Translations under genes and position numbers: made by a program
The notes under the pieces: model-generated
Databases searched by the model: none
What the model was told of the DNA's origin: nothing
Seen by the model: only the letters and a program-made list of their open reading frames with translations
Part shown: one piece after another, positions 1 through 64,000 of the stretch
Layout of the letters: each line of letters begins with the position of its first letter
Position numbering within the stretch: the first letter of the stretch is position 1
Assembly (NCBI RefSeq): GCF_009687885.1
Contig: NZ_BLAF01000027.1
Location: 27,428-91,427, forward strand
Source of the DNA: Acrocarpospora pleiomorpha
GTDB lineage: Bacteria > Actinomycetota > Actinomycetes > Streptosporangiales > Streptosporangiaceae
Reading direction: 5' to 3'
DNA: 64,000 nt

Positions 1-225
1 ATAGATCGTCCTAGTTGACGAAGGGGGTGGTGGTTAGCAGGGATTCGATGATCGCGCAGGTCATCGCGGGGATGGGCTGTTCCGCGGAGGAGGTCCCGCA
101 GTGGGTGGTTACAGGTGGAATCCACTGATTCGGGCGGGGGAGGATGGCAAGGTCGCGGAAAGTGATGTGGTAGCGCCGCAGAGCCGTACCCTTGAATGAA
201 AGACCAGAACGAGGAGCGACCAGGG
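1..225. other. Left-edge sequence without a convincing gene
   Basis: No gene is supported here. An open frame on the minus strand ends at 11 and has GC-rich third positions over its last 55 codons, but its only start lies inside the next gene on the opposite strand and it matches no family I recognise. It could be the remnant or tail of a small gene. The ribosome binding site of the first real gene (GAGGAG) lies at about 211-216. Confidence 0.3.
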
Positions 226-1542
226 ATGAGTTCAGCCGGAGAGGGCCTGTCTCGTCCCCTGCCCGAGCAGGTTCGGGCGCATGTCGTCGAGTTGGCGGCC
301 CAGGTGCTCGGCGCGATGCCGGGCGGGACGATTCCGCCGCCATTGCGGGGGATCGCGAAGTTCGATCCCCGGAAGCGGGCGCGGCTGGGCAGCGCGCCCA
401 TCGCCGCGCAGCTGGAGAACGACAAGGAGTTCCGCGAGCTCGTCGCGGAGGCGCTGACCGCCGCCTGGCCCGAGCTGGTGGCGGCGCTGGCCGAGGAGAC
501 CGTGCCGCCCGCGGCCGAGCCGGTGCTGGTGGCGGCGGCTGCCTACCTGACCAGGCCGCCCGGCTGGGCCGAGCTGGTCGAGCAGGCGCGCGAGGACATC
601 GACCGGGCGGCGGCGCTGGGCAGCCAGCGGGAGCAGGCCGAGACCCGGCTGCGCGAGCAGCTCGCGGCCCAGCGCACGGCGGCCAAGGAGGAGATCGACC
701 GGGTCAGGGAGCAGTTGCGTGCCGCGCGGTCGGAGAACGCCGATCTGCGGCGCAAGCTGCACGACGCCAGGGAGCGGGCCAAGGCCGCCGAGCTGCGGGC
801 GCAGGAGCTGGACGCCGCCACCGCCGACGCGCGCAACCGCGTCGCGGGCGCCGGGGCCGCCGCCGAGGCGGAGATCCGCAAGCTGAAGGAGCGGCTGGCC
901 GAGGCGGAACGCCATCTGGAGGCCAGCCGCCGGGCCGCCCGCGAGGGCCGCAGCGTCGAGGACGCGCGGATCCGGGTGCTCATGGACGCGCTGGAGGACG
1001 CCGCCAAGGGGCTGCGCAAGGAGCTGTCGCTGCCGACGTCGATCAGCAGGCCGGCCGACTACGTGACGGCCGTGACGCCGGGGCCGCCCAGCGTGCGGGC
1101 GGTTCCCGCGCGGGCGCTGGCCGACGACGATCCACAGCTGCTCGATCAGCTGCTGGCGATACCCAACCTGCATCTGGTCGTCGACGGTTACAACGTGACC
1201 AAGACCGGCTACGGATCGTTGACCCTCGTCGATCAGCGCAGTCGGCTGCTGACCGGGCTCGGCGGCCTGGCCGTGCAGGTCAAGGTGGAGATCACGTGTG
1301 TCTTCGACGGGGCCGAGCTGGACGGTCCCGTGCAGGTCTCCGCGCCGCGCGGGGTGCGGGTGGCGTTCAGCGCGCCCGGTCAGATCGCCGACGACCTGAT
1401 CCGGCAGCTGGTACGGATCGAGCCGCCCGGGCGGGCCATCGCGGTGGTGTCCTCCGATCGGGAGGTGGCCGAGTCGGTGCGCCGGATGGGGGCCAGGCCG
1501 GTGCCGGCCACCTTGCTGCTCCGAAGACTTGGCCGTGCGTGA
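226..1542 (+). CDS. NYN-domain (YacP-like) RNA-binding protein with coiled coil
   Basis: A 438-residue cytoplasmic protein of the actinobacterial NYN/PIN-like family, thought to bind or cleave RNA. The N-terminal third is helical. Residues about 125-255 are a charged coiled coil rich in Arg, Glu and Ala. The C-terminal NYN domain starts near residue 312 with VVDGYNV, continues with CVFDGAE near 358 and VVSSDREV near 406; the conserved Asp residues of these motifs form the metal site in PIN-like nucleases. I chose ATG 226 because GAGGAG sits nine bases upstream; ATG 196 is in frame but has no such site. The substrate is unknown. The gene stands alone, 111 bp before a secreted hydrolase that has its own promoter. 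Confidence 0.9.
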   Translation: MSSAGEGLSRPLPEQVRAHVVELAAQVLGAMPGGTIPPPLRGIAKFDPRKRARLGSAPIAAQLENDKEFRELVAEALTAAWPELVAALAEETVPPAAEPVLVAAAAYLTRPPGWAELVEQAREDIDRAAALGSQREQAETRLREQLAAQRTAAKEEIDRVREQLRAARSENADLRRKLHDARERAKAAELRAQELDAATADARNRVAGAGAAAEAEIRKLKERLAEAERHLEASRRAAREGRSVEDARIRVLMDALEDAAKGLRKELSLPTSISRPADYVTAVTPGPPSVRAVPARALADDDPQLLDQLLAIPNLHLVVDGYNVTKTGYGSLTLVDQRSRLLTGLGGLAVQVKVEITCVFDGAELDGPVQVSAPRGVRVAFSAPGQIADDLIRQLVRIEPPGRAIAVVSSDREVAESVRRMGARPVPATLLLRRLGRA

Positions 1543-1589
1543 TCAGTTGATCGCGATGGGTGATGAACTGGGCAAATAGCCCGAATCGG

Positions 1590-1618
1590 TTGAGCGGGCA
1601 AGATCGCTTCACTAGAGT
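1590..1618 (+). promoter_or_regulatory. Sigma-70-like promoter of the first NlpC/P60 gene
   Basis: TTGAGC at 1590-1595 and TAGAGT at 1613-1618 are separated by exactly 17 bp. Transcription would begin near 1625, leaving a 5' leader of about 30 nt that contains the GGAAGGGG ribosome binding site of the gene starting at 1654. Assignment is by motif and spacing only. Confidence 0.5.
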
Positions 1619-1653
1619 TCCCGTCCAGGTCTGTCGGTCTGGAAGGGGTTCTT

Positions 1654-2616
1654 GTGCGTGGGCGAGCATCGGTCGCGGCGGGTTTGGCCGCAGCCGTCAT
1701 CCTCCTGCCGGTCGTCGGCGCGCAGGCGGATCCCAAACCCACGCTCGCCGAGGCGCAGGCCAAGCTGAAGAAGCTCAACAAGCAGATGGACGACATCGTT
1801 GACGACTACAACGGCGCCAACGAGAAGTGGAAGAAGGCGAAGAAGCAGTACGACAAGGTCAACGCCGCCTTCAAGAAGCAGGACCTCCAGGTCCAGGCGT
1901 TACGGGCGGGTGTCGTCGGGGTCGCGGTGACCAACTACCAGACCGGCGACTTCCGGACGCTGAGCGGGCTGTTCACCGCCGACGATCCGGACACGATGCT
2001 CAACACGATGGCGCTGATGGATCAGCTCGCCGCCGGGCGCACCCAGTCGCTGACCGAGTTCGAGGTCGCGATCAAGGGGCTGCGGACCCAGCGTGAGGAA
2101 AAGAAGAAGACCTACGAGGACGCCGCGAAGGTCAAGGACGAGCTGGTCAAGAAGAAGAAAAAGGCCGACCGCATGGTGGCCGAACAGGTGAAGCTGCTGC
2201 GGGAGCTCGGTGCGTACAACCCGGGCAACACCAACAGTGCGGGGCAGGTCTACACCGGGCCCGCGTCCGGGAACGCGCTGGCGGCCCTTGAGTTCGCCTA
2301 TGCGCAGATTGGGAAGCCCTACCGGTATGGGGGGACTGGTCCGGGCTCGTGGGACTGCTCAGGGCTTGTTCAGGCCGCCTGGGCGAAGGGCGGGGTCAGC
2401 CTGCCGCGGACGAGCTACGAGATGTGGGCCTGGGGGGCGAACCGGCGGGTGTCGGTGAACGCGCTGGAGCCAGGGGATCTGGTGTGGCACAGCGGGTTCG
2501 GGCATGTGGGGCTTTATGCCGGGGATGGGAAGGTCGTGCACTCGCCGCAGACGGGGGATGTGGTCAAGGTGACCCCCCTCAGTCAGTACAACCCGGACAA
2601 GGCTGTCCGCCCGTAG
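1654..2616 (+). CDS. Secreted NlpC/P60 peptidoglycan endopeptidase (RipA-like)
   Basis: A 320-residue exported wall hydrolase. Residues 1-25 form a signal peptide ending near AQA. Residues about 28-190 are a long Lys/Glu-rich coiled coil like that of actinobacterial RipA-type hydrolases, where it restrains the catalytic domain. The C-terminal NlpC/P60 domain has catalytic Cys235 in WDCSGL and His284 in FGHVGLY. Family members cut the D-Glu to diamino acid bond of stem peptides, often during septum splitting. The start is GTG 1654, preceded by GGAAGGGG. Its last five codons and stop are the first unit of a short tandem repeat that continues into the intergenic DNA. A second NlpC/P60 gene follows, but under separate riboswitch control. 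Confidence 0.93.
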   Translation: MRGRASVAAGLAAAVILLPVVGAQADPKPTLAEAQAKLKKLNKQMDDIVDDYNGANEKWKKAKKQYDKVNAAFKKQDLQVQALRAGVVGVAVTNYQTGDFRTLSGLFTADDPDTMLNTMALMDQLAAGRTQSLTEFEVAIKGLRTQREEKKKTYEDAAKVKDELVKKKKKADRMVAEQVKLLRELGAYNPGNTNSAGQVYTGPASGNALAALEFAYAQIGKPYRYGGTGPGSWDCSGLVQAAWAKGGVSLPRTSYEMWAWGANRRVSVNALEPGDLVWHSGFGHVGLYAGDGKVVHSPQTGDVVKVTPLSQYNPDKAVRP

Positions 2617-2690
2617 GCAAGGCTGTGCCCCTGTAGGCCCGTTCAGGCTGTCCGCCTGTCGGCACGCGTAGCGCGTTCAAGGCTGTAGGC
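2599..2690 (+). repeat. Degenerate tandem repeat starting in the 3' end of the NlpC/P60 gene
   Basis: The unit AAGGCTGTCCGCCCGTAGGC at 2599-2618 covers the last codons and TAG stop of the preceding gene. Degenerate copies follow at 2619, about 2643 and 2679 (the core AGGCTGT is kept each time). The first spacing is 20 bp; later ones are irregular. No coding role is apparent beyond the first copy. Confidence 0.6.
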
Positions 2691-2792
2691 ATGGTGGCCG
2701 ATTCGTCCCGGTGTTGGCCGGTTGGAACGATCTTACGGACCCGTGGGGCTGATGGGGCTTCTGGTGCCATGTTCAGCTTCTGATTCGTGAAG

Positions 2793-2808
2793 TGTGACCA
2801 GAGTCACA
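2793..2808 (+). promoter_or_regulatory. Crp (cAMP receptor protein) binding site
   Basis: TGTGACCAGAGTCACA at 2793-2808 is a perfect match to the Crp consensus TGTGA-N6-TCACA, which is shared by enterobacterial, mycobacterial and Streptomyces Crp. A TAAAAT -10-like box at 2849-2854 would put the site centre about 61 bp upstream of transcription start, a usual class I activator position. Transcription would run into the c-di-AMP riboswitch at 2987-3161 and the wall hydrolase gene behind it. Crp activates the rpf genes of mycobacteria and Streptomyces, so control of a muralytic enzyme is consistent. Confidence 0.75.
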
Positions 2809-2986
2809 TTAGGCATTGAAATGCCGGTGTATGCAGGGGTTTTACGAATAAAATCTAGTTATCTGATCTTTATCTTTGGAGAAAGCTTTGCGTAATCGTG
2901 GTGAAGCTCGGTAGTTTCTGGGCCGCGACGCACAAGCCATGGCGTCGCCACCATGTCAGCCGAATGTGCTGATGTCTCCATAAAGA

Positions 2987-3161
2987 TCCATGTGTCGCAT
3001 GTCACAAATGCGACCGGCCGAGTCCATGCAGTCAGGAGGCATGGAGCCGGGGACCCAAATGGCTCTGTACGCAGGAGCTAAGGGGTGAATCGGTGTGAAT
3101 TTCCACCGTAGGGCGACTTCCCCGCCCGAATCCGTCAGCTAACCCGGTAGGCGTACGTGGA
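2987..3161 (+). ncRNA. Cyclic di-AMP riboswitch (ydaO/yuaA leader)
   Basis: The conserved core is present in order: GGGGACCCAA near 3049, AGGGGTGAATC near 3080, GTAGGGC near 3108, CCCGCCCGAATCCG near 3121 and CAGCTAACCCGGTAGGC near 3136. P1 can form between 2987-2993 (TCCATGT) and 3155-3161 (ACGTGGA), and a perfect 7-bp stem lies at 2994-3014. This class binds c-di-AMP and usually turns expression off when the nucleotide is abundant. The AGGAG of the downstream NlpC/P60 gene begins only 7 nt after P1, so ligand binding could affect ribosome access as well as transcription. In Streptomyces the same riboswitch controls the muralytic gene rpfA. Confidence 0.96.
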
Positions 3162-3178
3162 AGATCATAGGAGCGATC

Positions 3179-3790
3179 CTGTCAACCACCCCCGCATGTC
3201 TGTCCCGTCTTGCCCGTCTCTCCCTGGGCGGCGTCGCTCTCACGGCCTCGGTCGGAGTGTTCGCGGCGCAGCCCGTGGCGGCTGACACGACGACAGTCAC
3301 CCTCACGAAGACCGAAACGGCCGACCAGGCCACCACCGGGAACGTTCCCATCTCCGATCTTCCGGCCGCCGGCCGGGCGAAGAGTTCGGTGAAGCAGCGC
3401 GCCACGATGAGCAAGGCCGCACGCCAGCGGTCCAAGGCTCGGCGGGCCGTCGCGGTGGCCAAGGAGCAGATCGGCGATCCGTACCGGTGGGGAGCCACCG
3501 GTCCCGGCGCGTTCGACTGTTCCGGTCTGGCCGTGTTCGCCTGGCGCAAGGCAGGCGTGAAGCTCCCGCGAACCACCTACTCCCAGCGTCGCGCGGTGAA
3601 GAAGAAGATCTCCTGGAAGAACCTCAAGCCCGGAGACCTGATCTTCACCAGCGGCGGCGGTCATGTGGGCATCTATGTCGGCAAGGGCAGGATGGTCCAC
3701 TCCCCGCACAGCGGAGCCCGCGTTCGCATCGACAAGCTGAACTCCTACCGCAAGCGCACCTTCGTCGGTGCGGTACGACCCGGTCTCTGA
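3179..3790 (+). CDS. Secreted NlpC/P60 hydrolase under c-di-AMP riboswitch control
   Basis: A small exported peptidoglycan hydrolase. The NlpC/P60 domain occupies the C-terminal half, with Cys114 in FDCSGLAVF and His162 in GGHVGIY. The annotated start is a CTG at 3179, because AGGAG (3169-3173) lies five bases upstream and the reading gives a complete signal peptide: a basic stretch with several Arg, a hydrophobic core, then cleavage near VAA-D at about residue 35. The nearest conventional in-frame start, GTG 3257, has no ribosome binding site and would remove nearly the whole signal peptide; no ATG, GTG or TTG lies in frame between the riboswitch and the signal region. Length from CTG is 203 residues. 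Some residues between signal and domain are Lys/Arg rich. A very stable hairpin follows the stop. Confidence 0.88.
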   Translation: MSTTPACLSRLARLSLGGVALTASVGVFAAQPVAADTTTVTLTKTETADQATTGNVPISDLPAAGRAKSSVKQRATMSKAARQRSKARRAVAVAKEQIGDPYRWGATGPGAFDCSGLAVFAWRKAGVKLPRTTYSQRRAVKKKISWKNLKPGDLIFTSGGGHVGIYVGKGRMVHSPHSGARVRIDKLNSYRKRTFVGAVRPGL

Positions 3791-3798
3791 CCCTTTTC

Positions 3799-3853
3799 GC
3801 TCTCTCATCGGTACTTCGCCTGCTTTCGCGGTGCGAAGTACCGATGAGAGAGC
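3799..3853 (+). terminator. Perfect 21-bp stem hairpin after the riboswitch-controlled gene
   Basis: The arms 3799-3819 and 3833-3853 are perfectly complementary over 21 bp, around a 13-nt loop, starting eight bases after the stop codon. There is no T-tract, as is common for actinomycete terminators. The stem is unusually long and mismatch-free for a terminator. Confidence 0.7.
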
Positions 3854-3941
3854 CGCAGTCGCTCATGATCCTTGATCTTTGGTGGCAGCCTCGCAGCGGG
3901 AAGGGCGGGAAGCCGATCGCAAGCGTTTCGTCCGCGGGCCT

Positions 3942-4213
3942 GGCGGCTCCACGCACTCGCTGCGGCAGCTCCCAACTCAGTCCCTGGCGGCAGTCAATGT
4001 GGGGCGGCTCCGCGTGCTCGCCGCGGCAGCTCCCAACTCAGCCCCGGACGGCAGTCAATGTGGGGCGGCTCCGCGTGCTCGCCGCAGCAGCTCCCAACTC
4101 AGCCCCGGACGGCAGTCAATGTGGGGCGGCTCCGCGTGCTCGCCGCAGCAGCTCCCAACTCAGCCCCTGGCGACAGCCAATGTGCGGCGGCTCCACGCAC
4201 TCGCTGCGGCAGC
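3942..4213 (+). repeat. 61-bp tandem repeat array, about 4.5 copies
   Basis: The block GGCGGCTCC recurs at 3942, 4003, 4064, 4125 and 4186, an exact 61-bp period. Each unit also carries CAGCTCCCAACTCAG and GGCAGTCAATGTGGGGC. The two inner units are nearly identical, and the outer ones are more diverged. Because 61 is not a multiple of three the array cannot encode a periodic protein; frames open across it are accidental. There are no unrelated spacers, so it is not a CRISPR array. It lies in a 670-nt stretch (3791-4460) without genes. Confidence 0.9.
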
Positions 4214-4341
4214 CGGATCGGCTCGCCCGTCCTGAATTGCGTGCCCGCCAGGAGGTGATGGTGATGACGAGCCGGAGGCAGGCCCTAGCATCCTGAGCAG
4301 GACAAATGGCGAGCCGGGCCAGGCGACAGGTCCCTTACCGT

Positions 4342-4389
4342 TTCGCTACTGCTACTAAGCGTGTTCATTTGATTACGCTGAGTAGCGAA
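4342..4389. other. Inverted repeat upstream of the small secreted protein
   Basis: TTCGCTACT at 4342-4350 and AGTAGCGAA at 4381-4389 are perfectly complementary; inside them AGCGT and ACGCT can also pair, around an AT-rich loop. It ends about 70 bp before the next start codon. It could be an operator or a hairpin in a leader. Nothing else is recognisable between 4214 and 4445. Confidence 0.4.
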
Positions 4390-4460
4390 CGGATCGGTCC
4401 GGAATCTCATCCGATGCTGTCTGGCCGGGCCGGTCGTCCCCCACACCAGGAGGCCTCGTC

Positions 4461-4901
4461 ATGCCGAGCCAAACTGCCGTCCTCACGCTGACCGCCGTCG
4501 CCGCCGCCATTGTGGGCATCGGCGCGGGCGTCGCCGCCCACGCCACGATCGGGGGCACCGAAACCCCCCAAGTCGCCGCCCGCATCACGACCGGGGGAGC
4601 CATTACCCCCCACGCCACCGCCGCCGCCGTCGTCAAGGCCAACGGCACCGTGGTGCGCTCCACCGGTGTCACCGCCGTACGAAAGATCGCCACCGGTCAG
4701 TACTGCGTCGACATCGAGCCCAATATCGACGCCACCAAGACGATCCCGGTCGCCACCAAGATGTGGGGCGCCCCCTGGAACTCCACCGTCCTGGCCTACT
4801 CCGGCCACAGCGCGTGCGGCGCCGGACGCCATATCTTCGTCGGCACCGGCTACACCACCGGCGGCGCCCACGACGTCCCCTTCCACCTGGTCGTGCCCTA
4901 A
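4461..4901 (+). CDS. Small secreted protein of unknown function
   Basis: A 146-residue protein with an N-terminal hydrophobic signal segment (residues about 6-28, ending near AHA). The mature part is rich in Thr, Ala and Val and holds two Cys residues in the second half (QYCVDIEP and HSACGAG) that may form a disulfide in the exported protein. I do not recognise a characterised family; actinomycetes carry many such single-domain exported proteins. The start is supported by AGGAGG 10 bases upstream. A strong terminator hairpin at 4989-5014 follows, so it appears to be a single-gene unit. Confidence 0.75.
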   Translation: MPSQTAVLTLTAVAAAIVGIGAGVAAHATIGGTETPQVAARITTGGAITPHATAAAVVKANGTVVRSTGVTAVRKIATGQYCVDIEPNIDATKTIPVATKMWGAPWNSTVLAYSGHSACGAGRHIFVGTGYTTGGAHDVPFHLVVP

Positions 4902-4988
4902 CCGAACCTTCCGGCCCACAACCGCGTGGCCGAAGGACGTTCCGCTCCGCTCCCCGGTTGACCCGCGGAATCGTCGCGTGGCGGACAA

Positions 4989-5014
4989 CCGCCCAGCTCC
5001 CTCGAGCTGGGCGG
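4989..5014 (+). terminator. Terminator hairpin
   Basis: CCGCCCAGCT (4989-4998) and AGCTGGGCGG (5005-5014) form a perfect 10-bp stem with a six-base loop, 88 bases downstream of the small secreted protein gene and upstream of the next gene. Confidence 0.65.
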
Positions 5015-5043
5015 GGCCGTCCCATGTCCTGGCCGCGCATAAC

Positions 5044-5129
5044 ATGCCTCCCATGCGCGTACGGCTGACGTCTACCGATCCGGCTGATTGGTAGACAAGA
5101 TCAATGCCTCCCCTGCGCGTACGGCTGAC
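5044..5129 (+). repeat. 26-bp direct repeat duplicating the start of the next gene
   Basis: The first 26 bases of the peptidase gene (5104-5129) occur 60 bp upstream at 5044-5069 with one mismatch, including the ATG. The upstream copy opens a frame that reaches a TAG after 16 codons. Between the copies a perfect 7-bp hairpin pairs GTCTACC (5070-5076) with GGTAGAC (5090-5096). Confidence 0.8.
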
Positions 5130-5934
5130 CGCCGCCCTCCTGGCGGCCACGCTGACGGCTTCCGCCTCCGCGCCCCCCGACGATCTACTCGCCCAGGCCC
5201 GCGCGATCGCCCGCGAACATCCCCGGTTCTGGACTGACGCAACGATCATTCGCACGGGCGGATCGCTTCTGCTGATCGCGCGGGGTGCCCCCGGCGCGGC
5301 GACGCTCGCTGGGGAGGTCGAGCGGGCCCGCCAGGCGGTCAACCGGGTGTGGAAGGTGGCGGGGGCGGTGATCCTGGTGCCGCGTTCGACGCAGGACGCG
5401 GCGGTGCTCGCCGAACCCGCCGGAGTACGGGGGATGGCCGCGCTGGCGGATGTGGATCACGTGATCATCGAGCCGGAGGGATTCGGGCGGCTTTCCGAAG
5501 TGGGTCGGCGGGTCGTGCTGGCGCACGAACTCACCCATGTCGCGACAGGGGCGGCGACGAGCGGGGATATGCCGATGTGGCTGGTGGAGGGATTCGCCGA
5601 CTATGTCGGATATCTGGACAGCGGGCTCTCGCCGCGCGTGGCCGCGGCCGAACTAGCCGAGGAAGTGCGCTCGGGCGTCATGCCCCAGGAACTGCCGGGA
5701 CGCGACGCCTTCGAGGCCGGTTCCACGCGGCTCGCGCAGGTGTATGAGGAAGCCTGGCTGGCCTGCCGTTACATCGCCGAGCGCTTCGGGCCGGAACGGC
5801 TGGTGGCGCTCTACCGGGCCGCGCTGGACGGAGATCCGGACACAGCGATGGCACGCACCCTTGGGGTGAGCACGGGGGATTTCACCGAGGGTTGGCGGCA
5901 GTACGTGCGGCAGCTGCTTGTTGGGCCGGTGTGA
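5104..5934 (+). CDS. Secreted peptidase MA-like zinc metalloprotease
   Basis: A 276-residue exported protein. A signal peptide covers residues about 1-23. The zinc motif HELTH is at residues 141-145, and the third ligand is probably the Glu of WLVEGFADY about 20 residues on, the arrangement of the gluzincin peptidase MA-like family (HExxH then WLxEGxAxY). Substrates of these actinobacterial proteins are unknown. The start is ATG 5104; no good ribosome binding site precedes it, and the same start region is duplicated 60 bp upstream at 5044. The last 18 codons (from FTEGWRQYV) form the first unit of a 62-bp tandem repeat that continues past the stop. Confidence 0.88.
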   Translation: MPPLRVRLTAALLAATLTASASAPPDDLLAQARAIAREHPRFWTDATIIRTGGSLLLIARGAPGAATLAGEVERARQAVNRVWKVAGAVILVPRSTQDAAVLAEPAGVRGMAALADVDHVIIEPEGFGRLSEVGRRVVLAHELTHVATGAATSGDMPMWLVEGFADYVGYLDSGLSPRVAAAELAEEVRSGVMPQELPGRDAFEAGSTRLAQVYEEAWLACRYIAERFGPERLVALYRAALDGDPDTAMARTLGVSTGDFTEGWRQYVRQLLVGPV

Positions 5935-6130
5935 TCGGGAGTTTCACCGAGGGTTGGCGGTAGTGCGTGTGGTGGCTGCTTGTTGGGCCGGTGTGATCGG
6001 GAGTTTCACCGAGGGTTGGCGGTAGTGCGTGTGGTGGCTGCTTGTTGGGCCGGTGTGATCGGGGATTTCACCGAGGGTCGGTGGCAGCTTGTCGGGCCGG
6101 TGTGGATGGGAGTTTCGCCGAGGGCTGCGT
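5881..6130 (+). repeat. 62-bp tandem repeat seeded by the 3' end of the peptidase gene
   Basis: TTCACCGAGGGTTGGCGG occurs at 5881 (in the gene), 5943 and 6005; a diverged copy begins at 6067 and a shorter one at 6114. The first three intervals are exactly 62 bp. Each unit also repeats CTGCTTGTTGGGCCGGTGTGA, so each copies the peptidase's terminal codons and stop. Copies two and three are nearly identical. The array fills most of the 264 bp between two metallopeptidase genes. Confidence 0.92.
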
Positions 6131-6198
6131 CGGTACATGCGGCGGCAGCTTGTCGGGGCGGTGTGATACGAAGGTCTGCGAGTCGGGGGAGGTGGCCG

Positions 6199-7452
6199 GT
6201 GGAACGGTCGGGGACGCGGGGGGCGGCCTTCGCGCTGGCGGGGCTGGGTGTCCTGCTGATCGTGGTGGTGGCGGTGACGACGCCGTGGCAGGTGCTCTCC
6301 GGCGCGCCCGCGGCGGAGCCGGATCCGGCGCGGGACTTCAGCGCTCAGGAGATCGCCCGCGCCCAGGCCTTCGACGTGGCGACCAGTGTTCCGTCCTACC
6401 TGTCGCTGGGCGTGACGCTGCTGGTGGCGGGCGTGCTGGTGCTCACGCCGTTCGGCACCCGGGCGCTGGCCCGGCTCAGGGGCCCGTGGTGGGTGCGGGT
6501 CCTGATCGGGGTGGTCGCCGTCTATGGCGTCTCGCTGGCGCTGAAATGGCCGCTCGGCATGTGGCTCGAGACCGTTCTCCGGGAGTATGGCCTGTCCACC
6601 CAGACGTGGGCGGCCTGGACGGGGGACCGGCTCAAGAACTTCGGCCTGCAGGTGGCGCTCTCGGCGATCATGATCCTTGTCGTGGTGGCGCTGGCCAGGA
6701 AGTGGCCCAGGCGCTGGTGGATTCCGGCCTCGGCGGGCGCCTTCGTGCTCACCGTCGGGCTGTCGTTCGCCTATCCGGTGCTGGTCGAGCCCGTGTTCAA
6801 CGACTTCGCGCCACTCCCCGCCGGGCAGCTGCGCACCGATCTGCTCGCCATGGCGGAGCGGGACGGCGTTCCGGTGAACGATGTGCTCGTGGCGGACGCG
6901 TCCCGGCGGACCACCGCGCTCAACGCGTACGTGTCCGGGTTCGGGGCGACGCGCAGGATCGTGGTGTACGACAACCTGCTCAAGGAACCCGCGAAGGAGA
7001 CCGAGCTGATCGTCGCTCACGAGCTCGGCCACGCCAAGAACGGTGACGTCCTCTACGGCACGCTGGTCGGAGGCCTCGGGGCGGCCCTCGGCACCTGCCT
7101 GCTGTTCCTGGTGGCCCAGGGCCTGGGCCGCCGGACGGAGGTCCCCACCCTCGGAGATCCCCGGGCAGTCGGCCTGCTGGTCGGACTCATCTCACTCGGC
7201 ACGTTCCTATCCGGACCCGCGCAGAACCTGGTGAGCAGACACATCGAGGCCCGCGCTGACGCCCATGCCCTGGAACTGACCCGAGACCCGGTCACCTTCA
7301 CCACCATGCAGAAACGCCTGGCCACCAGAAACATCTCCGACTTGTCCCCAGACATCGTCGAATATGTGCTCTACGTCTCACACCCGACGGCTCCCCAGCG
7401 CATCGCCATGGCGCGCTCCTGGGCCCTCCTGAACGGCGCCAACGAACCGTGA
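6199..7452 (+). CDS. M48-family membrane metallopeptidase (Ste24/CAAX protease-like)
   Basis: A 417-residue integral membrane zinc endopeptidase. The HExxH motif is HELGH at residues 274-278, followed by the M48 pattern ending in ARADAHALE, which supplies the third zinc ligand. Hydrophobic segments lie near residues 10-30, 70-90, 100-120, 155-175 and 180-195 before the catalytic part, with more after it. The layout resembles Ste24/CAAX-processing proteases rather than the shorter HtpX. Bacterial roles are mostly membrane-protein quality control. I chose GTG 6199, with GGGGGAGGTGG just upstream; the frame stays open further upstream only because it runs through the 62-bp repeats. Confidence 0.92.
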   Translation: MERSGTRGAAFALAGLGVLLIVVVAVTTPWQVLSGAPAAEPDPARDFSAQEIARAQAFDVATSVPSYLSLGVTLLVAGVLVLTPFGTRALARLRGPWWVRVLIGVVAVYGVSLALKWPLGMWLETVLREYGLSTQTWAAWTGDRLKNFGLQVALSAIMILVVVALARKWPRRWWIPASAGAFVLTVGLSFAYPVLVEPVFNDFAPLPAGQLRTDLLAMAERDGVPVNDVLVADASRRTTALNAYVSGFGATRRIVVYDNLLKEPAKETELIVAHELGHAKNGDVLYGTLVGGLGAALGTCLLFLVAQGLGRRTEVPTLGDPRAVGLLVGLISLGTFLSGPAQNLVSRHIEARADAHALELTRDPVTFTTMQKRLATRNISDLSPDIVEYVLYVSHPTAPQRIAMARSWALLNGANEP

Positions 7453-7483
7453 CCCCGGCCAGGGCCACAGGACGGAGGCCCGC

Positions 7484-8608
7484 GTGGGTCGGACGCTGAT
7501 TGTCACCAATGACTTTCCGCCGCGGCCTGGGGGTATTCAGTCGTTTGTGCATGCGCTCGCGTCTCGGCGGCCGCCTGGGTCGGTGGTGGTGTACGCGCCG
7601 CGGTGGCCGGGGGATGGGGAGTTCGATGCGCGGCAGCCGTACGAGGTGGTGCGGCATCCGGGGAAGTTGATGTTGCCGACGCGGGATGTCGCGCGGCGGG
7701 CGGCTCGGCTGGTGGAGCCGGGTACCACGGTGGTGTTCGGGGCCGCCGCCCCGCTCGGTCTGGTCAGTCCCGCGCTCCGGGCCGCTGGAGCCGAGCGGGT
7801 GATCATGTTGACGCATGGCCATGAGGCGTCCTGGGCTCGACTGCCGATCGCCCGTGATCTCCTGCGCCGGATCGGCGAGCATGCCGACATCGTCACCTAT
7901 CTGGGTGCGTACACTCGCGCGCGGCTCAGGACGCAGATCCCCGGGGCCAAGCTGGTGCGGCTGGCGCCCGGTGTCGACACCGGCCTGTTCCGCCCGGGCG
8001 CGGGTGGCGCTCAGGTCCGGGCGAACCTCGGCCTGACCGGCCGCCCGGTCGTGGTCTGCGTCTCCCGCCTGGTCCCGCGCAAGGGCCAGGACATGCTGAT
8101 CAAAGCCTGGCCCCACGTCCTGGCCCGGGTCCCGGACGCCGCCCTGCTGCTCGTCGGCGGCGGCCCCGCCCGCAAATCCCTGGATCGCGCCGCCGCCGTG
8201 CACCGCGACAGCGTCGTCATCACCGGAGCCGTGCCGTGGTCGGCGCTGCCCGCCCACTACGACGCCGGCGACGTCTTCGCCATGCCCTGCCGTACCCGCC
8301 TGGCGGGCATCGACGTCGAAGGCCTGGGCATCGTCTACCTGGAAGCCTCCGCCACCGGCCTCCCCGTGGTGGCCGGCTCCTCCGGCGGCGCCCCCGACGC
8401 CGTCCGCCACGGCGAGACCGGCCTCGTCGTCGACGGCACCGAACCCCACGCCATCGCCACCGCCCTGCTCACCCTGCTCCAGGACCCCGCCACCGCCCGC
8501 ACCATGGGCGAACGCGGCCGCGCCTGGATCGAACGCGAATGGACCTGGAACCAGGTAGCCGCCCGCTTCGCCACCCTGCTCCTGGACCGCCGCTCGGGTG
8601 TCTCCTGA
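7484..8608 (+). CDS. pimB: Phosphatidylinositol monomannoside mannosyltransferase (PimB-type GT4)
   Basis: A 374-residue GT-B glycosyltransferase of family 4. The N-terminus LIVTNDFPPRPGGIQSFVH is the characteristic opening of PimB, which adds the second mannose to phosphatidylinositol monomannoside from GDP-mannose on the inner face of the membrane. The C-terminal donor domain has SRLVPRKGQD and an E-x7-E-like motif in GIVYLEASATGLPVVAG. PIM lipids are typical of actinobacterial envelopes. The start is GTG 7484, just after the M48 gene. The stop is two bases from the end of the convergent acyl-CoA ligase gene, so no separate terminator fits between them. The PimB assignment is by motif; other GT4 mannosyltransferases are possible. 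Confidence 0.85.
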   Translation: MGRTLIVTNDFPPRPGGIQSFVHALASRRPPGSVVVYAPRWPGDGEFDARQPYEVVRHPGKLMLPTRDVARRAARLVEPGTTVVFGAAAPLGLVSPALRAAGAERVIMLTHGHEASWARLPIARDLLRRIGEHADIVTYLGAYTRARLRTQIPGAKLVRLAPGVDTGLFRPGAGGAQVRANLGLTGRPVVVCVSRLVPRKGQDMLIKAWPHVLARVPDAALLLVGGGPARKSLDRAAAVHRDSVVITGAVPWSALPAHYDAGDVFAMPCRTRLAGIDVEGLGIVYLEASATGLPVVAGSSGGAPDAVRHGETGLVVDGTEPHAIATALLTLLQDPATARTMGERGRAWIEREWTWNQVAARFATLLLDRRSGVS

Positions 8609-8610
8609 CG

Positions 8611-10359
<1,749 letters not shown>

Positions 10360-10554
10360 GGTCACTCCTTTGGGGCACCGCTGGGTAAGTTTTGCACCGG
10401 ACGCTACCGCGAGAAGTTACGCGTTGGTAGGTCCGTCACCCAGGCGTTATCCGGGCGATTTCACGCTATCAGCCCGAATATGGATCATGGCTGCGACGCG
10501 CAGGCCCGAGCCGGGACCAGGCCCGGCGGCAGGTGTTTGGTTAGGATTGCGGGC

Positions 10555-11322
10555 ATGCGGATCAACGTCGTCAGCGACGTCCACGGGCGGGCCGACGCGC
10601 TGGCCCGCGCGGGCGAGGGCGCCGACGCCCTGATCTGCCTGGGGGATCTGCTCCTGTTCGTCGACTACGCCGACCACTCGCAGGGCATCTTCCCCGACCT
10701 GTTCGGCGCGGACAGAGCCAGCGAATACGTCGGTCTTCGCACGGCCAGGCGGTTCGACGAGGCCAGGGCCCTGTCGGCCGCCCTGTGGGCGGAGCGGGGC
10801 GGCGACCCGCGCGAGCACATCGAGATCGCCGTCCGCGCGCAGTACGCGGAGATATTCGCCGCCATGCCCACCCCCGCCTACCTCACCTACGGCAACGTGG
10901 ACCTGCCCCGTCTCTGGACTGAGTACGCCCGCCCGGGCCACCAGATCCTGGACGGGCAGACGGTCGAGATCGGCGGGCTGACCTTCGGGTTCGTCGGCGG
11001 CGGGCTGCGCACCACCTACCGCACGCCGTACGAGATCGACGACGAGGAGTATGCGCGCAAGGTCGACGCGCTCGGCCACGTGGACGTGCTCTGCAGCCAC
11101 ATCCCCCCGGCCGTCCCCGAGCTCCTGTACGACACCGTCGCCCGGCGGTTCGAACGCGGCAGCGAGGCCACCCTGGCGGCCATCCGCCGCATCCAGCCGA
11201 GGTTCGCGCTGTTCGGCCACGTGCACCAGCCACTGGCGCGCCGCACCAGAATCGGCCGCACCGAATGCGTAAATGTCGGGCATTTCCGGGGTCGTGGCAC
11301 GCCGTTCACTCTCGAATGGTGA
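10555..11322 (+). CDS. Calcineurin-like metallophosphoesterase
   Basis: A 255-residue cytoplasmic phosphoesterase. The metal-binding motifs appear in order: VVSDVHG near residue 5, CLGDLLL near 28, TYGNVD near 108, CSHIPP near 177, and FGHVHQ near 221. This set identifies the calcineurin-like family; substrates range from cyclic nucleotides to phosphoproteins and cannot be read from the sequence. ATG 10555 is the first start consistent with the conserved N-terminus; the frame is open for a long way upstream only as the antisense of the acyl-CoA ligase gene. It heads a same-strand run of genes up to the glucokinase. Confidence 0.88.
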   Translation: MRINVVSDVHGRADALARAGEGADALICLGDLLLFVDYADHSQGIFPDLFGADRASEYVGLRTARRFDEARALSAALWAERGGDPREHIEIAVRAQYAEIFAAMPTPAYLTYGNVDLPRLWTEYARPGHQILDGQTVEIGGLTFGFVGGGLRTTYRTPYEIDDEEYARKVDALGHVDVLCSHIPPAVPELLYDTVARRFERGSEATLAAIRRIQPRFALFGHVHQPLARRTRIGRTECVNVGHFRGRGTPFTLEW

Positions 11323-11336
11323 AGTACGGTTAGCCC

Positions 11337-11798
11337 ATGGCTGATCGCACCACGTCGAGCATCACGATCGGCGCAAACCCGTCGACCATCATGACCGTGA
11401 TCGCCGACTTCCCGGCATATCCCCAATGGGCCGGCCAGGTGAAGTCGGCGCAGGTCCTGAGCGACGACGCGGAGGGCCGGCCGCGGACCGTCAGGTTCGT
11501 CCTGGACGCGGGCGTGATCAGCGATGAGTACACGCTGGAATACGACTGGGACGACGCCGCCGTCAGCTGGCACATCGTCGACAGCGGCCGGATGGTGTCC
11601 GGCCTCACCGGCAGTTACCGCCTGGCCGAGCGGGGCGGCGGCACCGAGGTGACCTACGAGCTGGCGGTGGACCTCAAGGTGCCGATGATCGGCATGATCA
11701 AGCGCAAAGCCGAGAAGGTCATCATCGACACGGCCCTGAAGGGGCTGAAGAAACGCGTCGAGAGTGAAGGTAATTCAGAAGGAGCCCGGCGCCGTTGA
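11337..11798 (+). CDS. SRPBCC (START-like) lipid-binding family protein
   Basis: A 153-residue helix-grip protein. Recognisable features are ITIGANPSTIMTVIADFPAYPQW at the start (helix 1 and the FPxYPxW motif), the central beta sheet, and the long C-terminal helix ending KRVES. Members bind hydrophobic ligands in a deep cavity. The gene begins 14 bp after the phosphoesterase gene. The last ten residues and the TGA stop are not native to the family: they are read from a ~90 bp inverted-repeat element (11765-11855) that has apparently inserted into the 3' end of the gene. Function is probably intact because the domain is complete before it. Confidence 0.85.
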   Translation: MADRTTSSITIGANPSTIMTVIADFPAYPQWAGQVKSAQVLSDDAEGRPRTVRFVLDAGVISDEYTLEYDWDDAAVSWHIVDSGRMVSGLTGSYRLAERGGGTEVTYELAVDLKVPMIGMIKRKAEKVIIDTALKGLKKRVESEGNSEGARRR

Positions 11799-11855
11799 AG
11801 CGAGTCACCTGCCTGGGGCGAAGCGATCGACGGGCGAGCTTTTGAATTACCTTCA
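11765..11855 (+). mobile_element. 91-bp inverted-repeat element, copy A (MITE-like)
   Basis: A perfect 13-bp terminal inverted repeat, TGAAGGTAATTCA (11765-11777) and TGAATTACCTTCA (11843-11855), encloses 65 bp. The interior shares AAGGAGCCCGGCGC (11779-11792), GAGTC and GGGCGA-CTTT with a second element on the opposite strand at 21848-21937. The element supplies the stop codon of the SRPBCC gene and ends four bases before the ATG of the ArsA-like gene. No clear target duplication can be seen. It may be a miniature transposable element or a mobile structured RNA. Confidence 0.75.
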
Positions 11856-11859
11856 GAGC

Positions 11860-13008
11860 ATGAGGGTCCTGCTCTTCACGGGGAAGGGCGGCGTCGGCAA
11901 GACCACCGCCGCCGCGGCCACGGCGACGCTCGCCGCCAGGCGCGGCCTCAAGACGCTGGTCGTGTCCACCGACACCGCGCACTCCCTGGCCGACGCGCTG
12001 GCCGTGCCGCCCTCCGACGAACCGGTCGAAGCCGCGCCCGGCCTCTACCTGCAGCAGGTCGACACCCAGCGCTCGCTCGAACGGCACTGGGGCGAGCTGC
12101 AGGACTACGCCAGGGCGGCCTTCCACGAGCTCGGCCTGGACGAGATCACCTCCGAGGAGGTGACCGTGCTGCCGGGCGCCGAGGAGATCATCGCGCTGCT
12201 GGAACTGCGCGAGCAGGCCCGCACCGGCCGGTGGGACGTGATCGTCGTGGACTGCGCGCCGACCGCCGAGACGCTCCGCCTGCTGGCCCTGCCGGAGGCG
12301 CTGGACTGGCACGTCAGCCGCCTGCTGCCGGTCGGGCGGCGGCTGCTGAAGGCGCTCGGCCCGCTCGTTCGCCACGTCGCCAAGGTCAGCGCGCCCGAGG
12401 AGAGCGTGCTCTCGGCCGGCGAACGCCTGCACCGCGGCCTGATGGCCGTCCGCGAACTCCTCACCGGCGACAACACCTCCGTCCGCCTGGTGCTCACCCC
12501 CGAGGCCGTCGTCGTCGCCGAGGCCCGCCGCACCCTCACCTCCCTCAGCCTGTACGGCTACCGCGTGGACGCCGTCATCGCCAACCGCGTCTTCCCCGCC
12601 GGCGGCGCCGACGAATGGCGCTCCCGCTGGGTCGAAGCCCAGACCAGGCAGCTGGCCGACGTGCACGCCTCGTTCGCGCCGCTGCCCATCCTGACCGTGC
12701 CGTACCTGCCCGCGGAACCGGTCGGCATCGACGCCCTGGCCGAGGTCGGCGACGCCCTGTACGGCGAGCACGACCCCTTCGCCACCCCCACCGGCGAACC
12801 CCCGATGCGCATCGGCGCCGACGAACTCACCCTCTGGCTCCCCCTCGCCGACAAATCCGACATCGACCTGGCCCGCAAGCGCGACGAGCTCATCGTCACC
12901 GCGGGCTCCTACCGCCGGGTCATCGCGCTCCCGGCCGCCCTCGCCCGCCGGACGGTCGCCTCGGCGGCGCTCCAGGACGGCCACCTCCGGGTAACGTTCG
13001 AGATATGA
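11860..13008 (+). CDS. ArsA-family ATPase
   Basis: A 382-residue cytoplasmic ATPase of the ArsA/Get3 class. The deviant Walker A is FTGKGGVGKTT with GKGGVGKT at residues 8-15; Switch I lies at STDTAHSLADAL and Switch II-like VDCAPTAETLRLL near residue 130. Actinomycetes carry ArsA-like ATPases unlinked to arsenic genes, and no arsB, arsC or arsR is nearby, so arsenite transport is not supported. The start ATG 11860 is chosen because the family begins with MRxLLFTGKGGVGKT; upstream codons in frame belong to the inverted-repeat element, and no good ribosome binding site is present between that element and the ATG. The stop overlaps the ATG of the next gene (ATGA), implying coupled translation. 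Confidence 0.9.
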   Translation: MRVLLFTGKGGVGKTTAAAATATLAARRGLKTLVVSTDTAHSLADALAVPPSDEPVEAAPGLYLQQVDTQRSLERHWGELQDYARAAFHELGLDEITSEEVTVLPGAEEIIALLELREQARTGRWDVIVVDCAPTAETLRLLALPEALDWHVSRLLPVGRRLLKALGPLVRHVAKVSAPEESVLSAGERLHRGLMAVRELLTGDNTSVRLVLTPEAVVVAEARRTLTSLSLYGYRVDAVIANRVFPAGGADEWRSRWVEAQTRQLADVHASFAPLPILTVPYLPAEPVGIDALAEVGDALYGEHDPFATPTGEPPMRIGADELTLWLPLADKSDIDLARKRDELIVTAGSYRRVIALPAALARRTVASAALQDGHLRVTFEI

Positions 13009-13418
13009 CGGAAAGCAATGATCGGCCGGATCCGCTGGGTTCCGCCGCTGAAGAGGCGATGAAGTTTCTCGACTCGCTGCAGCAGCGGGTGGGCCGGGAG
13101 CTCGGCAAAGGGTTCGTCAAGGGCGCCGGGAGCGGGCTCGGCAACGCGTTCGGCAGCGGCGGGAGCCGCGGCAGGCAACAGGATGTGTGGGGGGAGGCGG
13201 TTTCCGGGCATGATCACGAGGAGTACATCTGCCGGGCCTGCCCGGTCTGCCGGGTCATCGCCGCGCGGAAGGAGTCGGGCGGCGACGTCGCCGACCACCT
13301 GATCGCGGCGGGTGGCGAGCTCCTCGCCGCCTTCCGGCAGGCGGTCGACTCCCTGCAGCGCCCGGCCTCGTCCCGGCGGCACGATGACTCGCGGGTAGAG
13401 CACATCGATCTGGGCTGA
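13005..13418 (+). CDS. Small CxxC protein (DUF5304-like)
   Basis: A 137-residue protein of unknown function that resembles the DUF5304 proteins encoded beside glucokinase in streptomycetes. The N-terminal part has a predicted helix (AAEEAMKFLDSLQQRV) and a Gly/Ser-rich linker; a CRACPVC motif in the middle could bind zinc or act as a redox pair, and a second helix near the C-terminus includes LAAFRQAVDSL. It starts inside the stop codon of the ArsA-like gene (ATGA) and ends 18 bp before the glucokinase gene, so the three are very likely one transcript. Confidence 0.8.
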   Translation: MTESNDRPDPLGSAAEEAMKFLDSLQQRVGRELGKGFVKGAGSGLGNAFGSGGSRGRQQDVWGEAVSGHDHEEYICRACPVCRVIAARKESGGDVADHLIAAGGELLAAFRQAVDSLQRPASSRRHDDSRVEHIDLG

Positions 13419-13436
13419 CACCGGAAGAGGGACGGC

Positions 13437-14381
13437 ATGACGCTGAGCATCGGCATCGACATCGGCGGCACGAAGGTCGCGGCCGGGGTGGTGGACGACG
13501 ACGGGAAGATCGTCGAAAGCCTGCTCCGGCCCACCCCCGCCGACAATCCCGAGCTGGTGGCGGGCGTCGTGGCGGAGGCGATCAAGGAGCTGGCCTCCCG
13601 GCACGAGGTCGAGGCGGTGGGCGTCGGCGCGGCCGGGTTCGTGGACGAGACCCGGTCGGTCGTCCGGTTCGCCCCCAACCTGGCCTGGCGCGAGGAGCCG
13701 CTGCAGAAGAAGGTCGCCGATCTGGTCGGGCTGCCGGTGGTGGTGGAGAACGACGCCAACGCGACCGCCTGGGGCGAATACCGCTTCGGGGCCGGGCGCG
13801 GCGAGACGCACGTCGTGTGCGTCACGGTCGGGACCGGCATCGGCGGCGGCGTCGTGGTCGGCGGCGCGCTGTATCGCGGCCGCTGGGGGATGGGCGGCGA
13901 GCTCGGCCACATCCAGAGCGTGCCCGACGGCAAACGCTGCGGCTGCGGCAACCTCGGCTGCTGGGAGCAGTACGCGAGCGGCAACGCCCTGGTCGGCGAG
14001 GCCCGCCGCCTGGCCACCACCGACCCCGGCCGCGCGTCCGTCCTGCTGGAGATCGCCGGCGGCACGCCCGAGCGGATCGAGGGTCCCGAGATCACCGAGG
14101 CGGCCCGGGCGGGCGACCCGGTCGCGCTCGAAGCCTACGCCTGGCTGGCCGGGTGGATCGGCCAGGGCCTCGCGGACCTGGCGGCGGTGCTGGATCCCGG
14201 CTGCTTCATCATGGGCGGCGGCGTCTCCGCGGCGGCCGACCTGTGGCTGGACGGCGTGAAGGAGTCCTTCACCGAACGCCTGACCGGCCGGGGGCATCGC
14301 CCGCTCGCCGACATCAGGACCGCCGAGCTCGGGCCGTCCGCCGGCTTGGTGGGGGCGGCCGACCTCGCTCGGATGCCGTGA
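13437..14381 (+). CDS. glkA: ROK-family glucokinase
   Basis: A 314-residue cytoplasmic sugar kinase. The phosphate motif GIDIGGTKVAAGVVD opens the protein, ENDANATAWGE near residue 105 carries the catalytic Asp, and CGCGNLGCWEQYASG near residue 167 is the zinc-binding ROK signature. This is the type of glucokinase that phosphorylates glucose with ATP and mediates carbon catabolite repression in Streptomyces. The GAAGAGGGACGGC sequence before ATG 13437 includes a usable ribosome site. It sits at the end of the ArsA-like/CxxC operon. Confidence 0.93.
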   Translation: MTLSIGIDIGGTKVAAGVVDDDGKIVESLLRPTPADNPELVAGVVAEAIKELASRHEVEAVGVGAAGFVDETRSVVRFAPNLAWREEPLQKKVADLVGLPVVVENDANATAWGEYRFGAGRGETHVVCVTVGTGIGGGVVVGGALYRGRWGMGGELGHIQSVPDGKRCGCGNLGCWEQYASGNALVGEARRLATTDPGRASVLLEIAGGTPERIEGPEITEAARAGDPVALEAYAWLAGWIGQGLADLAAVLDPGCFIMGGGVSAAADLWLDGVKESFTERLTGRGHRPLADIRTAELGPSAGLVGAADLARMP

Positions 14382-14451
14382 ACGCGGACGAGTCCGGCAC
14401 CACCTCGCCTTCCGCGTCGCCTAGATTTGCCGGGTCTGTTGGTGTGAACTG

Positions 14452-15147
14452 GTGATCAGGGTCGCGTCCTACAACGTGCGCGCGCTGCGTGACGATCGCG
14501 GCGCGCTGGCCCGGGTCATCGCCGTCCTCCGATCCGACGTGCTGTGCGTTCAGGAAGTCCCGCCCTTCTACCTGTGGTGGCGGCGGCGCGCCCTGCCCAG
14601 GGTCACCGGAATGCGGCTGGCGGCGGGCGGCTGCACCAGCGGCGTGGCCGTCCTGGTCGGCCCCCGCGCCCGCGTCGCGCACGTCGAGCACCACCGGCTG
14701 CGGTGGTTCTTCGGGCTGGAATGGCGAGCGATGGCCATTGCCATCGTGGAGGTCGAGGGAACCCGCCTGGCCGTCGGTTCGGTCCATCTGGATCTCCACT
14801 CGGGCGCCCGGATGTGGCACATCACCGAGGTGGCCGCCCGGATCCAAGCCGTCGCCGCCGAGCATGACGCCTTCCCCGTGCTGGCCGGCGACTTCAACGA
14901 GCAGCCCACCGAACCGGCCTGGCGATACCTGTCCCGCCGTTTCACCGACGGCTACGCGGTCGCCCCGCGCGGGGACGGTTTCACCTTCACGGCAGGGAAG
15001 CCCGAGAAGCGCATCGACGCCATCTTCGCCGGTCCTGGCCTGACCGTGCACGCCTGCGGCGACGCCGACGAGATCCCCGCCTTCGAGGACCTGCGCGCCG
15101 CCACCGACCACCGGCCCGTGGCGGCGGAGATCTCCCGGTCCGTCTGA
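14452..15147 (+). CDS. Endonuclease/exonuclease/phosphatase family protein
   Basis: A 231-residue metal-dependent phosphodiesterase-fold protein. Family motifs appear as VASYNVRAL at the N-terminus, VLCVQEVPP near residue 30, AGDFNEQP near residue 145 (Asp and Asn of the active site) and the C-terminal RIDAIF and TDHRPVAAEI. It could act on DNA, phosphoinositides or sphingolipids; no signal peptide is visible, so the cytoplasm is likely. The start is GTG 14452, 70 bp after the glucokinase gene. Confidence 0.85.
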   Translation: MIRVASYNVRALRDDRGALARVIAVLRSDVLCVQEVPPFYLWWRRRALPRVTGMRLAAGGCTSGVAVLVGPRARVAHVEHHRLRWFFGLEWRAMAIAIVEVEGTRLAVGSVHLDLHSGARMWHITEVAARIQAVAAEHDAFPVLAGDFNEQPTEPAWRYLSRRFTDGYAVAPRGDGFTFTAGKPEKRIDAIFAGPGLTVHACGDADEIPAFEDLRAATDHRPVAAEISRSV

Positions 15148-15302
15148 CGCCGTGAAAGTGGATCTTGAGGGCGGGTGAAGGCCCGGCGGACGACGCTTCC
15201 CCCGGGTCGTTTGAGGATTCGGGCGGATAGAACTGTCGCGTTTTGGGGGCGGAAATGGCGTCTCTCGCCCCCGGACGGGCGGTCGGCCCGTACGATTCCC
15301 CT

Positions 15303-16433
15303 ATGACCCGCTGCCTGACTCGGCGCGTGGTGCCGTTGTGTGGGCTTCTCACCGGGCTTCTGGCCGGGCAACTACCTCACGTAACATCGGTCGCGCACGC
15401 TCAGCCGTCTCCCACCCGCCCCAGGGCGGTCGCCGACGAGATCGTCCGGCAGGCCACGTCCGCGCGCCTGGGCAACGGGAGCTCGCTCTCCGACGTGGCC
15501 GCGCTGTCCGAAACCGACGTGTGGGCGGTCGGGCAGGAGGGCATCTGGGACGTCTGGCAGAACCGGGGCGTGGTGACCCGGTGGGACGGGCGATCCTGGA
15601 CCGAGGTGGGGGCCCGGGGCGATGTCACCGGCGTCGGGCCGCTGCGGTCGATCAGTGCGGTGTCGGCCACCGAGTTGTGGGTGGTCGGGGACGGGCACGA
15701 CGGGGTGCCGTACATCGGGAAAGGCGGGCGCGGCGGGTTCGATCGGGTGATCGTGCCGGCGGTGCGGGGCGGGGACTGGCTGCGGGCGGTGGCGGCGCAG
15801 CCGGGGCGGGTGGTCACGGTCGGAAGCCGGGGCGGGCGCAGCTTGATCGCGACCGGCGCGGGCAGCTGGACCGCCACGATCGGGCCCGCGGGCGCGCTGC
15901 ACGGGGTGGCGCTGTCCGGCAAGGACGGCTGGGCGGTGGGCGACACCGGGTCGCGGCCGCTGGTGATGCGGCTGACCGGGAGCGGATGGAAGTCCGTGTC
16001 CGTGCCCGCGATCAAGGGCGGGTATCTCCGGGACGTCTACCTGCAGAGCGCCAAGCGGGCGGTCGCGGTCGGCGGGGTCTTCCACGGCGAGGAGGGCATC
16101 GAGCCGCTGATCCTGCGCTGGGACGGCAAACGCTGGACCAAGGACGAGCTCCCGATCGCCGAGGCCGAACTCTACGGCGTGACCGGCGACGGAGAAGGCG
16201 GCTTCTGGGCCTCCGGCTACGACCCGGCCCGCCCGGACGAGGCGTTCCTGGTCAAGTTCACCGGCCGCCGCTGGGAACCGCTGCGCGGCGAGCCCGCCAC
16301 CAGCCAGCGCACGGTCCGGCTCCAGGCCGTGACCCGGATCGGCGACTTGACCATGGCCGTCGGCCACGTCCTGGACAAAGCCAACCGCTACGGCGACCTG
16401 GTCGAAACCTTCGGCCCGGCAGCTGAACGTTAG
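15303..16433 (+). CDS. Secreted beta-propeller-like protein
   Basis: A 376-residue exported protein. The signal peptide spans residues about 1-36 (two Arg, then a hydrophobic stretch ending near VAHA-QPS). The rest consists of repeated short motifs of the type DVWAVGQ, ELWVVGDG, DGWAVGD and GGFWASGYD followed by RWDGRSWT-like strands, which predicts a propeller of WAVG-type blades, common in actinomycete exported proteins. No catalytic residues are evident; ligand or wall binding is possible. ATG 15303 is chosen over the upstream in-frame ATGs because it immediately precedes the signal peptide. Its stop overlaps the end of the convergent next gene by four bases. Confidence 0.8.
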   Translation: MTRCLTRRVVPLCGLLTGLLAGQLPHVTSVAHAQPSPTRPRAVADEIVRQATSARLGNGSSLSDVAALSETDVWAVGQEGIWDVWQNRGVVTRWDGRSWTEVGARGDVTGVGPLRSISAVSATELWVVGDGHDGVPYIGKGGRGGFDRVIVPAVRGGDWLRAVAAQPGRVVTVGSRGGRSLIATGAGSWTATIGPAGALHGVALSGKDGWAVGDTGSRPLVMRLTGSGWKSVSVPAIKGGYLRDVYLQSAKRAVAVGGVFHGEEGIEPLILRWDGKRWTKDELPIAEAELYGVTGDGEGGFWASGYDPARPDEAFLVKFTGRRWEPLRGEPATSQRTVRLQAVTRIGDLTMAVGHVLDKANRYGDLVETFGPAAER

Positions 16434-16891
16434 ACGACGGCGCCGTCGTCCCAGCCGGAGTCGTTCGGCGGGCCGTCCCCCATCCGCACCACCAGCGCCA
16501 CGAACCCGCCGATGAAGGCCGCGACCGCGGCGAACACGATCCACGGATCCATCGGCCAGCTCAGCAGCGCCGCCAGCAGCAGGTAGGCGGGGCCGCCGAA
16601 CAGCGCCAGCCAGGACGCCTTCGTGAGCGCGTCCGCTTTGGGCAGCGGCGGCGGAGGAGGCGGGATGTAGTGGTCGTTGTCGTCATCGACCTGTGCGGGC
16701 TGAGCCTCCGCGGCGTCGTCCTCCGCGTCCTCGGAGTCCACCGCGCCGGCGGGCTCGCCGTCCGCCTCCACGGTCGCCGGCACGTTCTCCCGATCCGGCC
16801 ATGGCTGATCGGCCGAGCCGTTGTCGGGTGTGTCGTTATATGAGGCGACGATCTGACGCCAGACCTCGTCCTCATCACTCTGTGGCGTCAC
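16430..16891 (-). CDS. Small membrane protein with acidic N-terminus
   Basis: A 153-residue protein. The first 75 residues are acidic and disordered, ending with a run of eight Pro/Ile-Pro residues, and probably face the cytoplasm. Two hydrophobic helices follow at about 91-113 and 117-138, then a short polar tail. I recognise no named family, though Pro-rich linkers with two C-terminal helices are common in actinomycete membrane proteins of unknown role. The gene is convergent with the propeller gene and lies 13 bp downstream of the esterase gene on the same strand, so the two may be co-transcribed. Confidence 0.75.
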   Translation of the reverse strand: MTPQSDEDEVWRQIVASYNDTPDNGSADQPWPDRENVPATVEADGEPAGAVDSEDAEDDAAEAQPAQVDDDNDHYIPPPPPPLPKADALTKASWLALFGGPAYLLLAALLSWPMDPWIVFAAVAAFIGGFVALVVRMGDGPPNDSGWDDGAVV

Positions 16892-16903
16892 ATCGATCCC
16901 AGG

Positions 16904-17668
16904 TCAAGAGTCCTTCGTCAAGGGTACAGACGCGTAACGGCGGATGAAGTCGAGGCTCCCCGAGAAGATGGCCGGTGCGTCGTTGTCCAGGGTCGCGACG
17001 TGATAGCTGTCCACGCAATCCCGGACCTCCAGATTGTCCCCCATTCGCGTCTGGAGGAACTCCACGTTAGCCGGTTTCAGGACATGGTCCTGCGTGCTCC
17101 GGAAGACCAGCACCGGCTGGCCGATCCGGTCCAGCTCGGACTGGACCAGTTTCCAGAGCCGCGGCAGCGTGGCGGCGGCGCGCACGGGCGTGCGGTCGTA
17201 CGCGAGTTCGACGCTGCCCGGCTTCTTGATGTCGCTGCTGAGCCCGGGCACCGACGGCAGCACCCACTTGAGCACCGGGGCCAGCAGCAGGGCCAGCGAG
17301 TCGTTCACCACGGACGGGTTGACGATCACCAGCCCGCGGATCGCCGGGCCGTGCACCTCGGCCAGGCGCAGGGCCATGCAGCCGCCCATGGACAGGCCCA
17401 TCACGAAGACCTCGGCGCAGGTCGCCTTCAGTTCGGCGAAGGCGCGGTCGAGCTCGGCGTACCAGTCCTCCCAGCGGGTGCGGTTCATCTCCTGCCAGGT
17501 GGTGCCGTGCCCGGGCAGCCGGGGCAGCGAGACGGTGATCCCGGCCTCGGCCAGGAACTCCCCCCAGGGCCGCAGTGACTGCGGCGTTCCGGTGAAACCA
17601 TGGCAGAGCAGCACACCGATCTGACCGCCTTCGTGGTGGTACGGCTCAGCGCCCGGCAGCAGCGGCAT
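16904..17668 (-). CDS. Alpha/beta-hydrolase carboxylesterase or monoacylglycerol lipase
   Basis: A 254-residue cytoplasmic serine hydrolase of the Est30/thermostable monoacylglycerol lipase type. The oxyanion motif CHGFTGTPQSLRPWG is typical of this group, the nucleophile is Ser93 in GLSMGG, and the acid and base are probably the Asp of TQDHVLKP and the His of DSYHVATLD near the C-terminus. Likely substrates are short or medium-chain esters or monoacylglycerols. It is divergent from the acyltransferase gene, and the two may both serve lipid turnover. The start is ATG 17668. Confidence 0.88.
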   Translation of the reverse strand: MPLLPGAEPYHHEGGQIGVLLCHGFTGTPQSLRPWGEFLAEAGITVSLPRLPGHGTTWQEMNRTRWEDWYAELDRAFAELKATCAEVFVMGLSMGGCMALRLAEVHGPAIRGLVIVNPSVVNDSLALLLAPVLKWVLPSVPGLSSDIKKPGSVELAYDRTPVRAAATLPRLWKLVQSELDRIGQPVLVFRSTQDHVLKPANVEFLQTRMGDNLEVRDCVDSYHVATLDNDAPAIFSGSLDFIRRYASVPLTKDS

Positions 17669-17783
17669 GGCTCCTCCAAAATCGGAAAGATTGCCCGAAT
17701 AGTCGCACGTTACGCATCAGTCGTGCGAGAGGGTCAGCCGTGCGAAGATGACTCCACTGCAAACAACCGAAGGAGAGCCCCGA

Positions 17784-18485
17784 GTGTTCTACTGGGTGGT
17801 GAAGGCCATCCTCTGGCCTTTCCTCCATTTCGTGTTCCGTCCGTGGGCGGAAGGGGTGGAGAACGTGCCGAAGGAGGGGCCGGTCATCCTGGCCGGGAAC
17901 CACCTCTCGTTCGCCGACCACTTCTTCGGGGCGCTCTTCCTGCCGCGCAAGGTCATCTCGCTCGGCAAGTCTGACTATTTTACCGGTAGCGGTATAAAAG
18001 GCCTGGTCAGCCGGGCGTTCTTCTCGGGTGTCGGGACCGTTCCGATCGACCGTTCCGGCGGGAAGGCCAGCGAGGCCGCGCTCCGGACCGGCCTGCGCGT
18101 CCTCGGCGAGGGCAGCGTGCTGGGCATCTACCCGGAGGGCACCCGCTCGCCCGACGGCCGTCTCTACAAGGGCAAGACGGGCGTCGCCCGCCTCGCCCTG
18201 GAGTCGCGCGCGCCCGTCATCCCCTGGGCCATGATCAACACTTTCGAGATGATGCCGCCGGGCCGCCCGATCCCCAAGTTCGGCATCCGCCCGGGCGTCA
18301 AATACGGCAAACCTCTGGACTTCTCCCGCTACTACGGCATGGAGAACGACTTCCTGGTCCTGCGCGCGGTCACCGACGAGATCATGTACGCGCTGATGGA
18401 GCTCTCCGGCCAGGAATATGTCGATAAATACGCCGCCAGCGCCAAGATCGAAATGATCCGCGCCGCCCGCGAAGTCCACGGCTAG
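17784..18485 (+). CDS. 1-acylglycerol-3-phosphate acyltransferase (PlsC family)
   Basis: A 233-residue membrane-associated acyltransferase of phospholipid synthesis, transferring an acyl group to lysophosphatidic acid. Block I is NHLSFAD with His40 and Asp45 (HX4D), block III is the PEGTRSPDG near residue 120, and the hydrophobic N-terminus anchors it. The frame opens at 17748, but GTG 17784 has AAGGAG eight bases upstream and matches the family N-terminus (FYWVVKAIL). Actinomycetes have several PlsC paralogues, so its exact acceptor is not certain. Confidence 0.9.
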   Translation: MFYWVVKAILWPFLHFVFRPWAEGVENVPKEGPVILAGNHLSFADHFFGALFLPRKVISLGKSDYFTGSGIKGLVSRAFFSGVGTVPIDRSGGKASEAALRTGLRVLGEGSVLGIYPEGTRSPDGRLYKGKTGVARLALESRAPVIPWAMINTFEMMPPGRPIPKFGIRPGVKYGKPLDFSRYYGMENDFLVLRAVTDEIMYALMELSGQEYVDKYAASAKIEMIRAAREVHG

Positions 18486-18566
18486 AACCCCAGAGCCCTC
18501 AATCGGCCGCCGGGCGGCGACGTGGTGGGCCGGTGCGGTATTTCGTGCGAGTGATGCCCTGAGGTC

Positions 18567-18604
18567 GCCCCCGTCGCCAGGGGGCAGGGCCTGGCCATAT
18601 GGCC
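18567..18604. terminator. Possible bidirectional terminator
   Basis: GCCCCC (18567-18572) and GGGGGC (18580-18585) form a short stem with a seven-base loop, followed by the perfect palindrome GGCCATATGGCC (18593-18604). They lie between the convergent acyltransferase and VIT/VWA genes. Confidence 0.4.
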
Positions 18605-18644
18605 TACCCCGGAACCCCTGGCGCGGCATGGTCATGATCGCAGT

Positions 18645-21128
18645 CTACGTGCGCTTCCAGAACGGGCGGCGGGCGCGGGTCGAATCCGGCGGCGCGGGAG
18701 CGTCGGCCGCGCCCCCGGTGAGGCGGCCGAGCAGGTCGACGGCGCGTTGCCAGAGCCGGGCCAGGTCGGCGTCGGCACGCTCGGCCCCTTCCAGCTCGGC
18801 GGCCAGCGACGCCAGGTCGGCGTGGCCGCCCGCCATCTGGTCGATCACCCGCAGGCGGCTGGCCAGGTCGGACAGGTAGCGCCGGCGCTCCTGGTCCGGC
18901 CGTCCGGCCGCCGCGCGCAGCCGGACCAGCTCCTCGGCGAGCAGGGCGCGCACGCTGTCCAGGCTGGGCTGCCGCTCCCGGCCCGGGTGGGGCTTCATCG
19001 GTCCCGGCGCCACGCTCCGTCCGCCGGCCCGGGGTCCCACGCCCGGACCGGGGGACGGGATCGGCGCCGGCGGCGCGCCGGGCGCCTGGGCGAACGGCTG
19101 GGACGGCGTGTCCGGAGCGGGCGTCCGCCGCATCATGCGCGGAGCGGGCGGCGGCGGAGGCGTGGGCGCGCCCGCGCCTCCGCCGCCGAAGGCCTCGTCG
19201 AGGGCGAAGGAGGCCTTCTCCATCCGGAGTGGCGCGGCGGCCGCGACGGCGGACATGTTCATCGGCATCTCCCAGCCGCTGGGCTGCTCGACCGGCTGGA
19301 TCACGTGATGCTGCGGCTTGCCGTCGGCGACCACCCGCGAGTCGACCGCGACGAACGCGGTGAACCGGCACAGCACGCCGAACCGCAGCGAGGTCGCCAC
19401 GATCCGGGCCTCCAGGTCCCGCTCGCCGATCGTGTACCGATCCTCCAGGCGGCGCAGCTCGGCCCGCGCCCAGACCGCCCGCGCGGCGGGCGCGTCGGCC
19501 CCGCGCCCCTCGACCGCGCGCTCCCACGGCTTGCCGTCGGCCATTCCCCGTACGGCGATCGCCGGGTTCTCCCCACGACCCCGGAACCGCCCGGAGACGA
19601 CCAGCGGCACCCCCGGGAAGAGGGAGCCCACATGGGTGAGCGTGTCCTCGACCAGATCGAGGTCCGCGGCGCTCAGGGTGAGGTCGGTGACCAGCGGGGA
19701 GCCGATGCGGCGGTGGATGTGCTCCATCGCCTCGTCCAGCCGGTCCTCCGACTCGACCAGCTCGCACCGGCCGGAGCCGAGCAGGGCCAGCCGCCCGAGG
19801 AACCCCGCGTTGACCGCCCGGTCGATGCCGACGGCGTGGATCCGGATCCCCGAGTCGACGGTGATTTTCGCGCCGACCCGTTCGACGATCTCGTCCTCGT
19901 TGCCGACCTGCCCGTCGGTCACCAGGACCATGACCCGGTCCCGGTTCGGATCCCTTTCCGTGTCGCCGAGCAGCCGGAGCGCTTCCTCCATCGGAGCGAG
20001 GATCTCGGTGCCGCCGCGCGCGTCCAGCCGCGACAGGTGCTCGACCGCGCGGTAACGGTTCCGGTCGGTCGCCGCCACCAGGCCGCCGGTGAACGCCCGG
20101 CTGACGTCGTGGTCGAAGGCCAGCACGGCCAGCCGGTCGTGCGCGGTCAGCGTGTCCACGATCCGGGCGGCGGCGCGCCGGGCGGCGACCATCTTCCAGC
20201 CGGTCATGCTGCCGGAACGGTCGAGCAGCAGCACCACGTCCCGAGGGGCCGGTGCGGCGGCCACGTCCGCCGGGGGAGTCAGGGTGAGCGTGAAGGTGCC
20301 CTCCTGGCCCTCGTCGTCCGGGGTCAGGGCCAGCGACGTGGACGCGTCGAAGGCCAGGCGGAGGATGAAGTCCCGGTCCAGGCGCTCGCCCGGCCGGAGT
20401 TCGACGGTGATGGTCTCGCCGCTGGTCGTGTCCACGGTGTGCAGGCTGGAGCGGATCTCGCGCAGGTCCAGGCCGGCCGGGTCGATGGTGGTGGCCAGCG
20501 ACAGCCGTACGGGATTGGGGAAGCCCGGGAGCAGGACCGGCGGGGTGATGCGGGACGCGTCGGGGACGGCGTCGGTGTCAGGGGCCACGCCGCCGCCGGA
20601 CTGGGCGCCCTCCAGGGGCACGCCAGGGATGTAGCGGGGAGCGACCACCAGCGGGAAGCGGAATTCGGCCGCGCCGTCCTCGTAGGGCAGCGGCTGGCTG
20701 AGCGTCAGCCGGACGGTGACCCGCTCGCCGGGCACGATGTTGCCGACCCGGATGGTGAACACGTCCGGCCGGTCCTCTTCGGCGATCGCCGCCCGCTGAC
20801 CCTGCGCCAGCGCCTGGTCGTAGGCGACCCTGGCCTCGCCACGCTCCTTGAGCAGCCCTTCGACCACCCGGTCGTCGGCCTCCAGGGTGAACTTGGTGAC
20901 CGCGGCCCGGGGCGGGAGCGGGAACACGTAGGTGGCCTCAAGCGAGACGTCGTAGGGATTGCGGAAACCCTGCGCCACCTCCACGCCCGCGGTCAGGCCG
21001 CTGAGGTGCGCGGTCACCGCCACGCTCGCCAGCGGCAGGTTGCCCTTCTCGGTCTCCAGGGCGCCGAACCCGGAGTCGGGCACCGGCGTGTACTCCTCCG
21101 GCCGAAGCGGAGTGATGGGAACGGTCAT
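18645..21128 (-). CDS. VIT and von Willebrand factor A domain protein
   Basis: An 827-residue protein laid out like the inter-alpha-trypsin inhibitor heavy chain. The VIT domain covers residues about 15-145 (from GFGALETEKGNLPLASV through VEVAQGFRNPYD to VRVGNIVPGERV). A VWA domain follows at about 295-465 with the complete MIDAS motif DRSGS at 303-307. The C-terminal third is Pro/Gly/Ala-rich with a final helical region of about 110 residues. No signal peptide or membrane helix is visible, so it is probably cytoplasmic; such proteins act as metal-dependent protein-binding scaffolds. It overlaps the upstream MerR-type gene by four bases (ATGA), so both are translated from one message. Confidence 0.9.
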   Translation of the reverse strand: MTVPITPLRPEEYTPVPDSGFGALETEKGNLPLASVAVTAHLSGLTAGVEVAQGFRNPYDVSLEATYVFPLPPRAAVTKFTLEADDRVVEGLLKERGEARVAYDQALAQGQRAAIAEEDRPDVFTIRVGNIVPGERVTVRLTLSQPLPYEDGAAEFRFPLVVAPRYIPGVPLEGAQSGGGVAPDTDAVPDASRITPPVLLPGFPNPVRLSLATTIDPAGLDLREIRSSLHTVDTTSGETITVELRPGERLDRDFILRLAFDASTSLALTPDDEGQEGTFTLTLTPPADVAAAPAPRDVVLLLDRSGSMTGWKMVAARRAAARIVDTLTAHDRLAVLAFDHDVSRAFTGGLVAATDRNRYRAVEHLSRLDARGGTEILAPMEEALRLLGDTERDPNRDRVMVLVTDGQVGNEDEIVERVGAKITVDSGIRIHAVGIDRAVNAGFLGRLALLGSGRCELVESEDRLDEAMEHIHRRIGSPLVTDLTLSAADLDLVEDTLTHVGSLFPGVPLVVSGRFRGRGENPAIAVRGMADGKPWERAVEGRGADAPAARAVWARAELRRLEDRYTIGERDLEARIVATSLRFGVLCRFTAFVAVDSRVVADGKPQHHVIQPVEQPSGWEMPMNMSAVAAAAPLRMEKASFALDEAFGGGGAGAPTPPPPPAPRMMRRTPAPDTPSQPFAQAPGAPPAPIPSPGPGVGPRAGGRSVAPGPMKPHPGRERQPSLDSVRALLAEELVRLRAAAGRPDQERRRYLSDLASRLRVIDQMAGGHADLASLAAELEGAERADADLARLWQRAVDLLGRLTGGAADAPAPPDSTRARRPFWKRT

Positions 21129-21766
21129 GACGGTGTCCCTTCCGAATTCATGGTGATCAGGCCGAGTTCGCTCAGCGCCGCCAGCAAGGGCTGGGCTGCC
21201 GCCGCCAGCGCGACCAGGTCCGCGTCCGACGGTGCCCGGTCGGCGGCGTCCAGCACCAGAGCCACTCCCGGGGCGATCCGCACGCCGTGAACGCGCGCGG
21301 CGGGCGGCCGTTCGGCGGGAATGCGCTCGACGGGCGGCGGCTCGGCGGGTGGCGCCGGGTCGGAGCGTTCGCCGACGGCGGCCCAGAAGCGGGCGCGGGC
21401 GGGCTCGGGGGAGGAATGTTCAGGCTCGGGGGAGGAATGTTCGGGTTCAGCTGGGTATGGGGAGATGAGGGCGATGCTCTGGAGGGCCGAGTCGGGGGCT
21501 CCGGCCAGCTCGATCTGGATGTCCGCGATCGAGCGACCGGCGGCCTGGCGGCGCTTGATCGCGACGAGTTGCAGCAGGTGACGCGGCCCGTACAGAGCGA
21601 CTCGGCCGCGCCGGGCCAGGGGCGGGTCGAGGAGGCCGATCGTCGCGTACCACCGGATGAGGCGCTCGTTCGGGATGTCCCTGACCCGCCCGTTGACGCG
21701 CGCGTCGGAACCGAGCGCGCCGGCCGCGCGCTCGGCCAGCTCGCCGATGGTCCAGGTCTCGCTCAT
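21125..21766 (-). CDS. MerR-family transcriptional regulator
   Basis: A 213-residue regulator. Residues about 5-80 are a MerR-type winged helix: WTIGELAERA, then RLIRWYATIGLLDPP, RRGRVALYGPRHLLQLVAIKRRQAAG and SIADIQIEL. The spacer between the first helix and the wing is longer than in classical MerR proteins. The C-terminal region is not a known effector domain; it has a short repeated acidic segment (SSPEPEHSSPEP) and a final helix. It is co-transcribed with the VIT/VWA gene. A symmetric pair of palindromes immediately upstream (21777-21801) is a good candidate for its own operator. Confidence 0.88.
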   Translation of the reverse strand: MSETWTIGELAERAAGALGSDARVNGRVRDIPNERLIRWYATIGLLDPPLARRGRVALYGPRHLLQLVAIKRRQAAGRSIADIQIELAGAPDSALQSIALISPYPAEPEHSSPEPEHSSPEPARARFWAAVGERSDPAPPAEPPPVERIPAERPPAARVHGVRIAPGVALVLDAADRAPSDADLVALAAAAQPLLAALSELGLITMNSEGTPS

Positions 21767-21776
21767 GGTTCAACAG

Positions 21777-21801
21777 TGACACTGTCACGATGACAGTGTC
21801 A
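21777..21801. promoter_or_regulatory. Double-palindrome operator upstream of the MerR gene
   Basis: TGACACTGTCA (21777-21787) and TGACAGTGTCA (21791-21801) are each palindromic and are also inverted copies of each other, separated by CGA. They begin 11 bp before the start codon of the MerR gene, so a bound dimer pair would block its transcription. The regulator is inferred from position. Confidence 0.65.
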
Positions 21802-21847
21802 ACTTCGGAACAGGGTCAGCCCTTTTCGGGTTGACCGTTATAGGTCA

Positions 21848-21937
21848 ATGAGGGTTATTCGAAAGTTCGCCCTCGTGGCGTCCCAGCGGTCGGAGCGACT
21901 CGTCGAACCGCGCCGGGCTCCTTTCGAATAACCCTCA
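21848..21937 (-). mobile_element. 90-bp inverted-repeat element, copy B (MITE-like)
   Basis: A perfect 17-bp terminal inverted repeat (21848-21864 and 21921-21937; TGAGGGTTATTCGAAAG and its complement) encloses 56 bp. Read on the minus strand it aligns with copy A at 11765-11855: the block AAGGAGCCCGGCGC is identical (here at 21910-21923), as are GAGTC and GGGCGA-CTTT, while paired changes in the arms keep both ends complementary. It lies 21 bp before the Dps start codon and in the opposite orientation to copy A. Confidence 0.75.
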
Positions 21938-21958
21938 ATCTCGATGGAAGGAACAAGC

Positions 21959-22426
21959 ATGGCTCCAATTACCAGCCTTCTGACCGCCGAGAACAAGAAG
22001 ATCACCGGGGAGGCGTTGCAGGGTGCCCTGCTCGACCTCCTCGACTTGTCGCTCGTGGGCAAGCAGGCGCACTGGAACCTCACCGGGCGCTTCTTCCGCC
22101 CGATCCACCTGCAGCTCGACGACATCGTCAAGATGGCCAGGAAGACGGCCGACCTCGTCGCCGAGCGGGCCGTCGCCATCGGCGTCAGCCCGGACGGGCG
22201 CGCCACCACGATCGCCAACGACAGCCAGGTGCCGCACCTGGACGCCGGGCCGATCGAGGACGGCAAGGTCATCGCCGCGATGACCGACATCCTGGAGTCG
22301 ATCATCCGGCGGATGCGGAAGCGGATCGACGCCACCGAGCGGCCCGACCCGGTCAGCCAGGATCTCCTCATCGGTCTCACCCGGGACCTGGAGAAGCACC
22401 ACTGGATGATCCAGGCCCAGCGTTAG
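21959..22426 (+). CDS. dps: Dps-family ferritin-like DNA-protection protein
   Basis: A 155-residue protein that forms a dodecameric cage, oxidises and stores iron and protects DNA in stress. The ferroxidase ligands are visible in LSLVGKQAHWNLTG and, 12 residues later, HLQLDDIVKMA; the four-helix ferritin fold extends through LTRDLEKHHWMIQAQ. The length is typical. The start ATG 21959 is preceded by GGAAGGA. A 90-bp inverted-repeat element lies directly upstream and may change its leader or promoter. The stop overlaps the end of the convergent KAP NTPase gene by four bases. Confidence 0.92.
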   Translation: MAPITSLLTAENKKITGEALQGALLDLLDLSLVGKQAHWNLTGRFFRPIHLQLDDIVKMARKTADLVAERAVAIGVSPDGRATTIANDSQVPHLDAGPIEDGKVIAAMTDILESIIRRMRKRIDATERPDPVSQDLLIGLTRDLEKHHWMIQAQR

Positions 22427-25311
22427 AGCAGGCGCCTGGCCAGATCGGCGACCGGAGGGCCGGAGGCGAGCAGCGCCCGGAGAGACGCGCTCGCCTCCGC
22501 CGGTACGCCGACCAGCTGGGCGGTTTCCGCCCACTCGTCCGAGCGTGCGGCCTGTTCCAGCAGGTCGAGCGTAGTCTCCCGGGTCAGCAGGGAGAGCAGT
22601 TGCGGCCAGCGCACGGTGAGCGCCGCCAGCTTGGCCACCTCGGCGTCGCTCGCCGGGCGCTCCCCGGCCAGGCGCTGGCGGTAGGTCACGAACGAGTAGA
22701 AGCGGAACACGTTGACGTAGCGCTTGAGCTCGCGCGGGTTGCTCGCCGACAGGGCGGGCAGCGCCACTTCGATCGCGCGGTAGGCGTTCTCGTCGCTGTA
22801 CAGGTCGTCGAAGACCCGGTCGGCGGCGGCGCGCGTCTCCCGCCACAGCCCGCCCAGCGTCCCCGCGGTCTCGGCGGGCGCGCCGACCACGTGCTGGGTG
22901 GCCCTGGCGATCGAGTCGAGGGTGTCGGCCTGGGGCCGCCGGGCGCGGATCGCGTGCTCGAGCCGGGCCACCAGCTCCTGGTCGAGGTTCTGCGGCTGCT
23001 GCTGCGGCATCCGCATTTCGGACATGCGTGGTGTGTCCGAAATTCCCATCAAGGATCGGACATATGCCGGTAGGCGGGTGTCGTCGGCGAGGAGCGGCAC
23101 TGACAGCGGGAGCTGCACGATCTTCTCCAGGAACCGCCAGCCGATGCCCTGGCGGAGGCTCTCCGGCATCGACTCCGTGAGGTCGCGGTAGGCCAGCTCG
23201 ACGTGGGCGGCCACCACCTCGGGCTCCATGGCCAGCACGAAGACGCAGTCGGGGAACTCCCCGGCCAGGAACAGGTTGATCGCCTCGATCACCTGGGCCA
23301 CGGTGCCGGACGAGCACCGATCCAGGTCGTCCACGAACACCACCAGCGGGCGTTCCTCCGTCGCCACCAGGCCGAGCACGTGGCGCATGTCGGTCTGGAC
23401 CAGGTGCAGGAAGCCGGTCCTGGCGCTGTATCCGGGCTCGGCGAGCAGGTCGCCGGTCTCCGGTGGGGGCGCGAACAGGTCGGGCGGGCGTACCAGGGCG
23501 GTGAAGGCGGTGTCGGCGGATTCGGTGAAGAAACGCGCGAGCCGTACCCAGCCGGTGGCCACCGCGGCCAGCGCGCCCGCCGAGGAGATCGCGGCCGCCG
23601 TGCCCTCCAGGGCCGGGAGCAGCGGCGTGGCCAGCTGGGACGCGCCCGCCAGCAGCAGCGCCATGGCCAGGCCGAGCGCGGCGGGCACCAGGCGCAGCGC
23701 CGCCAGCCGGTAGGCGCGCCGTCGGACCGCCTCCCGATCGATCCTGGCCAGGTTGAGCCGCAGCCAGAAACGTTCCCGCTCGGCCCGGGGCAGCCGCGCG
23801 GTGACCTGGGTGATGATCTCGTGCGCGAGACCGGCCCACACCTGCTCCCCGTTCTGGTACATCCACGGGTTGAACCACACCGTCGGCCGCCACCCGCTCG
23901 CCCCGGACACCGCCTCGGGCGGCGGCTCCGGCGGCCGTTTCGCCCAGTTCCGGACTTCGGCATTGGTCACCCGGTCGGGGCCGGGCCACAGCCGTCCCAC
24001 CAGCCTGAACAGTCGCGACGGTGGCCGGGCCGGCAGCGGCCGGGGCAGCTGGATCGGCCCCGGGTTCCCGGTCGCGGCCCCCGGGTCCAGATCGTTCTGG
24101 ATCATCCGCATCAGCGAGGTCTTGCCGGTGCCCCACGGCCCCTTGATGCCGATCGTCAGCGGCGGCCTGGTCTCCGGATGGCGGACGAACGCGGCGATCG
24201 CCTCCGCGTACACCCGATGCCCGAGGTCGTCGTCGATGGTCCAGCGGTCGGGGGTGAGCCGGGCCCGGGGCTGCACGGTCCGGCGGCCGGCCCGCCACCG
24301 GCGCAGCACGCCGGGCACCTCGTCGAGCTCGGCCGCCGTGAGCCGGGCCCGCCCGGCCTCCGCCACGCTCGGATGCGCGAACGGCGTGCCCGTGCCGAGC
24401 AGCCGCCACTCGGCCAGTTCGGCCCGCGCCTCCGGGCGGCCGGTCAGCAGCCCGGCCACCTCCGGCGTCAGCTCCTCGTCGTCGGCCAGCAGCGAGCCGC
24501 GCCGCAGCAGCGCCTGGGCGTCCGCGCCCAGATACTCGTCGTACACCATGCCGACCAGCCGCTCGGCGGACGGGGGATGGCCGCCCACCCGGTCGCGGGC
24601 GGGCGCGAGCTCGGGCGGGATGCCGGAGCCGGGGGCGGGCGGGGTGAGCGCGACCGCGATCTCCAGGCCCTCGGCCGAGGTGAGCAGGTGCGGCTGGAAC
24701 TCGGCGTGCTCGCCGAACACGGCCAGCGCGTGCGCCAGCAGGTCGCCGACCGAGATCACCCCGTCCCGGTCCAGGTCGGTGGCGCCGTCGAGCAGGCCGG
24801 TGGCCACCACCTCGGTCAGCGAGAGGCCGCCGGGCCGCACCTCCGCGCCGATGGCGAGGCCCGTGGTGAGGGCGGCGGCGGCCACGCCCGGCGGGGTGAG
24901 CAGGGTGCTGACCGTGGAATCGTCCGCGGCGGCGCCGCCGATCCAGCCGAAGTCGACCACCATCAGCAGTGCCGAAGCCGCCGAATCCCCGGCCCTGGCG
25001 CCGAAGCCGCGGATCAGCGTGGTGAAGTCGCTGCCGCTCCACAGCGCCGTGCGCGGCCAGCGCACCAGCAGCAGGTCGCCGGGCGCGCCCTCGGCCAGGA
25101 AGGTGCTCAGCCGCTGGTGGTCCCGGCTGTCCAGGCTCTGCGGCGCGTCCACCTCGAACCCGCAGGAGCGCAGCGCGCTCACCAGTCGCCGCGCCGGTTC
25201 CGGGGCACGCCGGCCGGGCTCGTCGGGGTCGAGGAAGACCAGCGCCTTCCGCCTGGTGATGGTGGGCGCGCTGGTCCTGTCGGTGATGGCGCTAGTCATC
25301 TCGGCGATCAC
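22423..25311 (-). CDS. KAP-family P-loop NTPase with degenerate caspase-like N-terminus
   Basis: A 962-residue protein. The KAP NTPase domain has Walker A GPWGTGKT at residues 391-398 and Walker B VVFVDDLDRC at 657-666; between them lie hydrophobic helices at about 541-590, the membrane insert characteristic of KAP NTPases, so the protein is probably anchored with its ATPase in the cytoplasm. Residues about 20-225 resemble actinobacterial caspase-like (C14) domains: the strand-rich start, an EF-hand-like loop DLDRDGVISVGD at 179-190 and the closing strand LEIAVAL. The usual catalytic SGHG and DCCxSG positions read WPRT and DFGWIGG, so both catalytic residues seem lost. Start choice between GTG 25311 and ATG 25299 is open; neither has a good ribosome site. 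KAP proteins include phage-exclusion factors; a defence role is inference. Confidence 0.85.
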   Translation of the reverse strand: MIAEMTSAITDRTSAPTITRRKALVFLDPDEPGRRAPEPARRLVSALRSCGFEVDAPQSLDSRDHQRLSTFLAEGAPGDLLLVRWPRTALWSGSDFTTLIRGFGARAGDSAASALLMVVDFGWIGGAAADDSTVSTLLTPPGVAAAALTTGLAIGAEVRPGGLSLTEVVATGLLDGATDLDRDGVISVGDLLAHALAVFGEHAEFQPHLLTSAEGLEIAVALTPPAPGSGIPPELAPARDRVGGHPPSAERLVGMVYDEYLGADAQALLRRGSLLADDEELTPEVAGLLTGRPEARAELAEWRLLGTGTPFAHPSVAEAGRARLTAAELDEVPGVLRRWRAGRRTVQPRARLTPDRWTIDDDLGHRVYAEAIAAFVRHPETRPPLTIGIKGPWGTGKTSLMRMIQNDLDPGAATGNPGPIQLPRPLPARPPSRLFRLVGRLWPGPDRVTNAEVRNWAKRPPEPPPEAVSGASGWRPTVWFNPWMYQNGEQVWAGLAHEIITQVTARLPRAERERFWLRLNLARIDREAVRRRAYRLAALRLVPAALGLAMALLLAGASQLATPLLPALEGTAAAISSAGALAAVATGWVRLARFFTESADTAFTALVRPPDLFAPPPETGDLLAEPGYSARTGFLHLVQTDMRHVLGLVATEERPLVVFVDDLDRCSSGTVAQVIEAINLFLAGEFPDCVFVLAMEPEVVAAHVELAYRDLTESMPESLRQGIGWRFLEKIVQLPLSVPLLADDTRLPAYVRSLMGISDTPRMSEMRMPQQQPQNLDQELVARLEHAIRARRPQADTLDSIARATQHVVGAPAETAGTLGGLWRETRAAADRVFDDLYSDENAYRAIEVALPALSASNPRELKRYVNVFRFYSFVTYRQRLAGERPASDAEVAKLAALTVRWPQLLSLLTRETTLDLLEQAARSDEWAETAQLVGVPAEASASLRALLASGPPVADLARRLL

Positions 25312-25453
25312 TGTAGGGGCCGTTCACCAGGGGGGCGGCCACGGTTTGCGCAAAGTTTGGGTCCGAGAACCGTGCGGATTCCCCGGGCGTTCATGCGGGT
25401 TCGATCGACTGGCGGGACCCGTCGCGCGTAGCGTGCCGTAGTGGGAGGAGATT

Positions 25454-26629
25454 ATGTTGCGCCGCACGTTCGTCCGCTCGGGGGCCCTGGCCGCGCTCAC
25501 CGGCTCACTCTGGCGGTCCGCCTGCGCGGCGCCCGCCCCCGCCGCCACGCCTTCGGCCGTCCCGACGCCCACTCCCTCGGCGGCGGCTCGCGCGGCCGTA
25601 CGCGGCAAGGGGCCTTACGGCGCGCTGGCCAAACCCGACAAGAACGCCATCGCCCTGGCGGAAGGTTTCACCAGCCGGGTGGTCGGCCGTTCCGGGCAGC
25701 GCGTCGGCGGCCTGACCTGGCATCCCGCCCCCGACGGCGGGGCCTGCTTCGCCGACGGCGACGGCTGGATCTACGTCTCCAACTCCGAGGTCCCCGTGGT
25801 CGGCGGCGTCTCCGCGCTCCGCTTCGGGCCCGACGGCACGATCAAGACGGGCTATCGCATCCTGTCCGGCACCGACCGGAACTGCGCCGGGGGCGCGACC
25901 CCGTGGAACACCTGGCTGTCCTGCGAGGAGACCGTCCGCGGGCGCGTCTTCGAATGCGATCCGTACGGCTACCGCGCCGCCGCCCCCCGCCTCGCCATGG
26001 GCCGCTTCAAGCACGAGGCCGCCGCCTGCGACCCCGACCGTGAGGTCGTCTACCTGACCGAGGACGAGCCGGACGGCTGCTTCTACCGGTTCCGCCCGGA
26101 GGACTGGGGCGATCTGACCACCGGCGTCCTGGAGGTCATGGTCGGCGACGGCCCAGGGTCTGTCCGGTGGCGGCGCATCCCCAACCCGTCCGCGTCGTAC
26201 GAACCCACCCGCGACCAGGTCGAGGACGCGATCCGCTTCAACGGCGGCGAAGGCTGCTACTACTCGGGCGGCTTCTGCTACTTCACCACCAAAGGCGACA
26301 ACCGCGTCTGGGCCTACGACGCCGCCGCCCGCGAGCTCTCCATCCTCTACGACGCCAACGCCCCCCTCAAAGGCGTCGACAACGTGTACGTCTCCCGCTC
26401 CGGCGACCTGTTCGTGGCCGAGGACGGCGGCAACATGGAGATCAACATCATCACCGCCGACGGCGAGGTCGCCCCGTTCCTCCGTCTGGTCGGCCACGGC
26501 AGATCCGAGATCACCGGCCTGGCCTTCGCCCCGGACGGCGACCGCCTCTACTTCTCCTCCCAGCGCGGCACCACCGGCTCCAACCGCTCCGGCGTCACCT
26601 ACGAGGTCACCGGCCCGTTCCGCACCTGA
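25454..26629 (+). CDS. PhoX-like (DUF839) exported protein
   Basis: A 391-residue protein. The N-terminus MLRRTFVRSGALAALTG has a twin-arginine-like signal, consistent with export of a folded, metal-containing protein by Tat. After a Pro/Ala-rich linker, the body contains a propeller-type fold with PhoX-family segments such as GGATPWNTWLSCEETV, RFKHEAAACDP and FNGGEGCYYSGG; the acidic and Arg/Lys residues of these segments bind calcium and iron in PhoX phosphatases. Phosphatase activity is therefore likely but not certain, as short DUF839 proteins are often uncharacterised. GGGAGGAGATT before ATG 25454 is a strong ribosome site. Confidence 0.85.
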   Translation: MLRRTFVRSGALAALTGSLWRSACAAPAPAATPSAVPTPTPSAAARAAVRGKGPYGALAKPDKNAIALAEGFTSRVVGRSGQRVGGLTWHPAPDGGACFADGDGWIYVSNSEVPVVGGVSALRFGPDGTIKTGYRILSGTDRNCAGGATPWNTWLSCEETVRGRVFECDPYGYRAAAPRLAMGRFKHEAAACDPDREVVYLTEDEPDGCFYRFRPEDWGDLTTGVLEVMVGDGPGSVRWRRIPNPSASYEPTRDQVEDAIRFNGGEGCYYSGGFCYFTTKGDNRVWAYDAAARELSILYDANAPLKGVDNVYVSRSGDLFVAEDGGNMEINIITADGEVAPFLRLVGHGRSEITGLAFAPDGDRLYFSSQRGTTGSNRSGVTYEVTGPFRT

Positions 26630-26642
26630 GCCGCTCCTCCCA

Positions 26643-27542
26643 TCAGAGCGGGCGCTCCCAGAACTGCTCCATGAAACCTTTGCCGGGCTCCTCGCCCGTG
26701 AGTTTGAAGCCCGCGGATTCGTAGATCTTGCGGGCGGAGGTGAGGGGGTCGCGGGTCCAGAGCATGATGGACTGGTAGCCGGTGTCGTGGGCGAAGCGGA
26801 GGCATTCCTCGACCAGGCGGGAGCCGATGCCGAGGCCGCGGGCCGAGGGTTCGACCAGGAGCAGGCGGAGCTGGGCGGTGGTGGCGTCCTTGCGCACGCA
26901 GAAGACGCAGCCCGCGCGGTGGCCGTCGACTTCGGCGATCCAGCCCGCCTGGCCGGGGTCGGTCTGGTTGTCGAGGAAGTCGGCGCAGATGCGGGCGACC
27001 AGGGCCTCGAAGTCGGGACCCCAGCCGTACTCGCGGGCGTAGACGGCGCCGTGGCGGGAGACCACCCAGCCGAGGTCGCCGGGGCGCGGAGGTCTGATGA
27101 CATAGGGGGCTTTGTCGGGTTTTTCGCCGAGGATCTCGCGGATCGTGCCCATGCTGGCCACCAGGCGGGTCCGGTCGCGCTCGGGGAGGGCGTCGAGCAG
27201 GGCGCTGACTTCGGCGTCGGAACGTTCGTCCAGGTGGGCGTAGGTATCGCGGCCCTGGGCGGTGAGGGTGACCACCTGGCGGCGGGCGTCGGCCGCCGAC
27301 CGTTCGCGCCGGATCAGGCCGTCGCCTTCGAGCCGGGCCAGCACCCGGCTGAGGTAGCCGCCGTCCAGCTCGAGCAGACGCTTGATCTCGCCCACCTCGA
27401 CCTCCGCGGCGGATCGGTTGAGCTCGAACAGCACCCGCGCCTCGGTGAGCGAGTAGGGCGAATCGTGCATCCCCGAACGGAGCATCCCGATCACTGCCGT
27501 GTAGAAGCGATTGAAGGCCCGGACCTCGGCGATCATATTCAT
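26643..27542 (-). CDS. MarR-type regulator fused to a GNAT acetyltransferase
   Basis: A 299-residue two-domain protein. Residues 1-140 are a MarR winged helix (SLTEARVLFELNRS, LDGGYLSRVLARLEGDGLIRRERSAADARRQ). Residues 150-299 are a GNAT fold with the acetyl-CoA loop PSARGLGIGSRLVEECLRFA and the late motif ARKIYESAGFKL. Such fusions regulate or modify small molecules, and the acetyltransferase substrate is unknown. ATG 27542 is chosen because GGGGAGAG lies directly upstream; an in-frame start 87 bp further up has none. Palindromes at 27553-27576 sit over the likely promoter, suggesting autoregulation and possible control of the divergent lactonase gene. Confidence 0.9.
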   Translation of the reverse strand: MNMIAEVRAFNRFYTAVIGMLRSGMHDSPYSLTEARVLFELNRSAAEVEVGEIKRLLELDGGYLSRVLARLEGDGLIRRERSAADARRQVVTLTAQGRDTYAHLDERSDAEVSALLDALPERDRTRLVASMGTIREILGEKPDKAPYVIRPPRPGDLGWVVSRHGAVYAREYGWGPDFEALVARICADFLDNQTDPGQAGWIAEVDGHRAGCVFCVRKDATTAQLRLLLVEPSARGLGIGSRLVEECLRFAHDTGYQSIMLWTRDPLTSARKIYESAGFKLTGEEPGKGFMEQFWERPL

Positions 27543-27552
27543 TGCTCTCCCC

Positions 27553-27576
27553 AACGAATTCGTTGCTTGAAGCAAC
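27553..27576. promoter_or_regulatory. MarR-type operator between the MarR-GNAT and lactonase genes
   Basis: Two overlapping palindromes: AACGAATTCGTT (27553-27564) and GTTGCTTGAAGCAAC (27562-27576), the latter matching the TTGC-N-GCAA style of MarR operators. The pair is 11 bp from the MarR-GNAT start and 64 bp from that of the lactonase gene. Confidence 0.65.
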
Positions 27577-27639
27577 GATAGCCTGGATTGCCGCGGTGGG
27601 CTAATGTGCGGGCCTGTCGGCCGAAACAAGGAGCTCTGC

Positions 27640-28572
27640 GTGGGTGTGTATGTCGGTGGTTATGAGTCGAAGGTCTCCATGGTGGACGGCGAGCTCGCCG
27701 TAGTCGGGGAGATCCCGGTGACCGCTCCCTCGTTCCTGGCCGCGCATCCGAAACTGCCCGTGCTGTACGTGGTGAGCGAGATCGACGACGGCCGGATCTC
27801 CATCGTCCAGGATTTCGAGACCGTCGAATCGCGGTCCAGCGGCGGCGCCTCCCCCTGCCACGCCGCCGTCGACCCCGCAGGCGCCTGGCTGGCGGTGTCC
27901 AACTACATGGACGGCGTGCTCAGCCTGCACCGCCTCGACGCCGAGGGCCGCTTCGCCGGCCCCGCCCTGGAGTTCCCGCACCACGGCTCCGGCCCCGACC
28001 AGGACCGGCAGCTCGGCCCGCACGCCCACCAGGCCGTCTTCGACCCCGACAACATCCTGCACGTCAGCGACCTGGGCACCGACGAGATCCGGCGCTACCG
28101 GGTGGACGACGAGGTCGAGGTCCTGCCGCCGGTGCGGCTCACCCCCGGCTCAGGCCCCCGGCACATGGACTGCCGTGACGACCGGTGGTATGTCGTGGGG
28201 GAGCTGGACGGGATGGTCAGGGCGTACGACACGGACTGGAAAGAGCTCGCGCGGACCCCCGCGACCCGGACGGACCTCCAGAATTACCCCTCGCACCTGG
28301 AGCTGCACGGCGAGCACCTCTACGTCGGCAACCGGGGGCCGAACACGATCTCCGTGTTCGATCCGGAGACCCTGGAGCTGCTCGCCGAGGTGCCGAGCGG
28401 AGGAACCTGGCCCCGGCACTTCGCGTTCGCGGACGGAAAGCTGTATGTCGCCAACCAGCACTCCGGCGAGGTCGCCGAGTTCCGGCTGGCCGACGGCGTG
28501 CCCGAGCCGACCGGCGCGGTGATCGCCCTCGGTTCGCCGAGTTGCGTGGTGGGGTCAGGCCCAGCCGCGTGA
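27640..28572 (+). CDS. Lactonase-family seven-bladed propeller protein
   Basis: A 310-residue protein of the 6-phosphogluconolactonase (YbhE/Pgl) propeller family. Signature segments are YVGGYES at the start, SGGASPCHAAVDPAGAWLAVSNY, GPHAHQAVFDP, SDLGTDEIRRY and GSGPRHMDC; His and Arg residues of these loops line the active site in Pgl. It may hydrolyse 6-phosphogluconolactone or another lactone. GTG 27640 follows AAGGAG by six bases and is preferred over ATG 27604. Its 3' end overlaps the convergent glycerol kinase gene by 18 bp. A MarR-type operator lies upstream. Confidence 0.85.
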   Translation: MGVYVGGYESKVSMVDGELAVVGEIPVTAPSFLAAHPKLPVLYVVSEIDDGRISIVQDFETVESRSSGGASPCHAAVDPAGAWLAVSNYMDGVLSLHRLDAEGRFAGPALEFPHHGSGPDQDRQLGPHAHQAVFDPDNILHVSDLGTDEIRRYRVDDEVEVLPPVRLTPGSGPRHMDCRDDRWYVVGELDGMVRAYDTDWKELARTPATRTDLQNYPSHLELHGEHLYVGNRGPNTISVFDPETLELLAEVPSGGTWPRHFAFADGKLYVANQHSGEVAEFRLADGVPEPTGAVIALGSPSCVVGSGPAA

Positions 28573-29988
28573 GCGGTCCACGGCGCGCCGCCAGCGGGCG
28601 TAGGCCGTGCCGTCGTCGGCGCCGGGGTCGAAACGCCGATCCAGGTGCCAGGTCTTGCGGAGCTCCTCGGGGGAGGCCCACACGCCGACCCCGAGCCCGG
28701 CCAGGAAGGCCGCGCCGAGCGCGGTCGTCTCCTGGATGACCGGGCGTTCGACCGGGATGCCCAGCTGGTCGGCCTGCAGCTGCATGAGCAGGTCGTTGGC
28801 GCTGGCCCCGCCGTCGGCCTTCATGACCCTGACGTCCATGGTCGCCACGATGTCGCGCACCTCGAACGCGATCGCCTCCAGGGTGGCGCGGACCAGGTGC
28901 GCCCGCGTCGTCCCCCGGGTCAGGCCGAAGATCGTGCCACGCGCCTCCGGGTCCCAGTGCGGCGCGCCGAGGCCGGTCAGCGCGGGCACGAAGACCACCC
29001 CGCCGGAATCCGGCACCGACCCCGCCACGGCCTCCGACGCGGCCGCCGTGTCCAGGATGCCGAGCCCGTCCCTGAGCCACTGGATCGCCGAACCGGTGAC
29101 GAAGATCGAGCCCTCCAGGGCGTACGTCCGGTTGCCGGAAGGGTCCTCCCAGGCGACCGTCGTGAGCAGTCCCGCGTCCGACCTGACCACCTGGTCGCCG
29201 GTGTTGACCAGGATGAACGAGCCCGTGCCGTAGGTGCACTTCACGTCGCCTGGGGTGAAGCACGTCTGCCCGAACAGGGCCGCCTGCTGGTCGCCCGCAA
29301 GCCCGCTGATCGGCAGGTCGAGCCCCAGGAACGAATCCGGATCGGTCCGCCCGATCTCCCCGTAGTTGGGGACCAGCTCCGGCAGCGCATCCATCGGCAC
29401 CCCGAACAGCTCGCACAGCTCGGGCGACCAGGCGCCGGCGACGATGTCGTACAGCAGGGTCCTGGACGCGTTCGAGGGATCGGTCACATGCCGCGCGCCG
29501 CCCGTGAGCCGGGCGATCAGGTAGGAATCCACCGTCCCGATCGCCGGGTCCCCGTCCACCGGATCGTTCTCCGCCAGCCACGTCAGCTTGGTCCCCGTGA
29601 AGTACGGATCGAGCCGCAGCCCCGTGAGTTCCGTCACACGCGGCTCGTGCCCGGCCTCCCGCAGCCGCGCGCAGATCGCCGAAGATCGCCGGTCCTGCCA
29701 CACGATCGCCCGCCGCGGCGCGGCCAGCGAACGCCGGTCCCAGAGCACCGCCGTCTCCCGCTGGTTGGTGATTCCGACGCACCGAAGCGGGGTACTTGCC
29801 TGGTCAAGCGCGGTACGGCAGGCTGCGAGCGTCGCCTGCCAGATCTCCTCGGGGGCGTGTTCCACCCACCCGGGTTCCGGGAAGTGCTGAGCGAACTCCG
29901 CGTACCCGCGGGCGTCGATTCGCCCGTCCTCGGTCACCACGAGGGCGGTGACCCCGGTCGTACCAGCGTCTATCGCCAAAACACCCAC
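28555..29988 (-). CDS. glpK: Glycerol kinase
   Basis: A 477-residue FGGY-family kinase that converts glycerol to glycerol 3-phosphate with ATP. Family features are LAIDAGTTGVTALV at the N-terminus, GWVEHAPEEIW, TNQRETAVLWDR, AIVWQDRRS, the FGGY-type FVPALTGLGAPHWDPEARG near residue 325 and the C-terminal GGASANDLLMQLQAD. It is slightly shorter than the usual 500 residues. The start is GTG 29988, with GTGAGG just upstream. A DasR-type operator is 15 bp upstream, suggesting repression linked to amino-sugar availability. No glpF or glpD is in the window. Confidence 0.9.
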   Translation of the reverse strand: MGVLAIDAGTTGVTALVVTEDGRIDARGYAEFAQHFPEPGWVEHAPEEIWQATLAACRTALDQASTPLRCVGITNQRETAVLWDRRSLAAPRRAIVWQDRRSSAICARLREAGHEPRVTELTGLRLDPYFTGTKLTWLAENDPVDGDPAIGTVDSYLIARLTGGARHVTDPSNASRTLLYDIVAGAWSPELCELFGVPMDALPELVPNYGEIGRTDPDSFLGLDLPISGLAGDQQAALFGQTCFTPGDVKCTYGTGSFILVNTGDQVVRSDAGLLTTVAWEDPSGNRTYALEGSIFVTGSAIQWLRDGLGILDTAAASEAVAGSVPDSGGVVFVPALTGLGAPHWDPEARGTIFGLTRGTTRAHLVRATLEAIAFEVRDIVATMDVRVMKADGGASANDLLMQLQADQLGIPVERPVIQETTALGAAFLAGLGVGVWASPEELRKTWHLDRRFDPGADDGTAYARWRRAVDRSRGWA

Positions 29989-30002
29989 GGAGCCTCACTT
30001 TT

Positions 30003-30014
30003 TGGTCTAGACCA
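30003..30014. promoter_or_regulatory. DasR-type operator (dre) between glpK and pfp
   Basis: TGGTCTAGACCA is a perfect 12-bp palindrome and equals the core of the DasR responsive element of Streptomyces, recognised by a GntR/HutC-family regulator that responds to glucosamine phosphates. It is 15 bp upstream of the glpK start (minus strand) and 83 bp upstream of the phosphofructokinase start (plus strand), so it could act on either. Other HutC-type regulators bind related sites. Confidence 0.65.
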
Positions 30015-30096
30015 TTGTTGTCACCAGGAGGCAGAATGCCTCCCGTCAGCGTCCCGACTCAGTCTGGCCGCGTAAACCCATATGGAGGAACCCGAC

Positions 30097-31122
30097 ATGC
30101 GTATTGGAGTGCTCACCGGTGGTGGGGACTGTCCCGGCCTGAACGCGGTGATCCGCGCGGTGGTGCGGAAGGGCGCCGGCGTCTACGGTCACGAGTTCGT
30201 CGGATTCCGGGACGGCTGGAGAGGTCCCCTGGAAGGCGAGACGATGACGCTGGACGTCCAGGCGGTGCGTGGCATCCTGCCGCGCGGTGGCACGATCCTG
30301 GGGTCGTCGCGGACCAACCCGATCAAGATCGAGGGTGGCGTCGAGCGGATCAAGGAAAACCTTGAGACCCACGGAGTGGACGCGCTGATCGCCATCGGAG
30401 GTGAGGACACGCTCGGCGTCGCCAAGCAGCTCTTCGACCGGGGCGTGAACGTCGTCGGCGTGCCCAAGACGATCGACAACGACCTGAACGCGACCGACTA
30501 CACCTTCGGTTTCGACACGGCCGTCAACATCGCGATGGAGGCCATCGACCGCCTGCACACCACCGCCGAGTCCCACCACCGCGCGCTGATCTGCGAGGTC
30601 ATGGGCCGGCACGCGGGCTGGATCGCGCTGCACGCCGGCATGGCCGCCGGGGCGAACGTGATCCTCATCCCCGAGAAGCCGTTCGACATCGACAAGGTCT
30701 GCGAGTACGTGGAGTCCCGCTTCAAGACCCGCTACTCGCCGATCATCGTGGTGGCCGAGGGCGCGCACCCGATCGAGGGGCAGATGGCGGTCCAGACCGG
30801 CGACCTCGACGCGTTCGGGCACGTCCGGCTGGGCGGCGTCGGCGAGCGGCTGGCCCAGGAGATCGAGCGCCGCACCGGCAAGGAGGCCAGGACCACGGTG
30901 CTCGGCCACATCCAGCGCGGCGGCACGCCCACCGCGTACGACCGGGTGCTGGCCACCCGCTTCGGCCTGGCCGCGATCACCGCCGTGCACGACGGCGACT
31001 ACGGCAAGATGGTCGGCCTGCAGGGCACCGAGATCGTCCGGGTGGGCCTGGACGCCGCGACGGCCGAGCTCAAGACGGTTCCGCCGCACCGCTACGAGGA
31101 GGCCGAGGTCTTCTTCGGCTAG
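30097..31122 (+). CDS. pfp: 6-phosphofructokinase, pyrophosphate-dependent type
   Basis: A 341-residue enzyme that phosphorylates fructose 6-phosphate in glycolysis. Conserved parts are LTGGGDCPGLNAVIR, SSRTNP, PKTIDNDL (catalytic Asp127), MGRHAGW and GHIQRGG. The two positions that determine the phosphoryl donor read Asp104 (in GGEDT) and Lys124 (in PKTID), numbering that here coincides with the E. coli enzyme. Asp104/Lys124 is the signature of PPi-dependent enzymes such as that of Amycolatopsis methanolica, whereas ATP enzymes have Gly at both. ATG 30097 follows GGAGG by seven bases. A terminator hairpin overlaps its downstream region. Confidence 0.9.
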   Translation: MRIGVLTGGGDCPGLNAVIRAVVRKGAGVYGHEFVGFRDGWRGPLEGETMTLDVQAVRGILPRGGTILGSSRTNPIKIEGGVERIKENLETHGVDALIAIGGEDTLGVAKQLFDRGVNVVGVPKTIDNDLNATDYTFGFDTAVNIAMEAIDRLHTTAESHHRALICEVMGRHAGWIALHAGMAAGANVILIPEKPFDIDKVCEYVESRFKTRYSPIIVVAEGAHPIEGQMAVQTGDLDAFGHVRLGGVGERLAQEIERRTGKEARTTVLGHIQRGGTPTAYDRVLATRFGLAAITAVHDGDYGKMVGLQGTEIVRVGLDAATAELKTVPPHRYEEAEVFFG

Positions 31123-31133
31123 ATCGAACTTAC

Positions 31134-31163
31134 GGCTCGCGCCCGGTTTCACGGGCGCGGGCC
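31134..31163. terminator. Bidirectional terminator between pfp and the MHYT gene
   Basis: Arms 31134-31145 (GGCTCGCGCCCG) and 31152-31163 (CGGGCGCGGGCC) pair over 12 bp with one G-T pair, around the loop GTTTCA. It lies between two convergent genes and touches the stop codon of the MHYT gene. Confidence 0.7.
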
Positions 31164-32005
31164 TACTGGTTTCTGGGGGTGAAGAGCGAGTCGTCGCGCG
31201 CGGGTTCCCGGACCGGCGGCGGCAGGGTCCGGTTCTGGCGGCGGCTCTCCAGCCGGGCCAGGATGGCGGCGTCCTCGCGCAGCTCCGCCGCCGACGGGGA
31301 CAGCAGCACCGCCAGCAGCAGGCCCACGGTCAGCAGGCTGATCCCCACCAGGAGCGGCAGCAGGAAGTCGATCGCCTCGGCGCCGCCGGTGGACAGGCCG
31401 TCCTGGAGGCGGACGCTCATCGCGTACATGCCGGTGAAGTGCATGCCGTTCACCGCGACGCCCATGATCAGAGCCGCGCCGATGGTGGCCAGCGCCCCCT
31501 CGACGCGCAGGGTGAACCAGAGGGCGACGGTCGCGGCCACGATGGCGATCAGCACGGAGATCGCCACGACCAGGATGTCGTAGTTCACCTGGCCGGACAT
31601 GTTCATCGCGAACATGCCCGTGTAGTGCATGCCGGCCACGCCGACGCCGGTGATCAGGCCGCCCAGCAGCAGCGGGAGCGGCTGGCCGCCGCCGCGCGAG
31701 ACCACCAGCAGGCCGCCGAAGACGACCGCGACGGCGATCACGAAGGATCCGATCGTGAGCGGCACGTCATAGCGGATCAGGGTGCCGGGGACGTCGAAGC
31801 CCATCATCGCGATGAAATGCATGACCCAGATCCCGGTGCCGCCGATCGAGAGCGCGCCGCCGACGAGCCAGCGCACCCGCGCCGGACCCTCGGCCGATCG
31901 GGCCCGCGAGGTCAGCAGGAGTCCGAGGAACGATCCAACCACGGACATCAGGTAGGCGAGTACCGGCGTCACCCAACCATGTGCGAAGTGGTTGATATGG
32001 GACAT
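31163..32005 (-). CDS. MHYT-domain membrane sensor protein
   Basis: A 280-residue integral membrane protein with about seven helices. Three MHYT-type motifs appear: MHFIAMMGF near residue 63, MHYTGMFAM near 129 and MHFTGMYAM near 192; their Met and His residues are proposed to bind copper and sense oxygen, CO or NO at the outer face. The C-terminal tail of about 45 residues is cytoplasmic and has no catalytic domain, so any signal must pass to a partner. ATG 32005 follows AAAAAGGAG by six bases; the further-upstream in-frame start lacks this. It is divergent from a MacS-type histidine kinase gene with a shared AT-rich intergenic region. Confidence 0.88.
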   Translation of the reverse strand: MSHINHFAHGWVTPVLAYLMSVVGSFLGLLLTSRARSAEGPARVRWLVGGALSIGGTGIWVMHFIAMMGFDVPGTLIRYDVPLTIGSFVIAVAVVFGGLLVVSRGGGQPLPLLLGGLITGVGVAGMHYTGMFAMNMSGQVNYDILVVAISVLIAIVAATVALWFTLRVEGALATIGAALIMGVAVNGMHFTGMYAMSVRLQDGLSTGGAEAIDFLLPLLVGISLLTVGLLLAVLLSPSAAELREDAAILARLESRRQNRTLPPPVREPARDDSLFTPRNQ

Positions 32006-32180
32006 ACATGCTCCTTTTTTACGGTTGAATTTTGGATTATGGCAGCCGAAAGTGCCCAATGTCGCTGTGATTGATTACGTTTTGTCATACTTCTCGGCGA
32101 CAAATGATGTCCGCGGCTTTATGTGATCATTGTCCATTTGTTTGGATGATCTGTCGGAGCCGTACATTGGGAGCGTGGCG

Positions 32181-33356
32181 ATGGGGATCGAAGGGCCTTT
32201 CTGGCGGGCCATCGCGGTCTTCCGGATCGCGTCGCTGGGATACGCGGCGATCCTGCTGGTGCAGTCGGGCGGATACGCCCACCCGGTGACCGGGTGGATC
32301 GTCATCGGGGTGATGGCCGTCTGGACCGCCGTCACCACCTACGCCTATTCCACCGAGGCTCTGCGCGGCTGGCCGCTGCTCACGTTCGACCTGCTGCTCA
32401 GCGCCGCCTGCCTGCTGTCCACCGTGTACGTCCAGGGGCCCCAGGCCACCGCGAACACCATGCCGATCACCGCCACCTGGGTGGCCGCTCCGGTCCTGGC
32501 CTGGGGCGTGTACTCCGGGCGTCGCGCCGGCGGCGTCGCGGCGGCCGTGATGTCGGTGGCCGACCTGTGGCTGCGCGGCGTGCGCGGCTTCGACCTGGCC
32601 GCGGTGCCGGTCAACGGCGCGGTGCTGCTGTTCATGGCCGGGATCGTGATCGGGCACGTGGCCCGGCTGGCCAAGCAGGCCGAGGAGCGCATGCAGCGGG
32701 CCATCGAGATCGAGGCCGCCGGAAGAGAGCGGGAGCGCCTGGCCCGGGGCATCCACGATTCGGTGCTCCAGGTGCTGGCGCTGGTCCAGCGGCGCGGCGC
32801 CGAGATCGGCGGCGAGGCGGCCGACCTGGGCCGCCTGGCCGGGGAGCAGGAGGCCGTGCTGCGCGAGCTCGTCCGCTCAGGCCCGCGCCCCGACCGCTCG
32901 CTGCGCTCGCGCCGCCGTTTCGTTCCCGCCCGCCGCGCGCCGGCCGCCCGCTCCGACCAGGGCTCCGACCAGGGCTCCGACCTGGGTGACGCCCTGCGCC
33001 GGTACGGCTCGGCCCAGGTCACCGTGGCCACCCCCGCCGACCCGGTGCCGCTCTCCCCGCGCGCCGTGGACGAGCTCACCGCCGCCGTCGGCAACGCGCT
33101 GGACAACGTGCGCCGCCACTGCGGCGAGCACGCCCGCGCCTGGATCCTGGTGGAGAGCGAACCGGACCGGGTGATCGTGACCGTCCGCGACGACGGGCCC
33201 GGCATCCCCGACGGGCGGCTGGCGGAGGCGGCGAAGGACGGGCGGCTCGGGGTCTCGCAGTCGATCCGGGGCCGGGTCGCCGACCTCGGCGGGAACGTCA
33301 CCATCCTTTCCTCACCGGACGGGACCGAGATCGAGATGTCGGTGCCATTATCGTGA
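32181..33356 (+). CDS. macS: MacS-type sensor histidine kinase
   Basis: A 391-residue membrane kinase of the NarX/DegS-like (HisKA_3) class. Five or six hydrophobic helices occupy residues about 15-165. The phosphoacceptor box is ERERLARGIHDSVLQVLALVQ near residue 195. A Gly/Arg/Asp-rich insert follows, with two near-identical DQGSD repeats, and the HATPase domain ends with NALDNVRRH and DDGPGIPDG. This matches the MacS family of Streptomyces (MacRS, involved in development and membrane functions). ATG 32181 has GGGAG seven bases upstream. Its stop overlaps the start of the response regulator gene by four bases. The input signal is unknown; the adjacent MHYT sensor is a speculative partner. 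Confidence 0.88.
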   Translation: MGIEGPFWRAIAVFRIASLGYAAILLVQSGGYAHPVTGWIVIGVMAVWTAVTTYAYSTEALRGWPLLTFDLLLSAACLLSTVYVQGPQATANTMPITATWVAAPVLAWGVYSGRRAGGVAAAVMSVADLWLRGVRGFDLAAVPVNGAVLLFMAGIVIGHVARLAKQAEERMQRAIEIEAAGRERERLARGIHDSVLQVLALVQRRGAEIGGEAADLGRLAGEQEAVLRELVRSGPRPDRSLRSRRRFVPARRAPAARSDQGSDQGSDLGDALRRYGSAQVTVATPADPVPLSPRAVDELTAAVGNALDNVRRHCGEHARAWILVESEPDRVIVTVRDDGPGIPDGRLAEAAKDGRLGVSQSIRGRVADLGGNVTILSSPDGTEIEMSVPLS

Positions 33357-34009
33357 CGGATATGAGGGTCATGGTGGTGGACGATCATCCGATGTGGCGT
33401 GAGGGCGTGGCCCGGGATCTCGGCGAGGCCGGCTATGAGATCGTCGCGACCACGGGGGAGGGGCGGCAGGCCCTGCGCATCGCGGCGGCGGTCCGGCCGG
33501 AGCTGGTGATCCTCGATCTGCAGCTGCCCGACCTGCCCGGGGTCGAGGTGGCGCGCGGGCTGGGGGCCTCCGAACATCCGCCCCGGGTCCTGGTGCTGTC
33601 GGCCAGCGGCGAGCAGGACGACGTCCTCGAAGCCGTCAAAGCAGGCGCGTCCGGATATTTGGTGAAATCGGCGAGTCGGGAGGAGTTCCTGGACGCGGTC
33701 AAGCGGACCGCGGACGGGGACGCGGTGTTCACGCCCGGCCTGGCCGGGCTGGTGCTGGGCGAATATCGGCGGCTGGCCGCGCAGCCCAAGGCCGCCGAGG
33801 ACGACGGGCCGCGCCTCACCGACCGGGAGACCGAGATCCTGCGGCTGGTCGCGAAAGGGCTCTCCTACCGGCAGATCGCCGAACGCCTGGTGCTCTCCCA
33901 CCGGACCGTCCAGAACCACGTGCAGAACACGCTGAGCAAGCTCCAGCTGCACAACCGGGTGGAGCTGGTGCGATACGCGATCGAAAAGGGCCTGGCCGAC
34001 CTGGACTAA
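33353..34009 (+). CDS. macR: NarL/LuxR-type response regulator (MacR-like)
   Basis: A 218-residue response regulator. The receiver domain has the acidic pocket VVDDHP, phosphoacceptor Asp in LVILDLQLP near residue 57 and Lys in YLVKSAS near 105. The C-terminal helix-turn-helix is LTDRETEILRLVAKGLSYRQIAERLVLSHRTVQNHVQ. It is translationally coupled to the kinase gene (GTGA overlap) and is its cognate partner. Its targets cannot be read from the window. ThiI follows 35 bp later on the same strand. Confidence 0.92.
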   Translation: MTDMRVMVVDDHPMWREGVARDLGEAGYEIVATTGEGRQALRIAAAVRPELVILDLQLPDLPGVEVARGLGASEHPPRVLVLSASGEQDDVLEAVKAGASGYLVKSASREEFLDAVKRTADGDAVFTPGLAGLVLGEYRRLAAQPKAAEDDGPRLTDRETEILRLVAKGLSYRQIAERLVLSHRTVQNHVQNTLSKLQLHNRVELVRYAIEKGLADLD

Positions 34010-34044
34010 AGTAGGAAGGTCGCACCCTCCGGAGGAACGCAGCA

Positions 34045-35241
34045 ATGACCATGACCGCGCTGGGCGAGCCCTGTGTGCTCCTCAAGCTTGGCGAAATCAT
34101 CCTCAAGGGCCGGAATCGCGAGGTCTTCGAGCAGCGGCTGCGGGCCAACATCAAATACGCCCTGAAGGACTACCAGGTCGACATCCGCCAGCGCCACGGC
34201 GTGGTCGCGCTCTTCCTGCCGGAGGGCACCGGCGTCGAGATCGCCGAGGCGGTCGCGGCCAGGGTCAGCGAGGTCCCCGGCATCGTCCTGGTCCACCTGG
34301 CCTGGCGTGTCGCCAAGGACCCCTCCGTGGTCACCAAAGCCGCGCTCGAACTGGTCAGGGACACCCCCGAGGTGGCCCGCCGGGCCCGCTTCGCGGTCCG
34401 CTCCCGCCGTCGCGACAAACGCTTCCCGCTGCGCTCCAGCGAGCTCGACCGCCTCGTCGGCGGCGAACTCCACGACGCGTACGGGCTGCCCGTCGACCTC
34501 AGCCACCCCGAGCTGACCGTCTCCATCGAGGTCGACCGCGACGAGGTCTTCCTCTACACCAACGGCCGCCCCGGCCAGGGCGGGCTCCCGGTCGGCTCCA
34601 GCGGCCGCGGCCTGGTCCTGATGTCCGGCGGCATCGACTCCCCGGTGGCCGCCTACCGGATGATGCGCCGCGGCCTGCGGGTGGACTTCCTGCACTTCTC
34701 CGGCATCCCGTTCACCACCTCGGAGTCGATCTACAAGGCGTATGCCCTGGTCCGCCGCCTGGACGCCTTCCAGGGCAAGTCCCGCCTCTGGGTGGTCCCG
34801 TTCGGCAAGGCCCAGCAGTCGATCCGCGCCTCGGGCCAGGACCGCCTGGCCATGATCGCCCAGCGCCGCCTGATGCTCAAGACGGCCGCCGAGGTGGCCC
34901 GCCGCCACAAGGCCAGCGCCCTGATCACGGGCGACTCCCTCGGCCAGGTCTCCTCCCAGACGATGGCCAACATCGTCGCCCAGGAGAGCGCGGTGGACCT
35001 GCCCATCCTGCGCCCGCTCATCGGCCTGGACAAAGCCGAGGTGATCGCCGAGGCCCGCCGCATCGGCACCCTGGAGATCTCCGAACTCCCGGACGAGGAC
35101 TGCTGCACCCTCCTGGCCGCCAGGAACCCGGAACTCGCCGCGAAGATCGAAGACCTCAAGCTCATCGAACGCCGCCTGGACGCCGAAGAACTCGCCTCCC
35201 AGCTCGCCGATTCCATCCAGGCGTACAAGCTCGACGCCTGA
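34045..35241 (+). CDS. thiI: tRNA 4-thiouridine synthase ThiI
   Basis: A 398-residue enzyme that adenylates uridine 8 of tRNA and inserts sulfur; also used for thiazole synthesis in some bacteria. It has an N-terminal ferredoxin-like domain (LLKLGEIILKGRNREVFE), a THUMP domain (about residues 55-165), and a PP-loop pyrophosphatase with SGGIDS at 194-199. DEDCCTLL near residue 350 provides Cys residues. The C-terminal rhodanese domain of the E. coli enzyme (482 residues) is absent, as in most Gram-positive ThiI, so sulfur probably comes directly from a cysteine desulfurase. AGGAACGCAGCA before ATG 34045 serves as ribosome site. Confidence 0.93.
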   Translation: MTMTALGEPCVLLKLGEIILKGRNREVFEQRLRANIKYALKDYQVDIRQRHGVVALFLPEGTGVEIAEAVAARVSEVPGIVLVHLAWRVAKDPSVVTKAALELVRDTPEVARRARFAVRSRRRDKRFPLRSSELDRLVGGELHDAYGLPVDLSHPELTVSIEVDRDEVFLYTNGRPGQGGLPVGSSGRGLVLMSGGIDSPVAAYRMMRRGLRVDFLHFSGIPFTTSESIYKAYALVRRLDAFQGKSRLWVVPFGKAQQSIRASGQDRLAMIAQRRLMLKTAAEVARRHKASALITGDSLGQVSSQTMANIVAQESAVDLPILRPLIGLDKAEVIAEARRIGTLEISELPDEDCCTLLAARNPELAAKIEDLKLIERRLDAEELASQLADSIQAYKLDA

Positions 35242-35268
35242 GCCCCGCCGAAGCGGGGCCAGGGATCG

Positions 35269-36303
35269 TCAAGCGGGCAGCACGTGCGAGACCTGGGTGC
35301 GGCCCAGCAGCGGCGGGAACGTGCGCATGATCTCGGCGAGCTCGTCCAGGTCGCCGTCGACCAGCGCCTGCGGGCCGTCCACCAGCGCCTGCTCCGGGTG
35401 CGGGTGCACGTCGATGATGACGCCGTCGGCCCCGACCGCGATGGCGGCGCGGGTGAGGGGGAGGACCAGGTCGCGGCGGCCGCCGGAGTGTGACGGGTCG
35501 ATGACGACCGGCAGGTGGGACAGGCGCTGGGCGACCGGGACCGCGGAGACGTCCAGGGTGTTGCGGGTGGCGGTCTCGAAGGTGCGGATGCCGCGCTCGC
35601 ACAGGACGATGTCGAGGTTGCCGCGCTGGGCGATGTACTCGGCGGACATCAGCCATTCCTCGATCGTGCCGCTCATGCCGCGCTTGAGCATGACGGGCTT
35701 CCCGGCCTTGCCGACGGCCTGCAGCAGCGCGAAGTTCTGCGTGTTGCGGGTGCCGACCTGGAGCATGTCCGCGTAGGAGGCCACCAGCGGCACGTCGTGG
35801 GCGTCCATCACCTCGGTCACGATGGGCAACCCGGTCTGCTCCCGCACGTCCGCCAGGATGCGCAGGCCCGCCTCGCCCAGCCCTTGGAACGCGTACGGCG
35901 AGGTCCGCGGCTTGTACGCGCCCCCGCGCAGCAGAGACGCCCCCGCCGCCTTCGCCATCTGGGCGGCCTCAAGCGTCTGCTGCGGCGTCTCCACCGCGCA
36001 CGGCCCCGCGATCAGCGTGACCGTGTCAGGACCGATCGGCACCCCGCCCACCCGGATCGTCGACCGTTCCGGATGGTTCTCCCGGCTCACCAGCTTGAAC
36101 GGCGTCGACACCCGCATCACCTCGGCGACCCCGCGTTGCCCGCCCAGGTTGAGCGCCAAGAACCGCTCGACATCCCCGATGAGCCCGATGATGGTACGGC
36201 TCACGCCGCGCGACACGAACGCCTCACCCCCCGCCGTGCCGACCAGCGAGACGATCTCCTCGATGTCCTCGGCGGTGGCCGTGGGGGCCATGACGATGAC
36301 CAT
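35269..36303 (-). CDS. aroF: 3-deoxy-7-phosphoheptulonate synthase (DAHP synthase, type I-beta)
   Basis: A 344-residue enzyme catalysing the first step of aromatic amino acid synthesis, from PEP and erythrose 4-phosphate. The N-terminal ferredoxin-like (FeSD) domain of the I-beta class (MVIVMAPTATAEDIEEIVS) gives feedback control. The barrel has LIAGPCAVE, LRGGAYKPRTSPYAFQG, the GTRNTQNF segment, LKRGMSGTIEEW, and VIDPSHSGG with the metal-binding His. ATG 36303 has AGGAGAG upstream; an ATG 15 bp further up overlaps that site. A leader peptide and hairpin lie directly upstream (36324-36445), indicating attenuation by aromatic amino acids. Confidence 0.93.
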   Translation of the reverse strand: MVIVMAPTATAEDIEEIVSLVGTAGGEAFVSRGVSRTIIGLIGDVERFLALNLGGQRGVAEVMRVSTPFKLVSRENHPERSTIRVGGVPIGPDTVTLIAGPCAVETPQQTLEAAQMAKAAGASLLRGGAYKPRTSPYAFQGLGEAGLRILADVREQTGLPIVTEVMDAHDVPLVASYADMLQVGTRNTQNFALLQAVGKAGKPVMLKRGMSGTIEEWLMSAEYIAQRGNLDIVLCERGIRTFETATRNTLDVSAVPVAQRLSHLPVVIDPSHSGGRRDLVLPLTRAAIAVGADGVIIDVHPHPEQALVDGPQALVDGDLDELAEIMRTFPPLLGRTQVSHVLPA

Positions 36304-36323
36304 GATTTCTCTCCTCATACGCG

Positions 36324-36358
36324 GAAAGCCCCGAGTCCGATCCGGACCCGGGGCTTTC
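36324..36358 (-). promoter_or_regulatory. Attenuator terminator hairpin in the aroF leader
   Basis: Arms 36324-36339 and 36343-36358 pair over 16 bp with one A-C mismatch and a three-base loop (ATC). On the minus strand the hairpin follows the leader peptide stop by 15 nt and ends 20 nt before the DAHP synthase start. The position fits a ribosome-mediated attenuator; there is no long T-tract. Confidence 0.65.
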
Positions 36359-36373
36359 GTTCGCCGTTGGCTG

Positions 36374-36445
36374 CTAGCGCAACACGCGGTGGCGACCGGT
36401 CCTCACGGGTCCGTCGCCATACCAAAACGCGAAAACGCTATGCAT
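36374..36445 (-). CDS. Aromatic leader peptide of the DAHP synthase attenuator
   Basis: A 23-codon frame starting at ATG 36445 reads MHSVFAFWYGDGP then a basic tail and TAG. Codons 5-9 are Phe-Ala-Phe-Trp-Tyr, so all three aromatic amino acids occur together, exactly where stalling would report shortage of shikimate-pathway products. No Shine-Dalgarno site precedes the ATG; instead a TATATT box about 7-12 bases upstream suggests that transcription starts at or near the ATG, giving a leaderless message as is common for actinobacterial attenuator peptides. The strong hairpin at 36324-36358 follows. Confidence 0.7.
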   Translation of the reverse strand: MHSVFAFWYGDGPVRTGRHRVLR

Positions 36446-36557
36446 GGGAGAAATATATCGCACCCCCTCCGGCCCGGACCAGTGAGTGATCACCGTGTGA
36501 GATGGCGGGAAATGACCCGGTGGGCGGGAGCTTTCCGGTGGATGGCAGGATGGGCGG

Positions 36558-37169
36558 GTGCCGGAGTTTCCTGAGGAGGAGAGCCGCCTGCCCCCCGGGC
36601 AGTACATTCCGCGCGGCAGGCCGGTCATCCATTACGGCAGAGTGCCGGCGTTCCGGCCGCAGACGTGGCGCTTCCAGGTCTTCGGCGCCACGGCCGGCGG
36701 ACAGACGCCCGCGTACACGTGGGAGGAGTTCTCAGCCCTGCCGCGAACTACCGTGATGGCCGACTTCCACTGCGTGACCAAGTTCTCGATCATGGGGTAT
36801 GAGTGGGCGGGCATCCCGGCGCGCGCCCTGCTGGAGGCGGTGCCCCCCGCGCCCGGCGTGCGGCATGTCATGGTCTGGGCGGAGTACGGCTACAGCGCCA
36901 ACCTCCGCATGAGCGACTTCGACCGCGAGACCACCCTGTTCGCCACCGACCTGGACGACAAGCCGCTGACCCCCGAGCGGGGGTTCCCGGTCCGGGTGGT
37001 CGTGCCGCACCTGTACGCGTGGAAGAGCGTCAAATGGGTGCGCGGCATCGAATACCTGACCGAGGACCGGCGCGGCTTCTGGGAGGAGCGCGGCTACCAC
37101 AACATCGCCGACCCCTGGCGGGAGCAGCGGTACTCATATCAGGAGGACCCGGGCGAGGGACCGCCCTAG
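36558..37169 (+). CDS. Sulfite oxidase-like molybdopterin oxidoreductase
   Basis: A 203-residue protein of the sulfite oxidase/YedY molybdopterin family. The Cys that binds molybdenum is in VMADFHCVTKFS near residue 72; VWAEYGYSANLRMSD and PVRVVVPHLYAWKSVKWVRGIEYL are family segments around the cofactor. It consists of the catalytic domain alone, without a haem domain or a signal peptide, so it acts in the cytoplasm or at the inner membrane. The physiological substrate of these actinobacterial proteins is unknown. GTG 36558 is the start; the ribosome site is weak. The gene is divergent from the aroF leader. Confidence 0.88.
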   Translation: MPEFPEEESRLPPGQYIPRGRPVIHYGRVPAFRPQTWRFQVFGATAGGQTPAYTWEEFSALPRTTVMADFHCVTKFSIMGYEWAGIPARALLEAVPPAPGVRHVMVWAEYGYSANLRMSDFDRETTLFATDLDDKPLTPERGFPVRVVVPHLYAWKSVKWVRGIEYLTEDRRGFWEERGYHNIADPWREQRYSYQEDPGEGPP

Positions 37170-37188
37170 CGGGCCGCCTGCCGCTACG

Positions 37189-38298
37189 GTGGCCCGCGTG
37201 TTCGTCACCGTGTGGTTACTCGTGTGCGCGCTCTGTGGCCTGTCCGGGTTCTGGGTCTCCCGGCGCAGGCCCCCGGCGGGCGGGCCGGCCGCGTTCGCCA
37301 CGTTGCGCGTCGCGGGGCGGGCCGCGCCCTCGTTGCGTACGGGTCTGAGCCGGGAGTCGGCGCGCAAGGCCGTCCGGCATCTGCGGTGCCTGCTGGGGAC
37401 GGCGTCGCTGGTGGTGACCTCGACCGACCAGGTGCTCGCGGGGGCGGGGGAGCGGCGCCCGGGTGACGCGCAGGCGCTGGCCGGGGCGCGGGCGGTGCTG
37501 GCGAGCGGGCGGACCCACCTGGTGGACGGCGGCGTGGTGGTGCCGCTGGTGGTGGCCGGGCGGGTGGTGGGCGCGCTGGTCGCGTCCGACGCGGAGGTCA
37601 CCGCGCCCCTGGTGCGGACGGTGATCGAGGTCGGGCGGTGGGTGTCGGGGCAGCTGGAGCTGGCCGAGCTGGATCAGTCGCGGCGGCGGGCGGTGGCTGC
37701 GGAGACCCGGGCGTTGCGGGCGCAGATCTCCCCGCATTTCGTGTACAACTCGCTGACGACGATCGCGTCGTTCGTCCGTACGGATCCGGAGCGGGCGCGG
37801 GAGCTGCTGGTGGACTTCGCGGATTTCGCGCGGTATTCGCTGCGCCGGGCCCGCGATTTCACCACCCTGGCGGACGAGCTGACCTGCGTGGACCGTTACC
37901 TGCTGCTGGAGCGGGCCAGGTTCGGCGACCGGCTGCGGTTCAGCGTGCAGGTCGCGCCTGAGGTGCTGGCGGTGCCGGTGCCGTTCCTGTGCCTGCAGCC
38001 GCTGGTGGAGAACGCGATCAAGCATGGCATGCCGGGCGAGGTGCGGGTGGTGATCAGGGACGCCGGGCCTGAGGCGCACATCTCGATCGAGGACGACGGG
38101 GTGGGCATGGAGCCGGGCCGCGTGCAGGCCGTGCTGGCCGAGGACCACGAGGGCGGGATCGGGCTCAGCAACGTGGACTCGCGGCTGCGGCAGATCTACG
38201 GCCAGGCCTACGGGCTCGTGGTCGAGACCGCGCCGGGGAAGGGCACCAGGATCCGGCTGCGGGTGCCGAAATACCGCCCGGCCCATGGCTCGTTGTAG
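37189..38298 (+). CDS. LytS-type sensor histidine kinase
   Basis: A 369-residue kinase of the LytS/YehU (His_kinase) class. One N-terminal membrane helix (about residues 4-24) replaces the multi-helix sensor of classical LytS; a GAF-like region follows up to about 160. The phosphoacceptor box is LRAQISPHFVYNSLTTIASFV near residue 182, and the ATPase domain has LVENAIKHG, EDDGVGM and GIGLSNVDSRLRQIYG. It is followed by its response regulator, a small membrane protein and a sodium/solute symporter, a cassette known in actinobacteria for sensing and importing carboxylates such as pyruvate or acetate. The GTG start is uncertain (37189 or 37198). Confidence 0.88.
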   Translation: MARVFVTVWLLVCALCGLSGFWVSRRRPPAGGPAAFATLRVAGRAAPSLRTGLSRESARKAVRHLRCLLGTASLVVTSTDQVLAGAGERRPGDAQALAGARAVLASGRTHLVDGGVVVPLVVAGRVVGALVASDAEVTAPLVRTVIEVGRWVSGQLELAELDQSRRRAVAAETRALRAQISPHFVYNSLTTIASFVRTDPERARELLVDFADFARYSLRRARDFTTLADELTCVDRYLLLERARFGDRLRFSVQVAPEVLAVPVPFLCLQPLVENAIKHGMPGEVRVVIRDAGPEAHISIEDDGVGMEPGRVQAVLAEDHEGGIGLSNVDSRLRQIYGQAYGLVVETAPGKGTRIRLRVPKYRPAHGSL

Positions 38299-38363
38299 TC
38301 AAATGATTACCGAATGTTGGCGTGTCGCTTGCGCGCGCGCCGCGCGCGCGGCACGGTGTGCAG

Positions 38364-39110
38364 ATGCTGCGTGTTCTGGCCGTTGACGACGAGGCGCCGG
38401 CGCTGTCGGAGCTGTCCTATCTGCTCCGCGAGGACGCGCGGGTGGGGCATGTGGCCACGGCCCCCGACGGCGTGAAGGCGCTGCAGGACATGGTCCAGAT
38501 GATCGGCGCGGGGGAGCGGCTGGACGGCGTCTTCCTGGACGTCCGCATGCCGGGCCTGAACGGCCTCGACCTGGCCCGCCTGATCGGCGGCTTCCCCGCG
38601 CCGCCCCGGCTGGTGTTCGTGACCGCGCACGACGACTGCGCGGTGCAGGCGTTCGAGCTCGAAGCGGTGGACTACCTGCTCAAACCGGTGCGTCCTGAGC
38701 GCCTGACCGAAGCGGTCCGCCGCCTGTCGGCGTCCATCGCCGCGCCCGGCGCCGACGAGGGGGCCATGGACGTGATCCCCGTCGAGCTGGGCGGCAGGAC
38801 CCGCTTCATCCCCCAGCAGGCGGTCTGGTATGCCGAGGCGCAGGGCGACTACGTGCGGCTGCACACCGCCGACGGCGGCTTCCTGGTGCGGATGTCGCTG
38901 AGCGCGCTGGAACGCCGCTGGGCCGGTTCCGGCTTCATCCGCGCCCACCGCAGCACGCTGGTCAACGCCCGGCACGTCAGCGAGCTCCGCTTCGACGCGG
39001 GCCGGGCGCTGCTCCGGGTGGGCACCGAGACCCTGCCGGTCAGCCGCCGCCACACCCGCCAGGTCCGCGAGCAGCTCGTCCGCCAGTACCGCGGCGGGGA
39101 CGGGCAGTGA
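38364..39110 (+). CDS. LytR/AlgR-type response regulator (LytTR domain)
   Basis: A 248-residue regulator. The receiver domain contains AVDDEAPAL, the phosphoacceptor Asp in GVFLDVRMPGLNG near residue 53 and DYLLKPV near 103. The C-terminal LytTR DNA-binding domain has VWYAEAQGDYVRLHT, FIRAHRSTLVNARHV and LPVSRRH. I chose ATG 38364, in line with the start of the receiver fold; the frame is open further upstream through an alternating GC tract near 38330-38352. It is paired with the LytS-type kinase and its last codon overlaps the next gene (GTGA). Confidence 0.88.
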   Translation: MLRVLAVDDEAPALSELSYLLREDARVGHVATAPDGVKALQDMVQMIGAGERLDGVFLDVRMPGLNGLDLARLIGGFPAPPRLVFVTAHDDCAVQAFELEAVDYLLKPVRPERLTEAVRRLSASIAAPGADEGAMDVIPVELGGRTRFIPQQAVWYAEAQGDYVRLHTADGGFLVRMSLSALERRWAGSGFIRAHRSTLVNARHVSELRFDAGRALLRVGTETLPVSRRHTRQVREQLVRQYRGGDGQ

Positions 39111-39358
39111 CTCGCGCCGAGCGCGACGACGCCCTGACGGCTTCGATCATGCGCCGCCAGCTCCGCGAGGCGCTGCGCACGCTGGCGGTGGTGGCGGGCG
39201 TCTTCGCGGCCCTGCCCGTGTTGCTGGCGGTGCTTCCGCGCGGGTCCGCCGCGACCTGGGTGATCCTGGGGGCGGGCGTGCCGCCGATCTGGGTGGCGGT
39301 GGCCTGGTGGCATGTCCGCCGCGCGGAGCGCGCCGAGGCCCTGGAGCGGGAGGGCTGA
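39107..39358 (+). CDS. Small two-helix membrane protein beside the symporter (DUF485-like position)
   Basis: An 83-residue protein with two hydrophobic helices at about residues 26-44 and 48-68, between basic and acidic ends. Small proteins of this kind precede sodium/solute symporters in many actinobacteria and may help their assembly. It overlaps the regulator upstream by four bases and the symporter downstream by one base (TGATG), so the three are translationally coupled. The family assignment rests on position and topology. Confidence 0.75.
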   Translation: MTRAERDDALTASIMRRQLREALRTLAVVAGVFAALPVLLAVLPRGSAATWVILGAGVPPIWVAVAWWHVRRAERAEALEREG

Positions 39359-40860
39359 TGGGGGCGGCCGTGGTGGCGACGCTGGCCGGGGTGGTGTGCG
39401 TGCTGCTGGCGTCGGCGGCGGTTGGCACGATACGACCCCGGCGGTATTCGACCCCGGCGGACTTCTACGTCGCCGCCCGCGCGGTCCGGCCGTGGTGGAA
39501 CGCGTCGGCGATCAGCTCGGAGTACACCTCCGCCGCCGTGTATCTCGGCCTGGTCGGGCTGATCGCGGCGCACGGCCGGCCGATGCTCTGGTATTCGGTG
39601 GGGGCAGCGGCCGGGTTCGTCGTGCTGCTCGTGCTGGTGGTGGCGCCGCTGCGCAGGTCCGGGACGTACACGCTGGCCGACTTCGCCCAGTGGCGGCTGG
39701 GTTCGGTGCACGTGCGGCGGGTGGTGACCGTGCTCGTGCTGTTCATCGGTCTTGTCCACCTGGTGGCTCAGTTGCACGCGGCCGGGCTGGTGTTGCGGCT
39801 GCTGACCGGGCTGCCGCCGTGGACCGGCTGGCTGGCCGTTACCGTCGTCGTGCTGGTGGTCGCGCTGGCGGGCGGGATGGGCAGCAGCACCGGCGTGCAG
39901 GCGCTGCAGTTCTGGTTCAAGCTGGGTTCGCTGGCCGGGGTGGCGGCCGTGCTCGGGGTGATCTGGTGGAACCGTCCGAGCCATCCGCCGTCGGGCCCGG
40001 TGTATGTCACGCAGACGCTGGCCGGGGCCGGTGATCCGTCCACGCTGGGCCTGGTGACCGTGCTGACGGCCTCCGCGCTGGGGGTGATGGGGTTGCCGCA
40101 CATCGTGGTGCGCTTCTATGCCAATCCGGACGGGCGGGCGGCTCGCCGTACCGTGGTGGGGGTGCTGGCCATGCTGAGCGTGTTCTCCGTGATGCCCGCC
40201 GTGTACGGCCTGCTGGGCCGCTGGTACGCGCCGCCCCGGATCCCCACCGACCAGGTGCTCCTGCTGCTGCCCTCGCTGATGGCCCCAGGATGGCTCGGGG
40301 ACGTGCTGACCGGGCTGCTGGCGGCGGGAGCCTTCGCGGCGTTCCTGGCGACCTCCTGCGGGGTGCTGGTGGCCGTCGGCGGCACGCTCTCCACCAGCCT
40401 GTTCAACGGTGGCGTGGGCGGCTTCCGGCGCGGGGTTCTGCTGGTCGCGGGCGGCGCGCTGGTGCTCGTCTGGGCCAGCCCGCCGGGGGCGTCGATCCTG
40501 CTGGTGCTGCTGGCCTTCGGGCTGTCGGCGGCCACGCTGTGCCCGCTGCTGGTGCTGGGCGTGTGGTGGCGTGGCCTGTCCGTGCCGGGCGCGCTGGCCG
40601 GGCTGCTCACCGGGGCGGGGGTGACGGCCGTGCTGGTGGCGGTGCGATTCGCCAGCCCCTCTTTCACGCCCCTCTGGCGTTATCCCGCGCTGGTCGCGGT
40701 GCCCGCCGCGTTCGCGGTCATGGTGGCGATCTCGCTGGTCACGCGGCATCGGGTGCCCGCCGGCACGGCCGCGCTGCTGGCCAGGATGCACCTGCCGGAG
40801 GAACTCTCGACTCCGGAAATCGACCGCTCGTCGCTCACCGGAAGCCGCTCGTCGTGGTAG
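39358..40860 (+). CDS. Sodium/solute symporter (SSS family)
   Basis: A 500-residue integral membrane transporter with about 12-13 helices. Family segments are STPADFYVAARAVRPWWNASAISSEYTSAAVYLG near the start (TM1-2), GTYTLADFAQWRLG, GGMGSSTGVQALQFWFK and GVMGLPHIVVRFYANPDGRAARRT. The overall pattern is closest to ActP/MctP-like carboxylate symporters. Substrate is probably a small carboxylate, as the gene belongs to a LytS/LytR-controlled cassette. ATG 39358 overlaps the previous stop. The C-terminal 30 residues are polar and Ser-rich. A strong terminator lies between it and endonuclease IV. Confidence 0.88.
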   Translation: MGAAVVATLAGVVCVLLASAAVGTIRPRRYSTPADFYVAARAVRPWWNASAISSEYTSAAVYLGLVGLIAAHGRPMLWYSVGAAAGFVVLLVLVVAPLRRSGTYTLADFAQWRLGSVHVRRVVTVLVLFIGLVHLVAQLHAAGLVLRLLTGLPPWTGWLAVTVVVLVVALAGGMGSSTGVQALQFWFKLGSLAGVAAVLGVIWWNRPSHPPSGPVYVTQTLAGAGDPSTLGLVTVLTASALGVMGLPHIVVRFYANPDGRAARRTVVGVLAMLSVFSVMPAVYGLLGRWYAPPRIPTDQVLLLLPSLMAPGWLGDVLTGLLAAGAFAAFLATSCGVLVAVGGTLSTSLFNGGVGGFRRGVLLVAGGALVLVWASPPGASILLVLLAFGLSAATLCPLLVLGVWWRGLSVPGALAGLLTGAGVTAVLVAVRFASPSFTPLWRYPALVAVPAAFAVMVAISLVTRHRVPAGTAALLARMHLPEELSTPEIDRSSLTGSRSSW

Positions 40861-41005
40861 CCGGACCCGCAGAACGCGAACTTCCGACCACTCGTCCGAA
40901 GCGGGTTTCACCCCTCTGATCACTCGCCGTAATGTTTCGCCTCGCGAGTCCGCGCCGCCGGCCTCACTCGGGGGGGTAGGGCGGCGGCGCGAAGGACGGG
41001 AGCGC

Positions 41006-41063
41006 CCGCGGCGGCGGCCCCGATCCGGCCATACGGGGGGAGGCCGGATCGGGGGCCGCGGGC
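41006..41063. terminator. Bidirectional terminator between symporter and nfo
   Basis: GGCCCCGATCCGGCC (41016-41030) pairs with GGCCGGATCGGGGGCC (41042-41057), and flanking GCGGC/GCCGC sequences extend the stem, around an 11-base loop. It lies just before the convergent nfo stop codon. The 210 bp between the two genes hold nothing else recognisable. Confidence 0.7.
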
Positions 41064-41070
41064 GTTCCCG

Positions 41071-41904
41071 TCACCCGCGCAGCTTCTTCAGCAGGTCGAT
41101 GTCCTCGCGGTGCTTGTCGGCCTTGCCGGGCGTCTCGATGCAGAGCGGCACCCCGTCCGCGACCGGATGGCGCATCAGGTCGGCGAACGGCTGCGCGCCG
41201 ATGTGACCGGCCCCGATGCTCTCGTGCCTGTCCTTCTTGGATCCGCACACGTCTTTGCAGTCGTTGGCGTGGATCAGCTTCAACCGGCCGGGCGCCACCC
41301 GGTTCAGCTCCTCCAGCATCTTCGCCACCCCGCCGGGCGCGGCCAGGTCGTGACCGGCGGCGAACATGTGGCAGGTGTCCAGGCAGATGCAGGCCCGCGG
41401 ATGGAAGTCCAGCGCCTCCAGGTAGGGCTCCAGATCCTGGACGGTCGCGCACAACATCTGCCCCTGCCCGGCCATCGGCTCGAGCAGCAGGTCGGGCCCG
41501 TCGTCCGGGATCTCGTCCAGCAGCGGCAGCAGCTGCTCGCGCACCTGCCGCAGCGCCGCCTCCCGGGTCTGGCTGACCGCCGACCCGGTGTGCACGACCA
41601 CCCCCCGCGCGCCGATCTCCGCGCCCCGCCGCAGCGTGTGCCGGACCAGCGTCACCGAGCCCGTCATGGTGGCCTCGGTCGGCGAACCGAAATTCACCAT
41701 GTACGGCGTGTGCGCGAAAACCGGCAGCCCCGCCTCCCGGAGCTTGGCGTCCTCGGCGGGAATGCCCTCGTTCACCGCCCACGCGCGCGGGTTGGTGACG
41801 AAGACCTGGATCATCTCGGCGCCGATCTCGGCCGCGTACCGCAGGCCGCCGGTGGCCAGCCCGCCCGCGACGGACACGTGCCCGCCAATGGGATTGTTCG
41901 TCAT
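41071..41904 (-). CDS. nfo: Deoxyribonuclease IV (endonuclease IV)
   Basis: A 277-residue apurinic/apyrimidinic endonuclease of base-excision repair. The zinc-binding residues are visible in FAHTPYMVNF, GVVVHTGSAV, LLLEPMAGQG, CLDTCHMFAAGHDL, LIHANDCKDVCGSKKDRHESIGAGHIG and LCIETPG, so the three-zinc centre is complete. Length is typical. The gene is transcribed divergently from the purine-catabolism cluster; a short inverted repeat GCTCCA/TGGAGC at 41910-41928 lies in the shared region. Confidence 0.93.
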   Translation of the reverse strand: MTNNPIGGHVSVAGGLATGGLRYAAEIGAEMIQVFVTNPRAWAVNEGIPAEDAKLREAGLPVFAHTPYMVNFGSPTEATMTGSVTLVRHTLRRGAEIGARGVVVHTGSAVSQTREAALRQVREQLLPLLDEIPDDGPDLLLEPMAGQGQMLCATVQDLEPYLEALDFHPRACICLDTCHMFAAGHDLAAPGGVAKMLEELNRVAPGRLKLIHANDCKDVCGSKKDRHESIGAGHIGAQPFADLMRHPVADGVPLCIETPGKADKHREDIDLLKKLRG

Positions 41905-42016
41905 AGTGGGCTCCAGCGTAGTTGGAGCAAGCTACAAAACCGGCCAGGCGACAGGGCCGCAGGCTCGGAGTTCTGGTTCCTAGCCCTGGCCGCCCGGCCG
42001 GTGTCTACTTGCTCCC

Positions 42017-42490
42017 ATGCGCGAATTCGGCCGCCCTGACCTGCTCGCCTGCTGCGCGTCCCCGCGGTGGGCCGACGCGGTGCTGGCGCTCGCGCCGTAC
42101 CGGACGGTGGGGGACCTGACGGCGGCGGGGGAGGCGGCGCTGGCCGGGCTGGGCTGGGATGACATCCTGGAGGCGCTGGCCGCGCATCCCAGGATCGGGG
42201 ACCGCGCCGCCGGGGCCGATCGCGAGGCGTCCTGGTCCCGCTCGGAACAGGCCGGTACGGCACACGCCGACGCCGCCATCCTGGGCGCGCTCCGCCAGGG
42301 CAACGAGGCGTACGAGCGGCGGTTCGGCCACGTCTACCTGATCTGCGCCACCGGCCGCCCCGCCGAGGAGATGCTCGACCTGCTGCTGGCCCGCCTCGCC
42401 AACGACCCGGACGTGGAACGGAAGATCGTCAGAGACGAGCTCGGCAAGATCGTCAAGCTCCGGCTGGCCAAGCTGTGGGTGGGCCGATGA
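42017..42490 (+). CDS. uraD: OHCU decarboxylase (2-oxo-4-hydroxy-4-carboxy-5-ureidoimidazoline decarboxylase)
   Basis: A 157-residue helical enzyme that decarboxylates OHCU to (S)-allantoin, the last step of the uricase pathway. Conserved parts are SPRWADAVLALAPY, AHPRIGDR with the catalytic His, SRSEQAGT, NEAYERRFGHVYLICATGR and the C-terminal helix KIVRDELGKIVKLRL. It heads the cluster and its stop overlaps the next start (ATGA), coupling it to the HIU hydrolase gene whose product it consumes. Confidence 0.93.
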   Translation: MREFGRPDLLACCASPRWADAVLALAPYRTVGDLTAAGEAALAGLGWDDILEALAAHPRIGDRAAGADREASWSRSEQAGTAHADAAILGALRQGNEAYERRFGHVYLICATGRPAEEMLDLLLARLANDPDVERKIVRDELGKIVKLRLAKLWVGR

Positions 42491-42828
42491 CACTCTCGAC
42501 ACACGTGCTCGACACCGCGCGCGGATGTCCCGCCAAGGATGTGTTCGTCCGCCTGTCCTGCCGGGCCGCGCACGGGTTCGTGCCGCTGGCGGAGGGCCGC
42601 ACCGACGAGGACGGCCGGATCAGGGAGTGGTCGCCGCTCGGCCGGGAGTGGACCGGCAAGCTGGACGAGGCCACCTACCGGCTGGTCTTCGACACGGCCG
42701 GCTACCTCGGCGAGGACGCGTTCTTCCCCGAGGTCAGCATCGTCTTCACGATCGGCGACGCCACCGCCCACCACCACGTCCCGCTGCTGCTGAGCCCGTT
42801 CGGCTACTCGACATATCGGGGGAGTTAG
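42487..42828 (+). CDS. uraH: 5-hydroxyisourate hydrolase
   Basis: A 113-residue transthyretin-like protein that hydrolyses 5-hydroxyisourate to OHCU. It has the N-terminal LSTHVLDTARGCPA motif with the catalytic His, the central IREWSPL Arg and the diagnostic C-terminal tetrapeptide YRGS. It acts between urate oxidase and OHCU decarboxylase, which are its two neighbours. ATG 42487 is chosen for the ATGA overlap with uraD and the family N-terminus. Confidence 0.95.
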   Translation: MTLSTHVLDTARGCPAKDVFVRLSCRAAHGFVPLAEGRTDEDGRIREWSPLGREWTGKLDEATYRLVFDTAGYLGEDAFFPEVSIVFTIGDATAHHHVPLLLSPFGYSTYRGS

Positions 42829-42829
42829 T

Positions 42830-43681
42830 TTGTTCGTCCTGGGCCCGAACCGGTACGGCAAGGCCGAGACCCGGGTTGTCCGCGTCACCAAGCACGGCGA
42901 CGCCCACCACATCAAGGACCTCAACGTCAGCACGTCGCTGTCCGGCGACATGACCGAGGTGCACCTGTCCGGCGACAACGCCGCCATCCTGGCCACCGAC
43001 ACGCAGAAGAACACCGTGTTCGCCTTCGCCAAGAAGCACGGCATCGGCGCGGCCGAGGACTTCGCGCTGCTGCTGGCCCGGCACTTCGTCGACTCCCAGC
43101 CCACCATCCACCGGGCGCGGGTGGCCATCGACGAGTACGGCTGGGACCGCCGCGGCGGCCACTCCTTCGCCCGCAACGGCCGCGAGACCCGCACCTGCGT
43201 CGTGCACTACGACGGCGAGCAGGCGTGGGTGGTCTCCGGGCTGAAGGATCTGGTCCTGCTCAACACCACCAACTCCGAGTTCTGGGGTTTCGTCCGGGAC
43301 GAGTACACGACCCTGCCGGAGACCAGGGACCGCATCCTGGCGACGGCTGTGACGGCGACGTGGCGGCATTCCGGCACCTCGGACTGGGACAAGTCCTACG
43401 AGAAAGCACGCCAAGCCCTGATGGCGGCCTTCGCCGACACCTACAGCCTGTCCCTGCAGCAGACCCTGTACGCGATGGGCTCCCGCGTCCTCACCGAATG
43501 CCCCGAGATCGCCGAAGTCCGGCTCGAACTGCCGAACAAACACCACTTCCTGGCTGACCTGTCGCCGTTCGGGCTCGACAACGACGGTGAGGTGTTCATC
43601 GCGGCCGACCGTCCGTACGGGCTGATCGAGGGCGCGGTGCTGCGCGAGGGCGCGCCCGGCGCCGGACCGGCCTGGGACTAG
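42830..43681 (+). CDS. uox: Urate oxidase (factor-independent urate hydroxylase)
   Basis: A 283-residue cofactor-free enzyme that oxidises urate to 5-hydroxyisourate. Conserved elements are LGPNRYGKAETRVVRV (active-site Lys), ATDTQKNTVFAFAKKHG (active-site Thr), HSFARNGRETRTC, GLKDLVLLNTTNSEFWGF and the second T-fold unit ending in NKHHFLADLSPFGLDNDGEVF. The start is TTG 42830, two bases after the uraH stop and five bases after GGGGGAG; no ATG or GTG fits the conserved N-terminus. The rare start codon may lower its translation relative to uraH. Confidence 0.93.
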   Translation: MFVLGPNRYGKAETRVVRVTKHGDAHHIKDLNVSTSLSGDMTEVHLSGDNAAILATDTQKNTVFAFAKKHGIGAAEDFALLLARHFVDSQPTIHRARVAIDEYGWDRRGGHSFARNGRETRTCVVHYDGEQAWVVSGLKDLVLLNTTNSEFWGFVRDEYTTLPETRDRILATAVTATWRHSGTSDWDKSYEKARQALMAAFADTYSLSLQQTLYAMGSRVLTECPEIAEVRLELPNKHHFLADLSPFGLDNDGEVFIAADRPYGLIEGAVLREGAPGAGPAWD

Positions 43682-43684
43682 ATC

Positions 43685-44539
43685 ATGGACTTTCTGCGAC
43701 CCACCACCTGGGCGGAGGCGCTGGCCGTCAAGGCCGGCCGCCCGGAGGCCACGCCCATCCAGGGCGGCACCGACGTCATGGTCGAGATCAATCTGGACAA
43801 GGGGCGTCCGGCCGCGCTGCTGGACCTCAACCCGATCGCCGAACTCCGGGACTGGACGTCCGAGGACGGCTGGCTGCGGATCGGGGCCGGGGTCAGCTAT
43901 ACGCGGCTCATCGACGAGTTGGGCGGCTGGCTGCCGGGGCTCGCCCAGGCGTCCCGGACGGTCGGCTCGCCGCAGATCCGCAACCGGGGGACGGTGGCGG
44001 GCAACCTGGGCGCGGCCTCCCCGGCGGGGGACAGCCATCCGCCGTTGCTCGCTTCGGACGCGATCGTCGAAGCCGAGTCGGTGCGCGGTGTCCGGATGAT
44101 TCAGATCGGCGACTTCTACACGGGGGTCAAGCGCAACGCGCTCGAACCGGATGAGCTGATCCGCGCCGTGCGGGTGCCGTACGCGGACGGGCCGCAGTAC
44201 TTCTCCAAGATCGGCACCAGGAACGCGATGGTGATCGCCGTTTGCTCGTTCGCGATCGCCCTGCGTCCGGGCAGGCGCGCGGTCGGGACCGGCATCGGCT
44301 CGGCCGCGCCGACCCCGCGCCGGGCCCGTGAAGCCGAGGAGTTCCTGGCAGGCGAGTTGGACTGGGAGGGGCGGTCTTCCGTGCCGCCGGAGACCGTGCG
44401 CCGGTTCGGCGAGCTGGTCGCCCAAGCCGCGTCGCCGATCGACGACGTGCGGGGGACCCGCGACTACCGGGTGCACGCGCTGGCCGTGATGGCGCGGCGC
44501 ACGCTTGGCTGGGCCTGGACGGAATACAGGGGGACCTGA
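43685..44539 (+). CDS. Xanthine dehydrogenase-type FAD-binding subunit
   Basis: A 284-residue protein of the CO dehydrogenase/xanthine dehydrogenase medium (FAD) subunit family. FAD-binding motifs are IQGGTDVMVEIN near residue 26 and TVGSPQIRNRGTVAGNLGAASPAGD near residue 100; the C-terminal CO_deh_flav_C domain ends in YRVHALAVMARR. It would pass electrons from the 2Fe-2S subunit, encoded next, to NAD. Its stop is directly adjacent to and overlaps the next start. The molybdopterin (large) subunit that normally completes the enzyme is not encoded in the window. Confidence 0.92.
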   Translation: MDFLRPTTWAEALAVKAGRPEATPIQGGTDVMVEINLDKGRPAALLDLNPIAELRDWTSEDGWLRIGAGVSYTRLIDELGGWLPGLAQASRTVGSPQIRNRGTVAGNLGAASPAGDSHPPLLASDAIVEAESVRGVRMIQIGDFYTGVKRNALEPDELIRAVRVPYADGPQYFSKIGTRNAMVIAVCSFAIALRPGRRAVGTGIGSAAPTPRRAREAEEFLAGELDWEGRSSVPPETVRRFGELVAQAASPIDDVRGTRDYRVHALAVMARRTLGWAWTEYRGT

Positions 44540-45012
44540 TGCGGGTGAACGTGACCGTCAACGGTGAGGCGATGACCGCCGACGACGTGTGGGAGGGCGA
44601 GAGCCTGCTGTACGCGCTGCGTGAGCGGCTGGGGCTTCCTGGGGCGAAGAACGCTTGTGAGCAGGGCGAATGCGGGTCCTGCACGGTATATCTGGACGGT
44701 GTGCCGGTGTGTGCCTGCCTGGTCGCCGTCGGGCAGGCCGAGGGGCGTTCCGTGGTCACCGTGGAAGGGCTGGCCGACGGGGACGATCTAGATCAGGTGC
44801 AGAGCGCGTTCGTCGAGTGCGGGGCCGTGCAGTGCGGGTTCTGCACGCCGGGGCTGATCGTGCAGGCGCACTCGCTGATCGCGTCGTCGGACGGGGTGCC
44901 GGAGGACGCGGAGATCAGGGAGGCGCTGGCGGGGAACCTGTGCCGGTGCACCGGGTACGAGAAGATCCTCGACGCGGTACGGCTGGCGGCCGCCAGGAAG
45001 GCCGCGTCGTGA
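44539..45012 (+). CDS. Xanthine dehydrogenase-type 2Fe-2S subunit
   Basis: A 157-residue small subunit carrying two [2Fe-2S] clusters. The plant-type cluster uses NACEQGECGSCTVYLDG with a fourth Cys in VPVCACL; the second, helical cluster uses CGFCTPGL and NLCRCTGYEKI. All eight Cys are present. It overlaps the FAD-subunit gene by one base and the 8-oxoguanine deaminase gene by four (GTGA), so the operon is tight on both sides and no large subunit fits between them. Confidence 0.95.
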   Translation: MRVNVTVNGEAMTADDVWEGESLLYALRERLGLPGAKNACEQGECGSCTVYLDGVPVCACLVAVGQAEGRSVVTVEGLADGDDLDQVQSAFVECGAVQCGFCTPGLIVQAHSLIASSDGVPEDAEIREALAGNLCRCTGYEKILDAVRLAAARKAAS

Positions 45013-46337
45013 TCGTCATCGAGAACGTGTACGTCGTGCCGGTGATCGGGGCCGAGATTCCGTCCGGATATATCGCCATTGATGGGGATCGGATCGTGGC
45101 GGTGGGGTCAGGGGCGTACCCCGGGGAAGGGGAGCGGATCGACGGGCGGGGGTGTCTGGCGACGCCGGGGCTGGTCAACACGCACCACCATCTGTACCAG
45201 TGGGCCTCGCAGGGGGTCGCGCCGGACGGGACGTTGTTCGAGTGGCTGGTGGCCAGCTACCGGCTGTGGGCGCGGATGGACGCCGAGGTCGTGCACGGGG
45301 CGGCGACGGCGGGGCTGGGGTGGCTGGCGAAGTCGGGGTGCACGACGGCGTCCGATCATCACTACATTTTTCCGAAGGGGCGCGGGGACCTCTTCGACGC
45401 GGAGATCCAGGCGGCCCGGGAGGTCGGGCTGCGGTTCCACCCCGGGCGCGGGTCCATGGACCGCGGGGAGTCCCAGGGTGGCCTGCCGCCGGACGAGGTC
45501 GTCGAGACGCGTGACGAGATCCTGGCCGAGACCGAAGCCGCTGTCCGGAAATATCACGACCCCTCCTTCGGGTCGATGGTGCGGATCGCGGTCGCCCCCT
45601 GCTCGCCCTTCTCCGTGAGCGGGCGGTTGATGGTGGAGTCCGCCGAACTCGCCCGGTCGCTCGGGGTACGGCTGCACACGCACGGCGCGGAGACGGCCGA
45701 CGAGGACGAGCACTGCCGGGAGCAGTTCGGGATGCTGCCGGTGGAGTATCTGGAGTCGCTCGGCTGGCTCGGGCCGGACGTGTGGCTGGCCCACTGCGTG
45801 CACCTCACCGACGCGGACATCCGGCGTTTCGCGGCGACCGGGACGGGGACGGCGCACTGCCCCTCGTCCAACGGGCGGCTGGGGGCCGGGATCGCGCGGA
45901 TCAGCGAGTTGCTGCGGGCGGGCGCACCAGTGGGACTCGGCGTGGACGGCGCGGCGTCCAGCGAGATGACGCCGTTGGCCGGGGAGATCCGGATGGCGAT
46001 GCTGCTCCAGCGGGCCCGGTACGGGCCGGCCGCGCTGACCGCGCGGCAGGCGCTGGAGATGGCGACGATGGGCGGAGCCCGCTGCCTCGGACGGGCCGAC
46101 GAGATCGGCTCATTGGAGCCCGGCAAACTCGCTGATATCGCGTTGTGGCGGGTGGATGGCTTCTATTCGGCGATCGACGATCCGGTCGTCGCCTTCGCCT
46201 ACGGTCAGACACCGCCGCTGGCCCGCCTTTTCGTCGGAGGGCGGACCGTGGTCGAGGACGGAGAACTGCGCACAGTGAGCGACCAAGCCGCTGCTGAGGG
46301 GGGAGCCATGGCACATCAGCGGCTGCTCCGAAGCTGA
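45009..46337 (+). CDS. 8-oxoguanine deaminase (amidohydrolase)
   Basis: A 442-residue metal-dependent amidohydrolase of the TrzN/AtzB-8-oxoguanine deaminase group. Metal ligands are the NTHHHLYQW motif near residue 55, the His of RLHTHGAETADEDEHC and the LAHCVHL near residue 266, and the Asp of LGVDGAASSE near 318. It is expected to convert 8-oxoguanine, or guanine, to urate or xanthine, which then enters the uricase pathway encoded upstream. GTG 45009 overlaps the 2Fe-2S stop. Confidence 0.88.
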   Translation: MIVIENVYVVPVIGAEIPSGYIAIDGDRIVAVGSGAYPGEGERIDGRGCLATPGLVNTHHHLYQWASQGVAPDGTLFEWLVASYRLWARMDAEVVHGAATAGLGWLAKSGCTTASDHHYIFPKGRGDLFDAEIQAAREVGLRFHPGRGSMDRGESQGGLPPDEVVETRDEILAETEAAVRKYHDPSFGSMVRIAVAPCSPFSVSGRLMVESAELARSLGVRLHTHGAETADEDEHCREQFGMLPVEYLESLGWLGPDVWLAHCVHLTDADIRRFAATGTGTAHCPSSNGRLGAGIARISELLRAGAPVGLGVDGAASSEMTPLAGEIRMAMLLQRARYGPAALTARQALEMATMGGARCLGRADEIGSLEPGKLADIALWRVDGFYSAIDDPVVAFAYGQTPPLARLFVGGRTVVEDGELRTVSDQAAAEGGAMAHQRLLRS

Positions 46338-46381
46338 ACCCGGGCGGCTTCGTCGTTGATCTACTTTGTAAAGCTAGGCAT

Positions 46382-46600
46382 GGTCGAATCGTGGGGCGGT
46401 GACGCGTCGGTGAGTGCTGGTAGAAGCGCTGGAGTATCGGTTGTAACCGCTGCGCCGATCGTGGTGGCTGGTTGGAGTCGGGTTCTAGCTGGAGCGCCGG
46501 CGGGGTCGCGTCCGTGTGACCGTCGTTTCAAAGCCGATCGTGGTGACTGAATGGCGGGTTTGCGCATCGGCGGGCGCGTCAGGACCGATTCTGGTGGGCT
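46382..46600 (+). repeat. Degenerate tandem repeat upstream of glycerate kinase
   Basis: The core GCCGATCGTGGTGGCTGG at 46454 recurs as GCCGATCGTGGTGACTGA at 46533 (79 bp on), with weaker copies at about 46382 and 46583. The spacing is irregular (72, 79, 50), suggesting old, decayed repeats. The 332-nt stretch 46338-46669 holds no gene, and nothing else recognisable. Confidence 0.5.
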
Positions 46601-46669
46601 GCGTCAGGGCTGTTATGGCAGGGGCGGGATGATGAGGCGTCACCCGCTGCCGAGTCTGAGGTCGCCGTC

Positions 46670-47890
46670 ATGAGAGATCACGTCGTCATCGCGCCGGACA
46701 AGTTCAAGGGGTCGCTGACCGCGCCGGAGGTGGCGGAGCACGTCGCCGCCGGGCTGGGGGTTCCGGCGGTGTCGCTGCCGGTGGCGGATGGGGGCGATGG
46801 GACCGTGGACGCCGTGGTGGCGTGCGGGTTCGAACGCGTGGAGGTCGAGGTCACGGGGCCCACGGGGGAGCGGGTCGCCGCTTCGTACGCGATTCAGGGG
46901 GAGACGGCTGTCATCGAGATGGCCGACGCGTCCGGGCTGCGGAGGCTGTCCGGAGGGCTCGCGTCGCTGACGGCGACGAGTTACGGGACGGGGGAGCTGA
47001 TCGCGCACGCGGTTCGGGGTGGGGCGCGGCGGATCGTGCTCGGGCTCGGGGGGAGCGCGTGCACGGACGGAGGCGTCGGGCTGGCCCAGGCGCTTGGTGC
47101 GCGATTCCTGGACGAAGCGGGCAACGATCTCCCATTCGGGGGAGGGGCACTCCGCAACCTCACCCGAATCGACATTTCCGGATTTATGGCGGGAATTCGC
47201 GAAATTTCGGGACATGAGGATGAGGCTGGGAGTGGGCATCATCATGCGAGCGATGCCGTCGCCGGGTTGGAGTTCGTGGTCGCCAGCGATGTGGACAATC
47301 CCCTGCTCGGGCCGTTCGGGGCCGCCGCCGTCTACGGGCCGCAGAAGGGGGCGGATCCGGACCAGGTGAAGCTCCTGGAGGCCGGGCTGGCCCGATTGGC
47401 TGCCGTCGCCGCGCACACGCATGGGCTCGCCGGGGCGATCGAGCATGACGGCGTCGTCCGCAGCATGGGCGTGGCCGGGCAGCCCGGAGCGGGAGCCGCC
47501 GGCGGCGTCGGATTCGCGGCGCTCGCCTTCCTGCACGCCGAGATCCGCCCAGGCATCGAGTACCTGCTCGACCTGCTGGACTTCGACCGCCACGTCCAAG
47601 GCGCCCGCCTGGTGATCACCGGCGAGGGCTCCCTCGACGACCAGTCCCTGCGCGGCAAGGCCCCCATCGGCGTCGCCAACGCCGCCGCCCGCCACGGCGT
47701 CCCCGTCGTCGCCGTCTGCGGCCGCCGCACCATCTCAGACGAGGCCCTCCGCAAGGCCGGCATCGATGAGGCATACGCCCTGACCGACATCGAACCCGAT
47801 GTCCAGGTCTGCATGACCACGCCGGGCCCGCTGCTGGAACGCCTCGCTGTACGCATCGCCGCGACCCGCTTGGAGGACATTGGTGAGTGA
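46670..47890 (+). CDS. glxK: Glycerate kinase (type I)
   Basis: A 406-residue kinase forming 2- or 3-phosphoglycerate from D-glycerate. Family segments are IAPDKFKGSLTAPEVAEH, LPVADGGDGTVDAV, LGLGGSACTDGGVGLAQALGA, ASDVDNPLLGPFGAAAVYGPQKGA and the C-terminal TGEGSLDDQSLRGKAPIGVA. An extra segment of about 25 residues rich in Gly and His (around SGHEDEAGSGHHHASD) sits between the two halves of the domain and is unusual for the family. In purine catabolism the enzyme channels glyoxylate-derived glycerate into central metabolism. Its stop lies inside the first copy of a repeated sequence that ends with the allantoinase start. Confidence 0.9.
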   Translation: MRDHVVIAPDKFKGSLTAPEVAEHVAAGLGVPAVSLPVADGGDGTVDAVVACGFERVEVEVTGPTGERVAASYAIQGETAVIEMADASGLRRLSGGLASLTATSYGTGELIAHAVRGGARRIVLGLGGSACTDGGVGLAQALGARFLDEAGNDLPFGGGALRNLTRIDISGFMAGIREISGHEDEAGSGHHHASDAVAGLEFVVASDVDNPLLGPFGAAAVYGPQKGADPDQVKLLEAGLARLAAVAAHTHGLAGAIEHDGVVRSMGVAGQPGAGAAGGVGFAALAFLHAEIRPGIEYLLDLLDFDRHVQGARLVITGEGSLDDQSLRGKAPIGVANAAARHGVPVVAVCGRRTISDEALRKAGIDEAYALTDIEPDVQVCMTTPGPLLERLAVRIAATRLEDIGE

Positions 47891-48115
47891 GTTCGACCTG
47901 GTCGCACGGTCTCGGCGGGCGGTTGGGGGATATTGGTGAGTGAGTCCCGGCTGGTCGTACGGTCTCGGCGGTCGTCCCGCGTGGGGAGCGGGCGCTGGCG
48001 GTTGGGGGATATCGGTGAGCGAGTCCGGCCTGGTCGTGCGGTTTCGGCGGTTGTCCCGGGTGGGGAGCGATTGCTGGCGGTTGGGGGATATCGGTGAGTG
48101 AGTTCGACCTGGTTG
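47883..48115 (+). repeat. Tandem copies of the allantoinase start region
   Basis: GGTGAGTGAGTTCGACCTGG, the true allantoinase start at 48093-48112, recurs in diverged form with its GTG at 47883, 47936 and 48015; the last two intervals are 79 bp, the first 53. Most copies include GTTGGGGGATATCGGTGAG, thus a start codon with its upstream context. The GTGs are in different frames; those at 47936 and 48015 open short frames that close at the TGA within the final copy. The glycerate kinase stop is in the first copy. Confidence 0.9.
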
Positions 48116-49416
48116 TGCGGTCTCGGCGCGTGGTTGTGCCGGATGGGGAGCGGGCGCTGGCGGTAGCCGTACGGGATGGGCGGATCGCGGCCCTCGCGGA
48201 CTACGACGAGCCGCCGCCCGCGCGGGAGACGGTGGATCTCGGCGAGGTCGCGCTGCTGCCCGGCCTGGTGGACACGCACGTGCATGTGAACGAACCCGGG
48301 CGTACCCACTGGGAGGGCTTCGCGTCCGCGACCCGGGCGGCGGCGGCCGGGGGAGTGACCACGATCGTCGACATGCCGCTCAACTCGCTGCCGCCCACGA
48401 CCACGGTGTCCGCCCTGGAGATCAAGAAGAAGGCCGCCGAGGGCCAGTGCCACGTGGACGTCGGCTTCTGGGGCGGCGCGATCCCCACGAACCTCGACGA
48501 CCTCGAACCCCTCCTCGCCGCCGGCGTCTTCGGAGTCAAATGTTTCCTCTCACCATCCGGCGTCGACGAGTTCCCCGCCCTCGACCCCGGCCGGCTCATC
48601 GAGGCGATGCGCCGCCTGGCCACCCTCGACGGCCTGCTGATCGTGCACGCGGAGGACCCCGCCACCCTCACCGACCCTCTCGGCCCGACATATCCGGAAT
48701 TCCTGGATTCGCGCACCCAAGACGCCGAACTCCGCGCGGTCGAACGCGTGATCGACGCGGCGGCCCTGACCGGCTGTCGCGCCCACATCGTTCACATCTC
48801 AGCGGGATCCTGCGTCGAGCCCCTCCGCCGCGCCCAGCAGTCCGGGATCCGCGTCACCGCCGAAACCTGCCCCCACTACCTCACCCTCAGCGCCGAGGAC
48901 GTCACCAGCCCCGCCTTCAAATGCTGCCCTCCCATCAGGGAGTCCACCAACCGCGACACCCTCTGGCACGGCCTCGCCACCGGCACCCTCATGGGCATCG
49001 TCTCCGACCACTCCCCCTGCCCCGCCGACCTCAAAGGCCTGACCACCCACGACTACACCTCCGCCTGGGGTGGCATCGCCTCCCTCCAACTCGGCCTCCC
49101 CATCATCTGGACCGAAGCCCTCTCCCGCGGGTACGGCCTCCCAGACGTCGCCAAGTGGATGTCCGCCGCCCCCGCCGCCCTCATCGGCCTCCCCACCAAG
49201 GGCACGATCACCATCGGCAACGACGCCGACCTGGTCGCCTTCAACCCCACCGGCCAATTCACCGTGAACGCCACCAAACTCCACCACAAGAACCCCATCA
49301 CCCCCTACGACGGCCACAACCTCACAGGCCTCGTCCAAACCACCTGGCTACGCGGCCAAACCCTCAACGACCATGCCCAGGGCCAATTCCTCTTCGCCCC
49401 ACACCAACAATCATGA
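48094..49416 (+). CDS. allB: Allantoinase
   Basis: A 440-residue amidohydrolase opening the ring of allantoin to allantoate. Metal and catalytic residues are in PGLVDTHVHVNEPGRTHWEGF, the carbamylated Lys in FGVKCFLSPSGVDEFP near residue 150, HAEDP near 188, HIVHISAG near 232, ETCPHYLTL, and GIVSDHSPCPADLK with the catalytic Asp. The start is GTG 48094, the last of four similar GTG contexts (see the repeat); the conserved N-terminal strand begins right after it. Allantoicase is next in the pathway and follows after a 423-bp repeat-filled gap. Confidence 0.93.
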   Translation: MSEFDLVVRSRRVVVPDGERALAVAVRDGRIAALADYDEPPPARETVDLGEVALLPGLVDTHVHVNEPGRTHWEGFASATRAAAAGGVTTIVDMPLNSLPPTTTVSALEIKKKAAEGQCHVDVGFWGGAIPTNLDDLEPLLAAGVFGVKCFLSPSGVDEFPALDPGRLIEAMRRLATLDGLLIVHAEDPATLTDPLGPTYPEFLDSRTQDAELRAVERVIDAAALTGCRAHIVHISAGSCVEPLRRAQQSGIRVTAETCPHYLTLSAEDVTSPAFKCCPPIRESTNRDTLWHGLATGTLMGIVSDHSPCPADLKGLTTHDYTSAWGGIASLQLGLPIIWTEALSRGYGLPDVAKWMSAAPAALIGLPTKGTITIGNDADLVAFNPTGQFTVNATKLHHKNPITPYDGHNLTGLVQTTWLRGQTLNDHAQGQFLFAPHQQS

Positions 49417-49820
49417 TCACGCGAACTTACGACCCGTCACTGGTATCCGGACGCACCACGCCATTCGCGACGCTCCCGCTCCGGACGGACACCATGATCA
49501 CGACGGACCGTGCTCGTCGTTCGCGCTCGGGTACAGCACTCCACTCGCGACGGTCTCGCTCAGGGCCAGCCAACGTGGTCACCCGGGATCGTGCCTGTTG
49601 TTTGTGTTCGGGCGCAGCGCTTCATTCGCGATGGTCTCGCTTAGGGCCAATCAACGTGGTCACCCGGGATCGTGCCTGTTGTTTGTGTTCGGGCGCAGCG
49701 CTCCATTCGCGATGGTCTCGCTCAGGGCCAGCCAACATGATCACGCAGGACTGTCACTCGGCCCGCCGTTGTGCCGGGCACAGCGCACTAATCACGACCG
49801 CATTTGGTTGGGCGGACATG
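49413..49820 (+). repeat. 81-bp tandem repeat array, five units
   Basis: ATGATC/GTGGTCACC motifs recur at 49413, 49494, 49575, 49656, 49737 and 49818, an exact 81-bp period. The central units (49575-49736) are over 90% identical and contain CCCGGGATCGTGCCTGTTG and GTTCGGGCGCAGCGC. The first unit contains the allantoinase stop (TGA 49414-49416), and the array ends 20 bp before the allantoicase start. Although 81 is a multiple of three and two frames stay open through it, no start or ribosome site supports translation. It fills the whole 423-bp gap. Confidence 0.92.
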
Positions 49821-49839
49821 ACCAACCTTGGAGGCACCA

Positions 49840-50907
49840 ATGGCTGATTTCACGAAATTTCCAGACTTGGCGTTGCGGACATATGGGGGTGCCGTCATCG
49901 CCGCCAACGACGAATCCTTCGCCGAACGTGAAGCTCTCATCCGCCCCGGAAACCCGCTCTTCCAAGCCCACACCTTCGGCCCCAAAGGCCAGGTCTACGA
50001 CGGCTGGGAAACCCGCCGCCGCCGCGCCCCCGGCTTCGACTGGGCGATCATCCGCCTCGGCCTCCCCGGAGTGATCAAAGGCATAGTGATCGACACCGCC
50101 TGGTTCAAGGGCAACTACCCGCCGTACGCCTCCGTCGAAGCCTGCGCCGCCGACGGCCACCTCGCCCCCGTCGAACTCACCGACTGGGTGGAAATCGTCC
50201 CCAAAGTCGCCCTGGACGGCGACGCAGCCCACGAGTTCGAGGTCGCCGACCCCCGCCGTTTCACCCACGTCCGCCTGAACATTTTCCCCGACGGCGGCAT
50301 CGCCCGCCTCCGCGTCCACGGCGAGGTCGTCCCCGACCCCCGTTTCCTCACCGGCCTCACCATCGACCTGGCCGCCCTCCAGAACGGCGCCACCATCGTC
50401 GCCTGCTCCAACGAGTTCTACTCCACCCCCGCCAACGTCATCGCCCCCGGCCTGGCCCGCAACCAGTCAGAAGGCTGGGAAACCGCCCGCCGCCGCGACA
50501 ACGCCAACGACTGGCTGATCGTTCGCCTCCCCGCCCCCGGCCGCGTCGCCATCGCCGAACTCGACACCACCAACCTCCTCTTCAACGCCCCCGGCTGGGC
50601 CGCCATCACCGCCACCGACTCCCGCGCCGAAATCCCCCCCACCACCGCGAAATGGTTCCCCCTCCTCCCCAAAACCCGCCTCCAACCCGACACCCCCCAC
50701 CGCTTCCGCCTCGACAGCCCCCGCAAAATCACCCACGCCCGCCTCGACATCTACCCCGACGGGGGCCTATCCCGCCTCCGCCTCCTCGGCACCCTCACCG
50801 AAAAAGCCGAACGCGACCTAACCACCCGCTACACCACCCTGACCAGAACCCACGCTCCCGGCCAGGTTGACGGAGCTCCTCGGACACTGAGACGCACAGG
50901 TACTTGA
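49840..50907 (+). CDS. alc: Allantoicase
   Basis: A 355-residue enzyme that splits allantoate into ureidoglycolate and urea. It has the expected two homologous jelly-roll halves: the first with YDGWETRRRRAPGFDWAIIRLGLPG and RFTHVRLNIFPDGGIARLRVHGEV, the second with EGWETARRRDNANDWLIVRLPAPG and KITHARLDIYPDGGLSRLRLLG. The start ATG 49840 follows GGAGG by five bases. The last 20 residues after the second domain are Arg/Thr-rich and look non-native; the stop lies in the left arm of an inverted repeat (50897-50980). Confidence 0.93.
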   Translation: MADFTKFPDLALRTYGGAVIAANDESFAEREALIRPGNPLFQAHTFGPKGQVYDGWETRRRRAPGFDWAIIRLGLPGVIKGIVIDTAWFKGNYPPYASVEACAADGHLAPVELTDWVEIVPKVALDGDAAHEFEVADPRRFTHVRLNIFPDGGIARLRVHGEVVPDPRFLTGLTIDLAALQNGATIVACSNEFYSTPANVIAPGLARNQSEGWETARRRDNANDWLIVRLPAPGRVAIAELDTTNLLFNAPGWAAITATDSRAEIPPTTAKWFPLLPKTRLQPDTPHRFRLDSPRKITHARLDIYPDGGLSRLRLLGTLTEKAERDLTTRYTTLTRTHAPGQVDGAPRTLRRTGT

Positions 50908-50980
50908 TCCCAAGCGTTGAAGGTGATCAGACCAGCACAAATTCACGCATGTAGCTCCATAGCAACTCTTTAAGTACCTG
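50897..50980. other. 84-bp inverted-repeat-bounded segment at the end of allantoicase
   Basis: CAGGTACTT (50897-50905) and AAGTACCTG (50972-50980) are perfectly complementary and enclose 66 bp that include the allantoicase stop codon (50905-50907). It resembles the ~90-bp elements at 11765 and 21848 in size and in reaching into a 3' coding end, but shares no sequence with them. The DNA up to 51048 has lower GC than its surroundings. Confidence 0.4.
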
Positions 50981-51048
50981 GGGCTCCATGTCGTTGGTCT
51001 GGCGGACCACCTGGGCTGGGCTGATTAGTCTCTGGTGCGGGAGGCGCA

Positions 51049-52818
51049 GTGGCCGAGTTCATGGGGATGGACCCAGCCGGGGTGCACGCGTTGATCCGGC
51101 GGTTGGAATCGGGGAAGAGCATTCTGGCGGGGATACGGCCGGGGCTGGAGGCCGCGATCGCCGAGGCGGGCGCGGATTGGGCCGGTGCAGGCGGGATCAC
51201 GGCGATGCACCGGGCATGGGCGTTCTTTCATGACTCGCAAGCGGACCTGCGATGGCGTCTTGAAGTGCTGCAGCAGGTGCTGCCCGATCGGCCACTCGGC
51301 CTGACGACGGTGAGCCTGCCGTTCGTGAGCCAGGAGCAGGCGGCCGCGGCGGGGAAGCGCGCGGGCATGACGTTGGCCGACGCGCTAGCCGCTCACCAGA
51401 CGGAGGACACGCCGCAGTCCTGGGCGAAGGTGGATGCGGCGCTGGCCGCCGCAGGCCTCGACGAGACGCGCGATCCCGCCTACGCGGCAGCGTTCCTACG
51501 CGCGCTGGGCGGAGTCGAGACCGTGCACACGATCTTCGGGAAGTGGATGGATTTCCACACCGCCGGCCCACGCCGCGGTCTCCGCGCGGAGATCTGGGCC
51601 ACGGCACAAGAGTCGCTGGGCGCGTTGGCAACCGCCTTCACCGCCGCGGAGGCATCCGACCGCCTTCCGGCGGGCTGGCGGGAAAACGTCCTGGCGCGCG
51701 CCGATCCGGCCACCCTGTCGGCCATAGTGGCGCTCGCCCGCCCTTCCGGGCCCTTCCTCAACGAGGTCGGCGTCCGCCAGTTCGGCTCGCGTGCCACCGG
51801 TTCGGCCCCCCTAATGATGGGCCCGGACTGGAACAGCGTCCTGGTGGCCCGCGCCTACACCGCCAACCCCGGGGCCCTGCAGAAGCTCCTGGCCGAGCAC
51901 GAGGAGATCGCCGGGAAGTTGCTCCGGCCCCAACTGGTCAAGGGCACCGGGACCAGTGAATTCCCTGCCCTGCTCGCCACGGCTCTGGGCCGCGCGCTGG
52001 ATTCTGGCATCGGTTCGGCGGCGACGCGCGAACGCGCCTGGATCAATCTGATCAACGCAGTCGGCTATGACGGCACGGAGAATCCGTCCGGCCACTTCGC
52101 CTCTTTTGAGAACTCACCTATCAACAAAGCCTTAGCCAAGAACCTGACACCGTACCTGGGCGAGTTGGCACGCGGCCAAATTTACGCCGATTCTCCGGAA
52201 CTGGGCCTGGTCCCGTCCGGTCCTTGGAAGGACTTACACGAGGATGTGGCGGCCCGGTTCGTGGGCGCCCTCATGCAGGACCCGGAAACCGCCAAGACGT
52301 TGCAGTCTGACTTCCACGCGTATGTCCGGGGTCTGGACATCGGCCAGGCCCATCCCTTCAGTTCTGATCCGGCCGAACGCGCCGACTACACCCGGCTGAG
52401 CGCGGAGGCAGGCGGGCTGTCGAATCTGCTGCTGGGCGGTTCCACCTACGCCGAGTTCAACGACGACGAGTTCAACGACCTGATCGCTGATGCCGCTCTT
52501 CTGCCGGTGACCTTCGGCCTCAACCGGCTCTTCAAGGATGCCAGCCCACTGGACAGCACTGCGGTCGACTACTACACCAACGGCCCGAAAGACGCGGTGG
52601 GTGACCTCCTCAAAGGTCGCCTCGACGCGGGAACCCCCGAAACGGCCGGAGTGGTGGCTGAGAGGATTATCGACTTTGAGGTCAGGGAATTGGAGAAGTC
52701 ACTGTCACGCCACGGGCATGATGCACTCACACTTGAAGATCGAGAGCAGCTCTGGCAGGCATTTCGAGGCCGCCTCTACCCTGCGCTGGTAAAGGCGCTT
52801 GAGGCCCGAGGAGGATAA
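51049..52818 (+). CDS. Large WXG100/DUF6571-like protein
   Basis: A 589-residue, mainly helical protein without signal peptide or membrane helices. Residues 1-75 resemble a WXG100-type helical hairpin: MDPAGVHALIRRLESG, then DWAGAGGITAMHRAW at the turn and a second helix with DLRWRLEVLQQV. The rest has patterns such as GPDWNSVLVARAYTANPGALQKLL and FPALLATALGRAL that recall the DUF6571 family of actinobacterial proteins, usually found with small WXG100 partners; this assignment is tentative. The next gene encodes such a small partner. No ESX/type VII secretion ATPase is in the window. GTG 51049 follows GGGAGG. Codon choice is somewhat less GC-biased than in neighbours. Confidence 0.75.
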   Translation: MAEFMGMDPAGVHALIRRLESGKSILAGIRPGLEAAIAEAGADWAGAGGITAMHRAWAFFHDSQADLRWRLEVLQQVLPDRPLGLTTVSLPFVSQEQAAAAGKRAGMTLADALAAHQTEDTPQSWAKVDAALAAAGLDETRDPAYAAAFLRALGGVETVHTIFGKWMDFHTAGPRRGLRAEIWATAQESLGALATAFTAAEASDRLPAGWRENVLARADPATLSAIVALARPSGPFLNEVGVRQFGSRATGSAPLMMGPDWNSVLVARAYTANPGALQKLLAEHEEIAGKLLRPQLVKGTGTSEFPALLATALGRALDSGIGSAATRERAWINLINAVGYDGTENPSGHFASFENSPINKALAKNLTPYLGELARGQIYADSPELGLVPSGPWKDLHEDVAARFVGALMQDPETAKTLQSDFHAYVRGLDIGQAHPFSSDPAERADYTRLSAEAGGLSNLLLGGSTYAEFNDDEFNDLIADAALLPVTFGLNRLFKDASPLDSTAVDYYTNGPKDAVGDLLKGRLDAGTPETAGVVAERIIDFEVRELEKSLSRHGHDALTLEDREQLWQAFRGRLYPALVKALEARGG

Positions 52819-52822
52819 AGCC

Positions 52823-53113
52823 GTGGCAGGTAATCCGCACCGGATTCTTCAGGAAGCGATGGAGAAGGAGGCTTTGGCCAGGATATTTGAGAGCCGCGCA
52901 GGAGAGCTTGAGGTGGTGTTCAAGGGTATTCTCATGGGTCCCGGCCGTAGCGGCGGGTATTGGACAGGAGGCGCCGCGGACAGGTTCGCTGACGCGTCAC
53001 ATCACCTCGACAAGGGGATGGCCGAACTTGTCGAAACATGCAGGATGACCGCGCGGAATCTTCGGCGAACAGCCGAGCAGCTTCGCGGGACCGCGATGCT
53101 GCCCACGTCGTGA
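52823..53113 (+). CDS. Small WXG100-like protein
   Basis: A 96-residue two-helix protein. The first helix is RILQEAMEKEALARIFESRAGELEVVFKGIL, the turn contains YWTGGAADRF (a W-x-G motif), and the second helix is DASHHLDKGMAELVETCRMTARNLRRTAEQL. Size and layout match ESX-type WXG100 proteins, which form dimers with each other or with larger partners. GTG 52823 has AGGAGG eight bases upstream, and the gene starts four bases after the large protein, so they are one operon. Secretion would need an ESX apparatus encoded elsewhere. Confidence 0.8.
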   Translation: MAGNPHRILQEAMEKEALARIFESRAGELEVVFKGILMGPGRSGGYWTGGAADRFADASHHLDKGMAELVETCRMTARNLRRTAEQLRGTAMLPTS

Positions 53114-53140
53114 GAGTAGACCGTCACTCTCCAGAGACCG

Positions 53141-53623
53141 TCACTCGCCAGGCTTGATGCAATCGGTCTTACCGACGATCAGGATGTGTGGTTCAGTAAT
53201 CCGTGCTGCGACCATGAATGTCACCGCGGATTCGGGCTTATGGAAGACGACCACTGACAAGTCGTTGTCCCAAAAATCGAGATTGTCAACGAGTTTGTCG
53301 TAGTTCATTACGAGAAGTGCGCCTTGAGCCGCTCCCGCCGCGAGGCCAGGATCTGGCCGTTCTGGATTGAGGAAGGTCCCTTGCGCGCGAAAGAATCGTT
53401 GTTTCGACCCGGGGACGCAGGCGGTATCCGAATCCTTTTCGGCTTTTTCGGTTATCCGAAACCGTCCCACACGCTGGACCAGATAAGACGCGAGAAGTTT
53501 TTCGCCATCGGTCACCAAATTGTGGGTCGCCATCGCGAGTGTCGGTGGTGGTGGTTCGGAGGAGCACCCCGTCAGCGTGACGAAACAGACTCCGGCAGCG
53601 GCGATTCGGGAAGCCAGCTTCAC
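53141..53623 (-). CDS. Lipoprotein of unknown function
   Basis: A 160-residue exported lipoprotein. The N-terminus KLASRIAAAGVCFVTLTGCS is a typical type II signal with lipobox LTGC, so Cys20 would be lipidated. The mature part is a mixed alpha/beta domain with two further Cys residues (DTACVPG and KTDCIKPGE), perhaps a disulfide. I recognise no family. GTG 53623 is chosen because it directly precedes the signal sequence; the frame is open upstream but unlikely. It is convergent with the WXG100-like operon, 27 bp away, and may be a functional companion of it. Confidence 0.75.
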   Translation of the reverse strand: MKLASRIAAAGVCFVTLTGCSSEPPPPTLAMATHNLVTDGEKLLASYLVQRVGRFRITEKAEKDSDTACVPGSKQRFFRAQGTFLNPERPDPGLAAGAAQGALLVMNYDKLVDNLDFWDNDLSVVVFHKPESAVTFMVAARITEPHILIVGKTDCIKPGE

Positions 53624-54116
53624 AGTCCGGACATTACCTGAATCGCCGCGTGTGCTGGATGAGTTAGCGGAACGTGCACGGCTCCGCGAAGGCAGGCGGG
53701 AGCCGTACGGATGAATGAGAACCATCCACGATGACTCAAGGCTTGGTCGGCTTGGCTGAGCGGTTCCAGCCTGCGGGGAATCTCTACCTGATCACCGTAT
53801 TCATGTTTCGCAGCGGCATGCTGTCCCTCCCGAAGCGCTCGGGTGAGCGACGGTCTCCGAAGTGGCCCGTCGGCGCCCTCGCTGGCCCTGTAGGTGATCC
53901 TTAATCCCGGTAGATAGACTGAACGAGACGATCATGAGGGTGCGGACGTGGCGGCGCTGTCCTGCGATCGTCGCCACCATACCGATGGTGCGGGCGTCAG
54001 CGCGGTGAGCACCTGTCGCCCCGGCGGGTATCCATCGGGCTAAAGGATCTATTTCATGGCAGCGAGAGCGTGGCCTCGGTGTCGTACCGTTGGCGCGCTG
54101 TCGAAGGAGGCCGCAC
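53624..54116. other. 493-nt region without a supported gene
   Basis: Neither strand shows a frame with a ribosome site and coding-like composition. A 57-codon frame from ATG 53730 lacks both. The upstream region of the lipoprotein gene and the promoter of the cupin gene must lie here. GC content is lower than in the neighbouring genes. Confidence 0.4.
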
Positions 54117-54578
54117 GTGAGTGTCTCAGAAGACGGATTCCATCGCAGTCTGTACCAGGTGAAGCGCACGTCCCTGTCTGGGCATACGGCGCAGACCGAT
54201 GGCATGCGGCGACTGGAGGCGGTGTCGGGAAGGACCGTTGGCTCGGAGAACCTGTGGATGGGGCAGACCCATGTCGCACCGGCCACCGCATCCGCCAACC
54301 ACCATCACGGCCGCTCCGAGACAGGGATCTATGTGGTCAGCGGCCATCCGCAGTTCGTCTTCCTCGACGAGACCGGCGACGGTGAGCCACGCGAGACCAC
54401 GCTGCGCACCGGTCCCGGCGACTACATCTATGTTCCGCCGTGGGTGCCGCACCGTGAGGAGAACCCCGACTCCGAAGAGGAGGCCGTGGTCGTCATCGCG
54501 CGCACCACGCAGGAGGCGATCGTCGTCAACCTGCCGGACCTGCGCTGGGTCGGCCCCGTCGGGACGACCTCGCTCTGA
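54117..54578 (+). CDS. Cupin-domain protein
   Basis: A 153-residue single-domain cupin. Motif 1 is ASANHHHGRSETGIYVVSGHP, with three His and a Glu for metal binding, and motif 2 is GPGDYIYVPPWVPHREEN, with the last His ligand. Such proteins are often small-molecule isomerases, dioxygenases or regulators; the substrate is unknown. GTG 54117 follows AAGGAGG by six bases. It stands alone between a gene-poor region and the convergent ABC exporter operon. Confidence 0.85.
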   Translation: MSVSEDGFHRSLYQVKRTSLSGHTAQTDGMRRLEAVSGRTVGSENLWMGQTHVAPATASANHHHGRSETGIYVVSGHPQFVFLDETGDGEPRETTLRTGPGDYIYVPPWVPHREENPDSEEEAVVVIARTTQEAIVVNLPDLRWVGPVGTTSL

Positions 54579-54733
54579 CGTCGGCAAATCATGATCGAGC
54601 TTTTCCGTCGCATCACAGGCGAACCAAGGATGTCCAGTTTCCGCCACACGAGCCGCTTGTCTCACCTTTAACTGGATCTAACTGGATCGGTGGGTAGGTG
54701 CCAGTCCATGGTCATCATCGGCGGTGCTACCCG

Positions 54734-56569
54734 CTATCGCGGCGGCGTTGGGTTGCCGACGGGGACGAATCCGGTGCCGGCCCGGTAGTTAGGGGACTGG
54801 TGGCGGAAGTAGGTGTTGTAGACCTGGCAGTAGCGGCCTCCGCGAGCCAGGAGGGTCGCGTGGTCGCCTTCCTCCACGATCTGGCCGTGGTCCAGCACGA
54901 TGATGCGGTCGACGTGCTCGATCGTGGACAGCCGGTGCGCGATGACGATTGAGGTCCGGCCGGCCAGCACGAGGTCGAGTCCTTCCTGGATCTGGGCCTC
55001 GGTCAATGGGTCGACGCTGGCTGTGGCTTCGTCGAGGACCACGATCGCCGGATCCTGGATCAGCAGGCGGGCCAGGGCGACGAGCTGGCGCTGGCCCATG
55101 GACAGGGCACGGCCGTGTTCGCCGACGTCGGTGAGCAAGCCGTGGGGCAGGGCGTCGAGCCAGTCGCCGCCCCCGACGGCCGCCGCGGCGGCGAGCACCT
55201 CCTCGTCGTCGGCCTCGGGTCTCGGGTAGCGGATGTTGTCGGCGACCGTGCCGCTGAACAGGAAGGGGACCTGCGGGACCGCGCCGATCTGCCGGCGGTA
55301 ACCGGCCAGGTCCAGGGTGCGGACGTCGTGATCGTCGATCAGCAGGCGGCCTTCCTGGAACTCGTAGAACCGGGTGATCAGCTTGCTGAGCGTCGACTTG
55401 CCCGCACCGGTGTGTCCGACGAGCGCCACGGTCTCACCGGCTTCGATGATCAGGTTGAAATCCCGGAGCACGGGACTGGCCGGGTCGTAGCCGAAGGTGA
55501 CGTCCTGGAACTCGATGCGGCCCGCCAGCGTCCCGGCGGGCTCCGCGGCGGTTTGCACCACGCGGGGCGGGGCGTCGATCAACGCGAAGACCCGCTCCGA
55601 AGCGGACAGGCCCTGCTGGAATTGGGACCAGAAGGCGGCGATGGACGTCAGCGGGAACCAGAAGAGCGCCACCCCTTGAAGGAAGAGATACCAGTCACCG
55701 GCGGACAGGCCGCCCGCTAGCACCGCTGTGCCGCCCAGGTGCACGAGCGCGACCGTCGCCAGCCCGGCCACCAGGAAGAGCACCGGGAAGATGGTGGAGA
55801 AGACGAACCCCTGCCTGAGCGTCACCTGGTAGCTCTGCCGGTTGATGGGCCGGAACTCGTCGTAGACCTGCTGTTCCTGGCGGAAGTTCTTGGCGACCGC
55901 GATGCCGCCCATGGTCTCCTGCAGGTTCGCGTTGACCCGGCTCAGCGAGCGCTGCGCTCTGCGGGTGCTGGCCCTGGCCAGGCGCCGGAAGAGCAGCGCC
56001 AGGCCCATCACGACCGGCACCACCAGCAGGGTCAGCAGGGCGAGCTCGATGCTGCGCAGGAACAGCAGAACGGTGACGAAGCCCACCATCAGGACCTGGC
56101 TGATCAGGTCCATCGTCAGCGTGGACACCGTGGCGAAGTCGTCGGTGTCGGACGTCACCCGGCTGACGATCCTGCCTGACGGCGTCTCGTCGTAGAACGA
56201 GAGATCGCGCTCCAGCACCGCGTCGAACGCGTCTTCGCGCAGGCCGAGGACGACGTCGCCGGTGACTCTCGCGCTGTACGCCTGCCGCACGAAGTTGAAC
56301 ACCCAGCCGAGCGCGCCGGCGAGCAGGAGCGCCGCCGTGAGCTGCCAGCCCACCTCGCCGATCGTGCCGTCCTCGATCGCGTCCACACCCCAGCTGGCCA
56401 CCAGCGGCATGGCCGCCTGGCTCGTCGAGGCCAGCACGATCATGACGGCCACCAGGAACATCGCACCCAGCTTCGGCCGGAAGTACGACGCGATTCGGCG
56501 GAGCAGGTCACGGTCGCGGTAGCCGCGGTCGTAATCTTCGGCGTCGAGGCCGTCCATGAGGAAGCCCAT
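54734..56569 (-). CDS. ABC exporter half-transporter, catalytic-site partner
   Basis: A 611-residue fused permease-ATPase. Six membrane helices occupy residues about 35-320. The ATPase has Walker A GHTGAGKST near residue 400, the signature LSMGQRQL, and Walker B IVVLDEATASVD with the catalytic Glu. Its partner, encoded immediately upstream, has Asp in place of that Glu, so the two should form a heterodimeric exporter with one active and one degenerate ATP site, like TM287/288 or BmrCD. Start ATG 56569 overlaps the upstream stop (TGATG). The substrate may be a drug or lipid. Confidence 0.9.
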   Translation of the reverse strand: MGFLMDGLDAEDYDRGYRDRDLLRRIASYFRPKLGAMFLVAVMIVLASTSQAAMPLVASWGVDAIEDGTIGEVGWQLTAALLLAGALGWVFNFVRQAYSARVTGDVVLGLREDAFDAVLERDLSFYDETPSGRIVSRVTSDTDDFATVSTLTMDLISQVLMVGFVTVLLFLRSIELALLTLLVVPVVMGLALLFRRLARASTRRAQRSLSRVNANLQETMGGIAVAKNFRQEQQVYDEFRPINRQSYQVTLRQGFVFSTIFPVLFLVAGLATVALVHLGGTAVLAGGLSAGDWYLFLQGVALFWFPLTSIAAFWSQFQQGLSASERVFALIDAPPRVVQTAAEPAGTLAGRIEFQDVTFGYDPASPVLRDFNLIIEAGETVALVGHTGAGKSTLSKLITRFYEFQEGRLLIDDHDVRTLDLAGYRRQIGAVPQVPFLFSGTVADNIRYPRPEADDEEVLAAAAAVGGGDWLDALPHGLLTDVGEHGRALSMGQRQLVALARLLIQDPAIVVLDEATASVDPLTEAQIQEGLDLVLAGRTSIVIAHRLSTIEHVDRIIVLDHGQIVEEGDHATLLARGGRYCQVYNTYFRHQSPNYRAGTGFVPVGNPTPPR

Positions 56570-58413
56570 CAGCGCGCCCCTCCCTGCTCGCTCGCCAGGA
56601 CCGGCGCTCCGGTCGTGTCCGTGACCTCGTCGTAGTGGGCGAAGATGCGCCGGTAGAGGCGGCTGCGCGCCAGCAGTTCGTCGTGTGTGCCGTAGTCGAC
56701 CAGCTCGCCGCGCCTGAGCAGCAGGACCTTGTCCGCCCAGCGGATCTGGGAGAGACGATGGGTGATCATGAGCGTGGTACGGCCGTCGAGAACGCGGCCG
56801 ATCGCCTGCTGGATCTTGTCTTCGGTGGCGGAGTCGATGGCGCTGGTCGAGTCGTCGAGCACAAGGATGGCCGGGTCGGTCAACAGCGCCCGCGCGATGG
56901 CCAGGCGCTGGCGCTGACCTCCCGAAAGGGTGACGCCGCGCTCGCCGATGACCGTGTCGTAGCCGTCGTCGAGCTCGGCGACGAACTCGGCGGCCTGGGC
57001 GTCCTCCGCCGCCCTGACGACGGACTCGCGATCGGCCCGCTGGCCCTGGCTGAAAGCGATGTTCTCGGCCACCGACCGGGAGAAGAGCACGATGTCCTGC
57101 TCGATGGTGGAGATCTGGGAACGCAGCGAATCTAGATCCCAGTCGCGCACGTCGACGCCGTCCACGAGGATCCGGCCCGAGGTGACGTCGTAGATCCGGG
57201 GGACGAGCTTCGTCAGCGTGCTCTTGCCCGAGCCGGTCTCGCCGACGATCGCCACCGTCTCGCCCGGGCGCACGGTGAACGTCACCCCGCGCAGCACCGG
57301 CTCCCCCTCCTCGTGGCCGAACGTCACGTCCTCGAAGACGATCTCCCCGCTGATGGGCGCGGTGTGGCCGTCGGCCCGCTGCTCCAGCTCCATCTCGGAG
57401 TTGATGATGCTCAGGATCCTGCGAGAGGACACGATGCCGATCTGGAGCATCGAGAAGGTGAAGATCGACATCTGGGTCGGGAAGGCCAGCATGCTCATGA
57501 GCCCCATGAAGGCGACCAGCTCGCCGATAGTGATGGCTCCCGCGGCCTGAAGGGAGAGGGCATGCCACAACGCCCCGGCCATCGCGAAGGCGAACAGGAG
57601 AGTCGGCAGGTAGCGGGCCTGGACCAGACCGTTGCGGACGAAAGAGTCACGGTAGAGGCGCGCCTGGGACCGGAACCGCCGCCGCTCCTGCCCTTCCTGC
57701 GCGGTCACTTTGATGACCTCGATGCCGCGCACCGCCTGGCTCAGCCCCGCGTTCAGGTCGCCGAACTGCTCGCGCATGCGGGTCGCCACCGGGTTGAGCT
57801 GCCGCATGTAATGCCAGAGCGAGAAGGCGAAGGCGACCGCGAAGACTGTGGGCACCAGCAGGAGGCGCGGGTCGATCACGCCGATGAAGAAGAAGGGCAC
57901 CAGGCCGTTGAGCCCGGAGTCGACGATCAGATCGGCGCCCGGCGTGACCATGATGGAGAGCTGCCGGATGTCATTGGCGGCCCGGGCCATGAGATCGCCG
58001 ACCCGTTGCCGGTTGTGGAAGGTCTGGCTCTTGCCCAGCAGGCTCACGTAGAGCTCGTCGCGGGCGTCACGCTCCAGCCGCTTGGCCAGAACCTCACTCG
58101 ACAGCCGCGCGACGAGGTCGAACAGGCCACGAGCCGTCACGATCGCCAGCAGCCCGAGCGCGATCAGGCCCAACGCGGACGACGGCTCCCCCCGCTCTCC
58201 CAGCACGGCGTCGAAGGCCGCGCCGGTAAGCTGCGGAACCGCGGCGTTGAGCACCACCATGACCAGCGACCCGCCAAGGAACCCGACCAGATGCATCGGA
58301 TGGCGGCGCAGATGCGACCAGAGCCACCGCACCGGCCCACGCCGGTCATACGACGGACCCGAAACGGAGAACTCCGAGCTACCGGTCGTCACAGCACGGC
58401 TCCCCTCGGCCAC
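56569..58413 (-). CDS. ABC exporter half-transporter, degenerate Walker B partner
   Basis: A 614-residue permease-ATPase with six membrane helices at about residues 40-330. Walker A is GETGSGKST near 410, the signature is LSGGQRQR, and Walker B reads ILVLDDSTSAIDS: Asp replaces the catalytic Glu. In heterodimeric exporters this pattern marks the subunit that builds the non-hydrolysing site. The D-loop and H-loop (THRLSQ) remain. It is first in a two-gene operon with the downstream half-transporter. Confidence 0.9.
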   Translation of the reverse strand: MAEGSRAVTTGSSEFSVSGPSYDRRGPVRWLWSHLRRHPMHLVGFLGGSLVMVVLNAAVPQLTGAAFDAVLGERGEPSSALGLIALGLLAIVTARGLFDLVARLSSEVLAKRLERDARDELYVSLLGKSQTFHNRQRVGDLMARAANDIRQLSIMVTPGADLIVDSGLNGLVPFFFIGVIDPRLLLVPTVFAVAFAFSLWHYMRQLNPVATRMREQFGDLNAGLSQAVRGIEVIKVTAQEGQERRRFRSQARLYRDSFVRNGLVQARYLPTLLFAFAMAGALWHALSLQAAGAITIGELVAFMGLMSMLAFPTQMSIFTFSMLQIGIVSSRRILSIINSEMELEQRADGHTAPISGEIVFEDVTFGHEEGEPVLRGVTFTVRPGETVAIVGETGSGKSTLTKLVPRIYDVTSGRILVDGVDVRDWDLDSLRSQISTIEQDIVLFSRSVAENIAFSQGQRADRESVVRAAEDAQAAEFVAELDDGYDTVIGERGVTLSGGQRQRLAIARALLTDPAILVLDDSTSAIDSATEDKIQQAIGRVLDGRTTLMITHRLSQIRWADKVLLLRRGELVDYGTHDELLARSRLYRRIFAHYDEVTDTTGAPVLASEQGGAR

Positions 58414-58490
58414 AGGTCAGCGACAACATCGAACCTGTTTTCTATCACCGACCCCCGACAGTTTCCCAACGGGTTTCCCGGCCCACGCCC

Positions 58491-58750
58491 CTAGCGGCTC
58501 ACAAGGACGCAGGAGTCCCGCCACACCGCCAGCTGGGCGGGGTTGTCCAGCAGGTTGCGTACCAGGCAGGTGGTGGTCTCGCCGCCCGCCGCCAGCGGCA
58601 GGCTGACGAACGACTTGATCGGGGTCCTTCATGGCGCGTTCCACGTCGGCGTACTGGCTGATGATGTAGCTGCCGTGGCCTCGTGCCCGAGCAGGGAATC
58701 TGGTCAGGTGGGAACGGCACTGGTTCAATTGCCTCGCATCACGCACGCTC
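58491..58750 (-). pseudogene. Decayed cytochrome P450 fragment
   Basis: On the minus strand three short stretches in different frames read as parts of a bacterial P450. VPFPPDQIP recalls the N-terminal region; HGSYIISQYADVERAMKDP matches the usual (ISRYADV-x-ALxDP) segment; and, one frame on, FVSLPLAAGETTTCLVRNLLDNPAQLAVWRD matches the I-helix with the oxygen-binding AGxxT, ending soon after in a TAG at 58491. The ExxR and haem-Cys regions are missing, and about 150 residues that should separate the segments are deleted. It is thus a non-functional remnant in the 368-bp gap upstream of the LAL regulator. Confidence 0.7.
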
Positions 58751-58781
58751 GGTCCATCAGGCCCAGCTGAGAGGCGTTTGA

Positions 58782-61496
58782 ATGATCACGGGACGGGCTG
58801 GGGAACGCGAGGCGCTCGATCTTCTCGTGGCCCGGTTACGCGAGGGCCTGAGCGGGACCATGGTCCTGCGGGGGGACGCCGGCATCGGCAAGACCGTCCT
58901 GCTCGACCATATCGCCGCCCACGCGCCCGGCGTGCGCGTGCTCCGGGTGGCCGGAGTGAAAGAGGAGGCGGCGTTCGCGTTCGCCGCGCTGCACCGCCTG
59001 CTCCTGCCGCTACTGAAAGAGCCCAACGGGCTCGCCCCATCGCAGCGTACGGCCCTGCGGGTGGCCTGCGGCCTGGCCGACGGGCCGCCGGCCGACCGGT
59101 TCCTGGTGGGGCTCGGCGCCCTGAACCTGCTGGCGGAACTCGCCGCGCGGGAGCCGGTGCTGTGCTGTGTGGACGACGCCCAGTGGCTGGACGAGGAGTC
59201 GCTCGGCGTGCTGGCCTTCGTCGGCCGCCGGGTGCACGCCGAGGGCATCGGCCTGGTGTTCGCCGCCCGCCCCGACTTCCACGGGCTGGCCGGCCTGCCG
59301 GCCGCCGAGATCACCGGCCTGGCCGAGACCGACGCGCTGGACCTGCTGAACTCGGTCGTGGGCGGGCGGCTGGACGCCCGGGTGGCGGCCCGGATCGTGA
59401 CCGCGACGGCCGGCAACCCGCTCGCCCTGACCGACCTGGGCCGGGAGCTGTCGGCCGACCAGCTGAGCGGCGGACTGTCGTTGCCTGACCCGCTGCCGGT
59501 GGGCCTCCGGCTGGAGGAGCACTACTTACGTCAGGTACGTGAACTGCCGCAGGCCACCCAGACCTGGCTGCTGCTGGCCGCGGCCGAACCCAGCGGGGAC
59601 CTCGGTCACATCACCGGCGCGGCCCGGCGGCTGGGGATCGACGCCGACGCCACCGGACCGGCCGAGTCCGCGCGTCTGGTGGCGCTGCGGACCGCCGCGG
59701 AGTTCCGGCACCCGCTGATCCGTTCGGCGATCTACGGCGGCGCCACCAGCGTGGCGCGCAGGCACGCCCACAGCGCGCTGGCCGCCGCCACCACCCGCCC
59801 GGCCGACGCAGACCGGCGGGCCTGGCATCTGGCCGCCGCCTGCATCGGGCCCGACGAGAGCGTCGCCGCCGCGCTGGAACGCGCGGCCGACCGGGCCGGC
59901 GGTCGCGGCGGATTCGCCGCCCGCGCGACCTTCCTGGCCCGCGCCGCCGAGCTGACCCCCGAGGGAGCCGACCAGGACAGGCGCCGGATCACGGCGGCGG
60001 AGGCCGCGTTCAACGGCGGAGCGCCGCTGCAGGCCCAGACGCTCCTGGAGGCGCTGGACTTCGATTCGCTCGACGACGTCAGCCGGGGCCGGGTGCTGAT
60101 GGTGCGGGCGACCGCGCCCATCTCCCTGGGCGCGCCGGGCGCGTTCGGCCAGGCGCCGGCATTGTGCCTGGCCGCCGCGAAGGCCTTCGCCGGCCAGGCG
60201 CCGGGGCTGGCCAACGACGCGCTGGTCAAGGCCGCGGAACGGGCCGTGACGGCCGAGCACCTCATCGAGGGCACCACGCTGGCGGAGATCGCCCAGGCCG
60301 GGCTGTCGCTGGTCGAGGCGGATCCGGTCATGCGCGCCTTCTCGGTGCTGATCCTCGACGGCTACGAGGCGGCCGTGCCGCATCTGCGGCAGGCGGTCGC
60401 CGCGCTGCTCGACCCGATCACCTCAGACGAGGAGCTCCTGCAGAAGTTCTCACTGGCCGTCACCATGGCCATGGTGCTGTGGGACGACGACGCGCAGTCC
60501 GCCCTCATGCGTAAGGCCGCGGAGGTCGCCCGCCGTACCGGGGCGCTGTTCTACCTCGACATCGCGCTGTACTGCTGGTCGATGCACGAGACCATCCTCG
60601 GTGACCTGGCGACGGCGGACGCGCTGGTGCGGGAGGACTACCACATTCGCTCGGCGATCGGCGCGACCGCCGACATGTGGGAGATCTACCGGCATCCGGA
60701 GCTGCTGGCGTGGCGGGCCGAGAACGACACGGTCCCGGCGGCGCTGCGGCGGTCGATGGAGGCGGCCACGCTGCTGGGCAACGGCGCGGTGGAGGCGATC
60801 GGCCGGATCGGCCTGAGCATTCTGACGCTGAGCCGGGGCGACTACATCGAGGCCAGCGCAATCCTTCAGGGCCTGGTGGGCAAGGACCGGATGGCCATGC
60901 ACACGCGGTTGCTGCCCGACCTGGTGGAGGCCGCCGTCCGCGTCGGCGACCGGGTGCTGGCCGAGTCCGCCGCCGGCACGCTGGCGACTCGGGCGACCGC
61001 GAGCGGCTCGGCACGCGGGCTCGGCGTGCTGGCCCGCTCGCAGGCGCTGCTCGCCTACGGTGAGCACGCCGACGCGCTCTACCGCCAGGCGATCGGCCTG
61101 CTCGGCCAGGTCAGGGCACCCGGCGAGCTGGCCCGCGCGTACCTGCTGTACGGCGAGTGGCTGCGCCGGGGGAAGCGGCGCAGGGACGCTCGCGACCAGC
61201 TGAGCTTCGCGCTGTCCATGTTCGAGGAGATGGGCGCGGCCGGCTTCGCCGAGCGGGCCCGCCAGGAGTTGCTGGCCACCGGAGAGCGCGCCCGGGCCCG
61301 CTCGCCCGAGACGGCCAACCAGCTGACGCCGCAGGAGATGACGATCGCCGGGCTGGCCCGCCGGGGCGCCACCAACGCCGAGATCGCCGCCCAGCTGTTC
61401 ATCAGCGCGAACACGGTCGACTACCACCTGCGCAAGATCTTCCGCAAGCTCGGGGTGACCTCCCGGCGCCAGCTCGCGCAGGCACTCGGCGACTGA
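58782..61496 (+). CDS. LAL-type LuxR-family regulator with AAA ATPase
   Basis: A 904-residue large ATP-binding regulator. Walker A is GDAGIGKT at residues 31-38, and Walker B-like [16 protein letters not shown] lies near residue 128. A long TPR-like helical middle follows. The C-terminal LuxR helix-turn-helix is [55 protein letters not shown] regulators often control secondary metabolism or sugar uptake. Two alpha/beta hydrolase genes and an MBL gene follow on the same strand, so it may control them. The start ATG 58782 has a weak GAGAGGCG upstream. Confidence 0.92.
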
Positions 61497-61589
61497 GCCG
61501 ATTCACGACTACGCGCTTCACGGGATTCGACGGACCGCCCCGCGGCTGAGGATCGAGCCCGTCCGCTGGTTCCGCAGACAGGAGCGCTC

Positions 61590-62414
61590 ATGTCGTTCGT
61601 CACCGCCGCCGACGGCGCGCAGATCTTCTACAAGGACTGGGGGGCGGGGCGTCCGGTCGTGCTCAGCCACGGCTGGCCGCTCAACGCCGACAGCTGGGAG
61701 GCGCAGATGCTCTTCCTGGCCGGCCACGGCTACCGCGTCATCGCCCACGACCGCCGCGGCCACGGCAGGTCGTCCCAGACCTGGGACGGCAACGAGATGG
61801 ACACCTACGCCGACGACCTGGCCACCCTGATCCAGACGCTCGACCTGCGGGACGCGACCCTGGCCGGGTTCTCCACCGGCGGGGGCGAGGTCGCCCGCTA
61901 CGTCGGCAGGCACGGCACTGGACGGGTACGGCAGATCGCCCTGGTGTCCGCCGTGCCGCCGTTCATGCTGCGGACCGAGGACAATCCGGGCGGGGTGCCG
62001 ATCGACGTCTTCGACGCCATCCGCGCCGGGTCGCTGGCCGATCGCGCCCAGCTCTACCGCGACCTGGCCGACGGGCCGTTCTTCGGCGGCAACCGCCCCG
62101 GCGCCGACCCCTCCCAGGGGATGCGCGACGCGTTCTGGCGGCAGGGCATGCAGGCCGGGCACCGGAACGCGTACGAGTGCGTGGCGGCGTTCTCAGCCAC
62201 CGACTTCCGCCCCGATCTGGACGCCTTCGACGTGCCCACGCTCGTCATCCACGGCGACGACGACCAGGTGGTGCCGTTCGAGGTGGGCGGCAAGGCCTCG
62301 GCCGCGCGGATCAAGGACGCGGTGCTCAAGGTCTACCCGGGCGCACCCCACGGCATCACCGACACCCACAAGGAGCAGCTCAACGCCGACCTGCTCGAAT
62401 TTCTCCGCTCCTGA
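61590..62414 (+). CDS. Alpha/beta hydrolase of the cofactor-free haloperoxidase type
   Basis: A 274-residue serine hydrolase. Its segments [25 protein letters not shown], nucleophile Ser in [12 protein letters not shown], acid Asp in [12 protein letters not shown] and His in [12 protein letters not shown] match the non-haem chloroperoxidase/aryl esterase group. The catalytic triad is complete. Natural reactions are usually ester hydrolysis or perhydrolysis. It lies 93 bp after the LAL regulator gene, with ACAGGAGC as ribosome site. Confidence 0.92.
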
Positions 62415-62428
62415 GCCCGTCACCAGCG

Positions 62429-62457
62429 AACCCGGCCGCCGCGACCGCGGCGGTTCC
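62429..62457 (+). terminator. Possible terminator between the two hydrolase genes
   Basis: CCGCCGCG (62437-62444) and CGCGGCGG (62447-62454) pair perfectly, with only two bases between them so that the inner pair must open; flanking GAACC/GGTTC can extend the stem. Weak evidence. Confidence 0.35.
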
Positions 62458-62492
62458 GTCCGCGCACGCCGTCACCCGATAAAGGAGTGCCA

Positions 62493-63284
62493 ATGAAACC
62501 CGACACGATTGTCCTGATTCACGGCTTCTGGGTTACCCCTCGCAGCTGGGAGCACTGGGTCACCCACTACGAGGCCAAGGGCTTCAAGGTGTACGCCCCC
62601 GCCTACCCCGGCTTCGAGGTCGAGGTGGAGGCGCTCAACGCCGACCCCACCCCGATCGAGCAGGTCACCGTCCCGCAGATCATCGAGTCGCTGGAGACGC
62701 TCATCGGCGGCCTGGAGACCCCGCCGATCATCATGGGCCACTCGGCCGGCGGCGTGTTCACCCAGATCCTGCTCGACCACGGGTACGGCGCGGCCGGCGT
62801 GGCCATCAACTCCGCGCCCACCGAGGGCGTCAAGGTGATCCCGCTGTCACAGATCAAGGCCACGTTCCCCGTGCTGAAGAACCCGGCTAACCGTCACAAG
62901 GCGGTCGGTTTCACGTACGAGCAGTGGAAGTACGCCTTCACCAACACCTTCCCCGAGGACGAAGCCCGCGCCACGTACGAGCGCTACCACATCCCCGCCT
63001 CCGGCAACATCTTCTGGGGCAGCGCGCTGGCCAACATCCACCCGGGCAAGGACGACAACTGGGTGAACTACCACAACGACGACCGCAAGCCGCTGCTGTT
63101 CATCGCCGGTGAGAACGACAACCTGATGCCGCCGAGCGTGCAGCGCTCCAACACCAAGCACTACAAGTCCAACACCGTGACCGAAGTGATCGAATACCCC
63201 GGCCGGGCCCACCTGATGCCCGCGGAAAAGGGCTGGGAAGAGATCGCGGACCGCGCCCTGGCCTGGGCTCTCGACCACTCCTGA
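62493..63284 (+). CDS. Alpha/beta hydrolase (esterase-like)
   Basis: A 263-residue serine hydrolase. The oxyanion segment is VLIHGFWVTPRSWEHWVTHYEAKGF, the nucleophile Ser is in IIMGHSAGGVFTQ, the acid is probably the Asp of FIAGENDNLMPP, and the His is in YPGRAHLMPAEKGW. The family is widespread in actinomycetes and uncharacterised. It may be co-regulated with the haloperoxidase-type gene upstream. ATG 62493 has AAAGGAG five bases upstream; a GTG two codons earlier overlaps it. Confidence 0.9.
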   Translation: MKPDTIVLIHGFWVTPRSWEHWVTHYEAKGFKVYAPAYPGFEVEVEALNADPTPIEQVTVPQIIESLETLIGGLETPPIIMGHSAGGVFTQILLDHGYGAAGVAINSAPTEGVKVIPLSQIKATFPVLKNPANRHKAVGFTYEQWKYAFTNTFPEDEARATYERYHIPASGNIFWGSALANIHPGKDDNWVNYHNDDRKPLLFIAGENDNLMPPSVQRSNTKHYKSNTVTEVIEYPGRAHLMPAEKGWEEIADRALAWALDHS

Positions 63285-63292
63285 GCTGGACT

Positions 63293-63332
63293 GGAGATCG
63301 AATCCCCGGAACGTCCCGGGGATTCGATCTCC
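63293..63332 (+). terminator. Terminator hairpin after the esterase-like gene
   Basis: Arms 63293-63309 and 63316-63332 are perfectly complementary over 17 bp around the six-base loop AACGTC, eight bases after the stop codon. Confidence 0.8.
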
Positions 63333-63359
63333 ATCCCCGACCCCCACCGGAGATGTTCC

Positions 63360-64000
63360 GTGACGACGGTCCGGTTCACCCACATCGGCGGCCCCACCGT
63401 GCTCATCGACGTCGGCGGCTGGCGGCTCCTGACGGATCCAACCTTCGACCCGCCCGGCCGTACCTACGCGTTCGGCTGGGGGACCTCCTCCCGCAAGCTC
63501 ACCGGTCCCGCCGTCGCCCCCGCCGACCTGCCGCCCATCGACGCGATCCTGCTCACTCACGTGCACCACGGCGACAATCTCGACGACGCCGGCCGGGCCC
63601 TGCTGCCCACCGCCGGGGTGATCGTGACGACCCGCTCGGGCGCACCGGCCATCCCCGGCGCGGCCCGCGGCCTGCGCGCCGATGAGACGACACGCCTGGA
63701 AGCCCCCGGGCGGCCGGCCATCGACATCACCGCCACCCCGTGCCGGCACGGTCCCCCGCTGAGCAGGCCGATCGTGGGCGACGTCATCGGCTTCGCGCTC
63801 ACCTGGCCCGGCCAGGCCCATGGCCCGCTCTGGATCACCGGCGACACCGTGTACACCCGCGCCGTCCAGGCCACGGCCACCCGGCTACGGCCCGGCACGA
63901 TCCTGCTCCACCTGGGCGGCGTCGGTTTCCCGCTCACCGGCCCGCTGCGCTACACGATGACCGCCGAGCAGGCCGTCCGCCTCTGCGAGACGATCACCCC
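63360..64000 (+). CDS. MBL-fold metallohydrolase (truncated by window end)
   Basis: At least 213 residues; the gene continues past the window. The opening VRFTHIGGPTVLIDVGGWRLLTDPTFD is typical of MBL-fold proteins of the UlaG/L-ascorbate-lactonase-like group, and the metal motif is LLTHVHHGDNLDDAGRALL (HxHHxD-type). LWITGDTVY would supply the next metal-binding Asp. The start GTG 63360 has GGAG seven bases upstream. Activity is probably as a phosphodiesterase or lactonase. A strong terminator precedes it, so it has its own promoter. Confidence 0.88.
   Translation, partial: MTTVRFTHIGGPTVLIDVGGWRLLTDPTFDPPGRTYAFGWGTSSRKLTGPAVAPADLPPIDAILLTHVHHGDNLDDAGRALLPTAGVIVTTRSGAPAIPGAARGLRADETTRLEAPGRPAIDITATPCRHGPPLSRPIVGDVIGFALTWPGQAHGPLWITGDTVYTRAVQATATRLRPGTILLHLGGVGFPLTGPLRYTMTAEQAVRLCETIT

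What the first reader, a model, noticed from the sequence alone, without database searches (positions are those of the whole stretch)
22423..25311. Pseudo-caspase fused to a membrane KAP NTPase
The N-terminal ~200 residues have the strand pattern, EF-hand loop (DLDRDGVISVGD) and closing strand of actinobacterial caspase-like domains, but the catalytic His and Cys motifs are replaced (WPRT, DFGWIGG). It is followed by a complete KAP ATPase with membrane insert. Active caspase-NTPase fusions are linked to programmed death and phage defence; an inactive one could be a sensor, a decoy or a regulator of an active paralogue.
Basis: partly seen in the sequence, partly recalled or inferred. Interest (0 to 1): 0.6.

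Follow-up and report, generated by a model that had tools for sequence, protein, structure and literature searches.

The report
Dead caspase fused to membrane ATPase
A soil actinobacterium and its relatives carry, at a fixed chromosomal site, a protein whose front end is a caspase that has lost its cutting machinery, joined to a membrane-embedded ATPase switch; because the former active site is rebuilt rather than decayed, it probably senses or binds something instead of cutting.

Summary
The minus-strand ORF at 22423-25311 (962 aa) joins an N-terminal caspase fold to a complete KAP NTPase with a membrane insert. Pfam and NCBIfam do not detect the caspase part. A 19-sequence AlphaFold2 model (pLDDT 81) matches metacaspases, MALT1, caspases and c-FLIP (Z about 14), and profile-profile alignment to active actinobacterial caspases scores 101 against at most 20 for controls. 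Catalysis is lost: the His loop is exactly 16 residues shorter than in all 17 active relatives, and the catalytic Cys is Gly. The site has not decayed: D28, R84 and D-F-G-W (120-123) are invariant in up to 34 distinct domains, at the ends of strands 1, 3 and 4. The gene is single-copy in 28 of 150 family genomes, vertically inherited between Dps and PhoX-like genes, which lie adjacent in relatives lacking it. Of 27 other carriers, 13 have no detectable active caspase, so an obligate 'regulator of an active paralogue' is unlikely. Most likely it is a non-proteolytic binding or sensor module on an ATP-driven, membrane-anchored, STAND-like switch. Phage defence is possible but untested; the stable locus is unlike a defence island. 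New variant of a known kind.

The parts
22423..25311 (-). Whole gene, 962 aa from GTG 25311; likely true start ATG 25299
   Evidence: open frame; orthologues align from residue 5
24640..25251 (-). Pseudo-caspase domain, residues 21-224
   Evidence: AF2 model and fold searches; hhalign with controls
25228..25230 (-). D28, invariant (33/33) just after strand 1
25060..25062 (-). R84, invariant (34/34) at the end of strand 3, where the deleted catalytic-His loop began
24943..24954 (-). DFGW motif, residues 120-123, invariant (34/34), in place of D-C-C-[YFN] of active caspases; catalytic Cys is Gly122
24742..24777 (-). EF-hand-like loop DLDRDGVISVGD, residues 179-190, shared with active relatives, lost in some members
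24286..24567 (-). Helical linker, residues 249-342, possible STAND winged-helix domain
   Evidence: high local pLDDT; 22.9 bits to the segment after NB-ARC in L048, best of 1000 shuffles 14.4; only 13.1 bits in L046
22699..24213 (-). KAP P-loop NTPase, residues 367-871
   Evidence: PF07693, 104.9 bits
24118..24141 (-). Walker A GPWGTGKT, residues 391-398
   Evidence: GKT conserved in all aligned family members
23317..23343 (-). Walker B VVFVDDLDR, residues 657-665
   Evidence: conserved in all aligned family members
23524..23736 (-). Membrane insert between Walker A and B: helices 526-561 and 566-596
   Evidence: 19-residue hydropathy above 1.6 only for windows starting at 535-544; second segment weaker; helices in model
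21944..22426 (+). Dps/ferritin-like gene, conserved convergent neighbour; overlaps the KAP gene end by 4 bases
   Evidence: PF00210; synteny
25454..26629 (+). PhoX-like gene, conserved divergent neighbour
   Evidence: PF05787; synteny

Best explanation
Shown: the protein is a vertically inherited, single-copy fusion of a caspase-fold pseudoprotease, a helical (possibly winged-helix) linker and a KAP NTPase with a membrane insert. Inferred: the pseudo-caspase no longer cuts. Its former active-site face, rebuilt around D28, R84 and D120-F-G-W123, binds a protein, peptide or small ligand. Binding is relayed through the linker to the KAP NTPase, which changes its nucleotide state or its oligomerisation at the membrane and so sends the signal or does the damage itself. 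It would work like a STAND/NLR-type switch in which a non-catalytic caspase fold occupies the sensor or adaptor end. Whether the signal is phage infection, damage or a developmental cue in the hyphae is not known.
For: Caspase fold and homology. Catalytic His loop deleted and Cys replaced in every member, yet D28, R84 and DFGW invariant in 33 to 34 distinct domains, at the C-terminal ends of strands 1, 3 and 4, where caspases hold their active site. dN/dS below 1 over the domain in all 12 pairs tested, 0.06-0.57. Walker A and B conserved. The same KAP subfamily carries other N-terminal modules elsewhere: NB-ARC in Actinomadura, Clp_N in Rhizobium, as in switch proteins with exchangeable ends. 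All 28 pseudo-caspase hits lie in ORFs of 942-1461 aa, none standalone. Published precedent: inactive caspase domains in bacterial conflict systems were proposed to be dominant-negative or peptide-binding (PMC7159879), and KAP can take the place of STAND NTPases (PMC8195603).
Against: No ligand, ATPase or localisation data. The full-length model is of low confidence (pTM 0.43) and gave no useful fold match, so the relay between domains is inference. The winged-helix assignment is weak. The invariant residues could be structural rather than ligand-binding. Only one membrane segment is clearly hydrophobic.
Confidence: 0.45

Rival explanations
1. The pseudo-caspase is a decoy, dominant-negative partner or allosteric activator of an active caspase in the same cell, as c-FLIP is for caspase-8.
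For: The model aligns with c-FLIPL (Z 13.8). The window's genome has three loci with Pfam C14 hits whose translations keep His and Cys motifs.
Against: 13 of 27 other carriers have no Pfam C14 caspase. None of the neighbouring genes tested in the window is a caspase. Diverged caspases could be missed, as this one is by Pfam.
Confidence: 0.15
2. The rebuilt site is a new enzyme active site: the D28/R84/D120 set on the caspase scaffold carries out a different reaction.
For: Charged residues invariant across divergent sequences at strand ends on the old active-site face.
Against: No His or Cys is invariant and the only nearly invariant Ser is S164 (32/34); an Arg-Asp pair with aromatics equally suits binding or a salt bridge.
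Confidence: 0.12
3. The domain is only a scaffold for oligomerisation or for placing the KAP domain, with the invariant residues holding the truncated fold together.
For: Deletion of 16 residues needs compensation; F121, W123 and the AA-LT strand look structural.
Against: R84 and D28 are charged and stay invariant while most other positions vary.
Confidence: 0.23
4. The domain is a decaying remnant without function.
For: No catalysis; EF loop lost in some members.
Against: dN/dS 0.06-0.57 and invariant residues over several genera; domain kept in frame with the NTPase in every carrier.
Confidence: 0.03

Closest known systems
Actinobacterial N-terminal caspases with variable C-terminal domains (EACC1 two-gene system type, PMC7159879)
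   Same: Active actinobacterial caspases of this general type are homologous over 181 columns; same EF-hand-like loop and closing helix; caspase at the N-terminus with variable C-terminal partners; membrane association
   Different: No catalytic dyad; 16-residue His-loop deletion; the gene immediately upstream is a divergent PhoX-like gene, not EACC1; partner is KAP; fixed chromosomal site
Pseudo-orthocaspases (PMC6426788; typically Tyr-Ser or similar in place of His-Cys)
   Same: p20 caspase fold without catalytic dyad
   Different: Those are found with a p20 profile, mostly in Alphaproteobacteria and Cyanobacteria, only 3 of 636 actinobacterial sequences; here the Pfam profile finds nothing, the His loop is deleted and the motif is DFGW
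KAP NTPases of phage defence: PifA, QatA, Tmn
   Same: KAP NTPase with Walker motifs; Tmn also with membrane segments (PMC11846954)
   Different: QatA 93.8 bits against cut-off 600, best stretches near the NTPase motifs; pseudo-caspase N-terminus; single gene at a stable site
c-FLIP
   Same: Catalytically dead caspase fold (Z 13.8)
   Different: Here fused to an NTPase; no obligate active caspase partner seen; no kinship beyond the shared superfamily fold shown

Membership tests
Peptidase C14 (caspase) superfamily, by descent | Caspase fold | tested here: met
Peptidase C14 (caspase) superfamily, by descent | Sequence homology to active members | tested here: met
   hhalign 101, controls at most 20.4; without the EF part 38.6 against 20.3
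Peptidase C14 (active peptidase) | Catalytic His-Cys dyad | tested here: not met
   His loop deleted, Cys to Gly in all members
Peptidase C14 (active peptidase) | Pfam PF00656 hit above cut-off | tested here: not met
   no hit in any of 19 members
Pseudo-orthocaspase (PMC6426788) | p20 domain found by the p20 profile, with dyad substitution | tested here: inconclusive
   dyad lost (met), but Pfam C14 finds nothing and the His loop is deleted; the paper's own p20 profile was not available
KAP P-loop NTPase | PF07693 above cut-off, Walker A and B | tested here: met
   104.9 bits against 20; motifs conserved
KAP P-loop NTPase | Transmembrane segments inserted in the NTPase domain | tested here: met
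   one clear hydrophobic segment and a weaker second, between Walker A and B
EACC1-caspase two-gene system | Adjacent 5' EACC1 gene | tested here: not met
   upstream gene is a divergent PhoX-like gene, downstream a convergent Dps gene
Qat phage-defence system | QatA above curated cut-off | tested here: not met
   93.8 against 600 bits
STAND/NLR NTPases | NB-ARC/NACHT NTPase domain | tested here: not met
   no NB-ARC or NACHT hit in the query
STAND/NLR NTPases | Winged helix after the NTPase domain | tested here: inconclusive
   weak similarity of residues 249-342 to the segment after NB-ARC in L048
Anti-phage defence gene | Protection in phage challenge | not testable with these tools
   needs a deletion strain

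The most novel reading that the evidence does not exclude
A caspase scaffold was turned into a ligand receptor: a 16-residue deletion removed the catalytic loop, a new invariant pocket (D28, R84, DFGW) took its place, and the receptor was fixed once, on a membrane KAP switch, in an actinobacterial family, where it works as an NLR-like sensor without any caspase.
Probability: 0.3. Interest if true: 0.75.

Novelty: new variant of a known kind. Interest (0 to 1): 0.48.

Why it matters
Pseudo-caspases in bacteria have been counted with profiles that may not see this family (only 3 in Actinobacteria in one census, PMC6426788), so their number is probably too low. A caspase fold kept for long without catalysis, and in about half the carriers without a detectable active caspase, would show that the fold has a binding role of its own, and would add a membrane NTPase to the list of switches that use death-related domains.

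Tried and rejected
Pfam, NCBIfam and PDB sequence searches with the N-terminal domain gave no caspase hit, only EF-hand and unrelated weak matches: taken as limited sensitivity, because fold and profile-profile tests are clear. The class-wide search with the domain found, beyond the carriers, mostly short matches around the EF-hand region of active caspases. A class-wide search with the KAP part at a strict E-value found only the window itself, and one such search failed. The full-length model was of low confidence and its fold search uninformative. A STAND winged helix in the linker is only suggestive. Decay and assembly artefact rejected: the fusion is present in 28 genomes. A direct fusion of an active caspase to KAP was not seen, but the search was not exhaustive. 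The search with the vWA neighbour failed and was replaced by the PhoX-like gene. Literature searches found no paper on a caspase-KAP fusion in the open library held.

Full report
What is there. The window lies in a genome of 11.8 Mb. Its closest named relatives are Acrocarpospora, of the Streptosporangiaceae. The ORF at 22423-25311 is on the minus strand and is open over 962 codons. The KAP NTPase (PF07693) is found at 104.9 bits over residues 367-871, with Walker A at 391-398, Walker B at 657-665 and a hydrophobic stretch between them.

Is the N-terminus a caspase? Simple profile searches say nothing: none of 19 members hits Peptidase_C14 in Pfam or a caspase model in NCBIfam. Three stronger tests agree that it is. 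The AF2 model of residues 1-224 from a 19-sequence alignment has pLDDT 81.3 and pTM 0.81, with the strand and helix order of caspases. Foldseek against the PDB lists metacaspases, MALT1 and caspases first, best E 5.6e-5, and VIA-align gives Z 14.8 to MALT1 and 13.8 to c-FLIPL. Profile-profile alignment with 17 active actinobacterial caspases covers 181 columns with score 101; the reversed alignment gives 20.4, 20 column-shuffled ones at most 20, and the KAP alignment 16.6; without the EF-hand part the score is 38.6 against 20.3. The hhalign E-value is for one pair, not for a database, so the controls carry the argument.

How it lost catalysis. All 17 active relatives have 57 residues between the column of D79 and the D of D-C-C; all 19 members of this family have 41. 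In the alignment the missing 16 residues are the loop that carries the catalytic His. The D-C-C-[YFN] motif reads D-F-G-W, with Gly at the catalytic Cys. Over 34 distinct domains, D120, F121, G122, W123 and R84 never change (34/34), nor does D28 (33/33); the most divergent member (L092) has lost the EF loop yet keeps DFGW. In the model D28, R84 and D120 lie at the C-terminal ends of strands 1, 3 and 4, the edge at which caspases hold their active site (established knowledge of the family). dN/dS over the domain is 0.06-0.57 in 12 pairs (Nei-Gojobori, not corrected for the high G+C content). The site is therefore remodelled and kept, not decayed.

Distribution and history. The domain occurs in 28 of 150 genomes of the family, in 9 of 68 genera, one copy each, in ORFs of 942-1461 aa. 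Beyond the carriers, mostly short matches around the EF-hand region of active caspases were seen. In Acrocarpospora, Streptosporangium, Microtetraspora, Sphaerisporangium and Nonomuraea the gene is flanked by the same chromosomal genes in most loci: Dps, MerR and VIT-vWA on one side, PhoX-like, MarR-GNAT, lactonase, FGGY kinase and PFK on the other. In five relatives without it (L155, L156, L163, L164, L165) the Dps and PhoX-like genes lie next to each other. Trees of the pseudo-caspase and of the KAP part each hold the genera together. This fits one fusion, one locus and vertical descent with loss, or one gain. Phage records show no match, and no plasmid place covers 80% of the query.

Relation to active caspases. 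The window's genome has three Pfam C14 loci and a further truncated caspase fragment at C30. Among 27 other carriers, 14 have a Pfam C14 match and 13 have none; five of these had no candidate even in the loose first look. An obligate active partner is thus unlikely, with the caveat that a profile which misses this family could miss others.

Modular relatives. KAP proteins of the same subfamily have NB-ARC in Actinomadura (L046, L048), Clp_N in a Rhizobium plasmid protein (L105), and in Amycolatopsis (L047) an N-terminus without a Pfam hit that to my eye resembles TIR. The linker 249-342 is helical with high local confidence and resembles the segment after NB-ARC in L048 (22.9 bits; best of 1000 shuffles 14.4), less so in L046 (13.1 bits). 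It may be the winged helix of a STAND protein; this is suggestive only.

Mechanism. The best reading is a membrane-anchored, ATP-driven switch whose sensor or adaptor end is a caspase fold that binds but does not cut. Shown: the domains, loss of the catalytic residues, conservation of the rebuilt site, conservation of the NTPase motifs. Inferred: binding at the rebuilt site, relay through the linker, effect at the membrane. Published work proposes that inactive caspase domains in related conflict systems are peptide-binding or dominant-negative (PMC7159879), that KAP can stand in for STAND NTPases (PMC8195603), and that a KAP protein with two membrane segments, Tmn, is a phage-defence system (PMC11846954). 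Defence is therefore plausible, but the stable locus is unlike a defence island and nothing here tests it.

Novelty. Pseudo-orthocaspases are known, but that census found 3 in 636 actinobacterial sequences and describes substitutions of the dyad (PMC6426788). I found no paper on a caspase-KAP fusion in the open library searched; subscription papers were not covered. I rate it a new variant of a known kind.

Noticed in passing
window 18645-21766: VIT-vWA protein (827 aa) whose gene overlaps that of a MerR-type regulator, conserved next to Dps across the family.
   Followed up: partly
L064 (window genome C30:118100-118225): Caspase gene fragment that keeps the C-terminal half with the EF-hand loop but lacks the His/Cys half; the reading upstream does not continue the caspase.
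   Followed up: partly
L046:6528-10094, L048:6516-10124: Actinomadura proteins with two P-loop NTPase domains in one chain, NB-ARC followed by KAP.
   Followed up: partly
L047:6786-9995: Amycolatopsis KAP protein with an N-terminus that looks TIR-like by eye but has no Pfam hit.
   Followed up: no
L105:5044-7962: Rhizobium plasmid KAP protein with Clp_N and a macro-domain-like N-terminus by eye.
   Followed up: no
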